Below, one piece after another: positions 1 to 64,000 of a stretch of 64,000 nucleotides of DNA. The notes under the pieces are model-generated. The model saw only the letters and a list, made by a program, of their open reading frames with translations, did not search any database and was not told where the DNA came from. The translations under genes were made by a program, and so were the position numbers. The stretch lies in NCBI GenBank assembly GCA_002011035.2, contig MTLY02000001.1, positions 437,342 to 501,341 on the forward strand, given 5' to 3'. Each line of letters starts with the position of its first letter. Positions within the stretch are counted from its first letter, which is position 1. Origin of the DNA: Candidatus Hecatella orcuttiae. Its GTDB lineage: Archaea; Thermoproteota; Bathyarchaeia; Hecatellales; Hecatellaceae.

Positions 1-1356
1 ATATTTTAAAAATTCGATATGTGCCTTGTTGGCTAATTTTATCAATTCTTCACTCTTAAAGTATCTAGTATTATGTGAAGTCTTGGTCACAGAATCGTAT
101 AAACTCTCATTTTTTATCAAACCATTTTTCTTAAAAATACCATATAAATCTGTGCCGGGATACGGGGTCGCTATATAAAATGTTGCAAAGTCAAGCCCTG
201 ATTTTTTTGCGAATTCTATTGTTTGATTTATTGAGTCTAAAGTTTCGTTAGGAAATCCTATTACAAATGTTGAATGAGTCCATAACCCTATATCATTACA
301 GAATTTTATCACTTTACGCGCGTAATTCAGATTTACTGGCTTTCTAACGAAATTTAATGTTTCTTTACAGCCTGATTCAATACCAAATGTTGCTCTATAA
401 TATCCACTTTTTTTCATCATTGTTAATACTTCTTTATCTAATGTCCAAAAAGCAATCCCGTTTGGTGTTGACCATTTTATATCAATGTGACGCGTAATAA
501 TTTCATTACAAATTCTCATAACTCTTTTCTTATCTAAAGTAAAATTATCATCTAGAATTGCTAACTCCCTAATTCTATATTTTTCTACTAAAAATTCTAT
601 TTCATCAGCAACATTTTTTGGGCTCCTTGCTCTCCATTTACGTCCCCATACAGAATGGATTGAACAAAATACACAATTAAAAGGACAACCTCTACTAGTG
701 ATTATTGAAGTGCGAGGAGAACGAACTGCATACATATGGGCACGTGGATCGTTGAGATAAATATGCATAGGTAATAAATGTCTAGCCGGAAACGGTAAAA
801 TATCTAAATGCTGAATAAACTCTCTTGGGGGGGTTTTTATAATTTTTCCATTTTTTTTAAAAACTATCCCTTTTACTTCTGAGATATCTTTTTCCATCAG
901 TACGTTATCAACTATGTTTAGAAAGGTCATTTCTCCCTCTCCTATGACAACAATATCTATGCTTTCATCTTTTAGTATAATTTCAGGTATCGCTGAGGCA
1001 TGCGCTCCGCCAAAAATTATGTGGGCTTTTGGATAAAGCTCCTTAATTATTTTTGCAACTTTATGTGCTTCCATGGCAGATGACGTATAAGGACAGCTAA
1101 TTCCAACTATATCCGGGTTAAGTGATTTAACCCGCTCTTTAAGACTCTCTATATTTAACCCAACTCTGATTAAACCATTTTTTAAAACTTTAATAATGTT
1201 TGATCCCTCAGCTAACGAATCTATCAGATGTACATTAACTTCTTTTTCTTCAAGAACTGCAGCAATATAGGCTAATCCAAGAGGGGGAAATAATTCGGGG
1301 AGGTCTGTGGGTGCACATATTGTTGGAGGGAAAATTAATAAAATTGTTAAAGAAAT
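1..1356 (-). CDS. B12-binding radical SAM protein, C-terminus cut by window edge
   Basis: The reading frame is open from about base 1356 to base 1, so the C-terminus lies outside the window. The N-terminus carries the IFPP...FPPLGLAY pattern of a cobalamin-binding Rossmann domain, followed by GGAHAS and GEGE motifs of that domain. The radical SAM core has RGCPFNCVFCS (C-x3-C-x2-C), which binds a 4Fe-4S cluster. Such enzymes often methylate or rearrange lipids, cofactors or glycans; no substrate can be read here. It follows a glycosyltransferase in the same direction. The frame after the upstream stop has no ATG, GTG or TTG before the first conserved residues; an ATT at 1354-1356 is the nearest candidate, so the start is unsure. 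The gene is much more AT-rich than most of the window, which suggests transfer. Confidence 0.85.
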   Translation of the reverse strand, partial: MSLTILLIFPPTICAPTDLPELFPPLGLAYIAAVLEEKEVNVHLIDSLAEGSNIIKVLKNGLIRVGLNIESLKERVKSLNPDIVGISCPYTSSAMEAHKVAKIIKELYPKAHIIFGGAHASAIPEIILKDESIDIVVIGEGEMTFLNIVDNVLMEKDISEVKGIVFKKNGKIIKTPPREFIQHLDILPFPARHLLPMHIYLNDPRAHMYAVRSPRTSIITSRGCPFNCVFCSIHSVWGRKWRARSPKNVADEIEFLVEKYRIRELAILDDNFTLDKKRVMRICNEIITRHIDIKWSTPNGIAFWTLDKEVLTMMKKSGYYRATFGIESGCKETLNFVRKPVNLNYARKVIKFCNDIGLWTHSTFVIGFPNETLDSINQTIEFAKKSGLDFATFYIATPYPGTDLYGIFKKNGLIKNESLYDSVTKTSHNTRYFKSEELIKLANKAHIEFLKY

Positions 1357-1371
1357 TTTTTACAACCTTTT

Positions 1372-2196
1372 TTATATTTTCAATGATGAAATCTTTGAGT
1401 AAACTAGGCCAGCAGTCCCAGCGATGTATTCAACAAACTTTATGAAGAGCATGCCGCAGGCATATAAAGGTTGATTAGCAAGTATTCTCCATTTCCTTAT
1501 AAAATTTAACCTTATAGGCATTAGTTGAACCATAGCCCTTTTGGGTTGCTTTTTGGCATAATAAATATAGGTTTTGCCGTACCGATAACTCCTAATTACT
1601 AGCTCCCTTAACTTTACATGTCCTTCAAGATGTTTCATAATTGCCTTAACGGAGATTATTTTGTATTTTGCATCTTCTACACGCGCATGCAACTCTTTAT
1701 CTTCACCAGCTTCGAGCATCTCATCATATCCACCTAACTTCTCGAAAACACTCTTTCTATAAAATCTAGCGCTTTCAACTAGAGGATCGCCTATATATGT
1801 GAGGCGTTCCAAAGCCCTACACTTTGCCCAAAAACCTTCACCAACTCTTACTTCCGGGATCATCACAGCATCAACACAATCATTCACCACCTTTTGAACA
1901 CATTCTTCGATAACTTTTGGGGTTAATTTCTGATCTGCATCTAAAAAAATCAGAAACTCTCCTTTTGCCTTCCATGCCCCATAATTTCTTGCCTGGGACC
2001 TTAAAGCCTTTACTTGAAAAACTGTTGGACCGTATTTCTCTGCAATTTTTACAGTGTCATCTGTGCTATAGTTGTCTACTACTATAATCTCTAGGTTGGG
2101 ATAGGTTTGCCGTTTAACCGATCCTAAACAGACATCCAAAGTTTTAGAGGAGTTATGCGTCGGAACGACCACCGACACCAAAGGCGCCTCTTTCAC
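1372..2196 (-). CDS. Family 2 glycosyltransferase
   Basis: This 274-residue protein has a GT-A nucleotide-sugar-binding fold: VSVVVPTHNSS near residue 7, VVDNYS near 40 and a metal-binding LDAD at 85-88. The C-terminal 60 residues contain hydrophobic stretches that could associate with the membrane. It would transfer a sugar from a nucleotide donor to a lipid or glycan acceptor at the inner face of the membrane. The start is GTG. It lies in a minus-strand block with radical SAM, methyltransferase and further glycosyltransferase genes, which points to surface glycan or glycolipid synthesis. The acceptor and linkage cannot be deduced. Confidence 0.85.
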   Translation of the reverse strand: MKEAPLVSVVVPTHNSSKTLDVCLGSVKRQTYPNLEIIVVDNYSTDDTVKIAEKYGPTVFQVKALRSQARNYGAWKAKGEFLIFLDADQKLTPKVIEECVQKVVNDCVDAVMIPEVRVGEGFWAKCRALERLTYIGDPLVESARFYRKSVFEKLGGYDEMLEAGEDKELHARVEDAKYKIISVKAIMKHLEGHVKLRELVIRSYRYGKTYIYYAKKQPKRAMVQLMPIRLNFIRKWRILANQPLYACGMLFIKFVEYIAGTAGLVYSKISSLKI

Positions 2197-2263
2197 AATC
2201 TATCCCTTGGGCTGAGCCGCCTTTTCCGCCTCAATAACCACGTTAAACCTAACGTTAATGTAG

Positions 2264-2545
2264 CTACTTTCCTGACAGGTTAGGCTTGCTTAACAACTCA
2301 TCCACGTCTAATATTTCAACCGCAGTTATTTTTCCCGAATTTTTATCCCTGAAAAGATGTATTTGCGGATGGACGGGTTCTCCCATCTCGGCTTGGATTG
2401 GCTTTTCAAACCTTATGCATAGAAGGCTTAACTTCGGCTCTAAACTTACCTCAATGACTTCGGAGGGGAAATCGATTTTAACCATATCCCCAACTCTATC
2501 AACCAGCTTTTTCAGATCTAACTTTAGCAGAGAGGCCGTAGCCAC
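2264..2545 (-). CDS. Small DUF2283-like protein
   Basis: A 93-residue soluble protein. The central LLCIRF strand and the final AVEILDVDELL segment resemble the small DUF2283 family, whose function is unknown; the match is by pattern only. The GTG start is supported by a GGTGAG ribosome-binding sequence directly upstream. It sits between a glycosyltransferase and a methyltransferase on the same strand and may be part of that operon. Confidence 0.55.
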   Translation of the reverse strand: MATASLLKLDLKKLVDRVGDMVKIDFPSEVIEVSLEPKLSLLCIRFEKPIQAEMGEPVHPQIHLFRDKNSGKITAVEILDVDELLSKPNLSGK

Positions 2546-2603
2546 CTCACCCTTTTCATCCTAGCGTAGGCTTTAACTTTATAGCCGACTAACGGTCTTC
2601 ACC

Positions 2604-3401
2604 TTACCGCCTCTCAGCTATGATGCCTATGTTGCTCTTATACCGTCTGGGCAGAAACCTGTCCAGACACGTAAAAAGGAGGAGAAACGGAAAAATCGAC
2701 TTATAGATTCCTAAAGCACCCCTCACAAACAACGATTTCTCATCAAACAACCTATTCAGGTTAGAGGGGGTATATCCGAAAATGCTCCCAAGCTTGATTA
2801 TGCAACATTCAACTAACGCCGTCAGAGGCCCGCAACCATACTTATTCCTAAGCGTTTTAAACCCCGAATCTTCGATAAGCTTCGAGATTTCTGCGATAGA
2901 GTAACCCCTTCTGAAGTGTCCGACACTGTTATCGACCATGTCTCGCTGCCAATTCACAAAAACGTTATCGCACAATATATTCGGCACAGATAATATCAGC
3001 CTCCCTGAAGGTTTCATCACCCTCGCCAACTCCGCCAAAACTGCTTTATCCTTTGAAACATGCTCCAACACCTCGCTACAAATAACGTGGTCAAACACCG
3101 AGCCCCGGAAAGGAAGCTTCGTAGCGTCGCCGACGACAAACATGTTTTCAGGGTAAAACCTATGGGCCAGTTTAATCGATAGAGCGTCAACATCTAACCC
3201 CACATACTGTTCCTCATCAAGCCTATATGCATAGGACCCCCTACCACAACCACAATCTAAAACAAGCGGCCGCGCATTTCCAACCTCAGAGTTGTAAAGA
3301 CCCCAAACAGTACGCATGATACTGTATTTTCCTATCAGGTAAAAGTCTACAGGTTTAGTCTTTGACCTTTTAGGTTCTCGCCGAAGCAAAGTCTTTAACA
3401 T
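2604..3401 (-). CDS. SAM-dependent methyltransferase (class I)
   Basis: A 265-residue class I methyltransferase. Motif I, LDCGCGRGSY, at residues 48-57 binds S-adenosylmethionine. GLDVDALS follows, and SEVLEHV near residue 110 with LSVPN are typical of the Methyltransf_11 group. The C-terminal part has a hydrophobic stretch (FPFLLLFTCL) that could touch the membrane. The ATG start lies inside the end of the upstream radical SAM gene (32-base overlap), so translational coupling is likely; a later internal start is possible. Context suggests methylation of a glycan, lipid or small surface precursor. Confidence 0.85.
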   Translation of the reverse strand: MLKTLLRREPKRSKTKPVDFYLIGKYSIMRTVWGLYNSEVGNARPLVLDCGCGRGSYAYRLDEEQYVGLDVDALSIKLAHRFYPENMFVVGDATKLPFRGSVFDHVICSEVLEHVSKDKAVLAELARVMKPSGRLILSVPNILCDNVFVNWQRDMVDNSVGHFRRGYSIAEISKLIEDSGFKTLRNKYGCGPLTALVECCIIKLGSIFGYTPSNLNRLFDEKSLFVRGALGIYKSIFPFLLLFTCLDRFLPRRYKSNIGIIAERR

Positions 3402-4839
3402 GCCCTACAGCCGCTTTAATGCCGCGGAGGTTAAGCATGAAATCGTCCTTGGACACCAGCGACTTCACGAATCGGCGGAGAATATATTTGGGCGAAAGGT
3501 AGATCTTGTAAATCTCATCGCAGAATTCCACCACTTCCTCCGCTGTCATGTCCTCCGTCTTTAAAACAGGTTCGGTCATGTCGTACCTTTCATAATCCTT
3601 TGGGTCAACCCTGAACCAGTCGAACTGGATGGCCTGCCGGTATAATTCCGTGCCAGGGTAGGGAATGACAATAGTGCTCTGCAGCACGTCTGCCAGTCCG
3701 TCTTCCATCAGCTTCTTAGCCAAAGCCAACGTCCTGAGAGCGTCTTCTCTTGTCTCCCAAGGGTAGCCGACCATGATGGTCAGGTGTATCTCCAAACCAG
3801 CCTCCTTCGCTATCCTAGACCCCTCCACAATCTGCTGGACGGCGATGCCCTTGTTTATTCTGTCCAAGGTTTCCTGGCTTGCAGATTCAAGGCCGACCTT
3901 CAACAGGCGGAACCCCGCCTTCTTCATCAGCCTGCATACCTCTCTGCCAACTTGGTCGTAGCGGAAGTTACAGGAAAACAGCACCTCCTCATGGTATCCT
4001 CTTTCCACCATACCCTTACAAAATCTCTCCAGCCAACGCCCCAGCGGGAAAGTCCCCGTATCGTCAAAGATCTCCCGGACATGGAACTTCTCGACCAGGT
4101 AGCCGATCTCGTCCAGATGCCTTTCAGGGCTTCTCACCCTAAACTTCGGGTAGGGCACCGTCCATGCGCAAAAGGTGCAGCCCCCCGCCTTCCTCCACCA
4201 ACAATCCCTCCCAGCCATGGTATAGGTGAAAACCTTCCGCTTGTACCAGTTTTCACGGTATAGTTGATATTTCGTTAAAACCCTGTCTATGAAGGGGATC
4301 CCATCCAAATCGCCGACCAGCTCAAAGGGCCCGGAGTTTCTTATCCCCCCATCCTCACGATACCATACCCCCTTAGGCATAGGGCTTTCATCCTCCAGAT
4401 GTTTGGCTAACCCCAGCAGCGAAACGTCGAAGTCCCCCCCAGTTACGACATAATCCACATGGCTCAGCTCCATGCTTTCCTGCGGGAAGGCGGTAACATG
4501 GTCTCCCACCAGAACGGTCTTAACCTCGCTTAACAGCTCCTTTAAACGGTCGACTATCTGCCAATGCTGTTTTACCACAGGCGTTTTGGTTTCAAAAACC
4601 ACCAAGTCCGGCCGGCTTTTTTGAACATGATCCATAAACTGCCCGTAAGACCACTGTTGGGCTATGCCGTCGACAAATTCAACCTCAAAGCCGTTTATTT
4701 TTAAAAGGGTGGCAGCGCTGGCCGGAACCATGGGATATATGAAGGTGGGATGCGAAAACCACTGGAACTGGCGGTTCTGGGTCAGCTGAGGAACGCCTTT
4801 CACCTCTAACAAAGGCGGGAAGGCTATCATCACTTTCAT
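3370..4839 (-). CDS. B12-binding radical SAM protein with widened cysteine motif
   Basis: A 489-residue protein. Residues 1-180 form a cobalamin-binding domain starting with MKVMIAFPPLLE. The radical SAM core follows. Its cluster motif is C213-x7-C221-x2-C224 (DCWWRKAGGCTFCAW), a wider first spacing than the usual C-x3-C-x2-C and one known in some B12-dependent radical SAM subfamilies. GLESASQETLDRINKG and VGYPWETREDA are standard core elements. The ATG start is clear. Downstream genes overlap it or follow closely (methyltransferase, then glycosyltransferase), so it likely belongs to a surface-molecule pathway; the substrate is unknown. Confidence 0.85.
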   Translation of the reverse strand: MKVMIAFPPLLEVKGVPQLTQNRQFQWFSHPTFIYPMVPASAATLLKINGFEVEFVDGIAQQWSYGQFMDHVQKSRPDLVVFETKTPVVKQHWQIVDRLKELLSEVKTVLVGDHVTAFPQESMELSHVDYVVTGGDFDVSLLGLAKHLEDESPMPKGVWYREDGGIRNSGPFELVGDLDGIPFIDRVLTKYQLYRENWYKRKVFTYTMAGRDCWWRKAGGCTFCAWTVPYPKFRVRSPERHLDEIGYLVEKFHVREIFDDTGTFPLGRWLERFCKGMVERGYHEEVLFSCNFRYDQVGREVCRLMKKAGFRLLKVGLESASQETLDRINKGIAVQQIVEGSRIAKEAGLEIHLTIMVGYPWETREDALRTLALAKKLMEDGLADVLQSTIVIPYPGTELYRQAIQFDWFRVDPKDYERYDMTEPVLKTEDMTAEEVVEFCDEIYKIYLSPKYILRRFVKSLVSKDDFMLNLRGIKAAVGHVKDFASART

Positions 4840-4844
4840 CGCTG

Positions 4845-5768
4845 TTAGACCTTTTTCGAAAAAAACCCTCTGATGAAGGAAAGACCGTAGCAGAGGTGCG
4901 TCGCCATTGTTCCTAGAAAAACGTGGAGGACCATTTTAACATTCCTTTCCTTCAAGCCGGCTGAGATTCCACTCGACAGCGAAAGAAGCACGTAGGCGAG
5001 AATCGATAAAACATAGAGCAGACGAATAACCGGATTAACCAACGCCAAGGGGAAGCCGCCGACCACTCCCACAATCAATAGGGCTGGCATGAAAAACTGC
5101 AGCCTGACAAATTTCGGGTAAGACTTGGACAGATGCCCCTTAACGAGGCCGTAGCTCCATATCTGCTTGAGGTGAGGGCGGTAAAGCGGCCTTCGACGAT
5201 GGTAAACCAGCACCCGCGGGTCATACAGTATTTTCATCCCCAGCTTGTGGGTGATCAGCCCGCAGAATACGATCTCCTCCCCAGGCCACACGTCCGGGGC
5301 CAGTTTTTCAACGGCTCCCAGCACAGATTTTCGAATCACTAGGTTACAGGTAGGCGTCTCGGTGATGTATACCAGTCTTTCATGCGGCCTATACCGAATC
5401 GACGCGGCGCCAGCTCCCAAGGAGGAAGCCAAAATGAGGCTGCTGGCCTTCTCCATCACACTGCTTTTCTCGTCCGTTAGAGAGGGCCCGGCTACGGCGG
5501 CAACCTCAGGGTTCACGAAGTGGGGAACAGCGTTTTTCAGCCAGCCAGGGTCTGGGTAGGCGTCGGAGTCGATGAAGGCGCAAATCTCCCCATCGGAAGC
5601 AACACTCCCAATGAAACGTTTTTTCAGAGGCTTAACAGCCCCCGTGGGGATCACCTTAACCTTCTCCCCAGAAAGCTCATCCGCCTCGTCCGGGAGCACT
5701 ATTATTTCGTAGTTTGTGTAGCTTAACTTCGAGCAACGTTCGACGCATTTCTTGGTATAGGTGTCCAC
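4845..5768 (-). CDS. Family 2 glycosyltransferase with membrane C-terminus; start unclear
   Basis: A GT-A glycosyltransferase with IDSDAYPDPGW (the metal-binding DSD), GPSLTDE, and W-P-G-E-E...FCG downstream, then hydrophobic segments at about residues 225-305 that form membrane helices. The first standard start codon in frame, GTG at 5768, removes the first beta strand expected of the fold. The frame stays open upstream to a stop at 5829-5831 and encodes KVAIIIPCKTV, which is exactly the missing strand. No ATG, GTG or TTG lies there; CTG at 5814-5816 is a candidate. The gene ends 5 bases before the upstream radical SAM gene's start and belongs to the same block. Confidence 0.8.
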   Translation of the reverse strand: MDTYTKKCVERCSKLSYTNYEIIVLPDEADELSGEKVKVIPTGAVKPLKKRFIGSVASDGEICAFIDSDAYPDPGWLKNAVPHFVNPEVAAVAGPSLTDEKSSVMEKASSLILASSLGAGAASIRYRPHERLVYITETPTCNLVIRKSVLGAVEKLAPDVWPGEEIVFCGLITHKLGMKILYDPRVLVYHRRRPLYRPHLKQIWSYGLVKGHLSKSYPKFVRLQFFMPALLIVGVVGGFPLALVNPVIRLLYVLSILAYVLLSLSSGISAGLKERNVKMVLHVFLGTMATHLCYGLSFIRGFFSKKV

Positions 5769-5858
5769 CGTCTTACAGGGGATTATTATCGCTACTTTCG
5801 GCTCTTTGAATACCAGGCGCCTACACCGTCAGCCAGCATTCAAGTTTCATGGGGGCTG

Positions 5859-6827
5859 CTAGCTTCTGCCAAAAGCAGCCATAAAATAGACTTTTCGGAG
5901 AAAGTTCATCACCCTCTCCCGCTTCACATTGAAGCGCCGCTGAACTATAGGATAACTTCTACCGGAGTTCCCATCGACAAACACGCCGCCGTTTTTCACG
6001 GTTTTTAACCTGAGAAGTCTCTTCCCGAAAGCCAAGCTGAGCCTTAAAGCTAACAGGTCCATGAACATGGTTAAAACCGTCCTCGCAGGGACTATTTTGG
6101 ACTCCCCCTTAGACCTCTGATCCTGCCACTCCACATTCACCGCCTCCACCGGAACGCCCAGCCTCCTCGCGTTGACTATGAGGCTTGTGTCGAACAGAAA
6201 GCCGTCAGACCTAACCTCCTCCACCACTCGCCTGGCAACTTCAACCCTCATGGCCTTTAACCCCGTCTGGTGGTCCCTCACCCCGGTTCTGAAGAGAAGC
6301 TTGACCAAGGTGTTATAGCCCACGCTCAGGAGCCTTCTGGCTGCACCGTAGGAACCCCCTGTGAGCATCCTCCGAACCCCCACAACCAAGCCGCCTTTAT
6401 CCTTAGCTGAAGCAACAGCGTGGAGGACGTTTTCGCCGAGGCTTACAGGCAGGTCTGCGTCCAGTATGAGGAGGACTTCACCCCTAGCAACCTGGACGGC
6501 ATTCCGTATGGTGCCGCCTTTCCCTATTCTCCGCGTAAACCTCAAAACATTCACCTTCCCCGTGGAAGAGCCGACGGCTTTAGCAACGTCAGGAGTCCCA
6601 TCTTTGCTGCAGTCGTCGCAGACAACTATCTCGTACTCCAAACTGCTGCCATCGAAAAAGCTGCACAGCTTATCCAAGGACCTGCCGATGATCTTCGACT
6701 CGTTGTAGGCGGGGATGAGAACGGACACGGTGACAGGCTTCACCCTCAAACCTGACAGCGAGCTTTCAGTTTTAGGTAAAACCGCTTCCCCAAAGGCGGA
6801 AATAGCCCGGCTACCTCTTATCGGCAA
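5859..6827 (-). CDS. Family 2 glycosyltransferase, polyprenyl-phosphate sugar synthase type
   Basis: A 322-residue GT-A enzyme of the dolichyl-phosphate hexose synthase group. It shows VSVLIPAYNESK near residue 35, VVCDDCSKDGT, RIGKGGTIRNAV and the metal-binding LDADLP. DHQTGLKAM is typical for this group. Members move glucose or mannose from a nucleotide sugar to a polyprenyl-phosphate carrier. No C-terminal membrane domain is evident. The ATG overlaps the preceding gene by 17 bases; GTG codons closer to the first strand are also possible starts. It probably supplies lipid-linked sugar for N-glycans or surface polymers. Confidence 0.85.
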   Translation of the reverse strand: MPIRGSRAISAFGEAVLPKTESSLSGLRVKPVTVSVLIPAYNESKIIGRSLDKLCSFFDGSSLEYEIVVCDDCSKDGTPDVAKAVGSSTGKVNVLRFTRRIGKGGTIRNAVQVARGEVLLILDADLPVSLGENVLHAVASAKDKGGLVVGVRRMLTGGSYGAARRLLSVGYNTLVKLLFRTGVRDHQTGLKAMRVEVARRVVEEVRSDGFLFDTSLIVNARRLGVPVEAVNVEWQDQRSKGESKIVPARTVLTMFMDLLALRLSLAFGKRLLRLKTVKNGGVFVDGNSGRSYPIVQRRFNVKRERVMNFLRKVYFMAAFGRS

Positions 6828-7314
6828 GAGCCTTCAATACAGTTGCGGCGGATAAAACCGCGAAGACCATCAAGCCCTCCCCCGTGAAGAGCGGCGCATC
6901 CAAGGTTTTAAAGTAGGAGAACACCGTGGGGGCTGTGAGAACCTTTACGCTGAGGTGAATAGCCGGGGAGCTGGCTATGCGAACGGCCGAGTCAACTAAA
7001 ACCCTGAACGACTGACCGTAGAGCGGCCAAAACAAAGGCGTGTAGTATCCTAGGTCCATGACCGGATGGGACAAGGCTGCCAACAGCCCCAAAGCCGCAG
7101 GTTTCCGCAGACGAGTCCTCCAAACCAGCAACATGAAGGGAGCTGACAAGGCTAAAATGACGACAAGCGAATGGGAAAAAGACCTGTGAACATGAAAAAA
7201 CACATCCAAATCCGGCAGGACGGCGGCCAAAGAAATAGGCAACGCCCTCCTGAGCTGGACCCCTAGGATAGTGAGGGCGGCGAGAGGGATGACAAAGTGG
7301 ATCAGAGGCTCCAT
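6811..7314 (-). CDS. YdjM-family membrane-bound metal-dependent hydrolase
   Basis: A 167-residue integral membrane protein with four or five hydrophobic helices. It has the LPDLD, HRSFSHS and LSHPVMDL motifs of the LexA-binding/YdjM family (DUF457), in which Asp and His residues are thought to bind metal near the membrane face. The substrate is unknown; phospholipid or polyprenyl derivatives have been suggested for related proteins. It starts at ATG and its end overlaps the glycosyltransferase downstream, so the two are likely co-expressed. Confidence 0.75.
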   Translation of the reverse strand: MEPLIHFVIPLAALTILGVQLRRALPISLAAVLPDLDVFFHVHRSFSHSLVVILALSAPFMLLVWRTRLRKPAALGLLAALSHPVMDLGYYTPLFWPLYGQSFRVLVDSAVRIASSPAIHLSVKVLTAPTVFSYFKTLDAPLFTGEGLMVFAVLSAATVLKALADKR

Positions 7315-7380
7315 ACTTACAGCTCGGGAGGGGGGCGGTGATTTACCTTTGAGAGCCCAAAGGCGCCTGAGCCTTTGCCC

Positions 7381-7839
7381 TCAACCTTGCACATAATATT
7401 TCGTGGAAAGCCGGGTTAACCCAAGCCAGAATACGTACCGGGGCTCTGTCAACCATACCCTGAGCTGCGGACACCAGGTGAAGACGGCTGATTCCTCGCC
7501 GCGGGTCAGCATTTCTTTGGCCGCTGCCACACCAGCCTGAACAATCCGGTTTCCAAGGGTGTCTTTAATTTTCTCAACTATGCTGAGAAGCTGGCTGGCG
7601 ACTTTCCAGTTGAGTATTCTGCCCTTGAACCTAGCGTACCATAATGCTGCTTTAAACAAAGCCTTCTCCGTGGTCTTCAACCTCCTCCAGTTTCCGTTTC
7701 TTAAACCCTTCCGCATCCAGCCCAGCAACCCGGCATAACTGAGAATGGGGAACATTCCTAAACCCTTAATCCAGTAGATTCTCGGAACATATTTAAATAG
7801 ATTTACGACTTCGGAAGAGAAACGGAAAACAAACACCAA
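7381..7839 (-). CDS. Unrecognised archaeal protein, 152 residues
   Basis: I do not recognise a named family. The protein begins with a hydrophobic, aromatic-rich segment and continues with a basic helical region (GNWRRLKTTEKALFKAALW, then GRILNWKVASQLLSIVEKIKDTLG), and a tryptophan-containing tail (FTWCPQLRVWLTEP). The WRRL..EKAL..AA pattern recalls a family of uncharacterised archaeal proteins seen in several copies per genome. No catalytic motif is visible. It stands alone, divergent from the VapBC operon, after a 66-base gap from the hydrolase gene. Confidence 0.6.
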   Translation of the reverse strand: MVFVFRFSSEVVNLFKYVPRIYWIKGLGMFPILSYAGLLGWMRKGLRNGNWRRLKTTEKALFKAALWYARFKGRILNWKVASQLLSIVEKIKDTLGNRIVQAGVAAAKEMLTRGEESAVFTWCPQLRVWLTEPRYVFWLGLTRLSTKYYVQG

Positions 7840-7991
7840 AAATAGCTAAAAAAGGCCCTTTAGGGAAACCATACCGGCAATACTTTAACGAGAATAGGCC
7901 GCCTTTTTAGTCGCCGAAGTTGAAATAAATAGATTAAATTAACAGAAACAGTCGAGGAAACTTGTCGATTTTTAATTAAGTTCTACTAAAG

Positions 7992-8027
7992 TTTAAATAT
8001 TTCTAACTTAAGTGTAACTTTGGTTAC
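7992..8027 (+). promoter_or_regulatory. VapBC promoter with inverted-repeat operator
   Basis: A TATA box, TTTAAATATT, starts at 7992, about 38 bases before the vapB start codon. Between the box and the ATG is a perfect inverted repeat, GTAAC-tttg-GTTAC (8014-8027). Its place at the expected transcription start suits autorepression by the AbrB-fold antitoxin. The leader would be only a few bases long. Binding itself is inferred. Confidence 0.55.
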
Positions 8028-8029
8028 CT

Positions 8030-8302
8030 ATGGTTGAACTTAAAGTTAAAGTCGGCAGCAAAGGACAGATCCTCATCCCCAAGATCCTCAGAGAAAGATA
8101 CGGCATAAACCAGGGGGAATCGGTGACGATAGAACCTGCAAGCGAGGGTCTACTCATAAGGGGAAAACCCAGCCCTGACGAGGTAATGAGGAGGCTGAAA
8201 AACCACGTAGAAAAGATCAAAACCATGGCGACAGAAGAACCCAAGCTCGGCGACCTGAAAAAGACCTATCTTGAGGAGGAGTTCGAGGAGGAGAGAGCTT
8301 GA
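8030..8302 (+). CDS. vapB: VapB-type antitoxin, AbrB/SpoVT fold
   Basis: A 90-residue protein with an N-terminal swapped-hairpin DNA-binding domain (VKVGSKGQILIPKILRERYGI, GESVTIEP, GLLIRG) and an acidic C-terminal tail (YLEEEFEEERA) that would wrap around and neutralise the toxin. It is the antitoxin of a type II pair and probably represses its own promoter through the palindrome just upstream. Its TGA overlaps the TTG start of the next gene by 4 bases (TTGA), the tight coupling usual for these pairs. Confidence 0.85.
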   Translation: MVELKVKVGSKGQILIPKILRERYGINQGESVTIEPASEGLLIRGKPSPDEVMRRLKNHVEKIKTMATEEPKLGDLKKTYLEEEFEEERA

Positions 8303-8700
8303 AAGCTTTCTTGGACTCCAACCTCCTAGTCTACCTGAACACGATGACAGGCGAGGAGAGGAAAAGCATCGACAAGTTTTTCAGAAAGCTGCTGAACGAA
8401 ACACTCTTCACCAACATGCTCGTTTTGGATGAAACCCTCTACATATCCAAAAGAAAATTTAAAGTCCCCTATGAAACCACGCTGGGTTTTCTCAGAGAAA
8501 TAGTGTTACCCTACACGAAAGTTATACCCTTGGATGAGGAAGACGTAAAGTCGATGGAAAAATACCTTACCAAGCACGATTTAAAGCCATCCGACACCTT
8601 GCATCTAGCCACCATGGAAAAGGCCGGCGTAACCCGCATAGTAACAGAGGACGAAGACTACGATAAGGTTGAGGAAGTAAGAAGGATCTGGCTCCAATAA
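8299..8700 (+). CDS. vapC: VapC-type PIN-domain toxin ribonuclease
   Basis: A 133-residue PIN-domain protein. The acidic residues of a magnesium-dependent ribonuclease are present: D6 in FLDSNLLVY, E45 in LDETLY, D98 in SDTLHLATM, and D117/D119 in VTEDEDYD. Such toxins cut RNA, often tRNA, when free of antitoxin. The TTG start overlaps the antitoxin stop. No frameshift is seen, so the pair looks functional. Confidence 0.85.
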   Translation: MKAFLDSNLLVYLNTMTGEERKSIDKFFRKLLNETLFTNMLVLDETLYISKRKFKVPYETTLGFLREIVLPYTKVIPLDEEDVKSMEKYLTKHDLKPSDTLHLATMEKAGVTRIVTEDEDYDKVEEVRRIWLQ

Positions 8701-8763
8701 CTTCTCCCTAGGGAATAACACCACCGCCTCAGGGCTAATTCAGACGGTTTTAAAAGACGTGGA

Positions 8764-8783
8764 AAGTTTACCGAAGTTTACCG
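8764..8783. repeat. Tandem exact 10-base repeat
   Basis: AAGTTTACCG occurs twice back to back in the gap between vapC and the HicB-like gene. Two copies of a 10-base unit, about one helical turn apart, could be a protein-binding site or chance. No gene start lies within 100 bases downstream. Confidence 0.4.
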
Positions 8784-8897
8784 TAGATAAGCTGTCTCAA
8801 ATCAGAATGCAGACGATTTTCTTCAAATCGGCTTAAGCTTCCTCCCAGGCGGAAAGTCTTAAATGATTTCGAATTATATTTTCAAGTCGAGGTTTTC

Positions 8898-9123
8898 ATG
8901 TTCGAGTTTGACACCGTGATCGTGGAGGATGAGACCGGAGGCTATGTGGCATTTGTCCCCGCTTTGCCCGGCTGCCATACTCAAGGCGACACGCTGGGAG
9001 AGTTGATGAGAAATATCAAAGAGGCTATAGAGCTGTATCTTGAAACTTTAGCCGAAGAGGAGGAAGGGGGGAGTTTTAAAGCAGAGGGTGGTCAGGGTTC
9101 AGAAAGTGAAAGCCTTTGTCTAG
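8898..9123 (+). pseudogene. HicB-like antitoxin with frameshift in a G run
   Basis: The first 56 residues match the HicB/UPF0150 fold: FEFDTVIVEDETGGYVAFVPALPGC and GDTLGELMRNIKEAI. At a run of six G (9066-9071) the frame changes. The unshifted frame gives a serine-rich tail unlike the family and stops at 9137. Skipping one base gives a tail ending VVRVQKVKAFV and a stop at 9121-9123, which matches the usual C-terminal strand. So the gene is a single-base frameshift, or a sequencing error in the homopolymer. No HicA toxin gene flanks it. A TATA-like AATTATATT lies about 20 bases upstream of the start. Confidence 0.7.
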
Positions 9124-9227
9124 AATCCTCCCCCTGAAGCTAGATAAACCCATCAAAATCCTCCAGAAAGCAGAATTAAGGCCGGGAAGAATTAAACAAA
9201 CTCATCAAACAGGTTTGAAGACCCAAA

Positions 9228-10241
9228 ATGGCTAAATCAACCATCGGAAAAGAGATAAACCAAGTATTATCCCAGCTTAAAGAAAACATGTTTGCAGGTA
9301 AGAGAATTCTTGTTACAGGAGGAGCTGGGTTTCTGGGAAGCTGGCTCTGCGACATACTGACAGGGACAGACGCAGAAGTATTCTGCCTAGACAACCTCGC
9401 CACAGGACTAAGGGAAAACATAGACCACCTCAGAGGGAACAAAAACTTCCATTTTATAGAGGGTAATGCGGAGAATTTCAGCCAACCCCAAAGGCTGGAC
9501 ATCATACTCCACTTGGCAAGCAGAACATCCCCGGAAGAATATCAGAAGCACCCCATCGAAACCCTGAAAGCCAACTCCCTTGGAACGTTGACGGTGCTGG
9601 AAGCCGCCCGCCTCAACGACGCCCTCACCCTCTACGCGTCCACAAGCGAAGTCTACGGAGACGCGCAGGTGATACCTACTCCTGAGACCTATTGGGGTCA
9701 CGTCAACCCGGTGGGTGTTCGCTCCTGCTACGACGAAGGCAAGAGGTTCGGCGAAGCCCTCTGCGCCGCCTACAGGCGCCAGTACAGCTTGGATGTGAGG
9801 GTCGTCAGGATCTTCAACACCTACGGGCCGAGGATCAGGGCGGACGGCGCCTACGCTCGCGCTGTTCCAAGGTTTATAACCCAAGCCCTCTTGCAGAGGG
9901 ACATAACCGTCTACGGAGACGGCTCCCAGACACGTAGCTTCTGCTACGTAACCGACACCGTAGCCGGGATGTTGAAGGCCTTAACCAGCCCCCATGCCAA
10001 GGGTGAAATATTCAACATCGGAAACCCCCATGAAATAACCATCCTCCAGCTTGCGGAAAAAATAAAGCAGATAGCCGGGAGCACTTCGCAGGTCACCTTC
10101 CATCCCCTGCCCGAAGACGACCCTAAGAGGAGATGCCCGGACATAAGCAAGGCGAAAACCGTCTTAGGCTGGGAGCCGGTGACTTCGCTTGAAGAAGGAC
10201 TGGCCAAGACGGTGGACTGGTTCCGGTCGAGGATTTTCTAA
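9228..10241 (+). CDS. NAD-dependent sugar-nucleotide epimerase/dehydratase (SDR)
   Basis: A 337-residue extended short-chain dehydrogenase. GGAGFLG at residues 31-37 binds NAD, and YDEGK near residue 168 holds the catalytic Tyr and Lys with the upstream STSEVYGD. Its pattern (PVGVRSCYDEGKR, RIFNTYGPR) is closest to UDP-glucuronate decarboxylase (UDP-xylose synthase), though other UDP-sugar activities are possible. Two convergent neighbours make UDP-glucose and UDP-glucuronate, which supports the decarboxylase idea. The start could be the ATG used here or the internal ATG at residue 21, closer to the first strand. Confidence 0.8.
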   Translation: MAKSTIGKEINQVLSQLKENMFAGKRILVTGGAGFLGSWLCDILTGTDAEVFCLDNLATGLRENIDHLRGNKNFHFIEGNAENFSQPQRLDIILHLASRTSPEEYQKHPIETLKANSLGTLTVLEAARLNDALTLYASTSEVYGDAQVIPTPETYWGHVNPVGVRSCYDEGKRFGEALCAAYRRQYSLDVRVVRIFNTYGPRIRADGAYARAVPRFITQALLQRDITVYGDGSQTRSFCYVTDTVAGMLKALTSPHAKGEIFNIGNPHEITILQLAEKIKQIAGSTSQVTFHPLPEDDPKRRCPDISKAKTVLGWEPVTSLEEGLAKTVDWFRSRIF

Positions 10242-10253
10242 GTTACGGGGAGA

Positions 10254-11132
10254 CTATTTCGCACGGCCGTAGGATACGCGCAGAGCATCCCAGTAGGTCG
10301 TCGGGTTTCCTATATCCACCCGGATGTTGTCGGAGCCCAGTTTCAGGGCGTATACTTTAAAGCCGCCTTCAACCAGCATCTGAATGGCATCCGTCAACTG
10401 CTTTTCCCCCCTCTCGTCCACACCAACTCTCTCCAGCATCTTGAAGATTACGGGGTTGAACAAATACAGGGCGACAACAGCCAGTTTGGAGGGGGCGACC
10501 TTAGGTTTCTCGACGATGCGTTTGACACTGTAGATTCTCCCCGCCACCCTCTCGCCTTCTATGACTCCGTAGATTCGGGGGTCTTCAACCTCATCCACCA
10601 CAAACGTGGCATCCGACCCATACTTGCTGTGTACGTCTACAAGGTTTTTCAGAAGCTTATCCGCGTTCGCAGCTATGTAGGTGTCCCCTGCATAAACCAG
10701 GAAGGGCTCGTCTCCGATGAAGTAGCGGGCCCTGTAGACGGCGTCGCCGAAGCCTCGGGGGCTAGGCTGGTTCACCCAAACGATGTTGGAGCGGTCGACC
10801 ATCCTGTAAAACCTCCTGACCTCTGAGACGGTGAGCTTGTTGCTGGGTTTCTTGACCTTCAACGCCTTCTCGTCGTGGGCGAAATGGTCTTCGATAGCCC
10901 GCTTACCCCGGCCTACGATGAAACAGAAGTTTCTTATTCCGAAATCGAATATCTGCTCGAAGACAGATTGGAGAAGGGGCTTAACGTAGACCCCGCCATT
11001 TCTGCCCTTGCAGAAAATGGGCAGCATTTCTTTGGGCTGTTCTATGGTGGCGGGATAAAGCCGGGTGCCAAGCCCCGCGGCGGGGATGACAACCTTCCGC
11101 ACCTGCATTTTTTCACGCACCGAGTCCGCCAA
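10254..11132 (-). CDS. galU: UTP-glucose-1-phosphate uridylyltransferase
   Basis: A 292-residue nucleotidyltransferase that makes UDP-glucose from UTP and glucose-1-phosphate. PAAGLGTRLYPAT and QPKEMLPIF are the nucleotide-binding signature, VEKPKVAPS lies near the sugar site, and length matches GalU. It lies just downstream of the UDP-glucose dehydrogenase gene on the same strand and together they would convert glucose-1-phosphate to UDP-glucuronate for surface glycans. Confidence 0.88.
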   Translation of the reverse strand: MADSVREKMQVRKVVIPAAGLGTRLYPATIEQPKEMLPIFCKGRNGGVYVKPLLQSVFEQIFDFGIRNFCFIVGRGKRAIEDHFAHDEKALKVKKPSNKLTVSEVRRFYRMVDRSNIVWVNQPSPRGFGDAVYRARYFIGDEPFLVYAGDTYIAANADKLLKNLVDVHSKYGSDATFVVDEVEDPRIYGVIEGERVAGRIYSVKRIVEKPKVAPSKLAVVALYLFNPVIFKMLERVGVDERGEKQLTDAIQMLVEGGFKVYALKLGSDNIRVDIGNPTTYWDALRVSYGRAK

Positions 11133-11165
11133 ATATCCCCCTCACGAGAATGCATATAAGAGTTA

Positions 11166-12509
11166 TTACGAAGGTTGATGGCCCCAACCAACAGCGGCAA
11201 ACCTCAACTTTTTGGAGAAAACATTGGGGTTGAAAACCTTCCTGCCGTCGACCACGGCGGGGTTGCGCATGACCTTTGTGAAGTCTCCGGGTTTAAGTTT
11301 CTTGAACTCACTCCACTCTGTGACCAGTATGCAGCAGTCAGCCTTTTTGAGGCAGTCCCGCGGGGAACCAGCATACATGATTTTTTTCCCGTAGAGTTTT
11401 TCCACCTCAGGCATAGCCACAGGGTCGTACACAGCTACCTCAGCCCCCAAACCCAGCAGCCTGTCGATGATCTTCAGCGAAGCAGCCTCCCGGATGTCGC
11501 TGGTCTCAGGCTTGAAGGCTAAACCTAAAAGGGCCACCCGTTTCCCCTTCAAGCTTCCCACCAGCTGCTCAGCAAGCTCCACCCCATGAAACGCCTGCCG
11601 CTCATTTACATCCAAAATGCTCCGGAGGAGGAGGGGAGGGTATCTCTTCCGCTGGGCATAGGCTATCAGGGCCCTAACGTCTTTTGGGAAACATGAGCCG
11701 CCGAAGCCCAGCCCAGCCTCAAGAAACAGGTGGCCGATGCGCTTGTCGTAGCCCATACCCTTCGCCACCTCAGCCACATCCACGCCGGCCGTGGCTTCGC
11801 AGATACGGGCTATTTCGTTTATGAAAGAGATTTTAGCAGCGAGGAAAGCGTTGCTGGCGTACTTCACCATCTCAGCTGAAGCCAAACTCATCCGGAGAAT
11901 GGGAGGGGTCTTCTTTCCGTAAAACCTGCGGTAAAACTTGTGCAGAATGTCCCCCGACTTTCGGTCGTACTCACCTATCACAACGCGGTCTGTGTGAAAC
12001 GTATCGTAGACAGCCTTGCCCTCGCGCAGAAACTCGGGGCTCATGCAGAGGCCGAAACCGTCTCCCGCCTTCTTCCCCGAGTGTTTCTCAACGGAATCCT
12101 TAACCAGCCCGCCGGTGGTTCCCGGTACAACCGTACTCTTAACCACAACAAGATGATACCCCCTTTTCTCAGCGATGGCCTCCCCGATTTCTTCACTGGA
12201 CCGCTTGATGATGGACAGGTCGATGTCTCCGTCCGGCCGGCTGGGGGTTCCCACAGCGATAAACGTGATCTCAGAATTTGAAGCCGCCTCCTTGAGATCC
12301 GTGGTGCATCGGAAAAGCTTACTCTTCAACGAGCTTCTGAGGAGACGCTTCAGTTTAGGCTCGTAGAAGGGGGGCTCCCCTTGGTTAATAGTCTTCGCCT
12401 TGTCTTCGTCGTGGGTTACAGCGTAGGCCTTGAAGCCTCTCTCGGCAAAGCAGACTGCGGAAACTAAACCTACAAACCCAGTGCCGGTGACTGATACGCC
12501 TTTAATCAA
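11166..12509 (-). CDS. UDP-glucose 6-dehydrogenase
   Basis: A 447-residue enzyme of the UDP-glucose/GDP-mannose dehydrogenase family, which oxidises the sugar 6-hydroxyl twice with NAD. The Rossmann motif is GTGFVGLVSA near residue 9. The catalytic cysteine is in GGSCFPKD near residue 271. LGLAFKPETSDIREA marks the C-terminal UDP-binding domain. Pairing with galU favours UDP-glucose as substrate, but the family alone cannot exclude a UDP-amino-sugar. Start is ATG. Confidence 0.85.
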   Translation of the reverse strand: MIKGVSVTGTGFVGLVSAVCFAERGFKAYAVTHDEDKAKTINQGEPPFYEPKLKRLLRSSLKSKLFRCTTDLKEAASNSEITFIAVGTPSRPDGDIDLSIIKRSSEEIGEAIAEKRGYHLVVVKSTVVPGTTGGLVKDSVEKHSGKKAGDGFGLCMSPEFLREGKAVYDTFHTDRVVIGEYDRKSGDILHKFYRRFYGKKTPPILRMSLASAEMVKYASNAFLAAKISFINEIARICEATAGVDVAEVAKGMGYDKRIGHLFLEAGLGFGGSCFPKDVRALIAYAQRKRYPPLLLRSILDVNERQAFHGVELAEQLVGSLKGKRVALLGLAFKPETSDIREAASLKIIDRLLGLGAEVAVYDPVAMPEVEKLYGKKIMYAGSPRDCLKKADCCILVTEWSEFKKLKPGDFTKVMRNPAVVDGRKVFNPNVFSKKLRFAAVGWGHQPS

Positions 12510-12610
12510 CGGTTATTCCACCTGAAAAATGCAGCTTAACTTCAATGAGCCCTCAACCTGCTACAAAAGATAACGTATAACGCACTTCACATACACTCTT
12601 TAGGAATTAG

Positions 12611-12746
12611 TTAGGCGGCTTATATTTAAAATAATTTACGTTTTCCGAACGATGAACAAACATCGAAAGCCACTGAATCGAGAATCCCTTGTTCTTGCTC
12701 ATCAGGGGAAAGACTGGCCGCCTAAGATATGAATGTTTTTAAATAT
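12611..12746. promoter_or_regulatory. Divergent intergenic region with 9-base inverted repeats
   Basis: The 299-base gap between the dehydrogenase and phosphodiesterase genes holds a perfect inverted pair, TTAGGCGGC (12611-12619) and GCCGCCTAA (12717-12725), 97 bases apart. Each arm borders an AT-rich promoter-like tract: TTATATTTAAAATAATTTA on the left and TTTTTAAATATTTA (12733-12746) on the right. A small hairpin, CGATG-aacaaa-CATCG, lies between. It may be two binding sites for one regulator or the ends of an RNA; I see no gene in it. Confidence 0.4.
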
Positions 12747-12808
12747 TTAGAGGAGGCTAAGTTTGTTCCGTCAATCAGGGGCGGGGGTCTCTCCTGTCGA
12801 GAAAAGTT

Positions 12809-14173
12809 TTGGTCGTAGGCTTGGACGCTGCTCCTCCTGAGCTGGTCTTCCACAAGTTCAGAGACATCCTCCCCAACCTAGGGGAAATGCTGGACAGAGG
12901 CGCCTACGGGGAACTGGAAAGCTGCCATCCGCCCATAACCATCCCCGCTTGGGCTGTTTTGGCCACAGGCAAGAACCCGGGGAAACTGGGGCTTTACGGT
13001 TTCAGGTATAGGAGGAACTTTTCCTACACTGAGCAGGGCATCGCCACCTCCCTTTCGGTTAGGGAGCCGGCTCTCTGGGAGGTTTTCTCAGACCAAGGGC
13101 ATTCCTCCTGCCTGGTGGGAGTTCCTCCCAGCTACCCCCCACGGCCCCTGAACGGTAACATGATCTCCTGCTTCATAACCCCCAGTGCGGAGAAGGCTTA
13201 CACCTACCCCCTGGGGCTGAAGAGGGAAGTGGAGAGGCTGGTGGGGAGGTACCTCTTCGACGTGGAGTTCAGAGTTGAAGACAGAGAAAGACTTCTCCGG
13301 AGGCTTTACGAGATGACGGAGAAGAGGTTTAGAGTCCTAAACTACCTGATGGAACACAAGAAATGGGATTTTTTCATGTTCGTCGAAATCGGCTTGGACA
13401 GGCTTCACCACGCCTTCTGGAAGTTCTTCGACCCCCAGCACCCCAAATACGAGGCCGGCAACAGCTTCGAAGGGGTGATCGAAGACTACTACAAATACCT
13501 CGACTTGAAGGTGGGGGAAATGCTGAAGACCGCGGGAAAGGACACGCTGACCTTCGCCGTCTCCGACCACGGGGTCAAAGGGATGAAAGGCGCCTTCTGC
13601 ATCAACCAATGGCTGGCTGAGGAAGGATACCTCACCTTCACCCACCCGCCGGGCGGAGTCGTAGACTTGGAAGAAGCTCCCGTCGACTGGGAGAAAACCC
13701 TAGCCTGGGGGTGGGGCGGCTACTATGCGAGGATTTTCCTCAACGTCAAAGGCCGGGAGCCCCGGGGCGTGGTAGACCCCGGGGACTATGAATCCCTCAG
13801 GGATGAGCTGGCTGGGAAGCTGTCGGAGCTCAGAGACCCTGAGGGAAGAAGAATGCGGAACAGAGTGTTTAAACCCCAACAGCTCTACCCGGAGCTCCAC
13901 GGCGAGCCTCCAGACCTGCTGGTGTACTTGGACGACCTTTACTGGAGGTCCGCTGGAACGGTAGGGCATGGAAGCCTTTACCTCTCTGAGAACGACAAAG
14001 GCCCCGACGACGCGGTGCACTCCATGCACGGCATCTACATCGCCTACGATCCCCAAGAAACCCTGAAGAAGGGAAGAGTGGAGAAAGCCCGCCTCCTAGA
14101 TGTGGCGCCTACCATCCTCCACCTAGCCGGCCTCCCGGTACCAGAGGACATGGAGGGTAGAGTCCTAGAATAG
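12809..14173 (+). CDS. Type I phosphodiesterase / nucleotide pyrophosphatase family protein
   Basis: A 454-residue alkaline-phosphatase-superfamily hydrolase. GLDAAPPEL at the N-terminus, PPITIPAWAVLATG with the nucleophile Thr, SDHGVKGMKG and HSMHGIY near the C-terminus provide the two-metal site. It would cleave phosphodiester or pyrophosphate bonds of a nucleotide, nucleotide-sugar or lipid. The first standard start, TTG at 12809, begins inside the first strand; the frame upstream reads SRKV after a CTG at 12794, so the start may be earlier. APS kinase follows after 6 bases. Confidence 0.8.
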   Translation: MVVGLDAAPPELVFHKFRDILPNLGEMLDRGAYGELESCHPPITIPAWAVLATGKNPGKLGLYGFRYRRNFSYTEQGIATSLSVREPALWEVFSDQGHSSCLVGVPPSYPPRPLNGNMISCFITPSAEKAYTYPLGLKREVERLVGRYLFDVEFRVEDRERLLRRLYEMTEKRFRVLNYLMEHKKWDFFMFVEIGLDRLHHAFWKFFDPQHPKYEAGNSFEGVIEDYYKYLDLKVGEMLKTAGKDTLTFAVSDHGVKGMKGAFCINQWLAEEGYLTFTHPPGGVVDLEEAPVDWEKTLAWGWGGYYARIFLNVKGREPRGVVDPGDYESLRDELAGKLSELRDPEGRRMRNRVFKPQQLYPELHGEPPDLLVYLDDLYWRSAGTVGHGSLYLSENDKGPDDAVHSMHGIYIAYDPQETLKKGRVEKARLLDVAPTILHLAGLPVPEDMEGRVLE

Positions 14174-14179
14174 AGGAGC

Positions 14180-14713
14180 GTGCTCAGGGTGGGTAAAGGC
14201 TTCACAGTCTGGTTAACCGGCCTTCCCGGAGCCGGGAAGACCACCACAGCCCGAGGCTTGGAGCATGCCCTGAAGACCAAGGGCCTGCGGGTTGAAGTCT
14301 TGGACGGGGATGAAATCCGAAAGGCGCTGAGCCCTGAGGCTGGGTTCAGCCGAGAGGACCGGGAGAGGCACATCCGACGGGTTGCCCACGTGAGCAAGCT
14401 GCTGGCCCGGAATGGGGTGGCTGTCATCGTCTCCTTGGTTTCCCCCTACCGCTCCGTCAGGGAGCACGCTCGGAGGGAGATTCGGAACTTCGTGGAGGTT
14501 TGGGTGAAATGCCCCTTGGAAACCTGCATTCAACGGGACCCTAAGGGCCTCTACAAGAAGGCTTTGGCCGGGGAGCTGGAGAATATGACGGGGATTCAAG
14601 ACCCCTACGAGGAGCCGCTGAACCCTGAGGTCGTCGTGGACACGGAAGCGGAGCCGCCTGAGGCCTGCGTGGAAAAAATCCTGAACAAGCTGAGAGAGCT
14701 GGATTACTGTTAA
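14180..14713 (+). CDS. cysC: Adenylyl-sulfate (APS) kinase
   Basis: A 177-residue P-loop kinase that phosphorylates APS to PAPS, the donor for sulfation. GLPGAGKTT is the Walker A motif; LDGDEIRKALSPEAGFSREDRERH and VSLVSPYRSVRE are family signatures. The start is GTG. No ATP sulfurylase or PAPS reductase lies nearby. The neighbouring phosphodiesterase and sugar-nucleotide genes hint at sulfated surface glycans or PAP/nucleotide turnover; this link is inference. Confidence 0.9.
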   Translation: MLRVGKGFTVWLTGLPGAGKTTTARGLEHALKTKGLRVEVLDGDEIRKALSPEAGFSREDRERHIRRVAHVSKLLARNGVAVIVSLVSPYRSVREHARREIRNFVEVWVKCPLETCIQRDPKGLYKKALAGELENMTGIQDPYEEPLNPEVVVDTEAEPPEACVEKILNKLRELDYC

Positions 14714-14814
14714 ATTCGAAAAAGGCTTAATTTTTTAACCCAATACACCTATCACGTGGGCGGAGCGTAGCCCTACGCTAGGGCTGTTCCACAGCAAGTT
14801 GAAGGTTTCAAAAA

Positions 14815-15384
14815 TTGAGTGAGAAAATCCGCTCCTTCATATCCGTCGACGTGGAAGACAGGCAGCTGGTGGAGAGGCTGGTGGAGCTTCAGCAAACCCT
14901 CCGGCAGACGGGAGCCGACCTCAAACTGGTGGAGCCTGAAAACCTGCACTTCACCCTCCGCTTCCTCGGGGAGCTTTCACCGTCAACCCTCAAGGCGGTG
15001 GTTGAAGAGCTGGGGAAGCTGCGTTTTCAACCCTTCCCTGTCCGCCTTCAAGGCCTAGGCGCCTTCCCCAGCGTGAGGAGGATCAACGTCGTCTGGGTGG
15101 GGATGTCGGAGGGGGCTGAAAAGCTGGGGGAAATCGCCAAAAACCTAGAAGCCGGCTTGCGGAGGATAGGCATCCCCCCTGATCCCAAAGGCTTCAGCCC
15201 CCACCTAACCCTAGCCCGGGTGAAAACAGGGAAGAACCGGGAAGAACTGTCCCGCCTCCTGGCTCAGCATTCCCAAACTCCAGTGGGCAGGATGGAGGTG
15301 AAGGCAGTTCGGCTGAAGAGAAGCATCCTCACCCCAAAAGGGCCTAGGTACTCTACCGTCCACGAGGTTTCAGGCTTTGGCTAG
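14815..15384 (+). CDS. thpR: RNA 2',3'-cyclic phosphodiesterase (2'-5' RNA ligase family)
   Basis: A 189-residue 2H phosphoesterase. Both catalytic motifs are present: HFTLRFLGE near residue 46 and HLTLARVK near residue 131. The family hydrolyses 2',3'-cyclic phosphate ends and can join tRNA halves in reverse. TTG is the start. It overlaps the CCA-adding enzyme gene by 8 bases, an arrangement seen in many archaea, which suggests a shared role in tRNA end processing. Confidence 0.9.
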   Translation: MSEKIRSFISVDVEDRQLVERLVELQQTLRQTGADLKLVEPENLHFTLRFLGELSPSTLKAVVEELGKLRFQPFPVRLQGLGAFPSVRRINVVWVGMSEGAEKLGEIAKNLEAGLRRIGIPPDPKGFSPHLTLARVKTGKNREELSRLLAQHSQTPVGRMEVKAVRLKRSILTPKGPRYSTVHEVSGFG

Positions 15385-16804
15385 AAGAAAAGAAATCTAC
15401 ACCATCCTAGCTGAAGTAGCCCGGAGGGTTACTCCCACCCCTGCGGAGCGGAGGCAGGTTTCCGGGATGGCGGAGGAGCTGAGGAAGAGGGTTGAAGAAC
15501 TAGCTCGGGAGAGGGGTGTTCCCGCGGAGGTGAGGGTGGAAGGCTCCGTGGCCAAGGACACTTGGCTGAGGGGAGACGCGGACATCGACGTGTTCATGCT
15601 CATCCCCGAGCATGTGGAGAGGCGGGAGATAGCCTCCACCTACATGGAAATAGCCCGCGAAAGCCTGAGAGGCTACCCTCAAACCGAAAGGTACGCGGAG
15701 CACCCCTACGTGGAAGCCCAGCTTACCCCCACGGTCAAGGCCAACATCGTCCCCTGCTACCGGGTTAAGCCGCCCCGATGGAAGACAGCCACCGACAGGA
15801 CGCCCTACCACACGGAGTATGTCAGAAAAAAGCTGAGGTCGGAGAAGGGGAAAAAAGAGGTTCGGCTTCTCAAGAGGTTCATGAAGGGAATCAGCGTCTA
15901 CGGCTCCGACATCAAGGTAGGCGGCTTCAGCGGATACCTCGCCGAGCTGCTCATCATCCACTACGGAAGCTTCCTCAACACCTTAGAGGCTTCCTCCCAG
16001 TGGAGAAGGGGGGAGTTCCTCGACGTGGAAGACTACTTCGGCGGGAGGGGGGAGGAAGCTCGAAAGCTTTTCGACAGCCCTCCCCTCCTCGCCGTCGACC
16101 CGGTGGACAGGCATAGGAACGTGGCCTCAGCCCTCAGGGAGGAGTGCTTCCACTTCTTCCGGGAGGCTTCGAAACGCTTCCTCCACCAGCCCAGCCGGAG
16201 GTTTTTCTATCCCCCCTCCCCCAAGCCTTTGGCGGCTAGGCGGCTGCAGGAAGCCCTAGCCCGCCGTGGAGGCTACCTTCTCTTCCTCAAGCTGGGGGCG
16301 GTGAAGGCGGTTCCCGACGTCCTCTGGGGACAGCTTTACAAGACGGAGAAGGCCCTCGTGAGGCTGCTGGAGGATTTCGACTTCCAAGTCCTAAGGTCCG
16401 CTGTGTGGAGTGACGAAGCCTCCAACTCTGTCTTGGTCTTTGAACTCGAAGAAGGCTCGCAAGGGGGGACGGTGAAACACCTAGGGCCGCCTGTCTTGGC
16501 CGGGGAGGAAGAAAATTTCCTAGCCAAACATCTGGGTGGAAGAAACACCGTTTCAGGACCCTACATCGAGGGCGGCAGGTGGGCTGTCCTGGTCAGGAGG
16601 AAGTACACCGACGCCAAAACCATGCTCAGAGATAAACTGGCCGACGGCGGCCGGAGCGTAGGCGTGGCCAGCCGCTTGGCTGAAACCATCCGGGAAGGCT
16701 TCAACCTCCTAGCCAGCGGAGAAATCTCCCGCTTCTACCAGCAGCACCGAGACTTCGCCGCCTTCCTAACGAGGTTCTTAGACGGGAAGCCTCCTTGGCT
16801 TTGA
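15377..16804 (+). CDS. cca: CCA-adding tRNA nucleotidyltransferase, class I
   Basis: A 475-residue archaeal class I enzyme that builds or repairs the 3' CCA end of tRNA without a template. EGSVAKDTWLRGDADIDVFMLI is the polymerase-beta-like signature with the two metal-binding Asp in DADID. GGFSGYLAELLI and the C-terminal RNA-binding region (RFLDGKPPW) match the archaeal family in order and length. The TTG start lies within the end of thpR. Confidence 0.92.
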   Translation: MARRKEIYTILAEVARRVTPTPAERRQVSGMAEELRKRVEELARERGVPAEVRVEGSVAKDTWLRGDADIDVFMLIPEHVERREIASTYMEIARESLRGYPQTERYAEHPYVEAQLTPTVKANIVPCYRVKPPRWKTATDRTPYHTEYVRKKLRSEKGKKEVRLLKRFMKGISVYGSDIKVGGFSGYLAELLIIHYGSFLNTLEASSQWRRGEFLDVEDYFGGRGEEARKLFDSPPLLAVDPVDRHRNVASALREECFHFFREASKRFLHQPSRRFFYPPSPKPLAARRLQEALARRGGYLLFLKLGAVKAVPDVLWGQLYKTEKALVRLLEDFDFQVLRSAVWSDEASNSVLVFELEEGSQGGTVKHLGPPVLAGEEENFLAKHLGGRNTVSGPYIEGGRWAVLVRRKYTDAKTMLRDKLADGGRSVGVASRLAETIREGFNLLASGEISRFYQQHRDFAAFLTRFLDGKPPWL

Positions 16805-16890
16805 CCCGGGTTTTTTCAGGCACCAGCCCTAAAGCTCTTTAAGCCACTTGTCCTTCACTAAAAAGTTAAACAGTGAATGGGGAAAAGGCT

Positions 16891-17790
16891 ATGTGGAAGT
16901 TTGAGGCAGAGCAGAAAAAGTACAGGATAGGAAACGTGGAAGTGGGTGGTGTCCCCGGGGAAAGACCCACCGTCCTGGTAGGCTCCATTTTCCACCACAA
17001 ACACAGGGTCGTCCGAGACGAACAAAAGGGGGAATTCGACCGGAAGACGGCGGAGGCCCTGATAAACCTCCAGCATGAGTTCTCCGACAAGACAGGGAAC
17101 CCCTGCATGCTGGATGTGGTGGGTTCCACGCCTGAGGCCTTGGAGAAGTTCATCGACTTCGCCGCCGAAGTAAGCGACGGCCCCCTCCTGTTGGACGGGG
17201 TCTCGGAATCCGTCCGTTTACCTGTGCTGGACCACGTGAAGGCAGCGGGCCTGTCGGAGAGAATAGTCTACAACACCGTGTCCCCCCGAGCCTCAGAGGG
17301 GGAGCTGGAGAAAATAAAGGAAGCTGGAATCAAAAGCGCTGTGCTCCTCATCTGCCCCAAGGCGGGTTTCGGCTCCAAGGAAAGGGTGGCCACGGCCAAA
17401 GAGCTACTGAAAACGGTGAAGAAGGCCGGGGTGGAGAAACCTCTGATCGACACCTGCATCCTCGACGTTCCCACCCTCGGATTCGCCTGCCGAACCATCA
17501 CCCAGCTGAAAAATGAGCTGGGCGCGGTCATGGGAGGAGGAGCCCACAACGCCGTGGACACGTGGAGGGGCCTCCGGTCTAAGATGGGCCTGCCAGCCGT
17601 GAAGCCGGCGGAAGCTTCAGCCAACATCCTCATCGCCGCCGCGGGAGCCGACTTCATCCTCTACGGCCCTCTAGAAAACGCCGAGTACGTCTTCCCCACG
17701 GTGGCCATGGTGGACGCGGCCTTCGCCCAGCTTCGCATGGAGGAAGGCGTGAGGATAAGCCGGGAGCATCCTAAATACAGAATCGCCTAA
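16891..17790 (+). CDS. mtrH: Methyltetrahydro(methano)pterin methyltransferase, MtrH-like
   Basis: A 299- to 305-residue TIM-barrel protein of the MtrH family. Signatures are GGVPGERPTVLVGSIFH near the start, GNPCMLDVVGS, YNTVSPRASE, DTCILDVPTLG and MGGGAHNAVDTW. MtrH carries a methyl group between tetrahydromethanopterin and a corrinoid cofactor. Full Mtr has eight subunits, but none of the others is nearby, so this is an orphan MtrH as found in methylotrophic and bathyarchaeal lineages, where it may serve a soluble corrinoid protein. ATG at 16891 is preferred (GGGG about 8 bases upstream); GTG at 16873 is also in frame. Confidence 0.85.
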   Translation: MWKFEAEQKKYRIGNVEVGGVPGERPTVLVGSIFHHKHRVVRDEQKGEFDRKTAEALINLQHEFSDKTGNPCMLDVVGSTPEALEKFIDFAAEVSDGPLLLDGVSESVRLPVLDHVKAAGLSERIVYNTVSPRASEGELEKIKEAGIKSAVLLICPKAGFGSKERVATAKELLKTVKKAGVEKPLIDTCILDVPTLGFACRTITQLKNELGAVMGGGAHNAVDTWRGLRSKMGLPAVKPAEASANILIAAAGADFILYGPLENAEYVFPTVAMVDAAFAQLRMEEGVRISREHPKYRIA

Positions 17791-17810
17791 CCGGATTCAG
17801 GTTCCCAAAA

Positions 17811-18590
17811 TTGGGTGAACTTCTCCCTCTGGAGGAGGTGAAGCTTGAACACCACGGACTACTTCTCTGCTATCCAGCTCCAGAGCGGAAGGAATTCGAA
17901 AAGCGCCTCCGAGAGCTGGAAAAACTGGGCATCCGGTGCTTAGAGCTGGCGGGAAGCAAGAGGGTTCACCCCTTCTCCATCCTTGGGAAAGGCTACTCCA
18001 GCCTAGTGGTCGCGGCGGTGAGAAGGGATGGACTGCGGTGTGCGCTTAAAATTCGCAGACTGGACTCCGGAAAGCCTGACCTCGGCCATGAAGCCACCAT
18101 GCACTCCGCAGCCAACAGGGTGGGAGTCGGACCCCGCCTCTACGGTTTCACGGAAAACATCCTCTCCATGGAGCTGGTGGAAGGCGTACACCTGCCGGAG
18201 TGGCTCACCGCTGTGGAGGAGAAGGGAAAGCGGGATGCGGTGAAAAAAGTCTTGAAAGAAACCCTCACCCAGTGCCGCAGCCTAGATAAGGCTGGGCTGG
18301 ACCACGGGGAGCTGAGCCTAGCCTCCAAGCACATCCTCATCAGCCGGGAGGATAGGCCGTACCTCATCGACTTTGAGAAATCCAGCCTAAGGCGGAGGCC
18401 TGCCAACGTCACGGCTCTCTGCCACTTCCTCTTCCTCGGAGGCGCCACAGCCGAGCGGATAGCCGCACTGATGGGGCGGATAAGCCGGGAGGCTCTCCGC
18501 GAGCTGCTGAGACGGTACAAGGCTGAGCTTGACGACGGAGCCTTTGAAAAGCTTCTCTCCGCCCTGTTTCCCAGGTCGGTTTTTTCGTAG
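17811..18590 (+). CDS. Archaeal Ser/Thr protein kinase, RIO/Bud32-like
   Basis: A 259-residue minimal protein kinase. It has a glycine loop (LGKGYSSLVV), a lysine strand (CALKIRRL), a catalytic loop DHGELSLASKHILI and a metal-binding DFEKSS in place of DFG. This set matches the small archaeal kinases related to RIO and Bud32 but lacks typical Bud32 context. The substrate is unknown. The TTG start is 20 bases after mtrH, so the two could be co-transcribed. Confidence 0.75.
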   Translation: MGELLPLEEVKLEHHGLLLCYPAPERKEFEKRLRELEKLGIRCLELAGSKRVHPFSILGKGYSSLVVAAVRRDGLRCALKIRRLDSGKPDLGHEATMHSAANRVGVGPRLYGFTENILSMELVEGVHLPEWLTAVEEKGKRDAVKKVLKETLTQCRSLDKAGLDHGELSLASKHILISREDRPYLIDFEKSSLRRRPANVTALCHFLFLGGATAERIAALMGRISREALRELLRRYKAELDDGAFEKLLSALFPRSVFS

Positions 18591-18638
18591 TTCAATTTAT
18601 ATCCTCCCACCGCCCCGTAGTTTACGGGGGGCAGCCCT

Positions 18639-18962
18639 TTGGTTGAGGAGCTGATGTATTTTAAGCTGAAGACCTTGGAAGACATGGTGAAGCTGGTAGC
18701 CTTCTCCCCGGCGCCCATGCTCCAGCATACGGTGGTGGAGGGTAGGCAGGTCTATTTTATTCAAAGCTTCTCCATTGTAGGTAAGCCCTTGGTCTACTAC
18801 CTGGAAAGGGATGAGAAGCTTGAGAGTAAATACGTCGTCTACAACCGGTTTAACGACACCATATCCTTCAGCGACAAGCCCGGCTCCGACGGGCAGTCTG
18901 TCTACATACCCATCATCGAGATAGAGAAAACAAACCTGCTGGACATCATAGGCCGAAGGTGA
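18639..18962 (+). CDS. Unrecognised protein, 107 residues
   Basis: I do not recognise the family. The protein is predicted to be soluble with alternating strands (HTVVEGRQVYFIQSFSIVG, LVYYLERDEKL, YIPIIEIE) and no cysteine motif. The TTG start at 18639 follows a GGGGGG stretch; ATG at 18654 is an alternative. It lies after the kinase on the same strand and is convergent with the next gene. Confidence 0.55.
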   Translation: MVEELMYFKLKTLEDMVKLVAFSPAPMLQHTVVEGRQVYFIQSFSIVGKPLVYYLERDEKLESKYVVYNRFNDTISFSDKPGSDGQSVYIPIIEIEKTNLLDIIGRR

Positions 18963-18977
18963 AGGTGAGGGAAAAGC

Positions 18978-19421
18978 CTACATTTCCTCCACCGACACAG
19001 CTGCCTTCCAGTTTTCCTCGAACTTCACCGTCACCTTGAGAACCTTGAAGCCCAGAGCCTTTTCGGAGGCATAGTTTTCCTGCCCTCCGGTTTTCTGTTG
19101 GTTCTCCCCCTCAGCAATCTTCACCGTGGCTAGGTAGAATTCTCCTTCCCGGGTGCAGAAGAAACTCCAGCTGGGACGTCGGAGGGATTGAAGGTAAGCT
19201 TTCTGGCGGTCGCTGAGCCCGTAGAAGCGGATGTCGTGGGCGGGCATGAAGTAGCCTCGCTTCATTCCGGAGGGGTCCAGAAGCTTGTCTGTGAAAGGCC
19301 TGTAACACTTCAGACCTATCTTTTTCAGGGCCCAGTAGGCTAGGACTTCTCCCACATCCCCCGTCAGCTCAGCGTCTTCCTCCACGGTTATCTTCACTTT
19401 TTCGGAAAGCGTTTCCACCAC
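18978..19421 (-). CDS. Unrecognised protein, 147 residues
   Basis: No family is recognised. The first half (LTGDVGEVLAYWALKKIGLKCYRPF) looks like the start of a small nuclease-type fold, where E and a later D-I-R-F strand could bind metal, and the C-terminal part has long strands (FKVLKVTVKF). This nuclease idea is weak. It is divergent from the secreted protease gene; a pyrimidine-rich 108-base gap separates them. Confidence 0.5.
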   Translation of the reverse strand: MVETLSEKVKITVEEDAELTGDVGEVLAYWALKKIGLKCYRPFTDKLLDPSGMKRGYFMPAHDIRFYGLSDRQKAYLQSLRRPSWSFFCTREGEFYLATVKIAEGENQQKTGGQENYASEKALGFKVLKVTVKFEENWKAAVSVEEM

Positions 19422-19529
19422 CCGGAAACAGATAAACTAATTCGCCCCTCTCCTTTAAAGGTTCATCACCCCTCTTTTTATGCCAGAGAAGCGATACTCA
19501 TATTACTTCTAGGGGAGAAGCTGGAAGGG

Positions 19530-21302
19530 ATGCGCCTTAAACATTCAGGTTTGCTCCTAACCTTAACCATCTTGCTGAGCCTGCTTTCAGCCCTCCCATC
19601 CGTTTCCGCCAATGCAAAAGGCGAAACCGTATCCCTCCAGCTGAGCGCTGCTCCTATGATGGTCAACATCGGCGAGGGGGTTCAGGTGGAGGGTGAAACC
19701 ACGCCTCCGCTAGACGGAACCCTCATCCTCATTCCCTACAAGGGCGCCTTTGCTCCCGAAATCTTGAGGGACATCCCGGTGGTGGAAGGCACTGTCTCCC
19801 TCGTATGGACTCCCAAAGAAGCCGGCCGCTACATGCTTGTAGCCATGTTCGTCCCTGAGGACTCCCGCTATCCCCCTGCCTTCGCAGCCGTCAAGAGCAT
19901 CATTGTGAAAGACGTCCACATAGTCCTAACTGCGGAGAAAACCTTCTACAACACCGGGGAGACCGTGGGCCTGTCGGTCGCGGTTACGAGGAAAACCGAC
20001 GGCAGACCTGTCCCTTACGCCAAGGTGCAGCTCAGCTTCGCAGACAGGACGCTGGAAGCCTCCGCCGACCGGCAGGGAAGTCTGTCCCTCAGCCTGACCT
20101 TTCCTGAGGATGCCTTCGGCGAGTACACCATCACCGCTGAACATCCGCCAGCCCAGGCTGCCGTGAAGATTCACATAGGACAGGACGTGATAGTCCAAAG
20201 GGTTGAGCTCATCCGAGGGCTTCCCTTTGACGGGGAGTTCTCGGCGAAAAGCATCAGCAGAGCCGAGTACGGGGAAACCTTCAAGAGCGCCTTGGAAGAA
20301 GTGCCACCGCAAGAATGGGAACTGGCACAGCAGGAGTATGAAGCCCTCTACATCCTCACCGAGGAGGAAAACATCAAGGCTGTGACTGAATCCTTCTTCT
20401 CAGGGGCTGTAAGCGGATACTACGACGTGGAAGGAGACGAAATAGTGCTGGTGGGCGAGGCCATCGTCGACGAGGAAACCCTAGTCCACGAGCTTGTCCA
20501 TCTTCTCCAAGACCGACACTTCCCGGAAATATTCGAATTCACCTCAAAGCTAACTGACAGCTCCTTCGCGGTAGACGCCTTGATTGAGGGAGACGCAGAG
20601 CTGGTGAGGGAGCTGTACGAAGCCCGATGGGGTTTCCCGCCTGTGGACGGGGGTGCGGCCGCGGCGGCTGACGGTGTGCCTTGGGGCTTCAGGCTGATCC
20701 AGTATTTCCCATACATTGAGGGTTTAAACTTCGTCCGGGAGCTTTGGATGCAGGGCGGCTGGGAGGCTGTTGACCAAGCCTACGCAGACCCGCCAAAAAG
20801 CACAGAGCAGATAATCCACCCGGAAAAATACGGCGTCGACACGCCTGTGAACGTCACCCTCCCTGACCTAAGCCTAGAAGAGTGGGAGGTCCTTGGAAAC
20901 GACACCCTGGGGGAGTTCGCCCTGTTTATCATGTTCTGGAATCAGGGCATCGTCCCCATCGGGGTGAAGGGCGACAGCTACACCTACTCAGCCAGCGTAT
21001 CCGAGGGCTGGGACGGGGACCTGATGGTGGTGTACAAGAAAAGTGAAAGCTACGGCTACGTGTGGAGAATCGCATGGGACAGCGAAGCCGACGCGGAGGA
21101 GTTCGTCGACGGATACGAATGGATGCTGTGGCGTATGGGCGCGGCGAAGGTGGAGGGCGTCTGGGAAATCGACTCCAACGACTACGTTCAAATCCTCCGG
21201 GAAGGCGGCACCGTCACCATCATAAATGCGCCAAGCTTGGAAGAACTAGGTGAAATTTGGGCTCTGAGCATGGAGTCGGAGAAACCGGAAACAGAAATCT
21301 GA
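19530..21302 (+). CDS. Secreted gluzincin-type metalloprotease with Ig-like domains
   Basis: A 590-residue exported protein. Residues 1-27 form a signal peptide (GLLLTLTILLSLLSALPSVSA). Residues 30-215 contain two beta-sandwich repeats with APMMVNIGEGVQVEGET and TAEKTFYNTGETVGLSV. The catalytic part has HELVHLLQDRH near residue 319 (zinc motif H-E-x-x-H) and ALIEGDAELV about 35 residues later, whose Glu is a likely third zinc ligand. No membrane anchor is seen at the C-terminus. It would act outside the cell on proteins or peptides. ThiL follows after 10 bases but is functionally unrelated. Confidence 0.75.
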   Translation: MRLKHSGLLLTLTILLSLLSALPSVSANAKGETVSLQLSAAPMMVNIGEGVQVEGETTPPLDGTLILIPYKGAFAPEILRDIPVVEGTVSLVWTPKEAGRYMLVAMFVPEDSRYPPAFAAVKSIIVKDVHIVLTAEKTFYNTGETVGLSVAVTRKTDGRPVPYAKVQLSFADRTLEASADRQGSLSLSLTFPEDAFGEYTITAEHPPAQAAVKIHIGQDVIVQRVELIRGLPFDGEFSAKSISRAEYGETFKSALEEVPPQEWELAQQEYEALYILTEEENIKAVTESFFSGAVSGYYDVEGDEIVLVGEAIVDEETLVHELVHLLQDRHFPEIFEFTSKLTDSSFAVDALIEGDAELVRELYEARWGFPPVDGGAAAAADGVPWGFRLIQYFPYIEGLNFVRELWMQGGWEAVDQAYADPPKSTEQIIHPEKYGVDTPVNVTLPDLSLEEWEVLGNDTLGEFALFIMFWNQGIVPIGVKGDSYTYSASVSEGWDGDLMVVYKKSESYGYVWRIAWDSEADAEEFVDGYEWMLWRMGAAKVEGVWEIDSNDYVQILREGGTVTIINAPSLEELGEIWALSMESEKPETEI

Positions 21303-21312
21303 GGTCGGAGTC

Positions 21313-22305
21313 TTGACAGCCGAGAAAACCTTGGGGGAAAGAGAAATCATCCAGCTACTCCTAGAAAAGTTTCAGCCCAGCCCTATGCCCATTCCCAGCG
21401 GGGACGACGTTTCAGCCGTGGACCTAGGAGGCGGAAGACTCGCCGTCTTAAAAGTAGACATGCTGGTGGGGAAAACCGACATGCCCCCAGGCATGACCGC
21501 CTATCAAGCAGCCAGGAAGGCGGTGGTCATGGCCGTCAGCGACTTCGCCGCCAAGGGCGTCCGCCCCAGAGCCGCCCTAGTGGGCTTAGGGCTGCCGAGG
21601 TATGGCAGCCGGAAGGTGAAAAGCCTAGCCGAAGGCCTCAGGGATGCAGCCCGCCAATACGGCCTCAGCCTCATCGGAGGGGACACCAACGAGGCTGGGG
21701 ACCTTGTCATCACCGTGGCCGCCCTAGGGTTCTGCGGGAAAGGCCGGCTTCTCCTCCGGGGAGGAGCCAAGCCCGGGGACCTCCTAGCGGTCACAGGCCC
21801 CTTCGGCAGGACTGCTGCGGGGTTGAAGATTCTCCTAGAAAACCTGAAGGCCCCCGGCAACCTCAGGGAGAAGCTTCTCCGCCCCGTTTTCACTCCTGAG
21901 GCAAGGCTTCAGGTGGGGCTTAGGCTTCGGAGGCTAGGTGCCACCGCGGCCATCGACTCCAGCGACGGCTTGGCTTGGAGCCTCCGAGAACTGGCCGTGG
22001 CAAGCGGTGTGGGCTTCAGCGTCCACCGGCTTCCCTTGGCTCCGGAGGCCAAGGCCTTCGCCGACCTCCACCGGCTGGACCCTTTTGACTTGACGTTCTA
22101 CGGGGGAGAGGAGTACGAGCTGGTGGTGACGTTGGACCCTCGGAGATTTCGGAGAGGCTGGGAAAAACGCTGGGGGTTGCAAGTCATAGGGCGGGCGGTG
22201 GAACAGGGCGGACTGGTCTTCGAGGAGAAAGATGTTAGGAGGACCATTCAGCCTCGAGGCTGGGAGCATTTTAAAGCTAGAAGACGGGGAAGGAAGCTAG
22301 CATGA
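21313..22305 (+). CDS. thiL: Thiamine-monophosphate kinase
   Basis: A 330-residue member of the AIR synthase/ThiL family that phosphorylates thiamine monophosphate to the diphosphate. GDDVSAV, KVDMLVG, AVSDFAAKGVRPRAAL, GGDTNEAGD and IDSSDGLAWSL appear in the expected order and carry the Asp residues that bind Mg-ATP. The TTG start is 10 bases after the protease gene. The ATGA overlap with the next gene indicates an operon. Confidence 0.88.
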   Translation: MTAEKTLGEREIIQLLLEKFQPSPMPIPSGDDVSAVDLGGGRLAVLKVDMLVGKTDMPPGMTAYQAARKAVVMAVSDFAAKGVRPRAALVGLGLPRYGSRKVKSLAEGLRDAARQYGLSLIGGDTNEAGDLVITVAALGFCGKGRLLLRGGAKPGDLLAVTGPFGRTAAGLKILLENLKAPGNLREKLLRPVFTPEARLQVGLRLRRLGATAAIDSSDGLAWSLRELAVASGVGFSVHRLPLAPEAKAFADLHRLDPFDLTFYGGEEYELVVTLDPRRFRRGWEKRWGLQVIGRAVEQGGLVFEEKDVRRTIQPRGWEHFKARRRGRKLA

Positions 22306-23039
22306 GCCGCCTGTTGGAGGAGATGAACTGGAAGGAGCTAGAAAAGGCCCTCAGAGAAACCAAGACGGTCATTGTTCCTTGCGGCTCCACCGAGGAGCAC
22401 GGCTACCATCTCCCTCTCTCCACCGACACACTGATAGCCTGCGAGATAGCCCGCCGGACGGCAGAACGGGTCAACGTCCTCGTAGCTCCGCCCATAAACT
22501 ACGGAGTATGCCGGAGCACGGGGTCGTTCCCCGGCACCCTGACCATCAGCCTAGACGCCTTGAGGGCGCTGGTGGAGGAAATCTGCGAAAGCCTCCACGC
22601 CCACGGCTTCCGCAACATCATCCTCCTCCCCGGCCACCTGGGCGCCGCCCAGATGGTGGGGCTGGAGCTGGCAGCCCAGAAGCTCGTAGAGAAGCATCAG
22701 GACCTCTCCATGGCTGTTGTGAGGTGGGAGGAGGCGATCAAAAAACTGACTGGAACAGTCCTAAAGGACCCACGGGACGGCCACGCGGGGGAGGCTGAGA
22801 CATCCCTCATGCTGGCCCTCAAACCTGAACTCGTCAGGATGGAGAAGACAGTCGACGAGCATCCCCGTTTCCCAGAACATTTGGTGGTCGCGAAGCCTGG
22901 AGACTATCTCAAGTCCGGGGTGATGGGCTCCCCCACCAAGGCCTCGAGAGAGAAGGGTGAAAAAATCTTGGAAGCCCTCGTCCGAGAGGTGGAGGAGCTG
23001 GTGAAAAGGATGGAGAAGAGAAGACAGCATCGAAAATAA
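22302..23039 (+). CDS. Creatininase-family amidohydrolase, possibly ArfB
   Basis: A 245-residue metal-dependent hydrolase. PCGSTEEHGYHLPLSTD and LPGHLGAAQM, with GHAGEAETS further on, supply the metal-binding Glu, His and Asp residues of the family. In archaea a member of this family, ArfB, removes the formyl group from a pyrimidine intermediate of riboflavin and F420 synthesis. That role would fit a genome with tetrahydromethanopterin enzymes, but is not proved by sequence alone. It overlaps thiL by 4 bases. Confidence 0.75.
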   Translation: MSRLLEEMNWKELEKALRETKTVIVPCGSTEEHGYHLPLSTDTLIACEIARRTAERVNVLVAPPINYGVCRSTGSFPGTLTISLDALRALVEEICESLHAHGFRNIILLPGHLGAAQMVGLELAAQKLVEKHQDLSMAVVRWEEAIKKLTGTVLKDPRDGHAGEAETSLMLALKPELVRMEKTVDEHPRFPEHLVVAKPGDYLKSGVMGSPTKASREKGEKILEALVREVEELVKRMEKRRQHRK

Positions 23040-23136
23040 GCAACTTGCTCTCATGCATGGGGGACCGGGGATCCCCTAAGGCTTATCTCACCATGGGGTA
23101 TTTCCGCACACTATATTTTCTACCTGTCTGAAAAAC

Positions 23137-23727
23137 TCATTTTCCAAGTTCATTTTCAAGTTTTTCGACAAGCCGCAGATAGCGCTGGTGCAGGTTCACT
23201 CCGATTTTTTTCTCCGCTTCCTCAAATCTTCTCCGCAGCTGCTTTTTCTCAGCGTCGGGGATGAGGCGGTCGGCGACGGGGAAGATGAAGCTGTCTTCCT
23301 TGAAAATATGCTCGGTGAGAAGCCTGATGTAGCTTTGAAGGCTTTTCGCCAAGGCTTTCCTGGCAGGTGCGTCTCCTCCCTCATATTTTTGGAGACTTTT
23401 AGCCGCAGCCCGGATAAGCCGGCGTCCTTCTTCATGCTCTGAAAGCATAACTCCGATCTCCGCGGAGGGCATGACACCTATGTGCCCCACCGCCTCCACG
23501 GCGGAAAACCCGTGCTCCTGGAGGGCTGAGAACAGTACGTCCTCCTCCTTACCATGATGGCAGCGGTCGGCGAAAGTTCTGAGAAAGTCTAACGCATCCT
23601 TTAAAAGGGACGGCTGAACAGGCTCTCCCTCACTCAGCCTAGCAGCGGCTTTCTTCAACACCTCCAGCATCCTCTCTATGACCCGGTGCTCCTCCTCCAG
23701 AACCTCAACCAAAGATGAACCCGCCAA
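23137..23727 (-). CDS. Hemerythrin-domain protein
   Basis: A 196-residue four-helix protein. The di-iron ligands are visible as EEEHRVIERM, DRCHHGKEEDVLF, EHEEGRRLI and TEHIFKEDSFIFP. Such proteins bind O2 or NO, or sense oxidants and iron. The start is TTG. It shares its helix pattern with the hemerythrin protein at 24,641, and the cysteine-rich regulator lies between them, so all three probably answer the same stress. Confidence 0.85.
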   Translation of the reverse strand: MAGSSLVEVLEEEHRVIERMLEVLKKAAARLSEGEPVQPSLLKDALDFLRTFADRCHHGKEEDVLFSALQEHGFSAVEAVGHIGVMPSAEIGVMLSEHEEGRRLIRAAAKSLQKYEGGDAPARKALAKSLQSYIRLLTEHIFKEDSFIFPVADRLIPDAEKKQLRRRFEEAEKKIGVNLHQRYLRLVEKLENELGK

Positions 23728-23836
23728 GTTTCGTCCCCTATTCCTCTATTCTCATAAAGCCTTTTAACCGAACACCGCTACAGAACTGGGCTGAAGCATC
23801 GGATCACACCCGAGAGGATTCGCCTCGGTTAAGCCG

Positions 23837-24520
23837 CTATGTCCCCTTATCCAATAAAACCAGTTGACTGCAGAGATCGTCTCCTCTCACGATGCATTTT
23901 TCCAGTTTTATTCTATCAGTGTTCAAGATTCTAGCCACAGCTCCCTGATGCATCACGCAGAGTAGACCGTTTAACTCAGGGATAACGTCCCCGAAAACAC
24001 AGTTCCGGTAAGTGATGATATACTCCTCGCCGCGCTTCGAAAGGGATGTGAAAAAACCGAACTCATCGAAAAGCTTCACCATCTTCTTCAGCCGACGGCT
24101 GCCGTCTTTGGGCAGGTGAGGCAGGAAGTAGCCGGCAAGGTCTTCGGAGAGCCCCTCCATCAGCACCCTGAGAGCCTGCTTGCCGTATATTCTAGTGATT
24201 CTCCGGGTTAGCAAAGCGACGAGCACGTCGCTTTTTTTCGGAAGAATCCTCCTGCCCAGCTGGGTTAGGCGGTATTTCTTCTTCGGCCGCCCGACGGAAG
24301 ACCTGTCGAAGTATGGGGAAACGAGGCCCTCCCGCTCCAAGATGGATAGATGACGCCTGACTGCGCTTTCGTTGATACCCAGTTTCTTCTCGAGTTCAAT
24401 GGCGTTGAGATCTCCTTGGAGAAGATAGGTGAAGATCAGCTCTCGAGTCCCCTTTATTTCCACCCCTAATCTTCGGCCGTGCTCAGCAGGCTGATTTATT
24501 TGTTCAATTTTCGCTGCCAT
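23837..24520 (-). CDS. Winged-helix regulator with SufR-like cysteine sensor domain
   Basis: A 227-residue regulator. Residues 20-90 form a winged helix (NAIELEKKLGINESAVRRHLSILEREGLV and a basic RPKKKYRLT wing). The C-terminal domain holds four cysteines in the order YRNCVFGDV, LLCVMHQGA, LEKCIV and DDLCSQL, similar to the Fe-S-binding site of SufR. It could sense Fe-S state, NO or O2. The gene is divergent from the hemerythrin-DUF1858 gene, and a 7+7 palindrome lies between, its likely operator. The start is ATG. Confidence 0.75.
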   Translation of the reverse strand: MAAKIEQINQPAEHGRRLGVEIKGTRELIFTYLLQGDLNAIELEKKLGINESAVRRHLSILEREGLVSPYFDRSSVGRPKKKYRLTQLGRRILPKKSDVLVALLTRRITRIYGKQALRVLMEGLSEDLAGYFLPHLPKDGSRRLKKMVKLFDEFGFFTSLSKRGEEYIITYRNCVFGDVIPELNGLLCVMHQGAVARILNTDRIKLEKCIVRGDDLCSQLVLLDKGT

Positions 24521-24568
24521 GATGTTCCCTCAGGATGCTAGAGGCTGACTGTATTGTTTAACGGAGGT

Positions 24569-24604
24569 AAATATTTATATAGTTTACTCACAAAATAGTG
24601 AGTA
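24569..24604 (+). promoter_or_regulatory. TATA box and palindromic operator of the hemerythrin operon
   Basis: A TATA tract (AAATATTTATATAG, from 24569) is followed at once by a perfect inverted repeat, TACTCAC-aaaata-GTGAGTA, at 24585-24604. The palindrome covers the expected transcription start and lies 36 bases before the ATG at 24641. The divergent SufR-like regulator is the obvious candidate to bind it; this is inference from position. Confidence 0.6.
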
Positions 24605-24640
24605 TATCTTTCACCCTCATCGTCGAAACGGGTCCCCACC

Positions 24641-25420
24641 ATGGACGAATATCTGAACATGGAGGTCAAGGAGGTTATCTCAAAATTTCCCGAGGCAGCG
24701 CGAGTGCTGGACGAATACAACATCGGATGCACCGTCTGCAACGCAGGGTCTTGCCTCCTAAAGGACATCGTGGAAATACACAGTCTATCTTCGGATGAAG
24801 AGCAAGAGCTGATGGCCAAACTTGCCAGAGTGGTCTATCCAGGCCGGGATGTGAAGGTGCTTGAGGTTGGAAGAAAACCTAAAGCTAAACCTGAGAGGGT
24901 GAAGTATTCCCCGCCCTTGAAAAAACTGGTGGACGAGCATTTGCTGATAAAAAGGTGGATAGCGCTGATACCCAAGCTGGCTGAAAGCTTGGACGTTAAC
25001 ACAGAAGAGGGGAGACAATTGGTCCTTCAAGGAGTTGATTTTATCCGCACCTATGCAGACCGGTATCACCACGCCAAGGAGGAGGAAGTTCTCTTCAAGT
25101 ACTTTGACGAAAACCTAGAAATCCTCAAGACCATGCACGCCGACCATGAAAAGGCGAGAAGCCATGTGAGGAGCATCCTTCAAGCTGTGGAGGAAAAAAA
25201 TGGAGAAGCCGTCAAGGAGCATCTAAACGCCTACAGGGAGTTGCTGACAGAGCACATCAAAAAAGAAGATGAGATCCTCTACCCTTGGATGGACAGGGGA
25301 CTCTCCCTAACTCAAGTGGGAGAGCTGTTTTCAAGATTCAACGAGTTGGAGGAGCAGTTTCAAACTGTCCCTGAAAAATATGAAGAGTTCATCCGAAAAC
25401 TGGAAGAAAAATTCAGGTAA
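24641..25420 (+). CDS. DUF1858-like domain fused to hemerythrin
   Basis: A 259-residue protein. The first 70 residues (KEVISKFPEAARVLDEYNIG, then CTVCNAGSC) match the DUF1858/ScdA N-terminal type of domain, associated with Fe-S repair and nitrosative stress. Residues 95-250 form a hemerythrin domain with VDEHLLIKRW, DRYHHAKEEEVLF, HADHEKARSHV and TEHIKKEDEILYPW, the iron ligands. It most likely binds O2 or NO and helps protect or repair Fe-S enzymes. The palindrome upstream suggests control by the divergent regulator; a half-length Fe-S-type protein follows. Confidence 0.8.
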   Translation: MDEYLNMEVKEVISKFPEAARVLDEYNIGCTVCNAGSCLLKDIVEIHSLSSDEEQELMAKLARVVYPGRDVKVLEVGRKPKAKPERVKYSPPLKKLVDEHLLIKRWIALIPKLAESLDVNTEEGRQLVLQGVDFIRTYADRYHHAKEEEVLFKYFDENLEILKTMHADHEKARSHVRSILQAVEEKNGEAVKEHLNAYRELLTEHIKKEDEILYPWMDRGLSLTQVGELFSRFNELEEQFQTVPEKYEEFIRKLEEKFR

Positions 25421-25443
25421 CAATAAGACAAGGAGGTGAAAAG

Positions 25444-25911
25444 ATGGTGTTTGAAGGCTGTCCGGGTTCGCATACATTGGATTTGAGGGAAAAAGAAACC
25501 CGAGAAACAACCCCCACAGAAAAAGTTAGGTCTCAGCTTAGACAGTGGCCGATTCAGCTACACCTGATCTCGCCCACCGCGCCCTACTATCAGGGGGCGG
25601 ATGTGCTTCTGACGGCTGACTGCGTGGCTTACGCGTTGGGTAACTTCCACACCGACTACTTGAAGGGCAAGTCCATTGCCATCGCCTGCCCTAAGCTGGA
25701 CGAAGGCCAAGATGTCTACGTGGAGAAGATTAAGTCTTGGCTGGAAGATGCTAAGATAAACACTCTCTCGGTGTTGATCATGCAGGTTCCCTGCTGCATG
25801 GGATTGGTGAACCTAGCTCAGCAGGCTGCTGAACGTTCGAAGAGAAAAGTCCCCATCAAATCCATCATCGTCGGCATACAGGGCGACATCCTCTCAGAGG
25901 AGTGGGTGTGA
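25444..25911 (+). CDS. C-terminal half of a ferredoxin-type protein, ferredoxin domain absent
   Basis: A 155-residue protein equivalent to the C-terminal part of a known ~230-residue anaerobe ferredoxin-type family. It has FEGCPGSHT, the linker SQLRQWPIQLHLI, TADCVAYALGNFH, ACPKLDE and MQVPCCMGLVNLA. Family members usually begin with two 4Fe-4S motifs; here the protein begins at the point where that domain ends. An AAGGAGGTG ribosome-binding site (25430s) supports the ATG at 25444, so the short form looks deliberate. Its cysteines could still bind a cluster. It follows the hemerythrin gene by 23 bases. Confidence 0.7.
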   Translation: MVFEGCPGSHTLDLREKETRETTPTEKVRSQLRQWPIQLHLISPTAPYYQGADVLLTADCVAYALGNFHTDYLKGKSIAIACPKLDEGQDVYVEKIKSWLEDAKINTLSVLIMQVPCCMGLVNLAQQAAERSKRKVPIKSIIVGIQGDILSEEWV

Positions 25912-26063
25912 AAGAAATTAAGAACCTGACAATCCTGGGTGAAAGCATTGTTTCAAAGCGGAGCGGAGAACGCGCCTAAAGATTTAAGTTCTTCTTAGAC
26001 GCATCCAGCAGTAAAATTTCAACCCTCTTTTCCAGCTTCCTCCACGACTCCGGGGAGTATCCC

Positions 26064-27620
26064 TTGGTCAACCTTAGAAAAAGCCTTTGGGGCAAAGGCT
26101 ACCAGCCCAAGCTGGTTCAAGTTCCCCAAACCGACTACAAAGAACTGGTGAGGGTGGGGCTGGACAGGTTCACCGAGAGCGCCGCCGGATTCGCGAAGCC
26201 GGTATACTTCATCGTAGCCTCAGTGGAGCTGGGGAACACCACCACCAAGTGCATCCTGACGGCCACCAACCTTCGGGAACAGAAGATCTACCTCCTGAAC
26301 AAAACCGTCCGGTTGACCAAGGAGATGAGAAGCCCCCTACCTGGGGAGGAGGTCTTTGGGGAGACCGTCTGGAAAAAAGAGCTCACCGTCAACGCGGTGA
26401 AGGAGTTCATCCGCGACACTCTCCTCCAGTGTTTGGAGGAGGCAAAAATAGACAAGGACAGAGACCTCCACTTCGTGGTAAGGTCCACCGGTGTGACCGC
26501 CGGTTTCGCCACGCCGGAGGAAGTGGGCGCCATGATCCACGCCTTGGCCCAAGGCTGTCTAGCTGCCGGCATCAGCTCCTCCAAGATGGTGGCCCCCCTG
26601 ACCAAGGAGCATGTCCCCAAGGAGCTCAGAGAATACTCGCTGCTGGACAAGGTGCCCTTCGACGGCTCTGTAGCCGGAAGCTTGCCGCCTCGAACCCCCG
26701 GCCAAGTTATCGCCAACGAAATGGAAGCCGAGCTGTCCACTGCTGGGTTGAAGATGGGAGCCCGCTGGATAGGCTTCGACTTCCGAAACCCGGTGGTGGC
26801 AATGGACTTCGGCACAACCCTGAAGGGTAGGATAACCGACAAGTCGTCTCCCTACGCTCAAACCGTGGGAAGCATAGCCGGCTTGGGCGGAGCTATACCC
26901 GACGCCCTCGTCCAAGGCGCCGGCCTCGTGGACGCTGAAAACGGCTCTGTCCTAGAAGCTCGGGCTGAGGAAGCCGGCGGGAGGAGGGTCTCAGGAGGCT
27001 GGGAAGACTGGGTGGAGGACGCCTTGAAACATCTGCGGATAATGGCGATTCCCCCTGACAGTTCAAGGTTTGGAACGGTTCCAGTGAACCCTAAGGCTGC
27101 TAGGGAGGCAGCCGTGTTCCTGATAGGCTGCGACATCGGAGTGAACGGGAGCAACATCCCCAAGCTCCGCAGGCTGGGGGAGAAAATCCGCCGAGAGCAA
27201 GGGCTCCCAGCCCTGTTTAGGGTGATAGACGCTCTCATGGCCCGGGTGGCCTCCCGCATCGTGGAGCTGGCCATGGAAGCGGGGCTGATAGGCGCTGATG
27301 TCTCCATAGGCCTCACCGGTCGGGCGGGCATAACAGGCGAGAAACCTCAGGCCTTCCTGAAGCTCGTTGACGATTTGGGGCTGTATCCTCGTGGAGCCGT
27401 AAGCGACCGGGTGGTGTTCGTGGAGGACGCCTTGGCCCTCGGAGCCGGAGTGATGAGCAGGTGCATGTTCAGCTTGGGCACGCCTAAGAAGCCTTTGGGG
27501 GGAAGACGGGGGGAACCCTGCATCCTAGCCAAGCGGATGAAATATTTGGAGAAGACAGCCGCCTGGACTCCCCAGCACCTCAAGGAACTGAAGACATCTC
27601 CAGCAGCCCGAGAAGAGTAG
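26064..27620 (+). CDS. Methanogenesis marker protein 14-like (ASKHA fold)
   Basis: A 518-residue protein of the acetate/sugar kinase-Hsc70-actin fold. VASVELGNTTTKC near residue 51 is the phosphate-1 loop; LHFVVRSTGV, AMDFGTTLKGR, VGSIAGLGGAIPDAL and IGLTGRAGITG follow. The pattern and length agree with methanogenesis marker 14, a protein found mainly in methanogens and relatives whose function is unproved. The next gene is another ASKHA protein that reactivates corrinoids, so a role in reductive activation is a reasonable idea. Start is TTG. Confidence 0.8.
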   Translation: MVNLRKSLWGKGYQPKLVQVPQTDYKELVRVGLDRFTESAAGFAKPVYFIVASVELGNTTTKCILTATNLREQKIYLLNKTVRLTKEMRSPLPGEEVFGETVWKKELTVNAVKEFIRDTLLQCLEEAKIDKDRDLHFVVRSTGVTAGFATPEEVGAMIHALAQGCLAAGISSSKMVAPLTKEHVPKELREYSLLDKVPFDGSVAGSLPPRTPGQVIANEMEAELSTAGLKMGARWIGFDFRNPVVAMDFGTTLKGRITDKSSPYAQTVGSIAGLGGAIPDALVQGAGLVDAENGSVLEARAEEAGGRRVSGGWEDWVEDALKHLRIMAIPPDSSRFGTVPVNPKAAREAAVFLIGCDIGVNGSNIPKLRRLGEKIRREQGLPALFRVIDALMARVASRIVELAMEAGLIGADVSIGLTGRAGITGEKPQAFLKLVDDLGLYPRGAVSDRVVFVEDALALGAGVMSRCMFSLGTPKKPLGGRRGEPCILAKRMKYLEKTAAWTPQHLKELKTSPAAREE

Positions 27621-27736
27621 GCCGGGACTTCAGCCTGCCCGGGGAACATTCCGCAACGTCCTCACGCCGGCTGGGAGTCAGGGAGACTAAACCTTAAAAA
27701 TTCTCAAGCACCTAGAGAGTCTAGCTTCCCTAGGCG

Positions 27737-29674
27737 GTGGAGATGACTTCATCCAACGTGGAAAATACTCGCCCCCCAAACAAGCATCTGGTTGTCTTCC
27801 AGCCCAGTGGGCGAAGAGAATATTTCAGTAGCTCGCAGACGCTGCTGGACGCTGCCAAAGAGCTGGGAGTGCCCATCGAAAGCGTGTGCGGCGGGGAGCG
27901 GTGGTGCGCCAAGTGCAAGGTCATCATCGAGAGAGGCATGGAAAACCTCTCCCCTCTCACTTTGGAGGAAAAGCAGCTTCTGAGGGATGAAGAGCTTAAC
28001 TCCAACTACAGGCTGGCTTGTTGCAGCGAGATAAGGGGGGATGTCGTTGCCCTCGTGCCCGAGGTCAGCAAGGCGGCGGTTCAGGTTGTCCGAAAGCCTG
28101 TTCGGGAGATCCCTGTAAAACTGGACCCCGCGGTGAAGAAATACTACGTGGAACTGAAGCCTCCAAGCCTTCAAGACCCCCTAGGCGACTTGGACAGGCT
28201 GCTAGAAGCTTTAAGGGACAGCTACGGCCTAGACGGCTTAAACATCGATTACTCCGTCCTCCGGGAGCTTCCCTCCACCTTGAGGGAGGGAAACTGGAAG
28301 GTCACGGTCACTGTTTGGGATTCCAGGGAAATCATCCGGGTGGAGCCCGGCTTGGTTAAGGAGGCCTACGGCTTAGCTGTGGACATAGGAACCACCACGG
28401 TGGTCGGCTATCTGCTGGAGCTCTCCACCGGAAAGCTGGTTTCGGTTTACTCCATGATGAACCCCCAAGTGCCGTTCGGGGAGGATGTCATGTCCCGGAT
28501 CAGCTACACCATCGCCAACCCCGACGGCTTAGAGAAGCTTCACTCGAAGATTCTCACGGGCATAAACCTCATCCTCCTCAACACGGCGAGGGATGCGGGG
28601 ATCACCTACGACGACATCTACGAAATTGTCCTCGTGGGAAACACCTGCATGCACCATCTCTTCCTAAAATTGGACCCCCAGTTTTTAGGCCGGTCTCCTT
28701 TCCCTCCCACAGTTCACAGGGCCGTTAACCTGAAACCCCGGGAGCTGGGCTTGAACATGTGGAAGGCGGGGAACGTTCACTTTCTCCCCGTGGAAGCCGG
28801 GTTCGTGGGGGCTGACAACGTGGGCGTGCTCATCACAGTGGAGCCTTGGAAAAAATCTGAGGTTCAACTCATCATCGACATCGGAACCAACGGGGAGCTG
28901 GTCTTGGGAAACAACACCCGGCTTCTCTCCGCCTCCTGCGCCACAGGGCCTGCCTTCGAGGGAGCCCACATGAAATATGGGATGAGGGCGGCTCCAGGGG
29001 CCATTGAGAGAGTCAAGATAGACCCAGACAGCATGGAGGTTGAATACGAAACCATCGAGGGCGAAAAGGCCCGGGGCATATGCGGCTCAGGCATCATCGA
29101 AGCCATGGCTGAAATGTTCAAGGCGGGAGTCATTCTGAAAAACGGAAACATCAACAAAGACCTCCGCAGCCCACGCCTGAGGCAGGGGGAAGACGGCTAC
29201 GAGTTCATTCTCGTCCCCAAGGAGGAAACGGCCATCGGAGCCGACATCGTCGTAACCCAGAAAGACGTGAGAGCCATCCAGCTGGCTAAGGGAGCCATGT
29301 ACACAGGGGCTAAAATCTTGATGAAGCACTTCGGCGTCCGGGAGCTGGATGAGGTTGTCTTGGCAGGGGCTTTCGGAAGCTACATCGACAGGGAAGCCTC
29401 CATGGCCATAGGCTTGTTCCCCGACTGCGACCTAGCCAAGGTGAAGGCGGTGGGGAACGCGGCGGGCGACGGGGCGAGGTTAGCTCTTCTCAGCAGGGAG
29501 AAAAGGGAAGAAGCCTATGAAGTTGCGAAGAAGGTGAAATATGTGGAATTGACCGTGGACCCTTCCTTCCAATCGGAGTTCATGAAGTCCATGTTTTTCC
29601 CCCACAAGGAGGACCCTTTCCCCCACCTCAACCACCTCTGGGATAACATGCCCAAACAGCAGGGAAAAGTTTAA
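27737..29674 (+). CDS. RACo-like ATP-dependent corrinoid reductive activator
   Basis: A 645-residue protein. The N-terminal 2Fe-2S domain has cysteines at C51, C57, C60 (CGGERWCAKC) and C95/C96 in LACCSE. A linker region follows to about residue 205. The ASKHA domain (DUF4445) starts with AVDIGTTTVVGYLLEL, then NTCMHHLFL, IDIGTNGELVLG, ICGSGIIEAMAEM and VVLAGAFGSYI. Such proteins use ATP to drive reduction of inactive Co(II) to Co(I) in corrinoid methyltransfer proteins. It stands directly before an MtaA-like methyltransferase, its likely functional partner. Confidence 0.88.
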   Translation: MEMTSSNVENTRPPNKHLVVFQPSGRREYFSSSQTLLDAAKELGVPIESVCGGERWCAKCKVIIERGMENLSPLTLEEKQLLRDEELNSNYRLACCSEIRGDVVALVPEVSKAAVQVVRKPVREIPVKLDPAVKKYYVELKPPSLQDPLGDLDRLLEALRDSYGLDGLNIDYSVLRELPSTLREGNWKVTVTVWDSREIIRVEPGLVKEAYGLAVDIGTTTVVGYLLELSTGKLVSVYSMMNPQVPFGEDVMSRISYTIANPDGLEKLHSKILTGINLILLNTARDAGITYDDIYEIVLVGNTCMHHLFLKLDPQFLGRSPFPPTVHRAVNLKPRELGLNMWKAGNVHFLPVEAGFVGADNVGVLITVEPWKKSEVQLIIDIGTNGELVLGNNTRLLSASCATGPAFEGAHMKYGMRAAPGAIERVKIDPDSMEVEYETIEGEKARGICGSGIIEAMAEMFKAGVILKNGNINKDLRSPRLRQGEDGYEFILVPKEETAIGADIVVTQKDVRAIQLAKGAMYTGAKILMKHFGVRELDEVVLAGAFGSYIDREASMAIGLFPDCDLAKVKAVGNAAGDGARLALLSREKREEAYEVAKKVKYVELTVDPSFQSEFMKSMFFPHKEDPFPHLNHLWDNMPKQQGKV

Positions 29675-29711
29675 ACAAAATTCGCGGAAAAGACATACCT
29701 GAGGCTTTCAG

Positions 29712-30779
29712 ATGAAACCCTACGACAGGGTTATGGCTGTCCTCCAAGGAAGAAGCGGGGAAGCAGATAGAATTCCCTGCGTAAACTTCACCTCCACAGC
29801 CACCCTCCAGTTCATGGAAGCCACAGGCGCATGGTGGCCTGAAGCCCACCGGGAGCCTGAAAAAATGGCTAAGCTGGGCTCCGCAGCCCACCGCCTCTGC
29901 GGCTTAGACAACGTCACCGTCCCCTTCGACATGGTTGTGGAAGCCGAACTGCTGGGTGCTCCTCCAGAGTTTTTCGAAGCTGAGAAGGCGGAAGGCGAAG
30001 TGAGGCAGCCCAGTGTCAAAGCTTTCGTGGTTAAGGAGCCTTCAGACCTGAAGATTCCCAGCGACGTCGCTTCGGCTGGGAGGCTGCCCGTGGTAGTTAA
30101 GGCTGTGAAAATTTTGAAGGAGGAGTTTGGAGGGAAAACCCCCGTCAACGTCTTCATGGTTCCCCCCTTCACATGCCTCTGCAACTACTTGGTGGACACT
30201 CTCACCTTTCTCAAAACCATGGTTAAGGAGCCTGAGAAGATCCGTAGCTTCCTAGACGCCAGCCTAGACCTTTTCATCCAGGAAGCCCGCGTCTACGAGG
30301 AGGCCGGCGCGGATGTCATCACCCTCCACGAGATGGGCGCCTGCTGCGGGGTCATAGCGCCCAGCCACTTCAAGGACTTTGTCGCCCCCTACCTGAAAAA
30401 ACTGGTCAAAAGCGTGAAATGCCCCACTGTGCTCAACATCTGCGGCCCCACGGAGAAGATTCTCCCCATGATGGTGGAATGCGGAGCCAACGCTGTGGCC
30501 ATCGATGAAACAACCCCCATCAAGGAGGCGAGGAGAATCGTCGACGCAGCGAAACCCGGCTATCCCATCGCCGGCAACATCTCCCCAAAAAAAATCCTGA
30601 GGGACGGAACCCCGGAAGTCATCGCTGGGGCGGTGAAGACGGTTATTGAGGAGGGAGTCAGCATCGTTTCCCCAGGCTGCGATTTCTTCTTGGACACGCC
30701 CATCGGAAACATCAAAACCTTCGTGGAGACTGTGGTGAAATTCGGCTCAGGAGGCGGAGGTCTCACCATAAATCCCTGA
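29712..30779 (+). CDS. MtaA/uroporphyrinogen decarboxylase-family methyltransferase
   Basis: A 355-residue TIM-barrel protein of the group that includes methylcobalamin:coenzyme M methyltransferases (MtaA, MtbA). YDRVMAVLQGR and RIPCVNF open the protein. The zinc site of MtaA is normally H-x-C plus a distant Cys; here the first ligand is Asn (N242 in VLNICG), with C244 and C322 (SPGCDFF) kept. So it may bind metal differently or use another thiol acceptor. It follows the activator gene by 37 bases. No corrinoid protein gene with a full B12 domain lies next to it. Confidence 0.8.
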   Translation: MKPYDRVMAVLQGRSGEADRIPCVNFTSTATLQFMEATGAWWPEAHREPEKMAKLGSAAHRLCGLDNVTVPFDMVVEAELLGAPPEFFEAEKAEGEVRQPSVKAFVVKEPSDLKIPSDVASAGRLPVVVKAVKILKEEFGGKTPVNVFMVPPFTCLCNYLVDTLTFLKTMVKEPEKIRSFLDASLDLFIQEARVYEEAGADVITLHEMGACCGVIAPSHFKDFVAPYLKKLVKSVKCPTVLNICGPTEKILPMMVECGANAVAIDETTPIKEARRIVDAAKPGYPIAGNISPKKILRDGTPEVIAGAVKTVIEEGVSIVSPGCDFFLDTPIGNIKTFVETVVKFGSGGGGLTINP

Positions 30780-30839
30780 AAGCCCCTTTTAGGGTATGTT
30801 TTTTAAACGTCGGAGACCTACTAATGGTGGGTCGCTGTC

Positions 30840-31043
30840 ATGTATGAGAAGCACCGCCACTGTGTTGTTTGCGACATATCCATAAGCCCTGAGAAGAATC
30901 CGCCTGTCTGCAGCAAGAAATGTCTTCTTGAATACAATAAAAGAATGAAGAAGCAGCAGTGGGTTCGACTGCTCATGTTCATCCCCCTCATAGCCATCAT
31001 GGCCATGCTTCTCCTAGGCCAACTGTTAGGCGGCTCTCCCTAG
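30840..31043 (+). CDS. Small zinc-ribbon membrane protein (DUF2116-like)
   Basis: A 67-residue protein with four cysteines, HCVVCDISI and PPVCSKKCLLEY, that form a zinc ribbon, and one C-terminal membrane helix (LLMFIPLIAIMAMLLLGQLL). The order matches the small archaeal DUF2116 family, of unknown role. The N-terminal ribbon would lie in the cytoplasm. The start is ATG. Confidence 0.75.
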   Translation: MYEKHRHCVVCDISISPEKNPPVCSKKCLLEYNKRMKKQQWVRLLMFIPLIAIMAMLLLGQLLGGSP

Positions 31044-31092
31044 AAGCTCTAAACCAAAGCCTCTGCAGCCGTTTCCTAAGAGCCGGAAGAGG

Positions 31093-31503
31093 CTAAGCTT
31101 CAAGCTGTTGTTTCACGTATTCAGCGTAGTCCTCCGCTTTCATGAGACTTTCCAGCTCTTTCAAGTCCTTAGGCTTCAGCCGGGCAATCCAGCCCTTGCC
31201 GTAGGGGTCTCGGTTGATGAGCTCCGGAGAGTCCTTCAAGGCTTCGTTGACTTCCACAACCCGGCCTGAGAGGGGACTGTAGACCTCCGCCACCGCCTTC
31301 ACCGACTCTAGGCTGCCCAGGGAATCCTTCTGCTTGACCTCCGCATCCTTCTCCGGCAGCTGGACGAAGACAACTTCGTGGAGCATTCTCTGAGCGTAGT
31401 CAGCAACGCCCACCCTTACCAAGCCGTCTTCCTCCAGCGAAGCCCACCCATGCTCCGCGGTGTAGTAGAGGTTTTCCCGCACTTCCACACTGTCAACCTT
31501 CAC
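31093..31503 (-). CDS. gcvH: Glycine cleavage system H protein
   Basis: A lipoyl-carrier protein. The lipoylated lysine is in SLESVKAVAEV near residue 68, and YTAEHGWASLEEDG, VGVADYAQRML, PLSGRVVEVNEAL and GKGWIARL are family motifs. GTG at 31503 is preferred to an upstream start: it follows a strong GGGAGGGG sequence and gives 136 residues, the usual length. No gcvT or gcvP is present. The gene is divergent from the lipoate synthesis and ligation genes, which would modify it. Confidence 0.92.
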   Translation of the reverse strand: MKVDSVEVRENLYYTAEHGWASLEEDGLVRVGVADYAQRMLHEVVFVQLPEKDAEVKQKDSLGSLESVKAVAEVYSPLSGRVVEVNEALKDSPELINRDPYGKGWIARLKPKDLKELESLMKAEDYAEYVKQQLEA

Positions 31504-31565
31504 AGCTTTCCCCTCCCATACCCAAGGAGCTGCCGAGAGGATAAGAAACACTTTAGGGGAGGTCC

Positions 31566-31573
31566 TTTATAAA
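31566..31573. promoter_or_regulatory. Symmetric TATA box between gcvH and the lipoylation genes
   Basis: TTTATAAA lies midway between the divergent GTG of gcvH (31503) and the ATG at 31624. It is a perfect palindrome and the only clear TATA element in the gap, so it may serve both directions and link expression of the carrier to its modifying enzymes. Confidence 0.45.
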
Positions 31574-31623
31574 TTCCCTTTCCAAAGCTAATTCATAAAC
31601 CCCCAGCCAAGGCGGAGCGGAAG

Positions 31624-32643
31624 ATGGAGGGCGCCCCCGGGTTTATCAGGGTTTCCCGAGGCTCCGAGTTTACCCTAGGCCTGAAAAGGGGCTTCGCAAG
31701 CGTGAAGCCCACCGTGGCTTATCTTCTAACCCACCATCCCCAAGGATGCTTCGCCAACTGTGCCTTCTGCACCCAAGCGAGGAGCAGCGTCTCCCACGCT
31801 GACATGCTTTCCCGGGTAATCTGGCCTCTCCACCCCCTTCAAGCAGTGGTCCGAGGTCTGAGGCGGGCTGAGGCTGAAGGGGCTGTTAAGAGAATCTGCA
31901 TTCAAACCTTGAACTATCCCGGCATGTTCGCCGATGTCCTAAGCCTCCTGAGTGTTTTCAGAAAAGCCGTGGAGATGCCTGTTTCCCTCTCCTGCCAACC
32001 CTTGGAAGAGGAAGAAATTAGGCTTCTGAAGGAAGCCGGCTTAGACAGGCTTGTCTTCCCCTTGGACGCTGCCACCGAAGAGGTCTTCGAGAGGGTGAAG
32101 GGCAAGGGGGTGGGAAACCCCTTCACCCGAAGCGGGTGTCTCACCGCGTTGGAGAAGGCTGTGGAAATCTTCGGGCGAGGCAAGGTTGGAAGTTACTTGA
32201 TGGTGGGGTTGGGGGAAACGGAGCGGGAGGCTGTGGCCGCTGTTCAGGAGCTGAAAGACCTAGAAGTCTTCACCAGCCTCTTCGCCTTCACACCCATCCC
32301 CGGAACGGGGCTGGAGAACCAGCCTAAACCGTCTTTGGTAAGCTACAGGAAGATTCAGCTGGCCCACTTCCTCATCGAACGAGAACTGGCTAGGTTCGAA
32401 GACATGACCTTCACGGAAAAAAACAACCTAGCCGGCTTCGGCCTAAGCTACGACACGCTGAAGGACATCGTAGCCTCTGGGTTGCCCTTCCAAACTCGAG
32501 GCTGCGCAGGGTGCAACCGGCCCTACTACAACGAGGACCCTAAAGGGCCCTTCTACAATTATCCCCGCTCCTTAACGGCGGCGGAAGTTTCCGAAATTGC
32601 AGCGGCTTTGAAGCCCTACCTGAATGGGGAACTTAGAGGGTGA
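31624..32643 (+). CDS. Radical SAM protein, archaeal lipoyl synthase component (LipS1/LipS2 type)
   Basis: A 339-residue radical SAM enzyme. The cluster motif is C42-x3-C46-x2-C49 in GCFANCAFCT. A second cysteine pair near the C-terminus (GCAGCNRPYYN) could hold an auxiliary cluster that donates sulfur. Archaea that lack classic LipA make lipoyl groups with two radical SAM proteins, LipS1 and LipS2; this gene, with ligase genes directly after it and gcvH before it, fits one of the pair. Which of the two it is cannot be decided here. Confidence 0.75.
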   Translation: MEGAPGFIRVSRGSEFTLGLKRGFASVKPTVAYLLTHHPQGCFANCAFCTQARSSVSHADMLSRVIWPLHPLQAVVRGLRRAEAEGAVKRICIQTLNYPGMFADVLSLLSVFRKAVEMPVSLSCQPLEEEEIRLLKEAGLDRLVFPLDAATEEVFERVKGKGVGNPFTRSGCLTALEKAVEIFGRGKVGSYLMVGLGETEREAVAAVQELKDLEVFTSLFAFTPIPGTGLENQPKPSLVSYRKIQLAHFLIERELARFEDMTFTEKNNLAGFGLSYDTLKDIVASGLPFQTRGCAGCNRPYYNEDPKGPFYNYPRSLTAAEVSEIAAALKPYLNGELRG

Positions 32644-32712
32644 AAAACTATTTATCTCCGTTTTTTCCTCTTTGAGGGGAGCATTTTCCCAGAGCTGTAA
32701 AGGGTGTTCGAC

Positions 32713-33483
32713 ATGGGAGTTGAGGAATGGCGGTACCTAGACCATGGGGCCTCCGACGCCTGCACCAACATGGCTGTGGATGAGGCTGTTTTGCAGGGAA
32801 GCATCCGAGGGGTTTCCCCGCCTACCCTCCGCCTCTACACATGGAAGCCTTCCGCTGTCTCCATAGGTTTCTTCCAGAGCGTGGAGCAGGAAGTAGACTT
32901 GGAGGCATGCCGGGAGCTGGGCGTCGACGTCATCAGGCGGATAACAGGAGGCGGGGCGGTTTACCATGATAGGCAAGGGGAGCTAACCTACAGCATCGTG
33001 GTGCCTGAATCTTGGGGGAAAACTCCGAAGGACTTTCTCGAGTCCTACCGGTTTCTTTGCAGGGGACTGGTCTTAGGATTGAGGCAGATGGGTGTAGAGG
33101 CGGAGTTCACCCCCATCAACGACATCACCGTCCGGGGGAGGAAGATTTCAGGGAACGCCCAGACGAGGAGAAGCGGCTCCATCCTCCAGCATGGAACTCT
33201 CCTGCTCCAGACGGACATCCCCACCATCTTCCGGGTGTTGAAGGTGTCCAAAGAAAAGCTCAGCGACAAAGCCGTCCGAGCCTTCGAGGGAAGAGTGACC
33301 ACTCTCCTCAAGGAAACGGGGAGAAAGCCTGAGCTGGAGAGGGTGAAGGAAACCTTGAAAAAAGGCTTCGAGGAAGCCTTGGAGGTGAGGCTTACCCCCG
33401 GCCGGCTCACTGAAGGGGAAAGAGCGGAGGCGGAGAAGCTGAAGCGAAAATACTCCTCCAGAGAGTGGACCTTCAGGAGGTGA
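32713..33483 (+). CDS. lplA: Lipoate-protein ligase, catalytic subunit
   Basis: A 256-residue LplA-type ligase that activates lipoate or octanoate with ATP and moves it to a carrier lysine. NMAVDEAVL, RRITGGGAVYHD (lipoyl-AMP binding), GRKISGNAQTRR and LQHGTLLL are the family motifs. ATG at 32713 is chosen because GGGTG lies 6 bases upstream; GTG at 32704 is an alternative. The catalytic and accessory domains are separate genes here, as in Thermoplasma. Confidence 0.92.
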   Translation: MGVEEWRYLDHGASDACTNMAVDEAVLQGSIRGVSPPTLRLYTWKPSAVSIGFFQSVEQEVDLEACRELGVDVIRRITGGGAVYHDRQGELTYSIVVPESWGKTPKDFLESYRFLCRGLVLGLRQMGVEAEFTPINDITVRGRKISGNAQTRRSGSILQHGTLLLQTDIPTIFRVLKVSKEKLSDKAVRAFEGRVTTLLKETGRKPELERVKETLKKGFEEALEVRLTPGRLTEGERAEAEKLKRKYSSREWTFRR

Positions 33484-33489
33484 AGCCTC

Positions 33490-33783
33490 ATGTCTGTCTG
33501 CGAAGCGGAATACAAGGTGGCGGGAGGGAAGATGATCCGCATCCGCCTGAACGTGAAAGAAGGAGCTCTTTCCTCCATCCGGATTACCGGGGACTTTTTC
33601 ATGCACCCGGAGGAAGCCTTGGAAAAGCTGGAATCCTCCCTCCGAGGCGTCAAGGTGGAAGAGGCCGAGGGGCTGGAGAGGCATATCGACGCCTTCCTCA
33701 GCGAAAACCATGTTACTGTCCTCGGAGCCGCCTCCAGAGACTTCGCCGCCGCCATCCTGAAAGCCTTAAGGACGCCGGCTTAG
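33490..33783 (+). CDS. lplB: Lipoate-protein ligase accessory subunit LplB
   Basis: A 97-residue protein equal to the C-terminal domain of one-piece lipoate ligases. AEYKVAGGKMIRIRLNV, ITGDFFMHPEEALEKLE and the final ILKALR fit the family. It is needed for adenylation of lipoate by LplA. GGAGGTGA across the end of lplA is its ribosome-binding site, so the two subunits are coupled. It converges on the second radical SAM gene. Confidence 0.88.
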   Translation: MSVCEAEYKVAGGKMIRIRLNVKEGALSSIRITGDFFMHPEEALEKLESSLRGVKVEEAEGLERHIDAFLSENHVTVLGAASRDFAAAILKALRTPA

Positions 33784-33812
33784 CAGGAAACGGTAACCCA
33801 GCTGGCTTAGGA

Positions 33813-34853
33813 TTAATGCTGAATTTGCTGACGGATCGGAGTCTGGCTCAAGTCGCTGAAAACCTGAGAGCAGCAAAAGGGCGAAAAGCTCACGTCTAAG
33901 CCCATCTTTTCCGCCAGGCGAACTGCCTCCTCCGAGGGGAAGGCGATGGCATTCACACCAGCCTCTACGGCCAGCCTGTCGGTTTCCGCCCTATGCCTCC
34001 TCAGAGGCCTTACGCACCCCAAGACCAAGGGGGTTGCCGGCATCAGTTTTCTTGCATGGATAATTACCTGAACTACTTCCCGTGGGCTGGGCGGGGTCAC
34101 CGACTCCATGACTGTTCCTTTCAAAGGGTTCAGGACGATGATTATGAGGGCTTGGGGGTTGTAGCGGGAGATAAGCTTCAAAGCCTTGAACTCCCCCCTT
34201 AGTCTTCCGTGGTGAAGACCCACGAGGACGTGAGGCACTAGGGGAACCTGCGCCTCATGAAGCAGTTGAAGGGTCCTCCGGTAGTCTTCTACCCCCAGCT
34301 CAGCATGGTAAACCTGTTTCACCGTCTCCTCACAGCCGATAACATCTACGAGGACAGCGTCCACCTCGGCCTCCTTCAGCCCCCAAGCCAGTTCTTCGTC
34401 CTTGACCACGCCTGTGTGAACCGCCACGTGGAAGCCCAGCTCCCTCTTCACCCACCTGATGGCTGGGAGGAACCGGCGGAGGGGAACTTCCCCCGTAGGC
34501 TGGCAGCCGCCGCTGATGAGGCATCCCACAGCGCCTTTCTCTTTCAGGCTTCTGCAGAGTTCGGCCAGCTTTTGAGGGGAAGTGGCGGAAAGCATGTTCT
34601 CCAGCACTTTTCCGCCGCAGTGGTCGCATCGGAGAGAGCAGAAGCTTCCTGTGATGGAGATGGAAGGGTAACTCCCCCGGAGAGCGGAGGCCAGCCGGCT
34701 TCGGTGAGGGGAGAAGGAGGGAACATAGAAATGTATCTGCTTCCCGAAGCTTCTCCAGCTGACTTCTCTCGCCCATCTTAGATCTTTTCTCAGAGACCCT
34801 TCCTTCAGGAGTGGGGGAGCGAGTCCTCCTTCTCCTCTGTCGCTTTGTTTCAC
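33813..34853 (-). CDS. Second radical SAM protein of the lipoyl synthase pair
   Basis: A 346-residue radical SAM enzyme with C72-x3-C76-x2-C79 in GSFCSLRCDHCGG. Extra cysteines at the C-terminus (GCVRP and FSPFCCSQVF) could bind an auxiliary cluster. Together with the protein at 31,624 it gives the two radical SAM enzymes expected of the LipS1/LipS2 system. The ATGA overlap with the sugar-phosphate isomerase gene upstream shows that it is transcribed with that gene, on the strand opposite to lplAB. Confidence 0.72.
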   Translation of the reverse strand: MKQSDRGEGGLAPPLLKEGSLRKDLRWAREVSWRSFGKQIHFYVPSFSPHRSRLASALRGSYPSISITGSFCSLRCDHCGGKVLENMLSATSPQKLAELCRSLKEKGAVGCLISGGCQPTGEVPLRRFLPAIRWVKRELGFHVAVHTGVVKDEELAWGLKEAEVDAVLVDVIGCEETVKQVYHAELGVEDYRRTLQLLHEAQVPLVPHVLVGLHHGRLRGEFKALKLISRYNPQALIIIVLNPLKGTVMESVTPPSPREVVQVIIHARKLMPATPLVLGCVRPLRRHRAETDRLAVEAGVNAIAFPSEEAVRLAEKMGLDVSFSPFCCSQVFSDLSQTPIRQQIQH

Positions 34854-35944
34854 GGCGGATCCCTTTGTGGGTAGAGGCGTTGTTCCACGTCCTTCTTCAA
34901 TGCGGTGATGGACTCCACGGGAGTGGGGTCCACCTGGTTTAGGACGGCGAGGTAGAGGCTGAGATAGTCGCCTAGGTAGATGAGGGACAGCATCTTCGCC
35001 ATCCTCGAAGAGCCCTCTCCGTAGAGCTCATGGACGCGGGGAATCTTGCGGGTAAAAAGGCTTTTGGCCGCTTCGATTCTAGCCCTCATGTCCGGCGGCT
35101 CCTCCCTGTCCCGGAGGAGAAGGACGGAAAGCATCGAAGCCAGCTGAGGGCTAAGCCTCTCCCAGCCTTGAACCTCGTTGTGGTTGGCCTCCGGGAAAAG
35201 CTCGAACCTGCTGAGCATCTTGCTGTTCTCGTTGAGCTGAGTTTTCACCCGGTAGGCGACGCTGGCGTATTCCCTGAAACCGTAGACCGTGGGCAAAGTG
35301 CCCTTAAGCTCAACAGCCAAGGCTTTGGCGGGATTCTTCTCCGTGGGCGTGGAAACCTTCAAGCTGCCGGCCATGGCCTCCATCACCTTCACAGCCTCCG
35401 CCACTTCAGCCTTCACGCCATCCAACAGCCGCAGCCGCTCCAAGACCACGGCTGGCGGAACCATCAGGTAGGGTAAAGCCTGCCGGGGCTGAAGGCCCTT
35501 GGGAACCTTCACATGAGGCAGCCCTGACTCCCGGCACTGCTCGCGGAGGAAGCCTCCGGAGCTGAGGGCGAGGGTGGGGCAGCCTCTCTTCACCGCCTCC
35601 GAGAAGGAAGTTAAGGTTTCCAAGGTGTTGCCTGAGTAGCTGATGGCAACTATCAGAGTCTTCTCATCCGCGTACCGGGGTAGGGTGGAGTCCCTCCAAA
35701 CCTCCACCGGCACAGGCAGCCTGTCGTAAGCCCAGTCTTTGATGAGGCTGCCTCCGATGGAGGAGCCGCCCATGCCTAGGAAGAGGATCTTTTCAAAGCC
35801 GTCGGCCTTCTCCAGACTTCCCAGTTCCGCCTGTTCCCCGATTTCCAAGGCCTGCTTGTAGTGGGCGGGGTTCTCCTCCAGAAACCTGGACATGCCCCCT
35901 CTGTCCACGGAGGCCACGGCTTCAGGGTCGTCTAGCTCTTCCAA
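34850..35944 (-). CDS. Bifunctional phosphoglucose/phosphomannose isomerase
   Basis: A 364-residue SIS-domain isomerase. GMGGSSIGGSL and AISYSGNTLETL bind the sugar phosphate; FPEANHNEVQGWE carries the catalytic His and Glu. The two SIS halves and the length match the archaeal PGI/PMI family, which interconverts fructose-6-phosphate with glucose-6- and mannose-6-phosphate. It could feed the nucleotide-sugar genes at 9-12 kb. Confidence 0.88.
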   Translation of the reverse strand: MEELDDPEAVASVDRGGMSRFLEENPAHYKQALEIGEQAELGSLEKADGFEKILFLGMGGSSIGGSLIKDWAYDRLPVPVEVWRDSTLPRYADEKTLIVAISYSGNTLETLTSFSEAVKRGCPTLALSSGGFLREQCRESGLPHVKVPKGLQPRQALPYLMVPPAVVLERLRLLDGVKAEVAEAVKVMEAMAGSLKVSTPTEKNPAKALAVELKGTLPTVYGFREYASVAYRVKTQLNENSKMLSRFELFPEANHNEVQGWERLSPQLASMLSVLLLRDREEPPDMRARIEAAKSLFTRKIPRVHELYGEGSSRMAKMLSLIYLGDYLSLYLAVLNQVDPTPVESITALKKDVEQRLYPQRDPP

Positions 35945-35996
35945 AAATTTTCACCCGACACTTAAACCAAGAGGGCGTAAGGAGAAATAAAGGTTA

Positions 35997-36905
35997 ATGT
36001 TGAGCGGCTGGGAGATTTTTTCGGAGTCAAGGTCCATGGAGTCGAGTGCACCGAGGCGTAAGCCGCCTTTAACAGTGGCCATTCCCGCCTCCGTTGTGGC
36101 TGACACACCGCATCTGAGGGAGAAAACCTCCAAACTAGGCCTCATCGGCAGAGCCCTCGCCATCTTCCGAGTGGACTACGTGGTCATATACCAAGATGAG
36201 GGGGGAAGGCGAGAAGGCGAGCTGAGGTTCGTCGAAAGAGTCTTAGCCTACATGGCTACACCCCAGTATCTCCGACGGGCGCTTTTCCAGTTGAGCCCTG
36301 AACTTCGCTACGCGGGAATCCTACCTCCCCTCCGAACGCCTCACCACCCCGTCAAAAAATCGGTGCGGGATCTGAGGGTGGGAGAAGTCAGGCAGGGCTT
36401 GGTGGTGAAGAGGGGGAAAACTCTGCCCCAGGTGGACATAGGCGTGGAGAAACCTGCGCTGTTGGAGGGTGTCCTCCCCTCCGAGAGGCTTCTCAACGTT
36501 CAGGTTACCCGTTTGGAAGGGGGCGATGTCTACGTTAAGCCTGTGGCTTTGGAGGAGATTCCCTCCTACTGGGGTTTCCAGGTGGAGTGCGTCAACCGCC
36601 CCTTAGACGAGGTGGTGAAGCGGGGAAACTACGGCTTAACCGTGGCTACCTCCAAGTTCGGAACTCCCTTGGAAAGGGTGGCGGAAAGCCTAGTGGAGGA
36701 GTGGCGGAGGGCTGGAAAGGTCTTGGTGGCCTTCGGCTCCCCTACGGAGGGTTTGAGGGAAATCTTAGCTCGGAGGAGGCTTAGGGTGGAAGACCTGTTC
36801 GACTACACCGTGAATACTGTGGGTAAGCAGGGTACAGAAACCGTGAGGGTGGAGGAAGCCCTCACCGCCAGCTTGGCTGTCTTCAATTTTTTGTTGGAGA
36901 GGTAG
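35997..36905 (+). CDS. SPOUT-fold RNA methyltransferase (SPOUT1/C9orf114-like)
   Basis: A 302-residue protein with the trefoil-knot methyltransferase pattern: VAIPASVVADTP at the first strand, RALAIFRVDYVVIY, and the C-terminal VLVAFGSPTEGL and NTVGKQGTETVRVEEAL, which form the SAM-binding knot. An OB-like insert lies between (VGEVRQGLVVKRGK). In many archaea this gene precedes rpl3, as it nearly does here; only the CBS gene intervenes. The RNA target is probably rRNA but is unproved. ATG at 35997 is used; a later start near residue 25 is possible. Confidence 0.82.
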   Translation: MLSGWEIFSESRSMESSAPRRKPPLTVAIPASVVADTPHLREKTSKLGLIGRALAIFRVDYVVIYQDEGGRREGELRFVERVLAYMATPQYLRRALFQLSPELRYAGILPPLRTPHHPVKKSVRDLRVGEVRQGLVVKRGKTLPQVDIGVEKPALLEGVLPSERLLNVQVTRLEGGDVYVKPVALEEIPSYWGFQVECVNRPLDEVVKRGNYGLTVATSKFGTPLERVAESLVEEWRRAGKVLVAFGSPTEGLREILARRRLRVEDLFDYTVNTVGKQGTETVRVEEALTASLAVFNFLLER

Positions 36906-37006
36906 AAGGCGGGTTCAAATATTATTATTTTAATTTTTATATCGGAAATGTATAAAGGTATAAATCACTCTCCGTATATCTCCAATAATTTTCTGGAGGG
37001 CGCTTA

Positions 37007-37858
37007 TTGTCTGAAAGGTTTCCGCTTCTCAAGAAAGTCAGTGAAGTTATGACCAAAAATGTCCTAACCGTCAAACCAGCTCAGAATCTGGGTGAAGCGG
37101 CTAAGGTCATGGAAGAAAAAAATGTCGGTAGCTTAGTCGTTATGGATAGGAAAAGAATAGTCGGCATCATCACTGAAAGGGATCTTCTCAAGTTTATGGC
37201 CAAGCAGTACGACCCGCGTGCTGTTGTAAAACTGAGGAAGCCTTGGTCTTCCATAACCGTAAAAGAGGCAATGAGTAAACCGGTGGTCATGTGTACTCCG
37301 GACACAACGGTTGAGGCTGCGTTGAGGCTCATGAACGAAAGGCAAATCCGCCACCTCCCCGTGGTCAAGGACGGATCACTGCTGGGGATCATTAGCTGCC
37401 GCGGCTTGGATTGGATTAGTGTCGCCGAAATAACCTCCCTCTTCCATCGGCTTTTCGTCAGCTACTGCAAGACCTTAGGCCAAATACTGAAATCTGGAGC
37501 CGCTTCCTTTACACCCAACTTTATCGAGGAACTGGTAGAACTTTTTGGGCGGAAGGGTTTCAAGCCTGTAGAAGAAGGGTTGACTGGGGCTCTTGTGGTG
37601 GCAGAGGATACTTTGAAAAGTTCGCAACTGGTCAAAGAAGTCCGTTTCCATGAGGTGAAGGCGGAGAAATACAGGCTTGAGATCCGAAACTGTATGTTCG
37701 CAGCCGAAACTCATCCTTCGCCCCAAGAGGCTGAATTCACATGCCCCCTCGCAATAGTTGCAACAGCTATCCTACGCAGAGTCACCGGTCGTGATGTGAC
37801 GGTAAGCTTCTCCATCCTCAGCGAAACTGGATCCGCTACTTATCTGACCGTGAAATAA
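37007..37858 (+). CDS. Tandem CBS-domain protein with cysteine-containing sensor domain
   Basis: A 283-residue protein. Two CBS motifs occupy about residues 10-65 and 85-135 (VSEVMTKNVLTV...GIITERDLL and VKEAMSKPVVM...GIISCRG) and bind an adenine nucleotide or metal. The C-terminal 140 residues end with YRLEIRNCMFA, FTCPLAIVATAIL and FSILSETGSATYL, which resembles the sensor half of the regulator at 23,837. The TTG start follows GGAGGG. It is inserted between the SPOUT gene and rpl3, and its role may be to sense cell energy or redox state. Confidence 0.75.
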   Translation: MSERFPLLKKVSEVMTKNVLTVKPAQNLGEAAKVMEEKNVGSLVVMDRKRIVGIITERDLLKFMAKQYDPRAVVKLRKPWSSITVKEAMSKPVVMCTPDTTVEAALRLMNERQIRHLPVVKDGSLLGIISCRGLDWISVAEITSLFHRLFVSYCKTLGQILKSGAASFTPNFIEELVELFGRKGFKPVEEGLTGALVVAEDTLKSSQLVKEVRFHEVKAEKYRLEIRNCMFAAETHPSPQEAEFTCPLAIVATAILRRVTGRDVTVSFSILSETGSATYLTVK

Positions 37859-37940
37859 AGTGCTGGACGCCTGATAAGCTTGCGGTGAACAGTAAGGGTT
37901 AAAAAAAGCTTTCCGCAGATTCTGGGTTTTTAGGAAAATC

Positions 37941-37949
37941 TTAAATAAT
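37941..37949 (+). promoter_or_regulatory. TATA box of the rpl3 operon
   Basis: TTAAATAAT lies 52 bases before the rpl3 ATG, in a gap of 142 bases after the CBS gene. A GAAGGGGT ribosome-binding site follows shortly before the ATG at 38001. So the L3-L4-L23 genes have their own promoter. Confidence 0.5.
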
Positions 37950-38000
37950 CTTCGCTCTTTTGTGATGTGGTTTCCCCTTTTTAGGGTGAAGGGGTAAAGG

Positions 38001-38984
38001 ATGGGTCGGAGAAAGAAACACGCTCCCAGAAGAGGCTCCCTAGCTTTCAGGCCTAGGGCTAGAGCTGAAACTCTGGTTCCTAGAATCCGCTATTGGCCGG
38101 AGGTTCCGGAGACCAAACTCTTAGGCTTCGCAGGCTACAAAGCGGGAATGACCTACGGCTTTGTAATAGAAAACGAGCCCGGTTCAAGGGACTACGGAAA
38201 AGAAGTCTTCTGCCCCCTAACCGTCGTGGAGACGCCTCCCCTCCGGATCTGTGCCCTCAGGACCTACGAAGCCACCGTAGACGACCTGAGGACGCTGGGA
38301 GAGGTTTGGGCTGAAAAGCTTCCCAAAGAACTTGGGAGGCTGGTGAAGCCGCCTAACAAGCCGTCCCCCAAGGAGAAGTTGGCGGACTTGGAGAAAAACC
38401 TTCACAGAGCCTGCGACGTCAGAGTTTTAGCCTGCACCAACCCCCGGGAGGCTGGGATCGGTAAGAAAAAGCCTGAGCTCATGGAAATCGCCCTAGGGGG
38501 AAAGTCTGTGGAGGAAAAGTTTCAGTTTGCCAAAAATCTTCTGGGAAAAACCGTCCCCGTCACCGAAGTCTTCCAGGAAGGCCAGCTGGTGGACGCGGTA
38601 GCCGTGACCAAGGGTAAAGGCTTCGCCGGGCCTGTGAAACGTTTCGGAATACGAATCCTCCAAAAGAAATCCAGGAAGACAGTGAGAGGGGTGGGCACCA
38701 TCGGCCCGTGGCACCCAGCTCTAGTCATGTCCTCCGTCCCCAGAGCCGGCCAGCTAGGTTTCGCGCGGAGAACAGAGCTGAACAAGAAAATCGTGAAGAT
38801 AGGGGTGAACGGCTCTGAAATCACCCCCAAAGGCGGCTTTCTCAGGTATGGAAGGGTGAAAGGCCCCTACATTCTTTTGAAGGGAAGCATCCCCGGACCT
38901 CCCAAGCGCCTCATCAGGCTTAGGCACGCGGTAAGGGCTCCTGAGAAAATTTTGAAGCCTGAAATCACCTACCTGCATGTCTAA
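38001..38984 (+). CDS. rpl3: Ribosomal protein L3 (uL3)
   Basis: A 327-residue archaeal uL3. GRRKKHAPRRGSLAFRPRARA at the N-terminus, GFAGYKAGMTYGF, KGKGFAGPVKRFG and GTIGPWHP, followed by RAGQLGFARRTELNKKI, are conserved. uL3 folds near the peptidyl-transferase centre of the large subunit. It is the first gene of the operon and is followed by L4 after 17 bases. Confidence 0.95.
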   Translation: MGRRKKHAPRRGSLAFRPRARAETLVPRIRYWPEVPETKLLGFAGYKAGMTYGFVIENEPGSRDYGKEVFCPLTVVETPPLRICALRTYEATVDDLRTLGEVWAEKLPKELGRLVKPPNKPSPKEKLADLEKNLHRACDVRVLACTNPREAGIGKKKPELMEIALGGKSVEEKFQFAKNLLGKTVPVTEVFQEGQLVDAVAVTKGKGFAGPVKRFGIRILQKKSRKTVRGVGTIGPWHPALVMSSVPRAGQLGFARRTELNKKIVKIGVNGSEITPKGGFLRYGRVKGPYILLKGSIPGPPKRLIRLRHAVRAPEKILKPEITYLHV

Positions 38985-39001
38985 AGAGGCGAGGCTGGCT
39001 T

Positions 39002-39859
39002 ATGCCAAAAATAGAGTTGGAAGAAGAAGCCGAGGAAGAAGAGGAGGCTGCCGAGGTTGAGGAGGTCTCTGTGAAGCCGGGGAACCTCCCCATATACGAC
39101 TTGAGGGGGAGAGTGAGAGGCGAGGTTTCACCGCCCAAAGTGCTGGCAACCCCCATCAGGCCGGATGTGATCAAAAGAGCTGTGGTGGCCCTGCAGAGTC
39201 GGAGACATCAACCCCAAGGCCGGGACCCCATGGCTGGAAAGAGAACCACCGCCCAGTCCTTGGGTGTAGGGTTGGGAATAGCTAGGATCCCCCGGGTCAA
39301 AGGCCGCGGTACCCCCAGAGCCGGCCAAGGGGCCTTTGCCCCTGGAACAGTCGGGGGGAGACTGGCTCATCCGCCTGTGGCTTGGAAGAATATTCTGAAA
39401 CACATCAACGAGAAGGAGAGAAAACTGGCGTTGAAGTCAGCCATCGCCGCCTCCGCTCAGAGGGAACTGGTGGAGGCCCGAGGGCATAGGATAGACGCTG
39501 TTAAAAGTCTGCCCCTAGTGGTTCAGGACGAATTGGAGGGAATCAAGCGTACGGGAACCCTGCGAATGGTTCTGAGGGTCTTGGGGTTGCAGGCGGAGTT
39601 GGAGCGGGTGGAGGAAAGCCGTAAGGTTCGAAGCGGCAAAGGTAAACTCAGAGGCAGAAAACTAAAGCAGAAGAAGGGCCCCCTCATCGTAGTTCAGGGA
39701 GACGGAACTCTCAGAAGAGCAGCCTCCAACATCCCCGGAGTCGACGTGGCGAAGGTGGAAAGCCTCAACGCGGAGCTTCTCGCCCCCGGAGCCCATCCCG
39801 GACGGCTTACGATTTGGAGCGAGTCAGCCTTTAAGAGGCTGGGAGAGCTTTTCTCTTGA
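39002..39859 (+). CDS. rpl4: Ribosomal protein L4 (uL4) with acidic N-terminal extension
   Basis: A 285-residue archaeal uL4. [47 protein letters not shown] and [13 protein letters not shown] are family motifs; the Gly-rich loop reaches into the exit tunnel. The first 25 residues ([18 protein letters not shown]) are a run of glutamate not usual for archaeal L4, which normally starts close to the IYDL strand. The ATG and ribosome-binding site support the long form. Confidence 0.93.
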
Positions 39860-39875
39860 AGGAGGTGCCTGGGTT

Positions 39876-40142
39876 TTGAAGCTCAGCCCCCATAAGGTCA
39901 TCCTTCATCCGGTGATAACCGAGGATGCTGTGGCCCTCATCGAAACCGAAAACAAGCTGGTCTTCGTCGTCGACAGGAGGGCGGGTAAGGAGCAGATAAA
40001 GAGGACGGTGGAAACCCTCTACAAGGTAGGCGTGGAGAAGGTGAACACTGTCATAACCCCCAGAGGGCAGAAGAAAGCCTTCATCAAGCTTAAACCCGAA
40101 TTTAAGGCTTCAGAAATAGCCATAAAGCTGGGCATCCTCTAA
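39876..40142 (+). CDS. rpl23: Ribosomal protein L23 (uL23)
   Basis: An 88-residue archaeal uL23 with [30 protein letters not shown] and [20 protein letters not shown]. It lines the outer rim of the exit tunnel and contacts targeting factors. The start is TTG. L2 would normally come next, but here the operon ends in a stem-loop and 12.8 kb of other genes follows. Confidence 0.93.
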
Positions 40143-40175
40143 AGGACCAACCGCTAACCCATGGGCAAATGAATT

Positions 40176-40208
40176 AAAGCGATTCGTTGAAGGGCATCAA
40201 TCGCTTTT
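40176..40208. terminator. Stem-loop after rpl23
   Basis: AAAGCGATT (40176-40184) and AATCGCTTT (40199-40207) form a perfect 9-base stem with a 14-base loop, followed by T. It lies 34 bases after the rpl23 stop and overlaps the end of the convergent Mrp remnant, so it could end transcription from both sides. Confidence 0.5.
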
Positions 40209-40538
40209 GCTAACCATACTGTCCCGAAGAAGATAGAGGGAATACAAGTCCTGAGCAGATTGGAACTCATATAAATTGTGGAAGAAAGTTTGCGTTTTCA
40301 ACGGCATACGGCTATATTTTTTATGGCATTCGGAATTCTCGCTGGGAAGATGTTTAGCCGTCCCTTCCTTGCCTCGCATCTTAGATATAACGGGCTTCAT
40401 GATGTCGGCATCTAGAATGCCTATTAGGTTTGGTCGACCCTTCCATGCTAGGGCAGTTGCCAAGTTTCCTGTTACCGTGCTTTTCCCAACGCCACCTTTA
40501 CCGCTTAGAATGACCAGTTTATGTTTGACCCTTGCCAT
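40197..40538 (-). pseudogene. Truncated Mrp/Nbp35-type P-loop ATPase
   Basis: The N-terminal third of a Mrp-family Fe-S carrier ATPase: KHKLVILSGKGGVGKSTVTGNLATALA, with a Walker A loop, and GILDADIMKPVISKM. After about residue 55 the sequence no longer resembles the family, and it stops at 113 residues instead of about 250-290. The frame upstream of the ATG still encodes a family-like leader (GLPTKDRRKEIEEQEH) but without a standard start. It follows the NifX gene on the same strand, the usual place of an intact mrp. The remnant is probably non-functional. Confidence 0.75.
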
Positions 40539-40609
40539 TGAGGTTTTGATGCAGTGTTCTTGTTCTTCAATTTCTTTTCTTCGGTCTTTCGTGGGCAGCC
40601 CACCTGAAT

Positions 40610-41194
40610 TTACCCTTTCTCAAGTTCTTCCATTCTTTTCTTAACCTGTTCCAGCTGCTGCTGTAGGTTTTTTATATGGTTTTCAAGCATCTGCATTTCT
40701 TGCTCCTTTGACGCAGAGCGATCTGCCACGGAAGAGATACCGGTTGGTGGTTGAGTGGGATAAGGCGGGGTAATCTGTCCTCTTCCCCGGCCCATACCTC
40801 GGCCCACGCCTCTTCCGCGGCCCATACCTGAGCCCATTCCAAAACCCATGGGAGCGGTAGGGCCGCCGGTAGCGGTTAGTTGACCTTTCTTGAATCTCTC
40901 AACAGCCTCCCTGACCGTGCCTGATGCACCCGTTATGAGTTCGATTCCTGCTGATGAGAGGACCTGGTAGGCGTTGGGGCCGACGTTTCCTGTTATGACT
41001 ACTTTTACTCCTTTGTTTGCAACTGTTTGTGCTGCTTGGATTCCGGCGCCGCCCATAGCACCTGCGCTGATGTTGGGTATGGCCTCAAACTCCATGGTTT
41101 CGCTGTTAACTATTACAAAACACTGGCATCTTCCGAATCGCGGGTCAATTTGAGCGTCTAAATCGCCGGAAACAGCGCTTACACAAATCTTCAT
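40610..41194 (-). CDS. NifX-like protein with Gly/Arg linker and coiled coil
   Basis: A 194-residue protein. Residues 1-115 form the dinitrogenase-cofactor-type domain (ICVSAVSGDLDAQIDPRFGRCQ, NISAGAMGGAGIQAAQ, TGNVGPNAYQVL) thought to hold metal-sulfur cofactors or their precursors. A Gly/Arg/Met-rich linker (about 120-142) and a C-terminal coiled coil (LENHIKNLQQQLEQVKKRMEELEKG) follow, like the companion DUF5320 proteins. No nitrogenase genes are present, so the role is in another metallocofactor. A promoter with the block's TTGTG motif lies upstream. Confidence 0.82.
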   Translation of the reverse strand: MKICVSAVSGDLDAQIDPRFGRCQCFVIVNSETMEFEAIPNISAGAMGGAGIQAAQTVANKGVKVVITGNVGPNAYQVLSSAGIELITGASGTVREAVERFKKGQLTATGGPTAPMGFGMGSGMGRGRGVGRGMGRGRGQITPPYPTQPPTGISSVADRSASKEQEMQMLENHIKNLQQQLEQVKKRMEELEKG

Positions 41195-41228
41195 CCATCA
41201 TGCCTCCTTTTAAGAATATGTGCATTAC

Positions 41229-41271
41229 CACAAAATATAAATATTGCTATTGCACAAAATGTTATGTGCAA
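41229..41271. promoter_or_regulatory. Bidirectional promoter with TTGCACA/TGTGCAA palindrome
   Basis: On the minus strand TTTATATTTTGTG (41229-41241) forms the TATA box of the NifX gene and is followed by TAATGCACAT. On the plus strand ATATAAATATT serves the gene at 41,304. A perfect inverted repeat, TTGCACA-8-TGTGCAA, covers 41250-41271, near the expected plus-strand start site. Similar TTGTG/TGCA elements recur at 44,302 and 52,844, so a common regulator, perhaps one of the DUF134 proteins, is likely. Confidence 0.6.
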
Positions 41272-41303
41272 AAACACATAATTGAGAGGAGAGCTAAATA
41301 TAA

Positions 41304-41615
41304 ATGGCTTGGGGTTGGTTCGGTCGAGGTCGTGGCGGATGGGCTGGTCCATGGCCAGGAAGAGGCCCGTTCAGCTACCTGCCTCCTTGGCAGAGACCGG
41401 GGTGGTGGTTCGGCAGAGGAGCATATTGGTGGCTCCTCGCACCCTATATCTGGAGCCAATACGGGTATCCCAGCTACTATGGATATCCACCTTTCAGATA
41501 TCAAGCCTACGGTCCATACTCACCACCGCTCGGCTATCCGGCTTACGCGCCTTGGCCGTACTTAGGTTATCTAGCCACCGCTCAACAGTATAGATTCCCT
41601 CCCCTCTGGTGGTGA
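41304..41615 (+). CDS. Trp/Tyr/Gly/Pro-rich small protein, DUF5320-like N-terminal type
   Basis: A 103-residue protein of very biased make-up: MAWGWFGRGRGGWAGPW, then repeated aromatic-proline units (LPPWQRPGWWFGRG, YGYPSYYGYPPF, YAPWPYLGYL). It has no cysteine and no coiled coil. It resembles the aromatic N-terminal half of DUF5320-type proteins that accompany NifX/Mrp genes in archaea and anaerobic bacteria; their function is unknown. The GAGAGGAG ribosome-binding site supports the ATG. It overlaps the next gene, so the two probably act together. Confidence 0.65.
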   Translation: MAWGWFGRGRGGWAGPWPGRGPFSYLPPWQRPGWWFGRGAYWWLLAPYIWSQYGYPSYYGYPPFRYQAYGPYSPPLGYPAYAPWPYLGYLATAQQYRFPPLWW

Positions 41616-41977
41616 AAGACATGGGTTATAGATGGAGAAGAATGTATTACGCCACAGGTCTGCCCGGATGGATGAGGTTCGGTTATTCTCCCGGATGGGT
41701 GGGCAGATCCCCGACAGGGCTGCCTCCAACTGCTGAATGGTTGATGGTAAGCGGATTAGTGCCGCAGTACCGTGAATACCTCAGAACACAAGCACTTACT
41801 TCTCCGACTGCTGTTCCGTCGACAGCACCGACGCCATCGCTAGGCATCCCGGTAACAAAGGAACAGGAAAGACAGATGCTCGAGCATCAAGTGAAGGCCA
41901 TCGAATCCCAACTGGATGCCACGAAAAGGAAACTGGAAAAATTACGCGAGAGCACCTCAACCCGGCAACAGCAGTAA
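41609..41977 (+). CDS. DUF5320-like protein with C-terminal coiled coil
   Basis: A 122-residue protein. The N-terminal half is aromatic and basic (GYRWRRMYYATGLPGWMRF, GYSPGWVGRSP). The last 45 residues form a coiled coil (TKEQERQMLEHQVKAIESQLDATKRKLEKLRE), like the tail of the NifX protein at 40,610, with which it may pair. A TAA ends it at 41975-41977, but the same frame stays open for 62 more codons. The first start overlaps the preceding gene; ATG at 41621 is an alternative. Confidence 0.65.
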   Translation: MVKDMGYRWRRMYYATGLPGWMRFGYSPGWVGRSPTGLPPTAEWLMVSGLVPQYREYLRTQALTSPTAVPSTAPTPSLGIPVTKEQERQMLEHQVKAIESQLDATKRKLEKLRESTSTRQQQ

Positions 41978-42163
41978 ATTCCATCATACTATCCAGTTGC
42001 ACCCTACGGTTACCCGCCGATACCCTACGGTACTCCGTCACCTGAAGAAGAACTAACTTCACTCGAAGACTACAGGAAAAACCTAGGCGATGAAGTCAAA
42101 GGCGTAGAGGCTAGAATCGAAGAGTTGAAGAAACTCGTAGAGCAAAAAAAGACCTCCACATAA
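41978..42163 (+). pseudogene. In-frame remnant of a second DUF5320-like protein
   Basis: Directly after the TAA at 41975-41977 the same frame runs open to the next TAA at 42161-42163. It encodes a tyrosine/proline-rich stretch (SYYPVAPYGYPPIPYG) and then a coiled coil (EVKGVEARIEELKKLVEQKK), the two hallmarks of the neighbouring proteins. It has no start codon or ribosome-binding site of its own. It is most likely the 3' part of a lost duplicate, or, less likely, a readthrough extension of the gene before it. Confidence 0.55.
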
Positions 42164-42329
42164 ACGGCTGATAGACCTCATAACGCCTTCCGGTAAGTAG
42201 ATGGACAAAGAAAGAGCTCGAATAACCGTAGCCAGCTAAAGGAGACTTAGATTATTGTATCAAACGTATTCGGTAAGACTGTTACATTCACCCTCACGGA
42301 TATCGTAAAGGACAACTAAAAATGTGGAA

Positions 42330-42445
42330 GTACCTAATTCAGCTACATCCTATGAACATGTAACCAAACCTATCGTTGTAAAGACTGTTGCAGATTCTGG
42401 AGTAAACGTGATAATACAAGTGAGACAGGTTTTGGCGAATCAGCG
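42330..42445 (+). mobile_element. Possible transposase zinc-finger scrap
   Basis: One frame encodes TYRCKDCCRFWSKRDNTSETG, close to the N-terminal zinc-finger part (RYRCKDCGR) of IS1-like transposases in archaea. No catalytic domain, terminal inverted repeats or target duplication can be seen, and the frame has no start. The 150 bases before it hold only short frames. If correct, it is a relic of an insertion sequence that could have shaped this block. Confidence 0.35.
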
Positions 42446-42463
42446 TTGCCAAACAACATAAAC

Positions 42464-42928
42464 ATGTCTCATGAAGTTAAGATATCAAAGATAACCAAAG
42501 CAAAGAGGTCTAAGAGTGTTGAAGATTACTTAGAAGCAATATACAATTCGACAAAAAAGGGCTACGCCAGAAACCTCGAGATCTCCTTCGCCTTAAAAGT
42601 CCGACCGCCCAGCGTCACTGAAATGCTACAGAAACTACATCGGAACAAGTTAGTTGTCTACGAAAAACGTAAAGGAGTAAAGCTTACACCGAAAGGCGAA
42701 AAGCTGGCGAGGACTATAAAACAAAACCACACAATTCTAAAAGAATTTTTTATCGCTCTAGGTTTAAGCGAGGAAATAGCTGAAGAGAATGCATGCTTAG
42801 TTGAGCATTGTATTAATCCTTCAACGGTAAAACGGTTAAGGAAATTTATGCGATACATCTACAAAATAAATGCAAGAGAGTCAAATGATAGAATGATGCA
42901 ACTGCCCAAACTTAAAGAGCATCTTTAG
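42464..42928 (+). CDS. DtxR/MntR-family metal-dependent regulator
   Basis: A 154-residue regulator. The winged helix is SVEDYLEAIYNSTKKGYARNLEISFALKVRPPSVTEMLQKLHRNKLV, followed by a wing (YEKRKGVKLTPKGEKLA) and a dimerisation region with metal-ligand candidates (EENACLVEHCI). There is no C-terminal SH3-like domain. Such proteins use Fe or Mn as co-repressor and control metal uptake. ATG at 42464 matches the family start better than the upstream TTG. It could link the block to iron or manganese status. Confidence 0.8.
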   Translation: MSHEVKISKITKAKRSKSVEDYLEAIYNSTKKGYARNLEISFALKVRPPSVTEMLQKLHRNKLVVYEKRKGVKLTPKGEKLARTIKQNHTILKEFFIALGLSEEIAEENACLVEHCINPSTVKRLRKFMRYIYKINARESNDRMMQLPKLKEHL

Positions 42929-42992
42929 GATTGCTGTTAAAAGAATATAGGGAAACCTTCGTATTAATAACCAATAAGTAAAGGCGGTGCTT

Positions 42993-43319
42993 ATGGCTGG
43001 ATATCAATGGCGTTGGAGAGGGGGACGAGGACCCGGACGCCCCATGAAGCCGAGAACTATAGGAAAGCAGCCGATCATAACACGGTTTGTTCCCGTAATT
43101 CCGCCGGAAAAAGTTGATTCACACGGAAAAGAACCTATCGTTATGTCTCAAGATGAATTTGAAGCTCTTAGGCTTATTGACTATTTAGGCTTATTACAAG
43201 AGGAGGCGTCTAAACAGATGGGAATATCTAGGGGTACGGTATGGCGTTGCTTGGACAGTGCTAGAAGAAAGGTTGCGGCAATGCTTGCTGAGGGACGCGA
43301 ACTCACTATTGCCACTTGA
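42993..43319 (+). CDS. DUF134 putative DNA-binding protein, copy 1
   Basis: A 108-residue protein. The basic aromatic N-terminus (MAGYQWRWRGGRGPGRP) precedes RFVPVIPP and a helix-turn-helix of sigma-4 type (MSQDEFEALRLIDYLGLLQEEASKQMGISRGTVWRCL). DUF134 genes commonly accompany NifX and Mrp genes, and are presumed regulators. ATG at 42993 is preferred; the sequence GGTGCTTATGGCTGG around it is almost identical to that at the second copy, at 52,147. Confidence 0.8.
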   Translation: MAGYQWRWRGGRGPGRPMKPRTIGKQPIITRFVPVIPPEKVDSHGKEPIVMSQDEFEALRLIDYLGLLQEEASKQMGISRGTVWRCLDSARRKVAAMLAEGRELTIAT

Positions 43320-43517
43320 GCATTAATACGAATCGATAAAATCCCCTTAGTATGAAAAAAGCACGTCAATAATAAAGCAGGCTGTTACCTTAAAAAATGC
43401 TCTTGAGTTCCAGAGCAACGTTGCACCTGCAGAGGACAAGAACCTAGAGGGCCACGAAGTCATGCCTGAACCATAAATTGGATAAACTTTATTTTTTATA
43501 GGATAAACTGGGAAAGG

Positions 43518-44171
43518 TTGATGATAAGACATATCCTGCTCGAGTTAAAATATCATTCACCTTTTACCTTTATAGGAACTGTTATCGGTATCTCAACTGC
43601 CATGGTTTTCTCATTCCTTTTACCAACATCTTTAAGCTTATCGGAGGCTATTTTTCACGTTTTTCATCCACTTCATATATTATTGAGTGCAACCGCAACT
43701 GCGTCTGTTTTTTGGAGGCATAAAAAACAAGTTTCTGAGGCGTTTTTAATTGGTATGTTTGGGTCTCTAGGCATTTGCAGTATTTCTGACATAATTTTTC
43801 CGTATTTGGGTTTATTATCTATTGAAGAAGTGGAATTTCATGTCTGTATTTTAACTCATCCGCAAATAGTTTTTCCAGCAGCTTTTATTGGAGTTGTTTT
43901 TGGGATCTTATTCACCGAACTCACAAGAAAATCGAGCTTATTCTCACATAGCTCCCATGTTCTTGTTTCGGCTTTAGCATCAACATTTTACATGGTCGGT
44001 TATGGAGAATTACCTTTAATTCAAATACTGCCAATAGGTTTTGCAATAATATTTGTTTCAGTTTTAATTCCATGCTGTACCTCAGACATAGCTTTTCCGA
44101 TGTTATTCATAGGCAGAACTACTGATGAAGTTAAATGTATAGGTAAGATAAAACATCACCAAGAAAAATAG
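43518..44171 (+). CDS. Unrecognised multi-helix membrane protein
   Basis: A 217-residue integral membrane protein with about six hydrophobic helices. Polar residues in or near the helices include HVFHPLHILLSA, GSLGICSISDIIFPYLG, LTHPQIVFPAAF and PCCTSDIAFP, so several His and Cys could bind metal. I do not recognise the family. Its place between a DUF134 gene and a NifX operon suggests metal or sulfur-compound transport. The gene is strongly AT-rich and preceded by a 198-base gap without other clear genes. Confidence 0.6.
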   Translation: MMIRHILLELKYHSPFTFIGTVIGISTAMVFSFLLPTSLSLSEAIFHVFHPLHILLSATATASVFWRHKKQVSEAFLIGMFGSLGICSISDIIFPYLGLLSIEEVEFHVCILTHPQIVFPAAFIGVVFGILFTELTRKSSLFSHSSHVLVSALASTFYMVGYGELPLIQILPIGFAIIFVSVLIPCCTSDIAFPMLFIGRTTDEVKCIGKIKHHQEK

Positions 44172-44301
44172 TAGTTTTAATTAATTCACAACAGCTTTTA
44201 TACCCATTAAGGTGCCTATGAAGTTAAAAATCCATGTTAGAGCTTTACCTGTTCATTGTAGCAGGTTGTCGTCATAACTTAAGCTTTTAATGAGAGTAAG
44301 A

Positions 44302-44316
44302 TTTATATTTTGTGCA
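44302..44316 (+). promoter_or_regulatory. Promoter of the second NifX operon with TTGTG...TGCA motif
   Basis: TTTATATTTTGTGCA followed by TTTGCAA is nearly the same as the NifX promoter at 41,229 (13 bases, TTTATATTTTGTG, identical). It lies 46 bases before the TTG start at 44363. The identity reaches past the TATA box, which points to a shared operator. Confidence 0.6.
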
Positions 44317-44362
44317 TTTGCAATTTTTTAATGTCCGAAAACCTCTTGAGGGGGTGGTTGTC

Positions 44363-44626
44363 TTGCCTTACGGTATGGGTCTATGGGGTTGGTTTATAAT
44401 GCCGTACCCTTACTGGGGTTGGAGTAGGTGTAGGTGGTTCCCTTGGCTTCCCCGATGGTGGTGGACAGGAATCTATGGGTCCATAACTCCCTTTACAGCT
44501 TGGTATGGGCAACCATGGCTTTCAAGGGAAGAGGAAGTGAGATTTCTGGAAGAACAGAAGAAGCTCTTGGAAGAGCAGCTAAACTGGTTAAGAAAAAGAG
44601 TGGAAGAACTAAAAACACAGAAATAG
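44363..44626 (+). CDS. DUF5320-like Trp-rich coiled-coil protein
   Basis: An 87-residue protein. The N-terminal half is aromatic (PYGMGLWGWFIMPYPYWGWSR, WFPWLPRWWW). The last 35 residues are a coiled coil (EEEVRFLEEQKKLLEEQLNWLRKRVEELK). It resembles DUF5320 proteins that precede NifX-like genes. TTG at 44363 is preferred because GAGGGGGTGG lies just upstream; an earlier in-frame start at 44312 would fall inside the promoter. A NifX gene follows after 24 bases. Confidence 0.7.
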   Translation: MPYGMGLWGWFIMPYPYWGWSRCRWFPWLPRWWWTGIYGSITPFTAWYGQPWLSREEEVRFLEEQKKLLEEQLNWLRKRVEELKTQK

Positions 44627-44650
44627 GCACATGTATAGAGGAGGAAAAAA

Positions 44651-45016
44651 ATGAAAGTAGCCATCCCAACAAAGGGAAATAGAGGTATGGATGAATATGT
44701 AAGTGAACACTTTGGAAGGGCACCAACCTTCACCATCGTGGACTTGACTGCAAATGAAGTAAAAATAATTCCAAACACAAGTGAACATATGGGTGGTTCT
44801 GGCTATCCACCTGAAATAATGGCAAGTGAAGGTGTAGATGCAATGCTTTGCTCTAGTCTAGGGCCGAGAGCCATACAAATGTTTGAGCAATATGGTATTG
44901 AGGTTTATGTTGGTGCATACGGAACAGTGCGAAACGCCATTCAAGCATGGCAAGCTGGAAAGCTTCAAGTAGCTACTGATGAAAATGCATGTAGAATGCA
45001 TCGACACCATGAATGA
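44651..45016 (+). CDS. NifX-like metallocofactor protein
   Basis: A 121-residue single-domain protein of the NifX/NafY/NifB-C-terminal fold. KVAIPTKGNRGMDEYVSEHFGRAPTF, PNTSEHMGGSGYPPEIM, LCSSLGPRAIQMFEQYGIEV and the His-rich tail MHRHHE are visible. The family binds Fe-S or Mo-containing cluster precursors. It lies 6 bases before the first MinD-ferredoxin ATPase, in an operon of metallocofactor genes. A GAGGA sequence precedes the ATG. Confidence 0.85.
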   Translation: MKVAIPTKGNRGMDEYVSEHFGRAPTFTIVDLTANEVKIIPNTSEHMGGSGYPPEIMASEGVDAMLCSSLGPRAIQMFEQYGIEVYVGAYGTVRNAIQAWQAGKLQVATDENACRMHRHHE

Positions 45017-45022
45017 TCTATC

Positions 45023-45862
45023 ATGAATATAGCGGTGGCAAGTGGTAAAGGAGGAACAGGAAAAACCACTGTAGCCGTAAACCTAGCACTTTCACTTGAA
45101 AATGTTCAGCTTTTAGATTGCGACGTAGAGGAGCCTAACGTTCACATTTTCTTAAACCCGCAAGTTAACGGCGTCAGAAATGTTTACATACCAGTGCCTA
45201 AAGTTGACGAGAAGCTTTGTGATTATTGTGGAAAATGTTCTGAATTTTGCGAATTCCACGCAATTGCCGTGATTGCAAAGAAGATACTGGTTTTCCCGAA
45301 ATTATGTCATGGCTGCGGTGGATGCTTTCTTGTCTGCCCTAAGGGTACTATAAGTGAGAAGAAGAGAAAGATAGGCGTAGTTAAGAAAGGAACTGCTGCC
45401 AAAAACATAGAGATAGTATATGGAGAGTTGAATGTAGGAGAACCGATGTCCAAGCCGGTGATAAGAGAAGTTAGGAGAGAAAAAGATCCCGGCAAGATAA
45501 CGATAATTGATGCCCCACCCGGAACCGCTTGCCCTGTGATAGCTTCGGTGTATGGCAGTGACTACTGTATTCTTGTCACAGACCCTACACCCTTCGGTTT
45601 ACATGACTTAAAATTGATGGTTGATGTTTTAAGGAAAATTTCCATTCCTTTAGGGATTGTTGTAAACCGCTCTGGGATCGGCGATGAAAAACTTTACGAA
45701 TACTGTGAAAAGGAAAAGATTCCGATCCTACTGGAAATACCGTTCAAAAGAAGAATAGCGGAACTATACTCCCGTGGTATACCCTTCATAACAGAAATGC
45801 CTGAGTGGAAAAGTAGATTTCTAGCACTCTTCGAAAATATTAGGATGTATGAAGGCAGATGA
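45023..45862 (+). CDS. MinD-family ATPase with ferredoxin insertion, copy 1
   Basis: A 279-residue ParA/MinD ATPase. The deviant Walker A loop ASGKGGTGKTT starts near residue 6. Two 4Fe-4S motifs are inserted at about residues 70-115 (LCDYCGKCSEFC and LCHGCGGCFLVCPKG). IIDAPPGTACPVIAS is the Walker B region. Such proteins occur in pairs beside NifX genes and may move Fe-S clusters or reduce a metal site with ATP. The next gene overlaps by 4 bases and is its partner. Confidence 0.87.
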   Translation: MNIAVASGKGGTGKTTVAVNLALSLENVQLLDCDVEEPNVHIFLNPQVNGVRNVYIPVPKVDEKLCDYCGKCSEFCEFHAIAVIAKKILVFPKLCHGCGGCFLVCPKGTISEKKRKIGVVKKGTAAKNIEIVYGELNVGEPMSKPVIREVRREKDPGKITIIDAPPGTACPVIASVYGSDYCILVTDPTPFGLHDLKLMVDVLRKISIPLGIVVNRSGIGDEKLYEYCEKEKIPILLEIPFKRRIAELYSRGIPFITEMPEWKSRFLALFENIRMYEGR

Positions 45863-46728
45863 AGCAGATAGCCATAATCAGCGGGAAGGGAGGAACAGGA
45901 AAAACAACACTTACCGCTTCCTTTGCGGCTCTGGCAAAAAACGTTGTAGTGGCCGACTGCGATGTAGACGCAGCTGACCTTCATCTACTTCTAGAACCGA
46001 GGGCGGTGGCTAAGCATGAATTCAGGGGATCTAGGATTCCTATAATCGACGAGTTGGCATGTACGAAATGCGGAAAATGCGAAGAAGCTTGCAGATTTAA
46101 CGCAATAAAAGAGTTTACAGTCAACCTTAACCTTTGTGAAGGATGCGGTGTCTGTGCCTATATTTGTCCAACAAGCGCGATAAGTCTTAAGGAGAAAGTA
46201 TCTGGGCAAGCGTTTATTTCCAAAACTAGATTTGGCCCTATGGCTCATGCAAGGTTAGGTATTGCGGAAGAAAACTCAGGTAAACTGGTCACACATGTAA
46301 GAAATAATGCCAAACAAATAGCTGAAAATGAGAGTAGAAGCTTAATACTGATAGACGGCCCCCCTGGTATCGGGTGCCCAGTAATAGCATCGCTTACTGG
46401 GGTTAACTTGGTTGTGGTGGTTACCGAGCCTACTGTGTCTGGGCTGCATGACCTAGAGAGAATCTTAGGCGTAGCTGAGCATTTTAGGGTGTTTTCTCTT
46501 GTTTGCATAAACATGTACAACATCAATAAAGAAAATACAGAGAAAATAATTGAAATGTGTAAGCGAAAAGGAATAGATGTTGTGGGAAAGATACCTTTCG
46601 ACCCTATGGTAACAGAAGCAATGGTTGCAGGAAAAACTGTGATCGAATATTCCCCAAACAGCGAAATCTCAAAAAAAATAGAGGAAATATGGAACAAGGT
46701 TCTAGATACTCTGAACCAATCAGCCTAA
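45859..46728 (+). CDS. MinD-family ATPase with ferredoxin insertion, copy 2
   Basis: A 289-residue paralogue of the preceding protein. Walker A is ISGKGGTGKTT, and the cluster motifs are ACTKCGKCEEACRF and LCEGCGVCAYICPTS. LIDGPPGIGCPVIAS follows. The 4-base overlap with copy 1 implies equal expression and probably a heterodimer. The substrate is unknown; the NifX and radical SAM neighbours favour cofactor assembly. Confidence 0.87.
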   Translation: MKQIAIISGKGGTGKTTLTASFAALAKNVVVADCDVDAADLHLLLEPRAVAKHEFRGSRIPIIDELACTKCGKCEEACRFNAIKEFTVNLNLCEGCGVCAYICPTSAISLKEKVSGQAFISKTRFGPMAHARLGIAEENSGKLVTHVRNNAKQIAENESRSLILIDGPPGIGCPVIASLTGVNLVVVVTEPTVSGLHDLERILGVAEHFRVFSLVCINMYNINKENTEKIIEMCKRKGIDVVGKIPFDPMVTEAMVAGKTVIEYSPNSEISKKIEEIWNKVLDTLNQSA

Positions 46729-46745
46729 AGGAAGCTGAAAAGTAA

Positions 46746-47735
46746 ATGCCATCTCCTTCAACGGTATACGGTCCTGTTCCTTCATGGCGTTTGGGACTAT
46801 CGCTAGGAATAGACCCGTTAATGCCGCCGAAAACCTGCACCTTTGACTGTATCTACTGTCAGTTGGGTAGAACCGCAAAAAAAGTTTCAAAACCTGAAGA
46901 GTTAAAGACAACCGTCACAGTGGAAAAGATTATGGAAGATTTGGAGAAGACTTTAGAAAGTACCCCTCTAGAGAGCATCGACCATGTGACCTTCTCTGGA
47001 TCTGGTGAGCCTACGTTAAACTTACAGCTTGGTGAAATGATTGATCATGTTAAAAATATCGTAGGCTCCAGTAAACCTGTAGTTGTTTTAACCAACGCTT
47101 CCCTAGTCTGCCGTAAAGATGTGAGAGCAAATTTAGCTGAGGCAGACCTGGTTATAGCAAAGTTGGATGCGCCCACTCAACACTTATTCGAATCTATCAA
47201 CCGCCCAGCCGAGAATTTGAAGTTGACATCCGTCGTTAAGGGGTTAAGGGCGTTAAGGCGGGAAACCTTTGGAAGACTGGCATTGCAAATGATGTTCCTG
47301 AAATCAGCCACAGACAAGAATACCAACCATCAATATGCCACGGTTAAACGCCTAGCAGAAATCGCCAGCAGCATAGACCCGGATGAAGTTCAAATAAATA
47401 CACCGACAAGACCGCCGTCTCGAGAGGATGTAACACCCCTTCATTTATCAGAGATTAAAGAAATATCAAGGATTATGACGGAAGTATTACCGAGGGTTAG
47501 GATACTCGCCAAAGGCAACCATGGCCAAATGAAGGAAAGGAAAAAGAAGGATTCAGTTTTAGAAACGGAGATATTAGGTCTTTTAAAACGGAGGCCCTGC
47601 CGGCTAGTCGACCTAGCAGAAGCGTTCGGTGTAAATGAAGGAAACGTGAAGTTTTACATAAATAAACTAGTGGCTTCGGGAGGAGTTACCTCGGTAAGGC
47701 TTCATGGGGAAATCTATTATGAAACAGTAAGGTGA
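46746..47735 (+). CDS. Radical SAM protein with C-terminal winged helix
   Basis: A 329-residue protein. YGPVPSWRLGLSLGIDPL precedes C31-x3-C35-x2-C38 (KTCTFDCIYCQ), and SGSGEPTLN is the SAM-binding strand. The core resembles the COG0731-type Fe-S oxidoreductases. The last 60 residues (EILGLLKRRPCRLVDLAEAFGVNEGNVKFYINKL) are a winged helix that could bind nucleic acid. It follows the MinD pair by 17 bases and may modify a small molecule, protein or RNA in the same pathway. Confidence 0.8.
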   Translation: MPSPSTVYGPVPSWRLGLSLGIDPLMPPKTCTFDCIYCQLGRTAKKVSKPEELKTTVTVEKIMEDLEKTLESTPLESIDHVTFSGSGEPTLNLQLGEMIDHVKNIVGSSKPVVVLTNASLVCRKDVRANLAEADLVIAKLDAPTQHLFESINRPAENLKLTSVVKGLRALRRETFGRLALQMMFLKSATDKNTNHQYATVKRLAEIASSIDPDEVQINTPTRPPSREDVTPLHLSEIKEISRIMTEVLPRVRILAKGNHGQMKERKKKDSVLETEILGLLKRRPCRLVDLAEAFGVNEGNVKFYINKLVASGGVTSVRLHGEIYYETVR

Positions 47736-47768
47736 GAGCAGACGGTTAAAGAGTTACGTTTAACGGTA

Positions 47769-48602
47769 GTGGTAGAAGATTCAACTAGCTTAGAAAACCC
47801 GCAACTTTTAGCTAAGCATGGACTATGCATCTTTGTGGAAGTAAAAATAGATGAGTTGCAGGAAGTTGCGATAATGATGGATACTGGTCCTTCCCCGGAG
47901 GTTATATCCCATAATATCAACATACTAAATCTTGACGTAAATAAAATAGATGCCATAGTCCTCAGCCACGGGCATTACGATCATGTCGGCGGCCTCCAAG
48001 AGCTCTTAAAGCGAATAAGCAAGCAAATTCCGGTGGTAGCGCACCCAAAAATCTTCAATCCAAAATTCTCTTACAAACCTTCTCTGCGGTATATTGGAGC
48101 ATCGTTTAAGCAATCCAACGTTGAAACAGCCGCAGCGTTACTTTTCGCCTCCAACCCTGTTACCATCGCCAAGGGAGTTATGACGACGGGGGAGATAGAA
48201 CGTAAAGTAAAATTTGAAAAGGTTGATGAGTTTCTGACGGTGGAGGAGGGAATGTTCAAGCAGGACATCTTTCAAGACGACCAAGCACTTGTCGTCAGTT
48301 TAGACGGTAAGGGTCTTGTAGTCATTTCAGGTTGTGCTCACTCAGGTTTAATCAATACTATTAAACATGCACAAAAGATAACAGGTGTAAGCAATGTCTA
48401 CGCTGTGCTCGGCGGCTTCCACTTGCTTAAAGCTAATGAGGATAGAATCGAAGCAACGATAGATGAACTGCTTAAATTAAACTTGAAAATGGTGAGGCCT
48501 TGCCATTGCACTGGTCATAGAGCGGTTAACCGCTTGACTGGTGCCTTCGGGGAACGTTGTGTTCCCATAAAAACCGGAGATGTTGTAAAAATACAAAGTT
48601 GA
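47769..48602 (+). CDS. MBL-fold metallohydrolase, MptA/RFAP-synthase-like class
   Basis: A 277-residue metallo-beta-lactamase-fold protein. LSHGHYDHVGG holds the first metal ligands, ISGCAHSGLIN a further one, and GGFHL and PCHCTGH close the site. This pattern is like archaeal and clostridial proteins annotated as dihydropterin-related synthases, but that name is often only positional. The GTG at 47769 cuts into the first strand; the upstream frame reads KELRLTV with no standard start, so the exact N-terminus is uncertain. Confidence 0.75.
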   Translation: MVEDSTSLENPQLLAKHGLCIFVEVKIDELQEVAIMMDTGPSPEVISHNINILNLDVNKIDAIVLSHGHYDHVGGLQELLKRISKQIPVVAHPKIFNPKFSYKPSLRYIGASFKQSNVETAAALLFASNPVTIAKGVMTTGEIERKVKFEKVDEFLTVEEGMFKQDIFQDDQALVVSLDGKGLVVISGCAHSGLINTIKHAQKITGVSNVYAVLGGFHLLKANEDRIEATIDELLKLNLKMVRPCHCTGHRAVNRLTGAFGERCVPIKTGDVVKIQS

Positions 48603-48615
48603 AGAGGGATATAAA

Positions 48616-49401
48616 ATGTCAAGGAGAATCGTAAGCGAAGTCCTAGATATTTTAGAGAGGGAGATATCTCGTATAGGAGAGGTTAAGGTTGAGAAAGTCT
48701 GCCTAGGGCTGGGTTATACGGGGGTCAAGTTGACCACAGGCCACGCCGGTGTCTGCCATAGTCTTCAAGCTGAAATGGCGATTCAATGCTGCCAAGTGGT
48801 GAGGCGGGCGGGAAGCTTAGCCGGTAGCCCTGCCCTTGACTTGGCGCATCTCAGCGAATCATGGGATCTGGGTGAAAAAGTGGTAGGTGTGGCTGCCTTA
48901 AACGCCCTATCCCAGATAGTGTTCGAGGAAAAGCCTCAAAGGTACCGCTTTGAAGAAAGAAACCTCATAGATGAAATTGAAATAAGAGAAGGCGACACCG
49001 TCGCCATGGTGGGGAACATAAAGCCCTTCATCCCCGCCATCAAGTCTAAGACCCGCAGCCTCTACATCCTAGAAAGAAACCCCATGCGGGAGGAAAACGT
49101 CTTCCCTGACTTGGCGGGTGAGGAGATTATTCCTAAAGCCTCAGTGGTTATAATTACCGGAAGCGCTATCGCTAACGGCACCATAGACCGCCTTCTAGAA
49201 CTATCCCGAAAAGCTAGGGAGATCGCCATCTCAGGGCCTTCCGCCAGCCTTATCCCCGACCCCCTGTTCTGTCGAGGAGTTAAACTTATAGGGGGAATCC
49301 GGGTAACCGACCCGGAGAAACTGTTTCAGATAATTGCTGAAGGGGGAGGAACGCCTCAGATAAAGCCGGCGGTCAGATTCACCATCATCAAGCCGGGGTG
49401 A
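48616..49401 (+). CDS. DUF364 protein with DUF4213-like N-terminus
   Basis: A 261-residue protein. The N-terminal part (CLGLGYTGVKLTTGHAGVCHSLQ) fits the enolase-like DUF4213 domain, and the C-terminal Rossmann-like DUF364 domain has AMVGNIKPFIPAI, ILERNP and IITGSAIANGTIDRLLELS. The family is linked to heavy-metal or cofactor chelation. The start is ATG, 14 bases after the MBL gene, so it is likely part of the same operon. A paralogue lies at 50,380. Confidence 0.82.
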   Translation: MSRRIVSEVLDILEREISRIGEVKVEKVCLGLGYTGVKLTTGHAGVCHSLQAEMAIQCCQVVRRAGSLAGSPALDLAHLSESWDLGEKVVGVAALNALSQIVFEEKPQRYRFEERNLIDEIEIREGDTVAMVGNIKPFIPAIKSKTRSLYILERNPMREENVFPDLAGEEIIPKASVVIITGSAIANGTIDRLLELSRKAREIAISGPSASLIPDPLFCRGVKLIGGIRVTDPEKLFQIIAEGGGTPQIKPAVRFTIIKPG

Positions 49402-49471
49402 TTCTGGGTCTATTATAAACAATTTAGTTTACTAATAGTCTTTATTAACTACTTATGTTAACCTGTTTTTT

Positions 49472-50365
49472 ATGAAAGCCGCCGCCATCCTTCTGGCAGT
49501 AATAGTCGGAGTAGCTTCAGGCTTCTCAGGATTCCTCGCCGGATGCTACACTGCTTCAGAGCCTAGGAAGGTCATAACACCCTTTTGGGGCGCAGCGACT
49601 AGGCTTCCCGGAGCCGAAATAATAACCGTGTACGAGGAAGCCACCGATGTGGAAGTGGAAGCAACTTGGGGCGGGGCAGGTCAACTGCTTTCTGCGATGG
49701 TGATAAGCAAATCCGGAGACCTTTACCTAGGCGTCGGCACACCCTACGACATGGAGATGGCGATAGAGAAGGGCGCCGTCGACCCTGCCACTGTACGGAT
49801 ACTTGCCTATCTGGTTCCGGTCATACTGGTCCCTGAAGGAAATCCTAAAAACATAACATGCCTTGAAAACCTAGTTAAGCCAGATATCAAGCTCAGCCTC
49901 ACAAATCCGGATTACGGTGTAGGCTTGTTTGTAAAGAAACTGCTTGAGTACAACGGCCTATGGGAGGAAGTTGACGGCAGGTTTGTGGAAGCGGAAAGCG
50001 GGGAGAAAGCTGTATCCTACGTGATCTTAGGAAACGTGGACGCCACCGTAAGCTGGCATGTTTTCTACTACTGGAACCCTGACAAGGTAGACATCGTATG
50101 GATCAGCCCTGAGAAAATTCCGGAGGTATCATTCATACCCGCCGCTGTGTCGGTTTACACCGAAGACAGGAAGGCAAGCGAGGTATTCCTAGATTTTGTA
50201 TCCACATCCGAAACCGCCAAAAAGATATTCGACAAATACGGATATGTAGCCACGTTGAAGCAGGCGACAAAGTATACCCCCTATTCTGAGAATACGTGGC
50301 AACGGTGGATGGAGAAGGCTGAGCGTGTTAAAGTATCACTTTTCCAGAACCTAGGCGAACGGTAA
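49472..50365 (+). CDS. ModA/WtpA-like molybdate or tungstate-binding lipoprotein
   Basis: A 297-residue extracellular solute-binding protein. Residues 1-24 form a signal sequence, and FLAGC25 resembles a lipobox, so it may be tethered to the membrane. The body has the ModA-like fold: ITVYEEATDVEVEATWGGAGQLLSAM, DLYLGVG, VRILAYLVPVILVPEGNPKNI and LGNVDATVSW. It would bind an oxyanion such as molybdate or tungstate. No permease or ATPase gene is next to it. A TATA-like tract lies in the AT-rich gap upstream. Confidence 0.75.
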   Translation: MKAAAILLAVIVGVASGFSGFLAGCYTASEPRKVITPFWGAATRLPGAEIITVYEEATDVEVEATWGGAGQLLSAMVISKSGDLYLGVGTPYDMEMAIEKGAVDPATVRILAYLVPVILVPEGNPKNITCLENLVKPDIKLSLTNPDYGVGLFVKKLLEYNGLWEEVDGRFVEAESGEKAVSYVILGNVDATVSWHVFYYWNPDKVDIVWISPEKIPEVSFIPAAVSVYTEDRKASEVFLDFVSTSETAKKIFDKYGYVATLKQATKYTPYSENTWQRWMEKAERVKVSLFQNLGER

Positions 50366-50379
50366 GTTTCTGATGAAAC

Positions 50380-51114
50380 TCAGAGTTTATTTCTGCCGAA
50401 GGGGCAGAATACTTCTAAGCCTAAAAGTTTAGCAGCGCCCTTCACCGTAACACCGTACAAGACATATCTTTTGCAGTACCTGTTGCACTGCCTGAGAATC
50501 TCAGGCAGCGTGCCGTTGACGATTGCGCTGCCGGTTATACATGTGACATCTGCTTTCTTTATGACATTCTCACTCATGGAGCTGTCGAGAATCTCAACCC
50601 CCCACTTAACCTTTCCAACGTTTTCAGGGTTAAGGTCAGTTACGTAGACGATGTCGAAGGCGTTGGAGGTAGCCTTAACGTGGCCCGGCTGGTAGCCGAT
50701 GTGGGCCACCGTCTTTACCTTTCCAAAGCTTTGCCGGATCTTTTTGACTAGCAGAAGCCCGCATCGTTCCGCATCGTGACTTCTGCAGTGAACTGTGCAG
50801 TCGATTTCCCCTAAGCTGTGCATTAGGGCGTTAAGCACCGAAAAGAATATCGACCTATCCCCCGAGTCGCCTAACGCTAGATCGGCTACGTCGACGAGTT
50901 TCCCGTGGAAAGTCTTAGGCTTGTCCGTGAAGGCTTGGCCGCAGAAACCGTTGAGCTGGCAGTGGACGATAACTTCTTTTCCCTTCATAAGCGCGTATTC
51001 CTTGGATGGTAGTTTAACGAAGTCACTGCCAAGTGCAACGCACTCTACAGGTTTATCCATCATGCCTATGGAGGCTAGAAGCTTGAGGAAATCTCTCCTG
51101 AGTTGCTCATACAT
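50380..51114 (-). CDS. DUF364-like protein, second copy
   Basis: A 244-residue protein. The C-terminal Rossmann half matches that of the protein at 48,616: VAHIGYQPGHVKA, YVTDLNPENVG and CITGSAIVNGTLPEIL. The N-terminal half is different and rich in cysteines and histidines (VIVHCQLNGFCGQAF, CTVHCRSHDAERCG), which could bind metal. It is convergent with the ModA-like gene and divergent from the corrinoid-cap gene. Confidence 0.72.
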   Translation of the reverse strand: MYEQLRRDFLKLLASIGMMDKPVECVALGSDFVKLPSKEYALMKGKEVIVHCQLNGFCGQAFTDKPKTFHGKLVDVADLALGDSGDRSIFFSVLNALMHSLGEIDCTVHCRSHDAERCGLLLVKKIRQSFGKVKTVAHIGYQPGHVKATSNAFDIVYVTDLNPENVGKVKWGVEILDSSMSENVIKKADVTCITGSAIVNGTLPEILRQCNRYCKRYVLYGVTVKGAAKLLGLEVFCPFGRNKL

Positions 51115-51320
51115 TGCTCTAACCCTGAAAGGGCATTCGCTACAATTTATGCCTATACGGATATCCCTTCTGAAAAATATAAATCCAAATTACCTGCGTT
51201 AAGCGGCAAACCATCCGGTACGCCTTCCTAAAATGTTCGCAACCTTCTCACCTTTGCCGTGCTTCTTGAGGATTGGAACCGAGAATCTAAAATATGGCAA
51301 AACTTCATTGTATAGGTGGA

Positions 51321-51788
51321 ATGTCCCTGAACGATTTTCAAAAACTCCATGACAGCGTAAGGGAAGGAGACGCTGAACTCACTGAGCGGCTTGTAGGACA
51401 GATGAAAGAGAACCTGCCCACCGTAGAAATTCTGGAAAATCTGCTCATCGGAATGGACAAGGTGAGGGAGAAGTTTGAGAAGGGGGAAATCTTCCCCGTC
51501 CATGTAATACGCAGCCTCTCGGCTTTCGCCGCGGGAACAAAGACCTTGGAACTGGCACCTCCTCGACTGAAAGACCTCTCGGTGAAAGTAGGGCCTTATT
51601 CTGGAAATGTTTACGAGGTTACAAAACAGATCTTGTTCGCCGTCTGGAAGTCTTCCGGCTTTTCGGAGGAGGACCCTCTCAAAAAGGATAAGTGGAGCAG
51701 GTGGGGGACCCTTAAAGAGAATGAAGAAACATTGGAGGTCATCATCACCTACTGCCCGACTCGACCGCTAAAAATAAGAATATGGTAA
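51321..51788 (+). CDS. Protein with corrinoid-type helical cap but no B12-binding domain
   Basis: A 155-residue protein. Residues 1-75 (SLNDFQKLHDSVREGDAELTERLVGQ, then VREKFEKGEIFPVHVIRSLSAFAAGTKTLE) match the four-helix cap of MtaC/MetH-type corrinoid proteins. The DxHxxG-bearing B12 domain that should follow is absent; instead there is a short region of unknown fold (VKVGPYSGNVYEVTKQILFAVW, VIITYCPTRPLKIRIW). ATG at 51321 is chosen because AGGTGG lies directly upstream. It may bind a corrinoid weakly, act as a decoy or partner, or have another role. Confidence 0.65.
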   Translation: MSLNDFQKLHDSVREGDAELTERLVGQMKENLPTVEILENLLIGMDKVREKFEKGEIFPVHVIRSLSAFAAGTKTLELAPPRLKDLSVKVGPYSGNVYEVTKQILFAVWKSSGFSEEDPLKKDKWSRWGTLKENEETLEVIITYCPTRPLKIRIW

Positions 51789-51820
51789 AAGTGCCGGCAC
51801 CGCTGGTTTCGGAAACGATT

Positions 51821-52147
51821 CTAACTGCTGATTACAAGTTCCCGCCCTTCCTCTATCATGCTCGCCACTTTTTTCCTAACGCTATCTAGGCAACGCCATA
51901 TTGTGCCTCTGGAAACTCCCATCCGGCGAGCTGCCTCCTCCTGCATCAAACCCATGTAATCAACCAGCCGGAGGTATTCAAACTCATCATAGGTCATCGT
52001 CACAGGTTCTTTTACGTAGTTTTCCGCTTTTTCCTTCGGAATGAAGGGGACAAAACGGGTTATTTCAGGCTCTTTCTCTAAGGTTCTTGGCTTTATGGGG
52101 CGCCCCGGCTCAAATCGACGGCGCCAACGCCAGCGATAACCAGCCAT
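51821..52147 (-). CDS. DUF134 putative DNA-binding protein, copy 2
   Basis: A 108-residue protein nearly collinear with the copy at 42,993: MAGYRWRWRRRFEPGRP, RFVPFIPKEKA and the helix-turn-helix YDEFEYLRLVDYMGLMQEEAARRMGVSRGTIWRCL. ATG at 52147 is preferred to a longer start, because it matches copy 1 and has GGTGCC before it. The gene is intact, while the NifX and DUF5320 genes upstream of it on the same strand have frameshifts, so the regulator alone seems to have been kept. Confidence 0.8.
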   Translation of the reverse strand: MAGYRWRWRRRFEPGRPIKPRTLEKEPEITRFVPFIPKEKAENYVKEPVTMTYDEFEYLRLVDYMGLMQEEAARRMGVSRGTIWRCLDSVRKKVASMIEEGRELVISS

Positions 52148-52178
52148 AAGGCACCGCTCTCTACCTCTCTGCCAATGT

Positions 52179-52534
52179 CTAAAAGGGTTCTGGAAGGGAT
52201 TTAGTATAGTGCACTTTTTTGATGGCTTCAGCAACTTTGGTTCCGGGCTTAGCTATGATTTTGTTTATCTTATGTTGAGCAAGATGCTGGGATGCCCCCG
52301 GGCCGGTTTCCTCGCGATCACCAAGCTTACGCCTACGTCAACCAGCAACATCACAACCATCCGCCCAGTACCATGACGGTGAGGTGCTGAAGGGTTTGGA
52401 AGAGCCTTTACGATTTTGGCAACGTCGTCTTCAAAGTCTATTATGGTGAAAGTGCTGGCTCTGCCGAAGAAGCGGGATACGGTATCTTCCAAGCCTCGGT
52501 TTCCGTCGATTGCAACGGCTATTCTGCAGAGCAT
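52179..52534 (-). pseudogene. NifX-like gene with single-base frameshift
   Basis: The first 75 residues match NifX (IAVAIDGNRGLEDTVSRFFGRASTF, NPSAPHRHG, VDVGVSLVIA). Near 52313 one base is missing: the unshifted frame ends early at 52265, whereas the next frame continues with TGPGASQHLAQHKINKIIAK, KPGTKVAEAIKKVHY, the usual C-terminus, to a TAG at 52179-52181. So the gene is one base from being intact. It is followed by DUF134 copy 2, in the same order as an active operon. Confidence 0.75.
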
Positions 52535-52539
52535 TCCTT

Positions 52540-52785
52540 TTCATCCTCAGCTTCCACTTTTTCAATTCTTTGAGTCTTTTGTCGTTCCTCTTGAGTTCTT
52601 CGCGGAGGGACCCCGATCCGCGTCTCCAAAAAAGGCCTTTTGGTCTTCTAGAAGCTTAGCTTCATCTTTAGGCTGCCATGTTTCTGGGGGATAAACCCAT
52701 GAACCGTATAGGCATGCCCATCTACCATAAAGCCAGCCGGGTCTCTGCCCGGGGTAGGTGGCTGAAGGGGCCTCTTCCGGGCCAT
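52540..52785 (-). pseudogene. Decayed DUF5320-like gene
   Basis: Pieces in different frames encode the two parts of this family: an aromatic part (RPGWLYGRWACLYGSWVYPP) and a charged coiled-coil tail (SLREELKRNDKRLKELKKW). At least two frame changes are needed to join them. The DNA near the start matches the gene at 41,304 base for base over short stretches (CCATGGCC, GGAAGAGGCCC), so this is a duplicate that is decaying. It lies immediately upstream of the NifX pseudogene. Confidence 0.65.
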
Positions 52786-52813
52786 GGAGTTAGCCAGCCT
52801 TCTTAAATTCTTC

Positions 52814-52860
52814 TAGGCTAGCACATTTTTGCTCTAGAATATTTATGCACATATAGTTTT
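52814..52860 (-). promoter_or_regulatory. Promoter of the decayed unit, similar to the 41.2 kb promoter
   Basis: On the minus strand the order is ATATGTGCAT, then ATAAATATT-CTA, then GCAAAAATGTGC. The same elements occur in the same order on the plus strand at 41,220-41,270. TATGCACATA at 52844-52853 is palindromic. The promoter has been kept although the two genes behind it are damaged. Confidence 0.5.
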
Positions 52861-52956
52861 GCTGAAACGTTTAAATTCCAGAAAAACTTATACGTTGAAG
52901 CCTGCAAAAACCGTAAAAGGCTGGAAAACATCTAAAAAAAGCTCAGTGAAAGATAA

Positions 52957-53670
52957 ATGGGTAAACGGTTGAGGGTTCAAAGAAGGGGAAGAGGCACCCC
53001 CACCTTCCGAGCTGCCACCCTAAGGAGAGTAGCGCCAGCCCGCTATCCGCCCTTCGCAGCCCTAACCCAAGAGGGCATGAGAGCGCGGGTGGAGCGAATC
53101 CTTCACGACCCTGGCAGAGGCGCTCCTTTGGCTTTAATCCGCTGCGAAGACGGCAGAACCTTCTACAATATCGCTGGAGAAGGCCTGTATGAGGGGAAGG
53201 AAATCCGGATAGGGGGAGCAGCCTCCTTGGAGGTGGGAAACATCGTGCCCTTAGCCCAAGTCCCCGAAGGCTCCACGGTTTACAACGTGGAAAAGCAGCC
53301 CGCCGATGGGGGGAAGTTTGCTAGGTCCTCCGGCAGCCATGCCACGGTCATCGCTCACACTCCCGCGGGAACCACCCTCAGACTGGCTTCGGGGAAGGTC
53401 ATCACCGTCCACAGCAGCAGCCTAGCCACCATAGGAGTTGCGGCTGCGGGGGGGAGAACGGAGAAGCCCTTCATGAAGGCGGGTGAAAAATACTACCTCA
53501 TGAGAGCCCGGGGGCGGAAGTATCCCCTGACCAAAAGCAACAGAATGATCGCTGCTCTCCGCCGTATGCCCGGCTCCGTTCCTCGGACGGCTCCGCCGGG
53601 GCAGAAGGTGGGGCTCATCGCCCCTAGGAAGACCGGCCGGGGCAGAAAGGCTAGGGTTAAATTTGCCTGA
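52957..53670 (+). CDS. rpl2: Ribosomal protein L2 (uL2)
   Basis: A 237-residue archaeal uL2: GKRLRVQRRGRGTPTFRAA, RYPPFAALTQEGMRARVERILHDPGRGAPLA, and the conserved GVAAAGGRTEKPFMKAGEKYY with MRARGRKYPLTKSNRMIAA. It is needed for subunit joining and the peptidyl-transferase centre. The start is ATG. Its promoter lies within the 160-base AT-rich gap. It is separated from L23 by the 12.8 kb block. Confidence 0.95.
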   Translation: MGKRLRVQRRGRGTPTFRAATLRRVAPARYPPFAALTQEGMRARVERILHDPGRGAPLALIRCEDGRTFYNIAGEGLYEGKEIRIGGAASLEVGNIVPLAQVPEGSTVYNVEKQPADGGKFARSSGSHATVIAHTPAGTTLRLASGKVITVHSSSLATIGVAAAGGRTEKPFMKAGEKYYLMRARGRKYPLTKSNRMIAALRRMPGSVPRTAPPGQKVGLIAPRKTGRGRKARVKFA

Positions 53671-53741
53671 GGCGCCAAGCCGGGTGGGAAAAGCTTAAAG
53701 CAGGCTGGGCAATGATGCGTATGGTGGATGGTTGACGAAGG

Positions 53742-54149
53742 ATGCCTAGGGAATTTCGTTATAGAGGCTACACATTGGAGCAGCTACAGCAGATGCCCAT
53801 GGACAACTTCGTCGCTCTGCTACCTTCTAAGGCTCGGAGAAAACTGCTGAGAGGTCTTTCCCCTGAGAACAGGAAACTGCTGGAGGCCATCCGTAACCTT
53901 AAAAGGGCTGGGAAAGCCTCTGGAGGAGCGCCCCTCTTGAAGACTCACTGCCGGGACATGGTCATCCTCCCCGAGATGGTGGGGGTAACCATAGCGGTTC
54001 ACAACGGAAAAGAATTCGTCCCCGTGGAGATCAAGCCGGAGATGGTGGGACATCTTCTAGGCGAGTTCGCCGTCACCATCAAGAAGGTTGTCCACGGAAA
54101 CCCCGGCATCGGAGCCAGCCGGAGTTCCATGTATGTGCCTTTAAAGTAA
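53742..54149 (+). CDS. rps19: Ribosomal protein S19 (uS19)
   Basis: A 135-residue archaeal uS19: [79 protein letters not shown] is the conserved core, cited here in part by the key residues H, C, R, D. uS19 binds the small-subunit head. It follows L2 by 71 bases. L22 and S3, which would usually follow, are replaced by purB on the other strand, with a 9-base tail overlap. Confidence 0.94.
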
Positions 54150-55520
54150 GGCCGATGAGACCCCTCGGCTTTCCCTCTCAGACCTTGTTTTTTCGACGGC
54201 GAGCTCCACCTGCTCCACCGCCGTCCCTAGGTAGGCGTTGGGGTCTAGGGCTCTGTTTATCTCCTCCTCGCTGAGGCGGCTTCTCACCTGCTCGTCGGCT
54301 AGGACGATTTCCTTTAAGGGTTTTTTCTCCGCCCAGCTCTTCATAACCAAACCTCGGAGGACACGGTGGGCTTCCTGTCTTCCCAGCCCCTTTTTGGTTA
54401 AGGCCAGCATGAGGGACTCAGACATGATCCTTCCCTGGGTGAGGTTCAGGTTTTCCAACATTCTCTCTTCATTCACCTTCAAGCCTTTCAAGACTTGGCA
54501 GATGAGGCTGAGCATGTAGTCGAGGGTGATGAAGGCGGTGGGCAGCAGAAACCTCTCCGCCGAGGAGTTGGTCAAGTCCCGCTCCTGCCAGCTGGGTATG
54601 TTCTCCAACGCCGGCACCACTAAGCCCCTCATCAGCTTGGCCAAGCCGCAGACTCTCTCCGAATGAATGGGGTTAACCTTGTGGGGCATCGTCGAACTTC
54701 CCACCTGTCTTCCCACGTCGAAGGGCTCCTGCAGCTCCCCTATCTCCGTCCTCTGCAGCTCCCGGATTTCAGCGGCGAACTTGTCGAGGCTGGAGGCAAC
54801 CAAGGCTAGGAGGCAGATGAGCTCAGCGTACCGGTCCCTTTGAACTATTTGGGTGGAGGCCTCCACGGGGTGAAGCCCCAAGCGTTCCATGGTCAGCTTC
54901 TGAACGGTTAAACCTTCAGGGCCGAAGCCTGCCTGGGTTCCCACCGCCCCGGTGAGCTTCCCCACCAAGAACCTTTTCCGCCCTTCCCTCAGCCTTTGGA
55001 TGTGGCGGGATACCTCCCTCAACCAGACGGCGAACTTCAACCCCAAGGTCATGGGGAGTGCGTGCTGTCCATGGGTTCTGCCCACCATCAAGGTTTTCCT
55101 ATGCTTCCAGCTGAGCTCCAACAGAACTCCTTCCAACATGTTGAGCTTCGATTCCAAGACAACCAAGGCTTCTTTAAACTGGAGACCTGTGGCGGTGTCG
55201 AGGATGTCGCTGCTGGTGGCTCCGTAGTGGACGTAGCCTCCGTCTTCCCCGCAGACTTCAGCTAAAGCCTCCACCACGGCCATGATGTCATGCTTGATGG
55301 TTTTCTCGATTTCCTTCACCCTCTCCAGCTTCACATAGCGGGTGGAGGCTTTTTCCCCGATTTTCTCAGCTGCCTTTTTGGGGATGACGCCTACCTCGGT
55401 GAGGGCCCAGGCCAAGGCGGCTTCCACCTCCAGCATCTTCTGAAGCCGGGCTTCTTCTTCGAAGATCCGCCTCATCTCCGGGGTGCCATATCTCCCTGTG
55501 TCGATGGGTAGAATGGGCAA
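54141..55520 (-). CDS. purB: Adenylosuccinate lyase
   Basis: A 459-residue lyase of the fumarase/aspartase superfamily acting twice in purine synthesis. The signature [15 protein letters not shown] lies near residue 270; [17 protein letters not shown] and [12 protein letters not shown] are the other two conserved regions, with catalytic His and Ser. The gene takes the place where the ribosomal operon would continue, but faces the other way. Confidence 0.92.
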
Positions 55521-55686
55521 TTTCTCTATCTCCCTCTCACACCTAAGCTAGGTGGGAGAGGAGAGAATAAAAATTTACTGTCTGAGGAACAGTGGTTCTG
55601 AGCGTAGTTAACCTCGGCTTTTCTGTTAAGAAAATTTTTTATTAACTTCATTCTCTCCGTGGTTGTAGAGGTTAGGTGGTCATGAA

Positions 55687-56193
55687 GTGGGAGTCGGAGG
55701 GAAGAAGTTCTCCAAAGTTAGGACCATTAATCAAATAATCGATCACTGGATTAGGCTTGAACACTATACGAAAGAGGAATACAGCTTCTTAGCTGAGGGG
55801 ACGAAGAACCCCCATGCAAGGATTGTTTTCACCAGATTAGCTTGCGCGGGAGAGTGTCACGCCAACATTCTTAAACATGTGAAAAACATCCTAGCCAAGG
55901 AAGGGGAAAACTTTCAGCCTGTAAAGGCTTTCCATCTCACCGACATCCCCACGCCTGGAAAGAAACAGGGGTACCCCACAGAGGTAGAGGAAACTTACCA
56001 TGCCATTAAAGGCCACGTCAAACTTGAACAGGAAATGGAACGAGGATACACAAGGATAAGGCCCAAGATTCGAAGTCGGAAGGCTAAAACCCTCTTCCAA
56101 GTGCTGGCCGAAGAAGAAAAACAACACCACCAACAACTTCTCGCCTTGATCCAAGTATTCGAAAAGATATACAAGAGTCTTCTAAAAAAGTAG
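55687..56193 (+). CDS. Ferritin-like di-iron protein
   Basis: A 168-residue helical protein. Metal-ligand patterns are visible in IRLEHYTKEEYSFLAE, CAGECHANILKHV, VKLEQEMERGYTRI and LAEEEKQHHQQLLALI, that is, the E/ExxH pairs of the ferritin-like superfamily. It is too short and lacks the Cys ribbon for a rubrerythrin. It may bind iron or reduce peroxide. The start is GTG. It stands alone between purB and the PflX-like gene. Confidence 0.7.
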   Translation: MGVGGKKFSKVRTINQIIDHWIRLEHYTKEEYSFLAEGTKNPHARIVFTRLACAGECHANILKHVKNILAKEGENFQPVKAFHLTDIPTPGKKQGYPTEVEETYHAIKGHVKLEQEMERGYTRIRPKIRSRKAKTLFQVLAEEEKQHHQQLLALIQVFEKIYKSLLKK

Positions 56194-56219
56194 ATGTAAC
56201 GCCAAAAACCCCTCCCTAC

Positions 56220-57311
56220 CTAAGAGGCTAGGTTAGTGAAGCCCAGCTTTCGCGCGTAATCTACCACAGAGCGGAATTCTTGCCCTCTAAGCCTGCGCCG
56301 GAGCTCCGGGACTTCGTCGGCTCTCCACTCGGGGCGGTACTGGTCCATGATGTTCACTCTGATCCATGTCCCCAAATTCTCCGCCATCCACTCGAGGATG
56401 GGTTTGGCGCAGCATTCTCCATGCTCTGGGAGGATGAGCATCCGCACTATCAGCTCCCCATTTTTCAGGGCGCTGAGATGGTTCTGTGTAGCCGCTTCCC
56501 AGTAGCCTTGACAGCCGGAGATTCTCTCCGCGCAAGCGTCGTTGCCGTATTTGAAGTCGAGGAGGTAGACGTCGGCGAAGCCCGCGAGCAGCAGGGCTGT
56601 GGCTTGGCTGTAGTAGGAGTTGCTGTTCCAGACCACGGGAACATTGACCTGAACTTTCCTGAAGGCTTCCAGCCACTGCGCCAGCCAGGGGGTAGGCTCC
56701 CCGCCTACTAGGTTGGCGTTTCTACACCCCCCACGCCTCAGCCACTCCACCACGTCGGCGAGCATAGCTGGTGTGTAGGTTTCCCCCTTTTCCACCCACT
56801 GGGATATGGTCCAGTTCTGGCAGTGGAGACACTGGAGAGTGCAGCCGAGGGTGAAGATGGTGCCGGAGGGGATGAGTTCAGGCTCCTCTCCCATGTGGGC
56901 GAAGTAGGAGGAAACCGCAGGCTGGGTTCCGCAGAGGCATGTTCCCCGTTTCCCCTGAAGCCGGTTGACCCCGCAGTTCCTCCTACAAAAATGGCAGTGT
57001 TGAAGAATCCGCTTGGCTATCTCCACTTTTAAATCCATGTAGGAAAGAGACGGCTGGGGAAGCTCCTCCAACCTCACCTTTCCAGCATCCAACCGCCCCT
57101 CCAACCGACGGTACTCCTCCGTCAGTTTTTCATGAAGCCGCCAAAGGTTTTCCAGCGAGTCTTGGGGGGCGAAGGAAGCCTCCAACCGCTTGGCTATCTG
57201 GAACTTGGCATGCTTCAGGTTGTCGGAGACATCGAAGTACCTAGCCAAACTAGCCCGGCATTTCTCATCCTGCAACACGGCCACGGCGTCAGGCCTCATC
57301 AGACGCCACAT
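56220..57311 (-). CDS. PflX-like radical SAM protein
   Basis: A 363-residue protein. The radical SAM motif is C157-x3-C161-x2-C164 (LGCTLQCLHCQNW). Before it lies a Cys-rich region, CHFCRRNCGVNR and TCLCGTQP at about 106-130, which is typical of the COG1313/PflX group. VGGEPTPW follows. An N-terminal helical stretch of about 95 residues precedes these domains. The target is unknown; glycyl-radical activation is one idea. There is no glycyl radical enzyme gene here. Confidence 0.8.
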   Translation of the reverse strand: MWRLMRPDAVAVLQDEKCRASLARYFDVSDNLKHAKFQIAKRLEASFAPQDSLENLWRLHEKLTEEYRRLEGRLDAGKVRLEELPQPSLSYMDLKVEIAKRILQHCHFCRRNCGVNRLQGKRGTCLCGTQPAVSSYFAHMGEEPELIPSGTIFTLGCTLQCLHCQNWTISQWVEKGETYTPAMLADVVEWLRRGGCRNANLVGGEPTPWLAQWLEAFRKVQVNVPVVWNSNSYYSQATALLLAGFADVYLLDFKYGNDACAERISGCQGYWEAATQNHLSALKNGELIVRMLILPEHGECCAKPILEWMAENLGTWIRVNIMDQYRPEWRADEVPELRRRLRGQEFRSVVDYARKLGFTNLAS

Positions 57312-57473
57312 TTCTAACTCTTTCCACCTTCATGGTAAAAGAAAGAGGGAGAAACTCATAAATGTAACACCTTGCGGTTTGTCCCCACCTGTCACTCTCC
57401 CCTCCCAGCTTGGGAAATCAAACTGAAGCAAAAAACTTAAGCTCGAAGGGAACCTATCCGAAGTGAAAAGAAA

Positions 57474-59552
57474 ATGGGAAAGGTATTAAAAGCTGGATTA
57501 GGCCTCCTCGTCGCCTTGATGATTTTCGGAGCCATAGGGGTCTTCCTCACACCTGAACCCACTCCGACCCCCATGCCCACCCCAGCTCCTGCGTTCACCC
57601 CTACACCAACCCCTACACCCCTACCAGAGGCGGCTGCCACGCCCACCCCGACGCCTACACCTACGCCTTCACCTTCTCCACCTGAGGAGGCCTTCAGCTA
57701 CGCCGTCTATTTCACACCCGACAGCCAAGTTGACGATTACCTTGTGTCGTTGATCGAGGGAGCTCAAAGCTCAGTTTACGCAGCCTTCTACGACCTCGAC
57801 CTAGTCAACGTGGGGGAGGCGCTTCTGGAGGCTGAAAAGAGGGGGGTCGACGTTAAGGTTGTAACCGACACCGACAACATGGCTAACCCTGAAATCGCTG
57901 AACTGGTTACTTCAGGCTTAGTGCGAGGAGACGACGACCCTGACTTCATGCACAACAAATTCATGGTAGTTGACGGAAGGCTTGTGTGGACGGGTTCGAT
58001 GAACCCCACGTTCAACGGCGTCCACAAAAACAACAACAACGTGGTGGTCATCTCAGGCCTGCCTCAGCTTGCCGAAAACTACGTGGACGAATTCACCGAG
58101 TTATGGAGCGGAGTCTTTGGAGGAGGTTCACCGGTTTTATACCCGGAGATAACTGTCTCAGACGAATTCATCATCGAAGTCTACTTTGCACCTGAAGACG
58201 ATGTGGAAAATCAGATCATCGAAGAGCTGCAGAAGGCCGAGGAAAGCATCTATTTTGCAGTCTTCACCTTCACCAGCAAACCCATAGGAAACGTCCTTCT
58301 AGAGAAACATAAGGAAGGCGTAACCGTCCAAGGCATATACGAAAGTTTTCAAGCTGGACAATACAGCACCTACTCGATGCTCAGGGAAGCAGGAGTGCCG
58401 GTGGTCAAGGACCGGAACCCTGCGGTGATGCACCACAAATTTTTTGTAATCGACAACCGAACCGTCATCACCGGGTCCTTCAACCCCACCAAACATGCTA
58501 ACCGAGACAACGACGAGAACATTCTGATCCTGCACAACTCGGCTGTGGCCAGCCTTTTCGCCTTGGAATTTAAGCAGATGTGGACTGAATGGTACACTCC
58601 ACCAAGCCCAGAGCTAGAGCCCAGTCCCAGCCGGGAACTTGTCGAATACGTCCTTACTCTCATCAACCGAGATAGAAGCGACCACGGGCTTCCCCCCGTG
58701 AAGCTGGGAACCAACCTCGCTGCCCAAGCACATGCCGAGGACATGCTGGAAAACCTGTACTTCTCCCACTGGGATATGAACGGAACCAAACCCTATGTGA
58801 GGTACACGCAACACGGCGGGTTGGGGTTTGTTTCCCAGAACATAGCCTTCTCGGGTTTCCTCTACGAGGAGCCCTTAGCCGCGCCCTTGGATGTCAGGGA
58901 AACCTTGGAGGAGCTGGAATACGGCATGATGTACGAGGATGCGGAATGGAACTGGGGACACAGGGACAACATACTGGGCCGGTGGCATACCCACGTAAAC
59001 ATCGGAATAGCCTACGACAGAACCCATGTGTTTCTGGTTCAAGACTTCGAAGACAACCACATCGTATGGACTCAGCCTCCCAGCTACGACGACGGAATCC
59101 TTTCGCTTGAAGGCACAACCCTGCTGGGGGAAGTGTACGTAATAGCCCTTTACTACGACCCTCCCCCGAGGCCTTTAACCCGGGAGCAACTGGCGGAGCC
59201 GCCGTACAGTGGAGGATACGGGCTGGGCGAGGAGGTTGGCTACATCCTTGAAAGCTCCTACTCCGTGGAGGGCTCAGCCTACGTTCACGCCTCCCAATGG
59301 GTGGTGGAAGACGGCTTCTTCGACATCGTCGCAGACATTAAACCGCTGATGACTCGGGGAGAAGGCTTCTACACTGTTGTAGTTTGGGCTGAAGTGGAAG
59401 ATGAGTACATCCCTTTAACCTGCTATTCGATACTCGTCGAATCCGCCGACACAGCCTCCACCCCGGCATCCAATATCAGCTTAACGATGAGGATGAAGCT
59501 AAACCTAGCCGAGATCAGCTTGACAGAGGATGGACTATCAACCGCATCTTAG
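57474..59552 (+). CDS. Secreted fusion of tandem PLD domains and a CAP domain
   Basis: A 692-residue exported protein. Residues 5-27 form an N-terminal membrane or signal helix, followed by a Pro/Thr-rich linker to about residue 75 that could be glycosylated. Two phospholipase D-type domains each have an HKD motif: HNKFMVVDGRLVWTGSMN near 160 and HHKFFVIDNRTVITGSFN near 320. A CAP/SCP domain (about 390-530) has INRDRSDHGLPP, AQAHAEDML, FSHW and GHRDNIL. The last 160 residues are beta-rich and of unknown role. It probably acts on lipids, nucleic acids or cell-wall material outside the cell. Confidence 0.8.
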   Translation: MGKVLKAGLGLLVALMIFGAIGVFLTPEPTPTPMPTPAPAFTPTPTPTPLPEAAATPTPTPTPTPSPSPPEEAFSYAVYFTPDSQVDDYLVSLIEGAQSSVYAAFYDLDLVNVGEALLEAEKRGVDVKVVTDTDNMANPEIAELVTSGLVRGDDDPDFMHNKFMVVDGRLVWTGSMNPTFNGVHKNNNNVVVISGLPQLAENYVDEFTELWSGVFGGGSPVLYPEITVSDEFIIEVYFAPEDDVENQIIEELQKAEESIYFAVFTFTSKPIGNVLLEKHKEGVTVQGIYESFQAGQYSTYSMLREAGVPVVKDRNPAVMHHKFFVIDNRTVITGSFNPTKHANRDNDENILILHNSAVASLFALEFKQMWTEWYTPPSPELEPSPSRELVEYVLTLINRDRSDHGLPPVKLGTNLAAQAHAEDMLENLYFSHWDMNGTKPYVRYTQHGGLGFVSQNIAFSGFLYEEPLAAPLDVRETLEELEYGMMYEDAEWNWGHRDNILGRWHTHVNIGIAYDRTHVFLVQDFEDNHIVWTQPPSYDDGILSLEGTTLLGEVYVIALYYDPPPRPLTREQLAEPPYSGGYGLGEEVGYILESSYSVEGSAYVHASQWVVEDGFFDIVADIKPLMTRGEGFYTVVVWAEVEDEYIPLTCYSILVESADTASTPASNISLTMRMKLNLAEISLTEDGLSTAS

Positions 59553-59593
59553 GCGTGCAGTCGCCCTTAGAGATGGTTTAGCGGCTTAATTTT

Positions 59594-59794
59594 TTATTCG
59601 GCATTCGTTTTTCTTCTCGAGATAACCAACCCGATAACCACTATCACCATGAACGTCAAGCCGATGGCCATTAAGATGATCTGCTGCGTAATTATTCCGG
59701 CGATCAATGCTCCGCCGCTCAAGACACTCAGTGACACCAGTATGCAACAGGCTGCTAAGACCAAGGCGGTGAGAAAAGGGGCTTTTCTGCCCAT
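59594..59794 (-). CDS. Small two-helix membrane protein
   Basis: A 66-residue protein made of two membrane helices (FLTALVLAACCILVSLSVL and IILMAIGLTFMVIVVIGLVI) with a basic tail. One pair of cysteines (CC) lies in the first helix. I do not recognise a family. It is 5 bases after the MerTP-like gene, so it may be a small partner of that transporter. Confidence 0.6.
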   Translation of the reverse strand: MGRKAPFLTALVLAACCILVSLSVLSGGALIAGIITQQIILMAIGLTFMVIVVIGLVISRRKTNAE

Positions 59795-59799
59795 TCATT

Positions 59800-60492
59800 T
59801 TAGTCTTCTATCGGTTTATCGGCTAGGATTTTAGCATTGTAACCCAAGGATTCGATTACATGGACTATTTCTTCTCCAGATATTTCTGCGGGATCATAGA
59901 TTACAGTGCCCTCCTCTTTCGATAAGCTGATTTTCACTTCTATAACACCGTCTTTTTGGTTTAGAGTATACCAAATGACGTAGCCGCAGCTCGGACAATA
60001 CATTCCGCCTATTTTCAAAGAGAGCTGGTGGAGGCCCCTCGGATTCACTTCCCCTGAAGTAGAGGTGGGAGAAGCCGCCGGGGAGAACATGCCGTAGACG
60101 ATGGGTGCAAAGGTAGGAGTGATGACGTAGACAGATAGCCCGTAGACTGTTAGCATCACGATTATAGCGGTGGCGATGAAATATTTTTCCCTCCGAAGTC
60201 CCTCCTTAGTAAAGAGGTTAATTTTACAGGCTTTGCTCTTCCTTTTCAGATGTATCAGGATGGCTGAAACCATGAAAGCCGCACTTAACCCCAAAAAGAA
60301 AGGACTGTATTGGGATAAACTCAGCGCAAAGGGGAGCGAGGCAAACCCCATCAAGACTATGAAGAGAGGGCCGATGCAGCACAGGGAAGCTATCAAACCA
60401 GAGGCGATGCCCAAGCCTATGGGCTTCTTTCTCCCAGTTGACGGGGGATCTGGCAAGTTTAGGGTGCGTTTTGTTTGAGAATTTTCTCTCAT
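59800..60492 (-). CDS. MerT-like transporter fused to a MerP-like metal-binding domain
   Basis: A 230-residue protein. The first part has three or four membrane helices with a paired cysteine in SGLIASLCCIGPLFIVLMGF, as in MerT. The C-terminal 75 residues form a heavy-metal-associated domain with GMYCPSCGYVIWYTL (C-x2-C) and VIESLGYNAKIL. The MerT-MerP fusion passes Hg or another soft metal ion across the membrane. No mercuric reductase gene is in the window. Its ATG overlaps the stop of arsR by 4 bases. Confidence 0.78.
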   Translation of the reverse strand: MRENSQTKRTLNLPDPPSTGRKKPIGLGIASGLIASLCCIGPLFIVLMGFASLPFALSLSQYSPFFLGLSAAFMVSAILIHLKRKSKACKINLFTKEGLRREKYFIATAIIVMLTVYGLSVYVITPTFAPIVYGMFSPAASPTSTSGEVNPRGLHQLSLKIGGMYCPSCGYVIWYTLNQKDGVIEVKISLSKEEGTVIYDPAEISGEEIVHVIESLGYNAKILADKPIED

Positions 60493-60800
60493 TCCTTCAA
60501 CACCTTACACTTCACCAAATGCTCGTAGTATTTTTCGATGTGTTTATCGATAATTTCCATGAGGGGCAAGATTGTGTTTCTGTTTAAAGAATAAACCCTC
60601 TTTCTGCCATTCCGACCTGCTTCCACAAAGCCGCAGTTTAACAGGCATTTTAAATTATGGGACACCCTGCTCTGCTCTAAGTTCAATTCCTCGCATATCT
60701 CAGAAACGCATCTTGGTTTGGCTCTGAGGAGGTGAACAATCTCCAGCCGGGTGTCATTGGATAAGGCTTTTACAAAATATTTGTATGATAATTTTGACAT
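60489..60800 (-). CDS. ArsR/SmtB-family repressor
   Basis: A 103-residue winged-helix regulator. FVKALSNDTRLEIVHLLRAKPRCVSEICEELNLEQSRVSHNLKCLLNCGFVEAGRNGRKRVYSL contains the DNA-reading helix and cysteines at PRCVSEIC and LKCLLNC that could sense metal. It heads the MerTP-like operon. The ATG at 60800 sits within a perfect palindrome, a sign of autoregulation. Confidence 0.85.
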   Translation of the reverse strand: MSKLSYKYFVKALSNDTRLEIVHLLRAKPRCVSEICEELNLEQSRVSHNLKCLLNCGFVEAGRNGRKRVYSLNRNTILPLMEIIDKHIEKYYEHLVKCKVLKE

Positions 60801-60833
60801 ATGATAAAATTATCATACATCATTATTAAACCT
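60800..60833 (-). promoter_or_regulatory. ArsR operator on a leaderless promoter
   Basis: TATGATAA-aa-TTATCATA (60800-60817) is a perfect inverted repeat whose left end is the T of the ATG start codon. A TTTAATAA box near 60826-60833 lies at the distance expected for transcription to start at or just before the ATG. A further TATGATAA half-site occurs at 60784-60791, inside the gene. ArsR bound here would block the start site. Confidence 0.6.
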
Positions 60834-60977
60834 TGCCGCCAAAACCTTACTTAACTACCTTCAAAACAGAGCGAGACTTTCAACTCCCCTCTTCAAGCTC
60901 AGCCTGGAGTTTCTTGCCTTCAAAGGTAGCGGAAGACTAATTTAAGGGGGAGAATAGCAATTTTGAACATGTAGGAG

Positions 60978-61874
60978 TTGGAGAGGATGCTCATCGTTTC
61001 AGGGCCTTCTTCTCGGAGTCTGGGAGAAAGGATTGCCCAGCTACTGGGAGTAAGAAATGTGGAGGTGGAGTCTAAGGTCTTTCCTGACGGTGAAAGCTAC
61101 GTGGGGCTGAGGAATGATGTGAAAGGAGAGAAAGTCGCCGTCATCCAGTCTACCTATCCCCCTCAAGACACCCATCTGATGCAGCTGTATTTCCTACTCC
61201 AAGCCGTGGGAAGACTGGGGGCGGAGGAGGTCACGGCTGTAACCCCCTACCTAGCATACGCTCGACAGGATAAGGCCTTCAAACCCTACGAAGCCGTAAG
61301 CATAAAGGCGGTTATCCGTTGCTTAGAAGCCCTAGGCATTCGCCGTCTCATCACAGTGGACGTTCACGAGCCTAGCATCTTCGAGGACGCTGCCTTCGCT
61401 TTCCAAAACCTCTCTGCCGCCAAAGCCTTGGCAGAGTATTTCCTCAAGTTAAACCTAGGGGAGCTGTGGGCCTTCGCCCCGGACGTGAAAGCCACTAAGA
61501 TGGCGGGAGAAGCAGGGGTCATCTTCAGGACACCCCACGGTTGGTTTCGGAAGGAGAGAGACAGAGATACAGGGGAAATCGCCCTAAAAAGTATCGGAGG
61601 CATCGAGGTGAAGGGGAAAACCCTCATCCTCTTCGACGATATCATCAGCAGCGGAGGCACCACGGCGGCGGCAGCGAAAAGGCTGAAGGCCTTGGGGGCT
61701 GAAAAAGTCTACGCCGCCTGCACTCACCCCCTTCTCATGGGAGAAGCCTTAAGGAAAGTCCTCCAAAGCGGAATTGAAGAGCTGGTAGGCACGGACACCG
61801 TTCCCAGCCCTGTGAGCAAGGTTTCCGTAGCGCCTCTCATCGCCCAAGCCTTGAAGAGTGAACCTGAAACCTAA
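60978..61874 (+). CDS. prs: Ribose-phosphate pyrophosphokinase
   Basis: A 295- to 298-residue PRPP synthase. VESKVFPDGESYVGL, TPYLAYARQDKAF, TVDVHEP and the PRPP loop LILFDDIISSGGTT are the conserved sites for ATP and ribose-5-phosphate. The product feeds purine, pyrimidine and cofactor synthesis. TTG at 60978 or ATG at 60987 (MLIVSGPSSRSL) could be the start; the latter fits family alignments better, though neither has ideal spacing to a ribosome-binding site. Confidence 0.92.
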   Translation: MERMLIVSGPSSRSLGERIAQLLGVRNVEVESKVFPDGESYVGLRNDVKGEKVAVIQSTYPPQDTHLMQLYFLLQAVGRLGAEEVTAVTPYLAYARQDKAFKPYEAVSIKAVIRCLEALGIRRLITVDVHEPSIFEDAAFAFQNLSAAKALAEYFLKLNLGELWAFAPDVKATKMAGEAGVIFRTPHGWFRKERDRDTGEIALKSIGGIEVKGKTLILFDDIISSGGTTAAAAKRLKALGAEKVYAACTHPLLMGEALRKVLQSGIEELVGTDTVPSPVSKVSVAPLIAQALKSEPET

Positions 61875-62134
61875 ATGAAAAAGGCTGGCAGGTCCTGAGC
61901 GTCGTCGATGAGGTAGACTAGGCCTGCTGTAAAGAAAAATTGGCCGTAGTTTTTCTCCAGCCGGATGAAGCCGACGAAAACCAGAAACAGGCCGTACATC
62001 CAATGGTGAAGAGGGCGGTAAAACTCCGGGGGGATAAGGGGGGAAAGCTGGAAATACCAGAAAGCTAAACTGATGACAGCGAAAGAAAAACCTAGCAGAA
62101 TCGACAACAACGCCTTAGTCTTCACCTTATCCAA
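61871..62134 (-). CDS. Unrecognised small membrane protein, 87 residues
   Basis: Three hydrophobic helices (LLSILLGFSFAVISLAFWYF, WMYGLFLVFVGFI, FFFTAGLVYLI) with a short basic start and a DDAQDLPAFFI tail. No family is recognised. It is convergent with prs, overlapping it by 4 bases, and divergent from the methyltransferase gene. Confidence 0.6.
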   Translation of the reverse strand: MDKVKTKALLSILLGFSFAVISLAFWYFQLSPLIPPEFYRPLHHWMYGLFLVFVGFIRLEKNYGQFFFTAGLVYLIDDAQDLPAFFI

Positions 62135-62217
62135 GGCCTCTACCAGCCCAAGTGCAAGTTAATTTTTAAAGCTTCCAATAGTATATTTTCCTTCCATAAA
62201 AGGATACTCGTGAGCCT

Positions 62218-63255
62218 TTGACCGTCTTTTTCATGCTTGTCTCGGGGGAACACCGTCACCTACCCAAAGCTGAAGTAGGAGCCATTCTCGAAGCTGAAGG
62301 GCTTCCCTTCCGGATGCTGGAGGATTCCAACCGCCTCCTGAGGCTGGAGGCACCTCCGCCCGCCGGCTTGGCGGTGTCCAAAAGATCTGCCTTCTGCCGC
62401 CTCTGCGGGGTTGAGCTTCTCCACTGCAAAGCCTCCTTGGGGGATATACTTTCCTCCCTCCAAGCTTTAGGGTCGGAAATAGGCCTTAACTCCGGGGAGA
62501 GCTTCGCTGTGCGGGTGTGGAGAACAGGGGACAGTCAAAGCCCTCTTACTGGGTTTGAAGTGGAAAAAGCTGTAGGCCGGGTTCTCCTAACCATGGAAAG
62601 AGACTTGCGGGTAGATTTAAGGAGGCCTAGGAAGCTTTTTGTGGGAATTCTCTCAGGCAGAAGTTTCACCTTCGGGCTGAGTGTGGACGGAGAGGGGAGA
62701 AAATATTTCTCAAGTCGGACCCCCAGAAGGAAGCCTTTTTTCCACCCTTCTTCCCTTCAACCTAAAATAGCCCGATGTATGGTTAACCTTTCTAGGGCTG
62801 CGGGAGGGAAGATCCTCTACGATCCCTTCTGCGGAACAGGCTCCATCCTCATCGAGGCGGGTTTGATGGGTTTGGAAGCCTTAGGAGGGGACTTGCGGAA
62901 AAAAATGGTGAAGGGAACCAAAGTAAACCTGCAACACTACGGAGTGGAAAACGTCCATCTAACTCTAGCTAACGCCTTAGCCCCGCCCATACGCCAAGTG
63001 GACGCTGTCTCCACCGACCCACCCTACGGCCGAGCAGCCACCACAGCCGGGGTTCCCATTCCTGTTCTCTACCGAAAGTTTCTGGAGGAAATAGGCCTGA
63101 TTTTGAAGCCGCAGGGCTACATGTGCATCGCCGCCCCCAGCACCCTCCCCTTGGAAGAGACGGCGGAAGAATACGGCTTCAAAACTGTGGGGAGATATTC
63201 CATCTATGTTCACAGAAGCTTAACCAGAGAGATATACGTCTTAAGGAGGATGTAA
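62218..63255 (+). CDS. tRNA (guanine-N2)-methyltransferase, Trm-G10/Trm11-like
   Basis: A 345-residue protein. The N-terminal half is a THUMP-type RNA-binding region (VEKAVGRVL, FTFGLSVDGEGRKYFSSRTPRRKPFF). The class I methyltransferase domain has YDPFCGTGSILIEAGL and the catalytic STDPPYGR, which matches enzymes that methylate the N2 of guanine, usually G10, in archaeal tRNA. The start is TTG. RNase Z follows after 6 bases, so both serve tRNA maturation. Confidence 0.88.
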   Translation: MTVFFMLVSGEHRHLPKAEVGAILEAEGLPFRMLEDSNRLLRLEAPPPAGLAVSKRSAFCRLCGVELLHCKASLGDILSSLQALGSEIGLNSGESFAVRVWRTGDSQSPLTGFEVEKAVGRVLLTMERDLRVDLRRPRKLFVGILSGRSFTFGLSVDGEGRKYFSSRTPRRKPFFHPSSLQPKIARCMVNLSRAAGGKILYDPFCGTGSILIEAGLMGLEALGGDLRKKMVKGTKVNLQHYGVENVHLTLANALAPPIRQVDAVSTDPPYGRAATTAGVPIPVLYRKFLEEIGLILKPQGYMCIAAPSTLPLEETAEEYGFKTVGRYSIYVHRSLTREIYVLRRM

Positions 63256-63261
63256 ACAGCT

Positions 63262-64000
63262 TTGCTGCTGACATTTCTGGGCACCAGCGCCGGGCTTCCC
63301 TCCTTGGACAGAGGCCTGCCCAGCTTGGTTTTAAAATACGGACGGGAAATCCTGATGTTTGACTGCGGAGAGGGAACCCAACGCCAGATGATGCGGGCTA
63401 GGATAGGCTTCTCCCGGCCTATGAAAATCTTTGTAACCCACCTCCACGGCGACCACATGCTGGGGATCCCGGGTCTCCTCCAAACCATGTCCCTTCTAGG
63501 GAGGACTGAAAAAATTCAAGTCTACGGCCCTAAGGGTTTAGCCGATTTTCTGGAAGCCGCCCGAACTCATGTGAAATTTCTGCTCAGGTTTCCTTTGGAA
63601 GTCTTCGAAGTGGAGGAAGGCCTCATCTGCAGGGAAAAAGCCTACAAGGTAACAGCTCGGTGGACTGAACATCAGATCCCCACTCTAGCCTACGCTTTCG
63701 AAGAAAAAGAGAAACCCGGTAAATTCCACCCGGAAAAAGCTCTCAGCCTCGGAGTGCCCAAAGGCCCCCTCTGGCATCGGCTCCAACACGGCAGAAGGGT
63801 TCGGCTGAAGGACGGTCGAACGGTGGAGCCCAGCCAAGTTGTCGGACCTCCTAGAAGAGGGGTGAAAATCGTTTACTCAGGAGACGGTAAGCCTTGCCCC
63901 AACGTCCTGAAGCTGGCTAGGAACGCAGACCTCCTAGTCCACGAATGCACCTTCGACGACAGCCTCAAAGATAAGGCTGAAGCAGAATGGCACAGCACGG
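63262..64000 (+). CDS. rnz: Ribonuclease Z, C-terminus cut by window edge
   Basis: An open frame to the end of the window (246 codons). It has LLTFLGTSAGLPSLDRGLPS, FDCGEGTQRQMM, the metal-binding THLHGDHMLGIPG and, near the end, VYSGDGKPC and ECTFDD. These are the signatures of the MBL-fold tRNA 3' endonuclease. The TTG start at 63262 follows AGGAGG by 12 bases. The last catalytic His region lies just beyond the window. Confidence 0.92.
   Translation, partial: MLLTFLGTSAGLPSLDRGLPSLVLKYGREILMFDCGEGTQRQMMRARIGFSRPMKIFVTHLHGDHMLGIPGLLQTMSLLGRTEKIQVYGPKGLADFLEAARTHVKFLLRFPLEVFEVEEGLICREKAYKVTARWTEHQIPTLAYAFEEKEKPGKFHPEKALSLGVPKGPLWHRLQHGRRVRLKDGRTVEPSQVVGPPRRGVKIVYSGDGKPCPNVLKLARNADLLVHECTFDDSLKDKAEAEWHST

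Follow-up and report, generated by a model that had tools for sequence, protein, structure and literature searches.

ASKHA proteins share a broad fold that serves kinases, chaperones and actins, and that is also found in the diol dehydratase reactivases, which act by cofactor exchange. In methanogenesis, Mtr carries out the sodium-pumping methyl-transfer step with a corrinoid that works as Co(I) and requires rescue after oxidation. Methanogenesis marker 14 (MM14) is a conserved protein of unknown function and a long-standing marker of methane makers. Its naming as such a marker goes back to PMC3226654, and a link between MM14 (arCOG04866, DUF2114) and Mtr is already in print (Borrel et al. 2014, PMC4153887). 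The marker m26 of Adam et al. (2022, PMC9635834), which judging from its stated distribution is probably MM14, is described there as one that ‘is tied to Mtr’ and that persists in Thorarchaeia and in the o__B25 Bathyarchaeia. The link itself is not new. The same source reports a complete Mtr without MCR for the Hecatellales lineage, and ‘Family-2’ of PMC8407382 seems to be this same group. The activation complex of MCR is described in PMC12176620 as McrC, Mmp3, Mmp7, Mmp17 and A2, a description in which Mmp14 is not mentioned. For Mtr, a structure paper of December 2025 calls the activating enzyme uncharacterised (PMC12774963), and searches of the main texts in an open-access library turned up no description of MM14 as an activase of MtrA.

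The window analysed here is a stretch of 64,000 nt from the archaeon Candidatus Hecatella orcuttiae. Its analysis adds to the published link a predicted ASKHA fold for MM14, a narrowing of its partner from Mtr to the MtrA-MtrH pair, a soluble methionine-type gene cluster, a test that uses the marker MM7, and adjacency to a RACo gene. The features concerned are as follows.

26064 to 27620, + strand: methanogenesis marker 14 (MM14; DUF2114, arCOG04866), matched by PF09887 and TIGR03285, with an ASKHA-fold model and invariant cysteines
27737 to 29674, + strand: corrinoid reductive activator of the RACo type, with a [2Fe-2S] domain at the N-terminus, matched by the RACo domains, Fer2 and structure 3zyy
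29712 to 30779, + strand: URO-D/MtaA-CmuA-subfamily methyltransferase-like protein, above subfamily cut-offs, with Asn for His in the HxC motif
16873 to 17790, + strand: MtrH-family paralogue, distinct from the MtrH of the Mtr complex and below the TIGR01114 cut-off

An earlier note, made from the sequence of the window, had called the gene at 26,064 marker 14, and profile searches bear this out. The protein scores 613 bits against PF09887 (cut-off 25) and 572 bits against TIGR03285 methan_mark_14 (cut-off 274), the latter over model positions 1-445 of 446, and no search assigned it to another family. Its nearest relatives are from Hecatellales of Bathyarchaeia (61-64% identity). The same note saw no mcr genes in the window, and this extends to the whole genome, which is 97% complete and yielded no McrA in a search that was positive for two methanogen controls. 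The mtr operon of the host is complete (mtrE, D, C, B, A, G, H) and lies on a contig separate from the window, with no MM14 downstream of it. The MM14 gene of the window is a member of the published family by score, and the linkage of this family to Mtr agrees with those papers; the gene differs in residing in a genome without MCR, where RACo takes the place of mtrH as its neighbour.

Across genomes, the occurrence of MM14 follows MtrA more closely than McrA. MtrA is present in all 20 MM14 carriers searched and McrA in seven of them. MM14 is not confined to organisms with MCR, as McrA is missing from the host and from 13 of the 20 carriers. Two pairs of genomes (G103/G303 and G222/G302) probably each represent one genome counted twice, since their coordinates are identical; if so, there are 18 carriers, six of them with McrA. 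Among 300 genomes of the host phylum, MM14 is found in exactly the six with the top MtrA scores (219-235 bits); some MtrA match is present in 67 genomes and McrA in 27. MM14 is missing from 24 of these 27 McrA genomes, 23 of which also lack MtrA, and none of the 23 genomes with McrA but without MtrA carries MM14. In the 196 genomes of the Methanocella phylum, MM14 and MtrA are both present in 119, discordant in 5 + 4 and both absent in 68 (phi 0.90). The corresponding counts for MM14 and McrA are 97, 27, 8 and 64 (phi 0.65), based on 105 McrA carriers, with G432 left out due to a McrA score below the cut-off. All 25 McrA-less carriers of MtrA in this phylum have MM14.

The exceptions are few. 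Five of the 196 genomes have MM14 without detected MtrA (G358, G360, G395, G416 and G483), and the MM14 contigs of four of these are 5-19 kb in length. The reverse case is seen in G353 and G375, where a contig edge lies beside MtrA, and in G339 and G460, where the MtrA match is weaker. The true counter-examples are G109 (183 bits) and G022 (167 bits), each with an MtrA-MtrH pair and no MM14. In a tree of MtrA, for which 35 of 70 rows were retained at 80% identity (the MM14-less L138 was dropped at that step), the sequences from MM14-less genomes form long branches. The MM14-less rows need four label changes, and a single clade for them was not rejected (p-AU 0.133), so the tree is taken as no more than supportive of the tie between MM14 and MtrA. 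Judged by gene content, the comparative evidence ties MM14 to MtrA and not to MCR.

This distribution bears directly on a role for MM14 in the activation of MCR and its nickel cofactor. The MCR activation complex resembles MM14 in that it contains methanogenesis markers, and four ANME-1-like loci show MM14 divergently oriented to mtrE and followed by MM17 and MM7, in a string that would suit such a role, as would the original naming of MM14 as a methanogenesis marker (PMC3226654). However, Mmp14 is not among the components listed for the purified complex (PMC12176620). MM7, which belongs to that complex, is present in four of four McrA carriers but absent from 15 of 15 McrA-less MM14 carriers, and MM14 is retained in genomes that lack both McrA and MM7. 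The 24 McrA genomes of the host phylum without MM14 also argue against this role, which we consider largely refuted and extremely improbable. Activation of MCR was rejected as the role of MM14 on the grounds of its retention without McrA or MM7, its absence from most McrA genomes of the host phylum, and its absence from the components named for the purified complex. The earlier note had left the choice between a nickel and a cobalt cofactor open. Cobalt, as in MtrA, is now favoured over nickel because MM14 persists without McrA and MM7 and is missing from genomes of the host phylum that have MCR without MtrA.

The neighbours of MM14 were surveyed across archaea, as the earlier note had proposed, and MM14 lies directly after mtrH in many lineages. 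We found 133 relatives of MM14 and retained 80 loci, and gene order was read in 85 of 86 gene sets, with L036 left out (its MM14 ORF was missed). The group labels are coarse: ‘Methanobacteriales’ is a default bin, the labels ‘Nezhaarchaea-type’, ‘ANME-1-like’ and ‘Methanococcales-type’ were assigned from record titles or by visual inspection, and the two ‘Methanopyri’ rows are L071 and L073. In Thorarchaeota, MM14 directly follows mtrH in eight of eight loci, in the order mtrH-mtrA-mtrH-MM14, and in one of them (L082) genes for an F420 ligase and a nickel-insertion protein lie downstream. The same placement is found in six of seven Nezhaarchaea-type loci, the seventh being cut, with the possibility that two pairs come from duplicate genomes. 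It also occurs in L061, where mtrH immediately precedes MM14. In the Methanobacteriales bin (n = 56), mtrH is directly before MM14 in 36 loci and a few genes off in seven, and the 13 that show no nearby mtrH mostly have contig ends close upstream. No mtr gene is near MM14 in any of eight Methanococcales-type loci, nor in L122, L125, L126 or L127. Among the 196 genomes, the distance between the starts of MM14 and MtrA was measured in 38; in these the two genes share a contig and are at most 11.6 kb apart, and in 28 of them at most 5 kb. Second copies of MM14 (G337, G461 and G466) have neither an mtr gene nor a match to the small reference set nearby.

Among the sister Hecatellales, one locus (L022) has the order mtrE-D-C-B-A-G-H-MM14 with a gap of 67 nt between mtrH and MM14, and in another genome (G301, locus L116) a contig-cut MM14 is likewise behind mtrH. 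The other neighbours of MM14 in these relatives are ABC-transporter-like genes. RACo was seen beside MM14 in the host genome only and is absent at the sister loci examined, and we therefore gave less weight to this adjacency, which had been the main evidence for the role of MM14 in the earlier note. The position of MM14 behind mtrH in L022 and G301 suggests that the gene in the window has probably moved from an ancestral site behind mtrH to the side of RACo.

The smallest gene sets narrow the association further. In some small McrA-less genomes (G320, G340 and G396, together with G372, which was read by eye), the cluster consists of a soluble MtrA, MtrH, at least one ORF, MM14 and a core methionine synthase. 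None of the Mtr membrane subunits is encoded next to it. The synthase was recognized by Pfam in L118, by BLAST in L142 and L143, and by eye in L117; that of L118 matches PF01717 and scores 328 bits against NF002119 (cut-off 258). MtrA has been predicted to be the methyl donor of the core methionine synthase MesA by the group of Price and Arkin (PMC7857596). The gene content of the reduced cluster thus associates MM14 with MtrA and MtrH as a pair, rather than with MCR or the membrane part of Mtr.

These arrangements also bear on the possibility that MM14 has another function in the Mtr pathway, in assembly of the Mtr complex, in a kinase-type modification or in the control of MtrH. The position immediately behind mtrH in Thorarchaeota, Nezhaarchaea and Hecatellales L022 would fit such a role, as would the closest structural matches of MM14, which are sugar-kinase-like ASKHA proteins. 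However, assembly of a membrane complex is unlikely given that MtrA and MtrH are the only Mtr subunits beside MM14 in L117, L118, L142, L143 and the Thorarchaeota loci. Overall, we judge a function elsewhere in the pathway to be quite unlikely.

The AlphaFold2 model of MM14 (pLDDT 83.6, pTM 0.85) is a two-lobed ASKHA fold, which agrees with the description of MM14 and RACo in the earlier note as two ASKHA proteins. A profile search found no sequence kin among solved structures (0 matches up to E 1). With the model as query, Foldseek returned RACo in complex with its corrinoid protein (4c1n_K; E 1.4e-5, rank 12), and its further matches include RACo 3zyy_Y, EutJ (3h1q) and DnaK. In structural alignment, 958 of 997 chains reach Z >= 8 and ASKHA proteins head the list. 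The best matches (highest Z 16.7) are the putative sugar kinase MK0840, CoaX and AnmK, within about 2 Z units of the reductive activators. Of these, 9gai_O, a subunit of benzoyl-CoA reductase, reaches Z 15.9, 4ehu Z 15.1 and 1hux Z 14.8, values on a par with those of kinases. Because no activator tops the search, the predicted fold supports the term ‘ASKHA’ but not the term ‘activator’.

In the alignment of homologues, the stretch ELGNTTTK (residues 55-62) and residues D248, G250 and T252 are invariant or nearly so, and we take these to be the phosphate-binding loops of ASKHA proteins. Three cysteines (C165, C467 and C486) are conserved without exception in the 39 non-redundant homologues compared. 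MM14 would resemble the RACo and RamA activases in its modelled fold and in its proposed target, a corrinoid protein. Unlike RACo, it has no RACo Pfam domain and no [2Fe-2S] or ferredoxin-type domain, as the profile scan gave DUF2114 alone, and its sequence contains no CxxC motif. The activators of the HgdC/BadF type (1hux, 4ehu and 9gai) are similar to MM14 in combining the ASKHA fold with the lack of a ferredoxin domain, and they align over about 243-250 residues, whereas MM14 is about twice their length.

From the ASKHA fold, the linkage to mtr and the co-occurrence with MtrA, we propose that MM14 is an ATP-dependent ASKHA activator, or reactivator, of the corrinoid of MtrA, a proposal for which we see the chances as evenly balanced. 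When the corrinoid is accidentally oxidised to Co(II), MM14 would restore the active Co(I) form. Hydrolysis of ATP would drive a domain movement through which the cobamide receives a low-potential electron, in the manner of RACo and RamA on other corrinoid proteins, and the electron might come from a cluster held by the three invariant cysteines or from a partner protein. In the host, which has a complete Mtr and no MCR, the enzyme would be encoded beside the sole RACo following its relocation from behind mtrH. More tentatively, MM14 could be the missing ATP-dependent enzyme that reductively activates MtrA. It would then join RACo/RamA and HgdC as a third type of ASKHA activator, one that is independent of MCR and stays with MtrA-MtrH after MCR is lost, even where the set is reduced to soluble MtrA, MtrH, MM14 and methionine synthase. 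The move to the side of RACo in the host might reflect a [2Fe-2S] domain of RACo that supplies both proteins with electrons.

Several observations weigh against an activase. The protein lacks a [2Fe-2S] or ferredoxin domain and a CxxC motif that could provide an electron path, and its top structural matches are the sugar kinase, CoaX and AnmK. MtrA-MtrH pairs occur without MM14 in G109 and G022, five genomes have MM14 without detected MtrA, and MM14 is away from mtr in the Methanococcales-type loci. In addition, the ANME-1-like string contains the MCR-activation parts MM17 and MM7.

Activation of MtrA may involve either the transfer of an electron or an exchange of the cofactor. In the latter case, MM14 would be a chaperone that spends ATP on inserting cobamide into MtrA, or on extracting one that is damaged, and that transfers no electron. 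The comparative evidence for such a chaperone is identical to that for an activase, and the lack of an Fe-S domain as well as the presence of EutJ (3h1q) and DnaK among the Foldseek matches are in its favour. However, a pure chaperone has no obvious need for three cysteines that are invariant in 39 of 39 homologues, and reductive activation is stated to be a need of Mtr in PMC12774963. We regard the chaperone as unlikely. The earlier note's suggestion of a reductive activator is plausible, though mostly on other grounds than those of the note: linkage to mtr, co-occurrence with MtrA and the predicted ASKHA fold speak for it, whereas adjacency to RACo was seen in one genome only.

If MM14 does activate MtrA, a protein of unknown function that is present throughout Mtr-dependent methanogens would gain a role that is testable by spectroscopy. 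Archaea without MCR would then show MtrA and MM14 at work outside methane metabolism, on the methyl groups of the Wood-Ljungdahl pathway and in methionine synthesis. As a member of a family already tied to Mtr, MM14 is a specific candidate for this activation step, and one that can be put to experiment.

The genes for MM14, RACo and the MtaA-like protein lie in one direction, on the + strand, as the earlier note described. MM14 is preceded by a gap of 152 nt and separated from RACo by 116 nt, RACo is 37 nt from the MtaA-like gene, and the 116-nt gap may permit a common transcript of MM14 and RACo. The identification of the second gene as a RACo-like activator holds: Pfam profiles detect the RACo linker, middle and C-terminal domains together with an N-terminal Fer2 domain, the match to solved RACo 3zyy is 420 bits, and a CxxxxxCxxC motif is present at residues 51-60. 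RACo is single-copy in the host genome, and its score of 501.5 bits against NF040756 (AcsV equivalent of RACo) is below the cut-off of 800. The MtaA family membership claimed for the third gene stands in part. The protein is a URO-D protein and exceeds the subfamily cut-offs of PRK06252 (285/244) and TIGR01463 (245/235), but it reaches 269 bits against the MtaA equivalog NF040654, with its cut-off of 400. Its VLNICG aligns with VLHICG of MtaA 4ay7, which puts Asn in place of His and retains both Cys. The zinc ligands of MtaA are presumably His-x-Cys and a distal Cys. Because it has Asn at the position of the MtaA His, we do not class the protein as MtaA.

The three genes had been read as a dedicated corrinoid methyl-transfer module, in which MM14 would activate the module's own enzyme. 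Their shared strand and short gaps (116 and 37 nt) are compatible with this, and we estimate the chance of adjacency to the single-copy RACo at roughly 1 in 1000 in a genome of ~1,800 genes. However, the set includes no corrinoid protein, the MtaA-like protein neither reaches the equivalog score nor has the His of the zinc site, and the arrangement occurs in one genome and not at the sister Hecatellales loci seen. A module of this kind is highly doubtful, and the word claims too much for these three genes.

The MtrH described earlier as an orphan is a gene of the MtrH family 8.3 kb upstream of MM14. It scores 235 bits against the MtrH equivalog TIGR01114 (cut-off 271), whereas the canonical mtrH of the host mtr operon, on the other contig, scores 406 bits, and the paralogue probably does not form one unit with MM14, RACo and the MtaA-like gene. 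The window encodes no MtbC-type corrinoid protein. The two matches to B12-binding domains found there are in long frames of 514 and 521 aa, and the one that was scanned is a radical SAM/B12 protein. The whole genome contains 22 B12-binding matches, many of them in frames of ~215-245 aa.

Methanogenesis marker 14 (MM14) has several distinct settings in other archaea. At six compared loci (L133-L136, L144 and L145), comprising loci coarsely labelled ANME-1-like by record title or by eye and related ones, the genes for MM17 and MM7, which are parts of the MCR-activation complex, adjoin MM14 or mtrE, and thus MCR-activation genes cluster with the mtr operon there. In the mtrHAH cluster of Thorarchaeota, the genes after MM14 encode an F420 gamma-glutamyl ligase and a PF01969 protein of nickel insertion (L082 11349-13836 and the other Thorarchaeota loci), with these two families tested on L082 only.

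Four small archaeal genomes without McrA in the phylum of Methanocella (G372, G320, G340 and G396) have a single gene cluster (L117, L118, L142 and L143, respectively) that encodes a core methionine synthase together with soluble MtrA, MtrH and MM14; the set was identified by Pfam at L118 and by BLAST at L142 and L143, and at L117 the synthase was read by eye. Three genomes (G337, G461 and G466) have, besides a standard MM14, a second one at L149, L150 and L151 that has diverged further and shares about 39-45% identity with that of Methanocella. No mtr gene lies beside these second copies.

Further genes of the window, and one locus of another genome, are as follows.

24641-25420 (+), hemerythrin-domain protein, the second of a related gene pair with 23137-23727 (-)
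25444-25911, 155-aa ORF located 3ˊ of the hemerythrin-domain gene, with no match in Pfam or NCBIfam
29712-30779 (+), MtaA/CmuA-subfamily protein whose presumed zinc site has Asn in place of His
31093-31551 (-), GcvH-like ORF, read by eye
31624-32643 (+), LipS2-family lipoyl synthase (313/270 bits)
57474-59552, 692-aa protein in which phospholipase D-like domains are combined with CAP domains
L137 4464-5393, two GcvH-like ORFs, read by eye

The GcvH-like ORF and the lipoyl synthase gene of the window are located just downstream of the MM14, RACo-type activator and MtaA-like genes. At L137, which belongs to an MM14-less genome (G160) from the same class as the window genome, an MtrA-like gene directly adjoins both GcvH-like ORFs.
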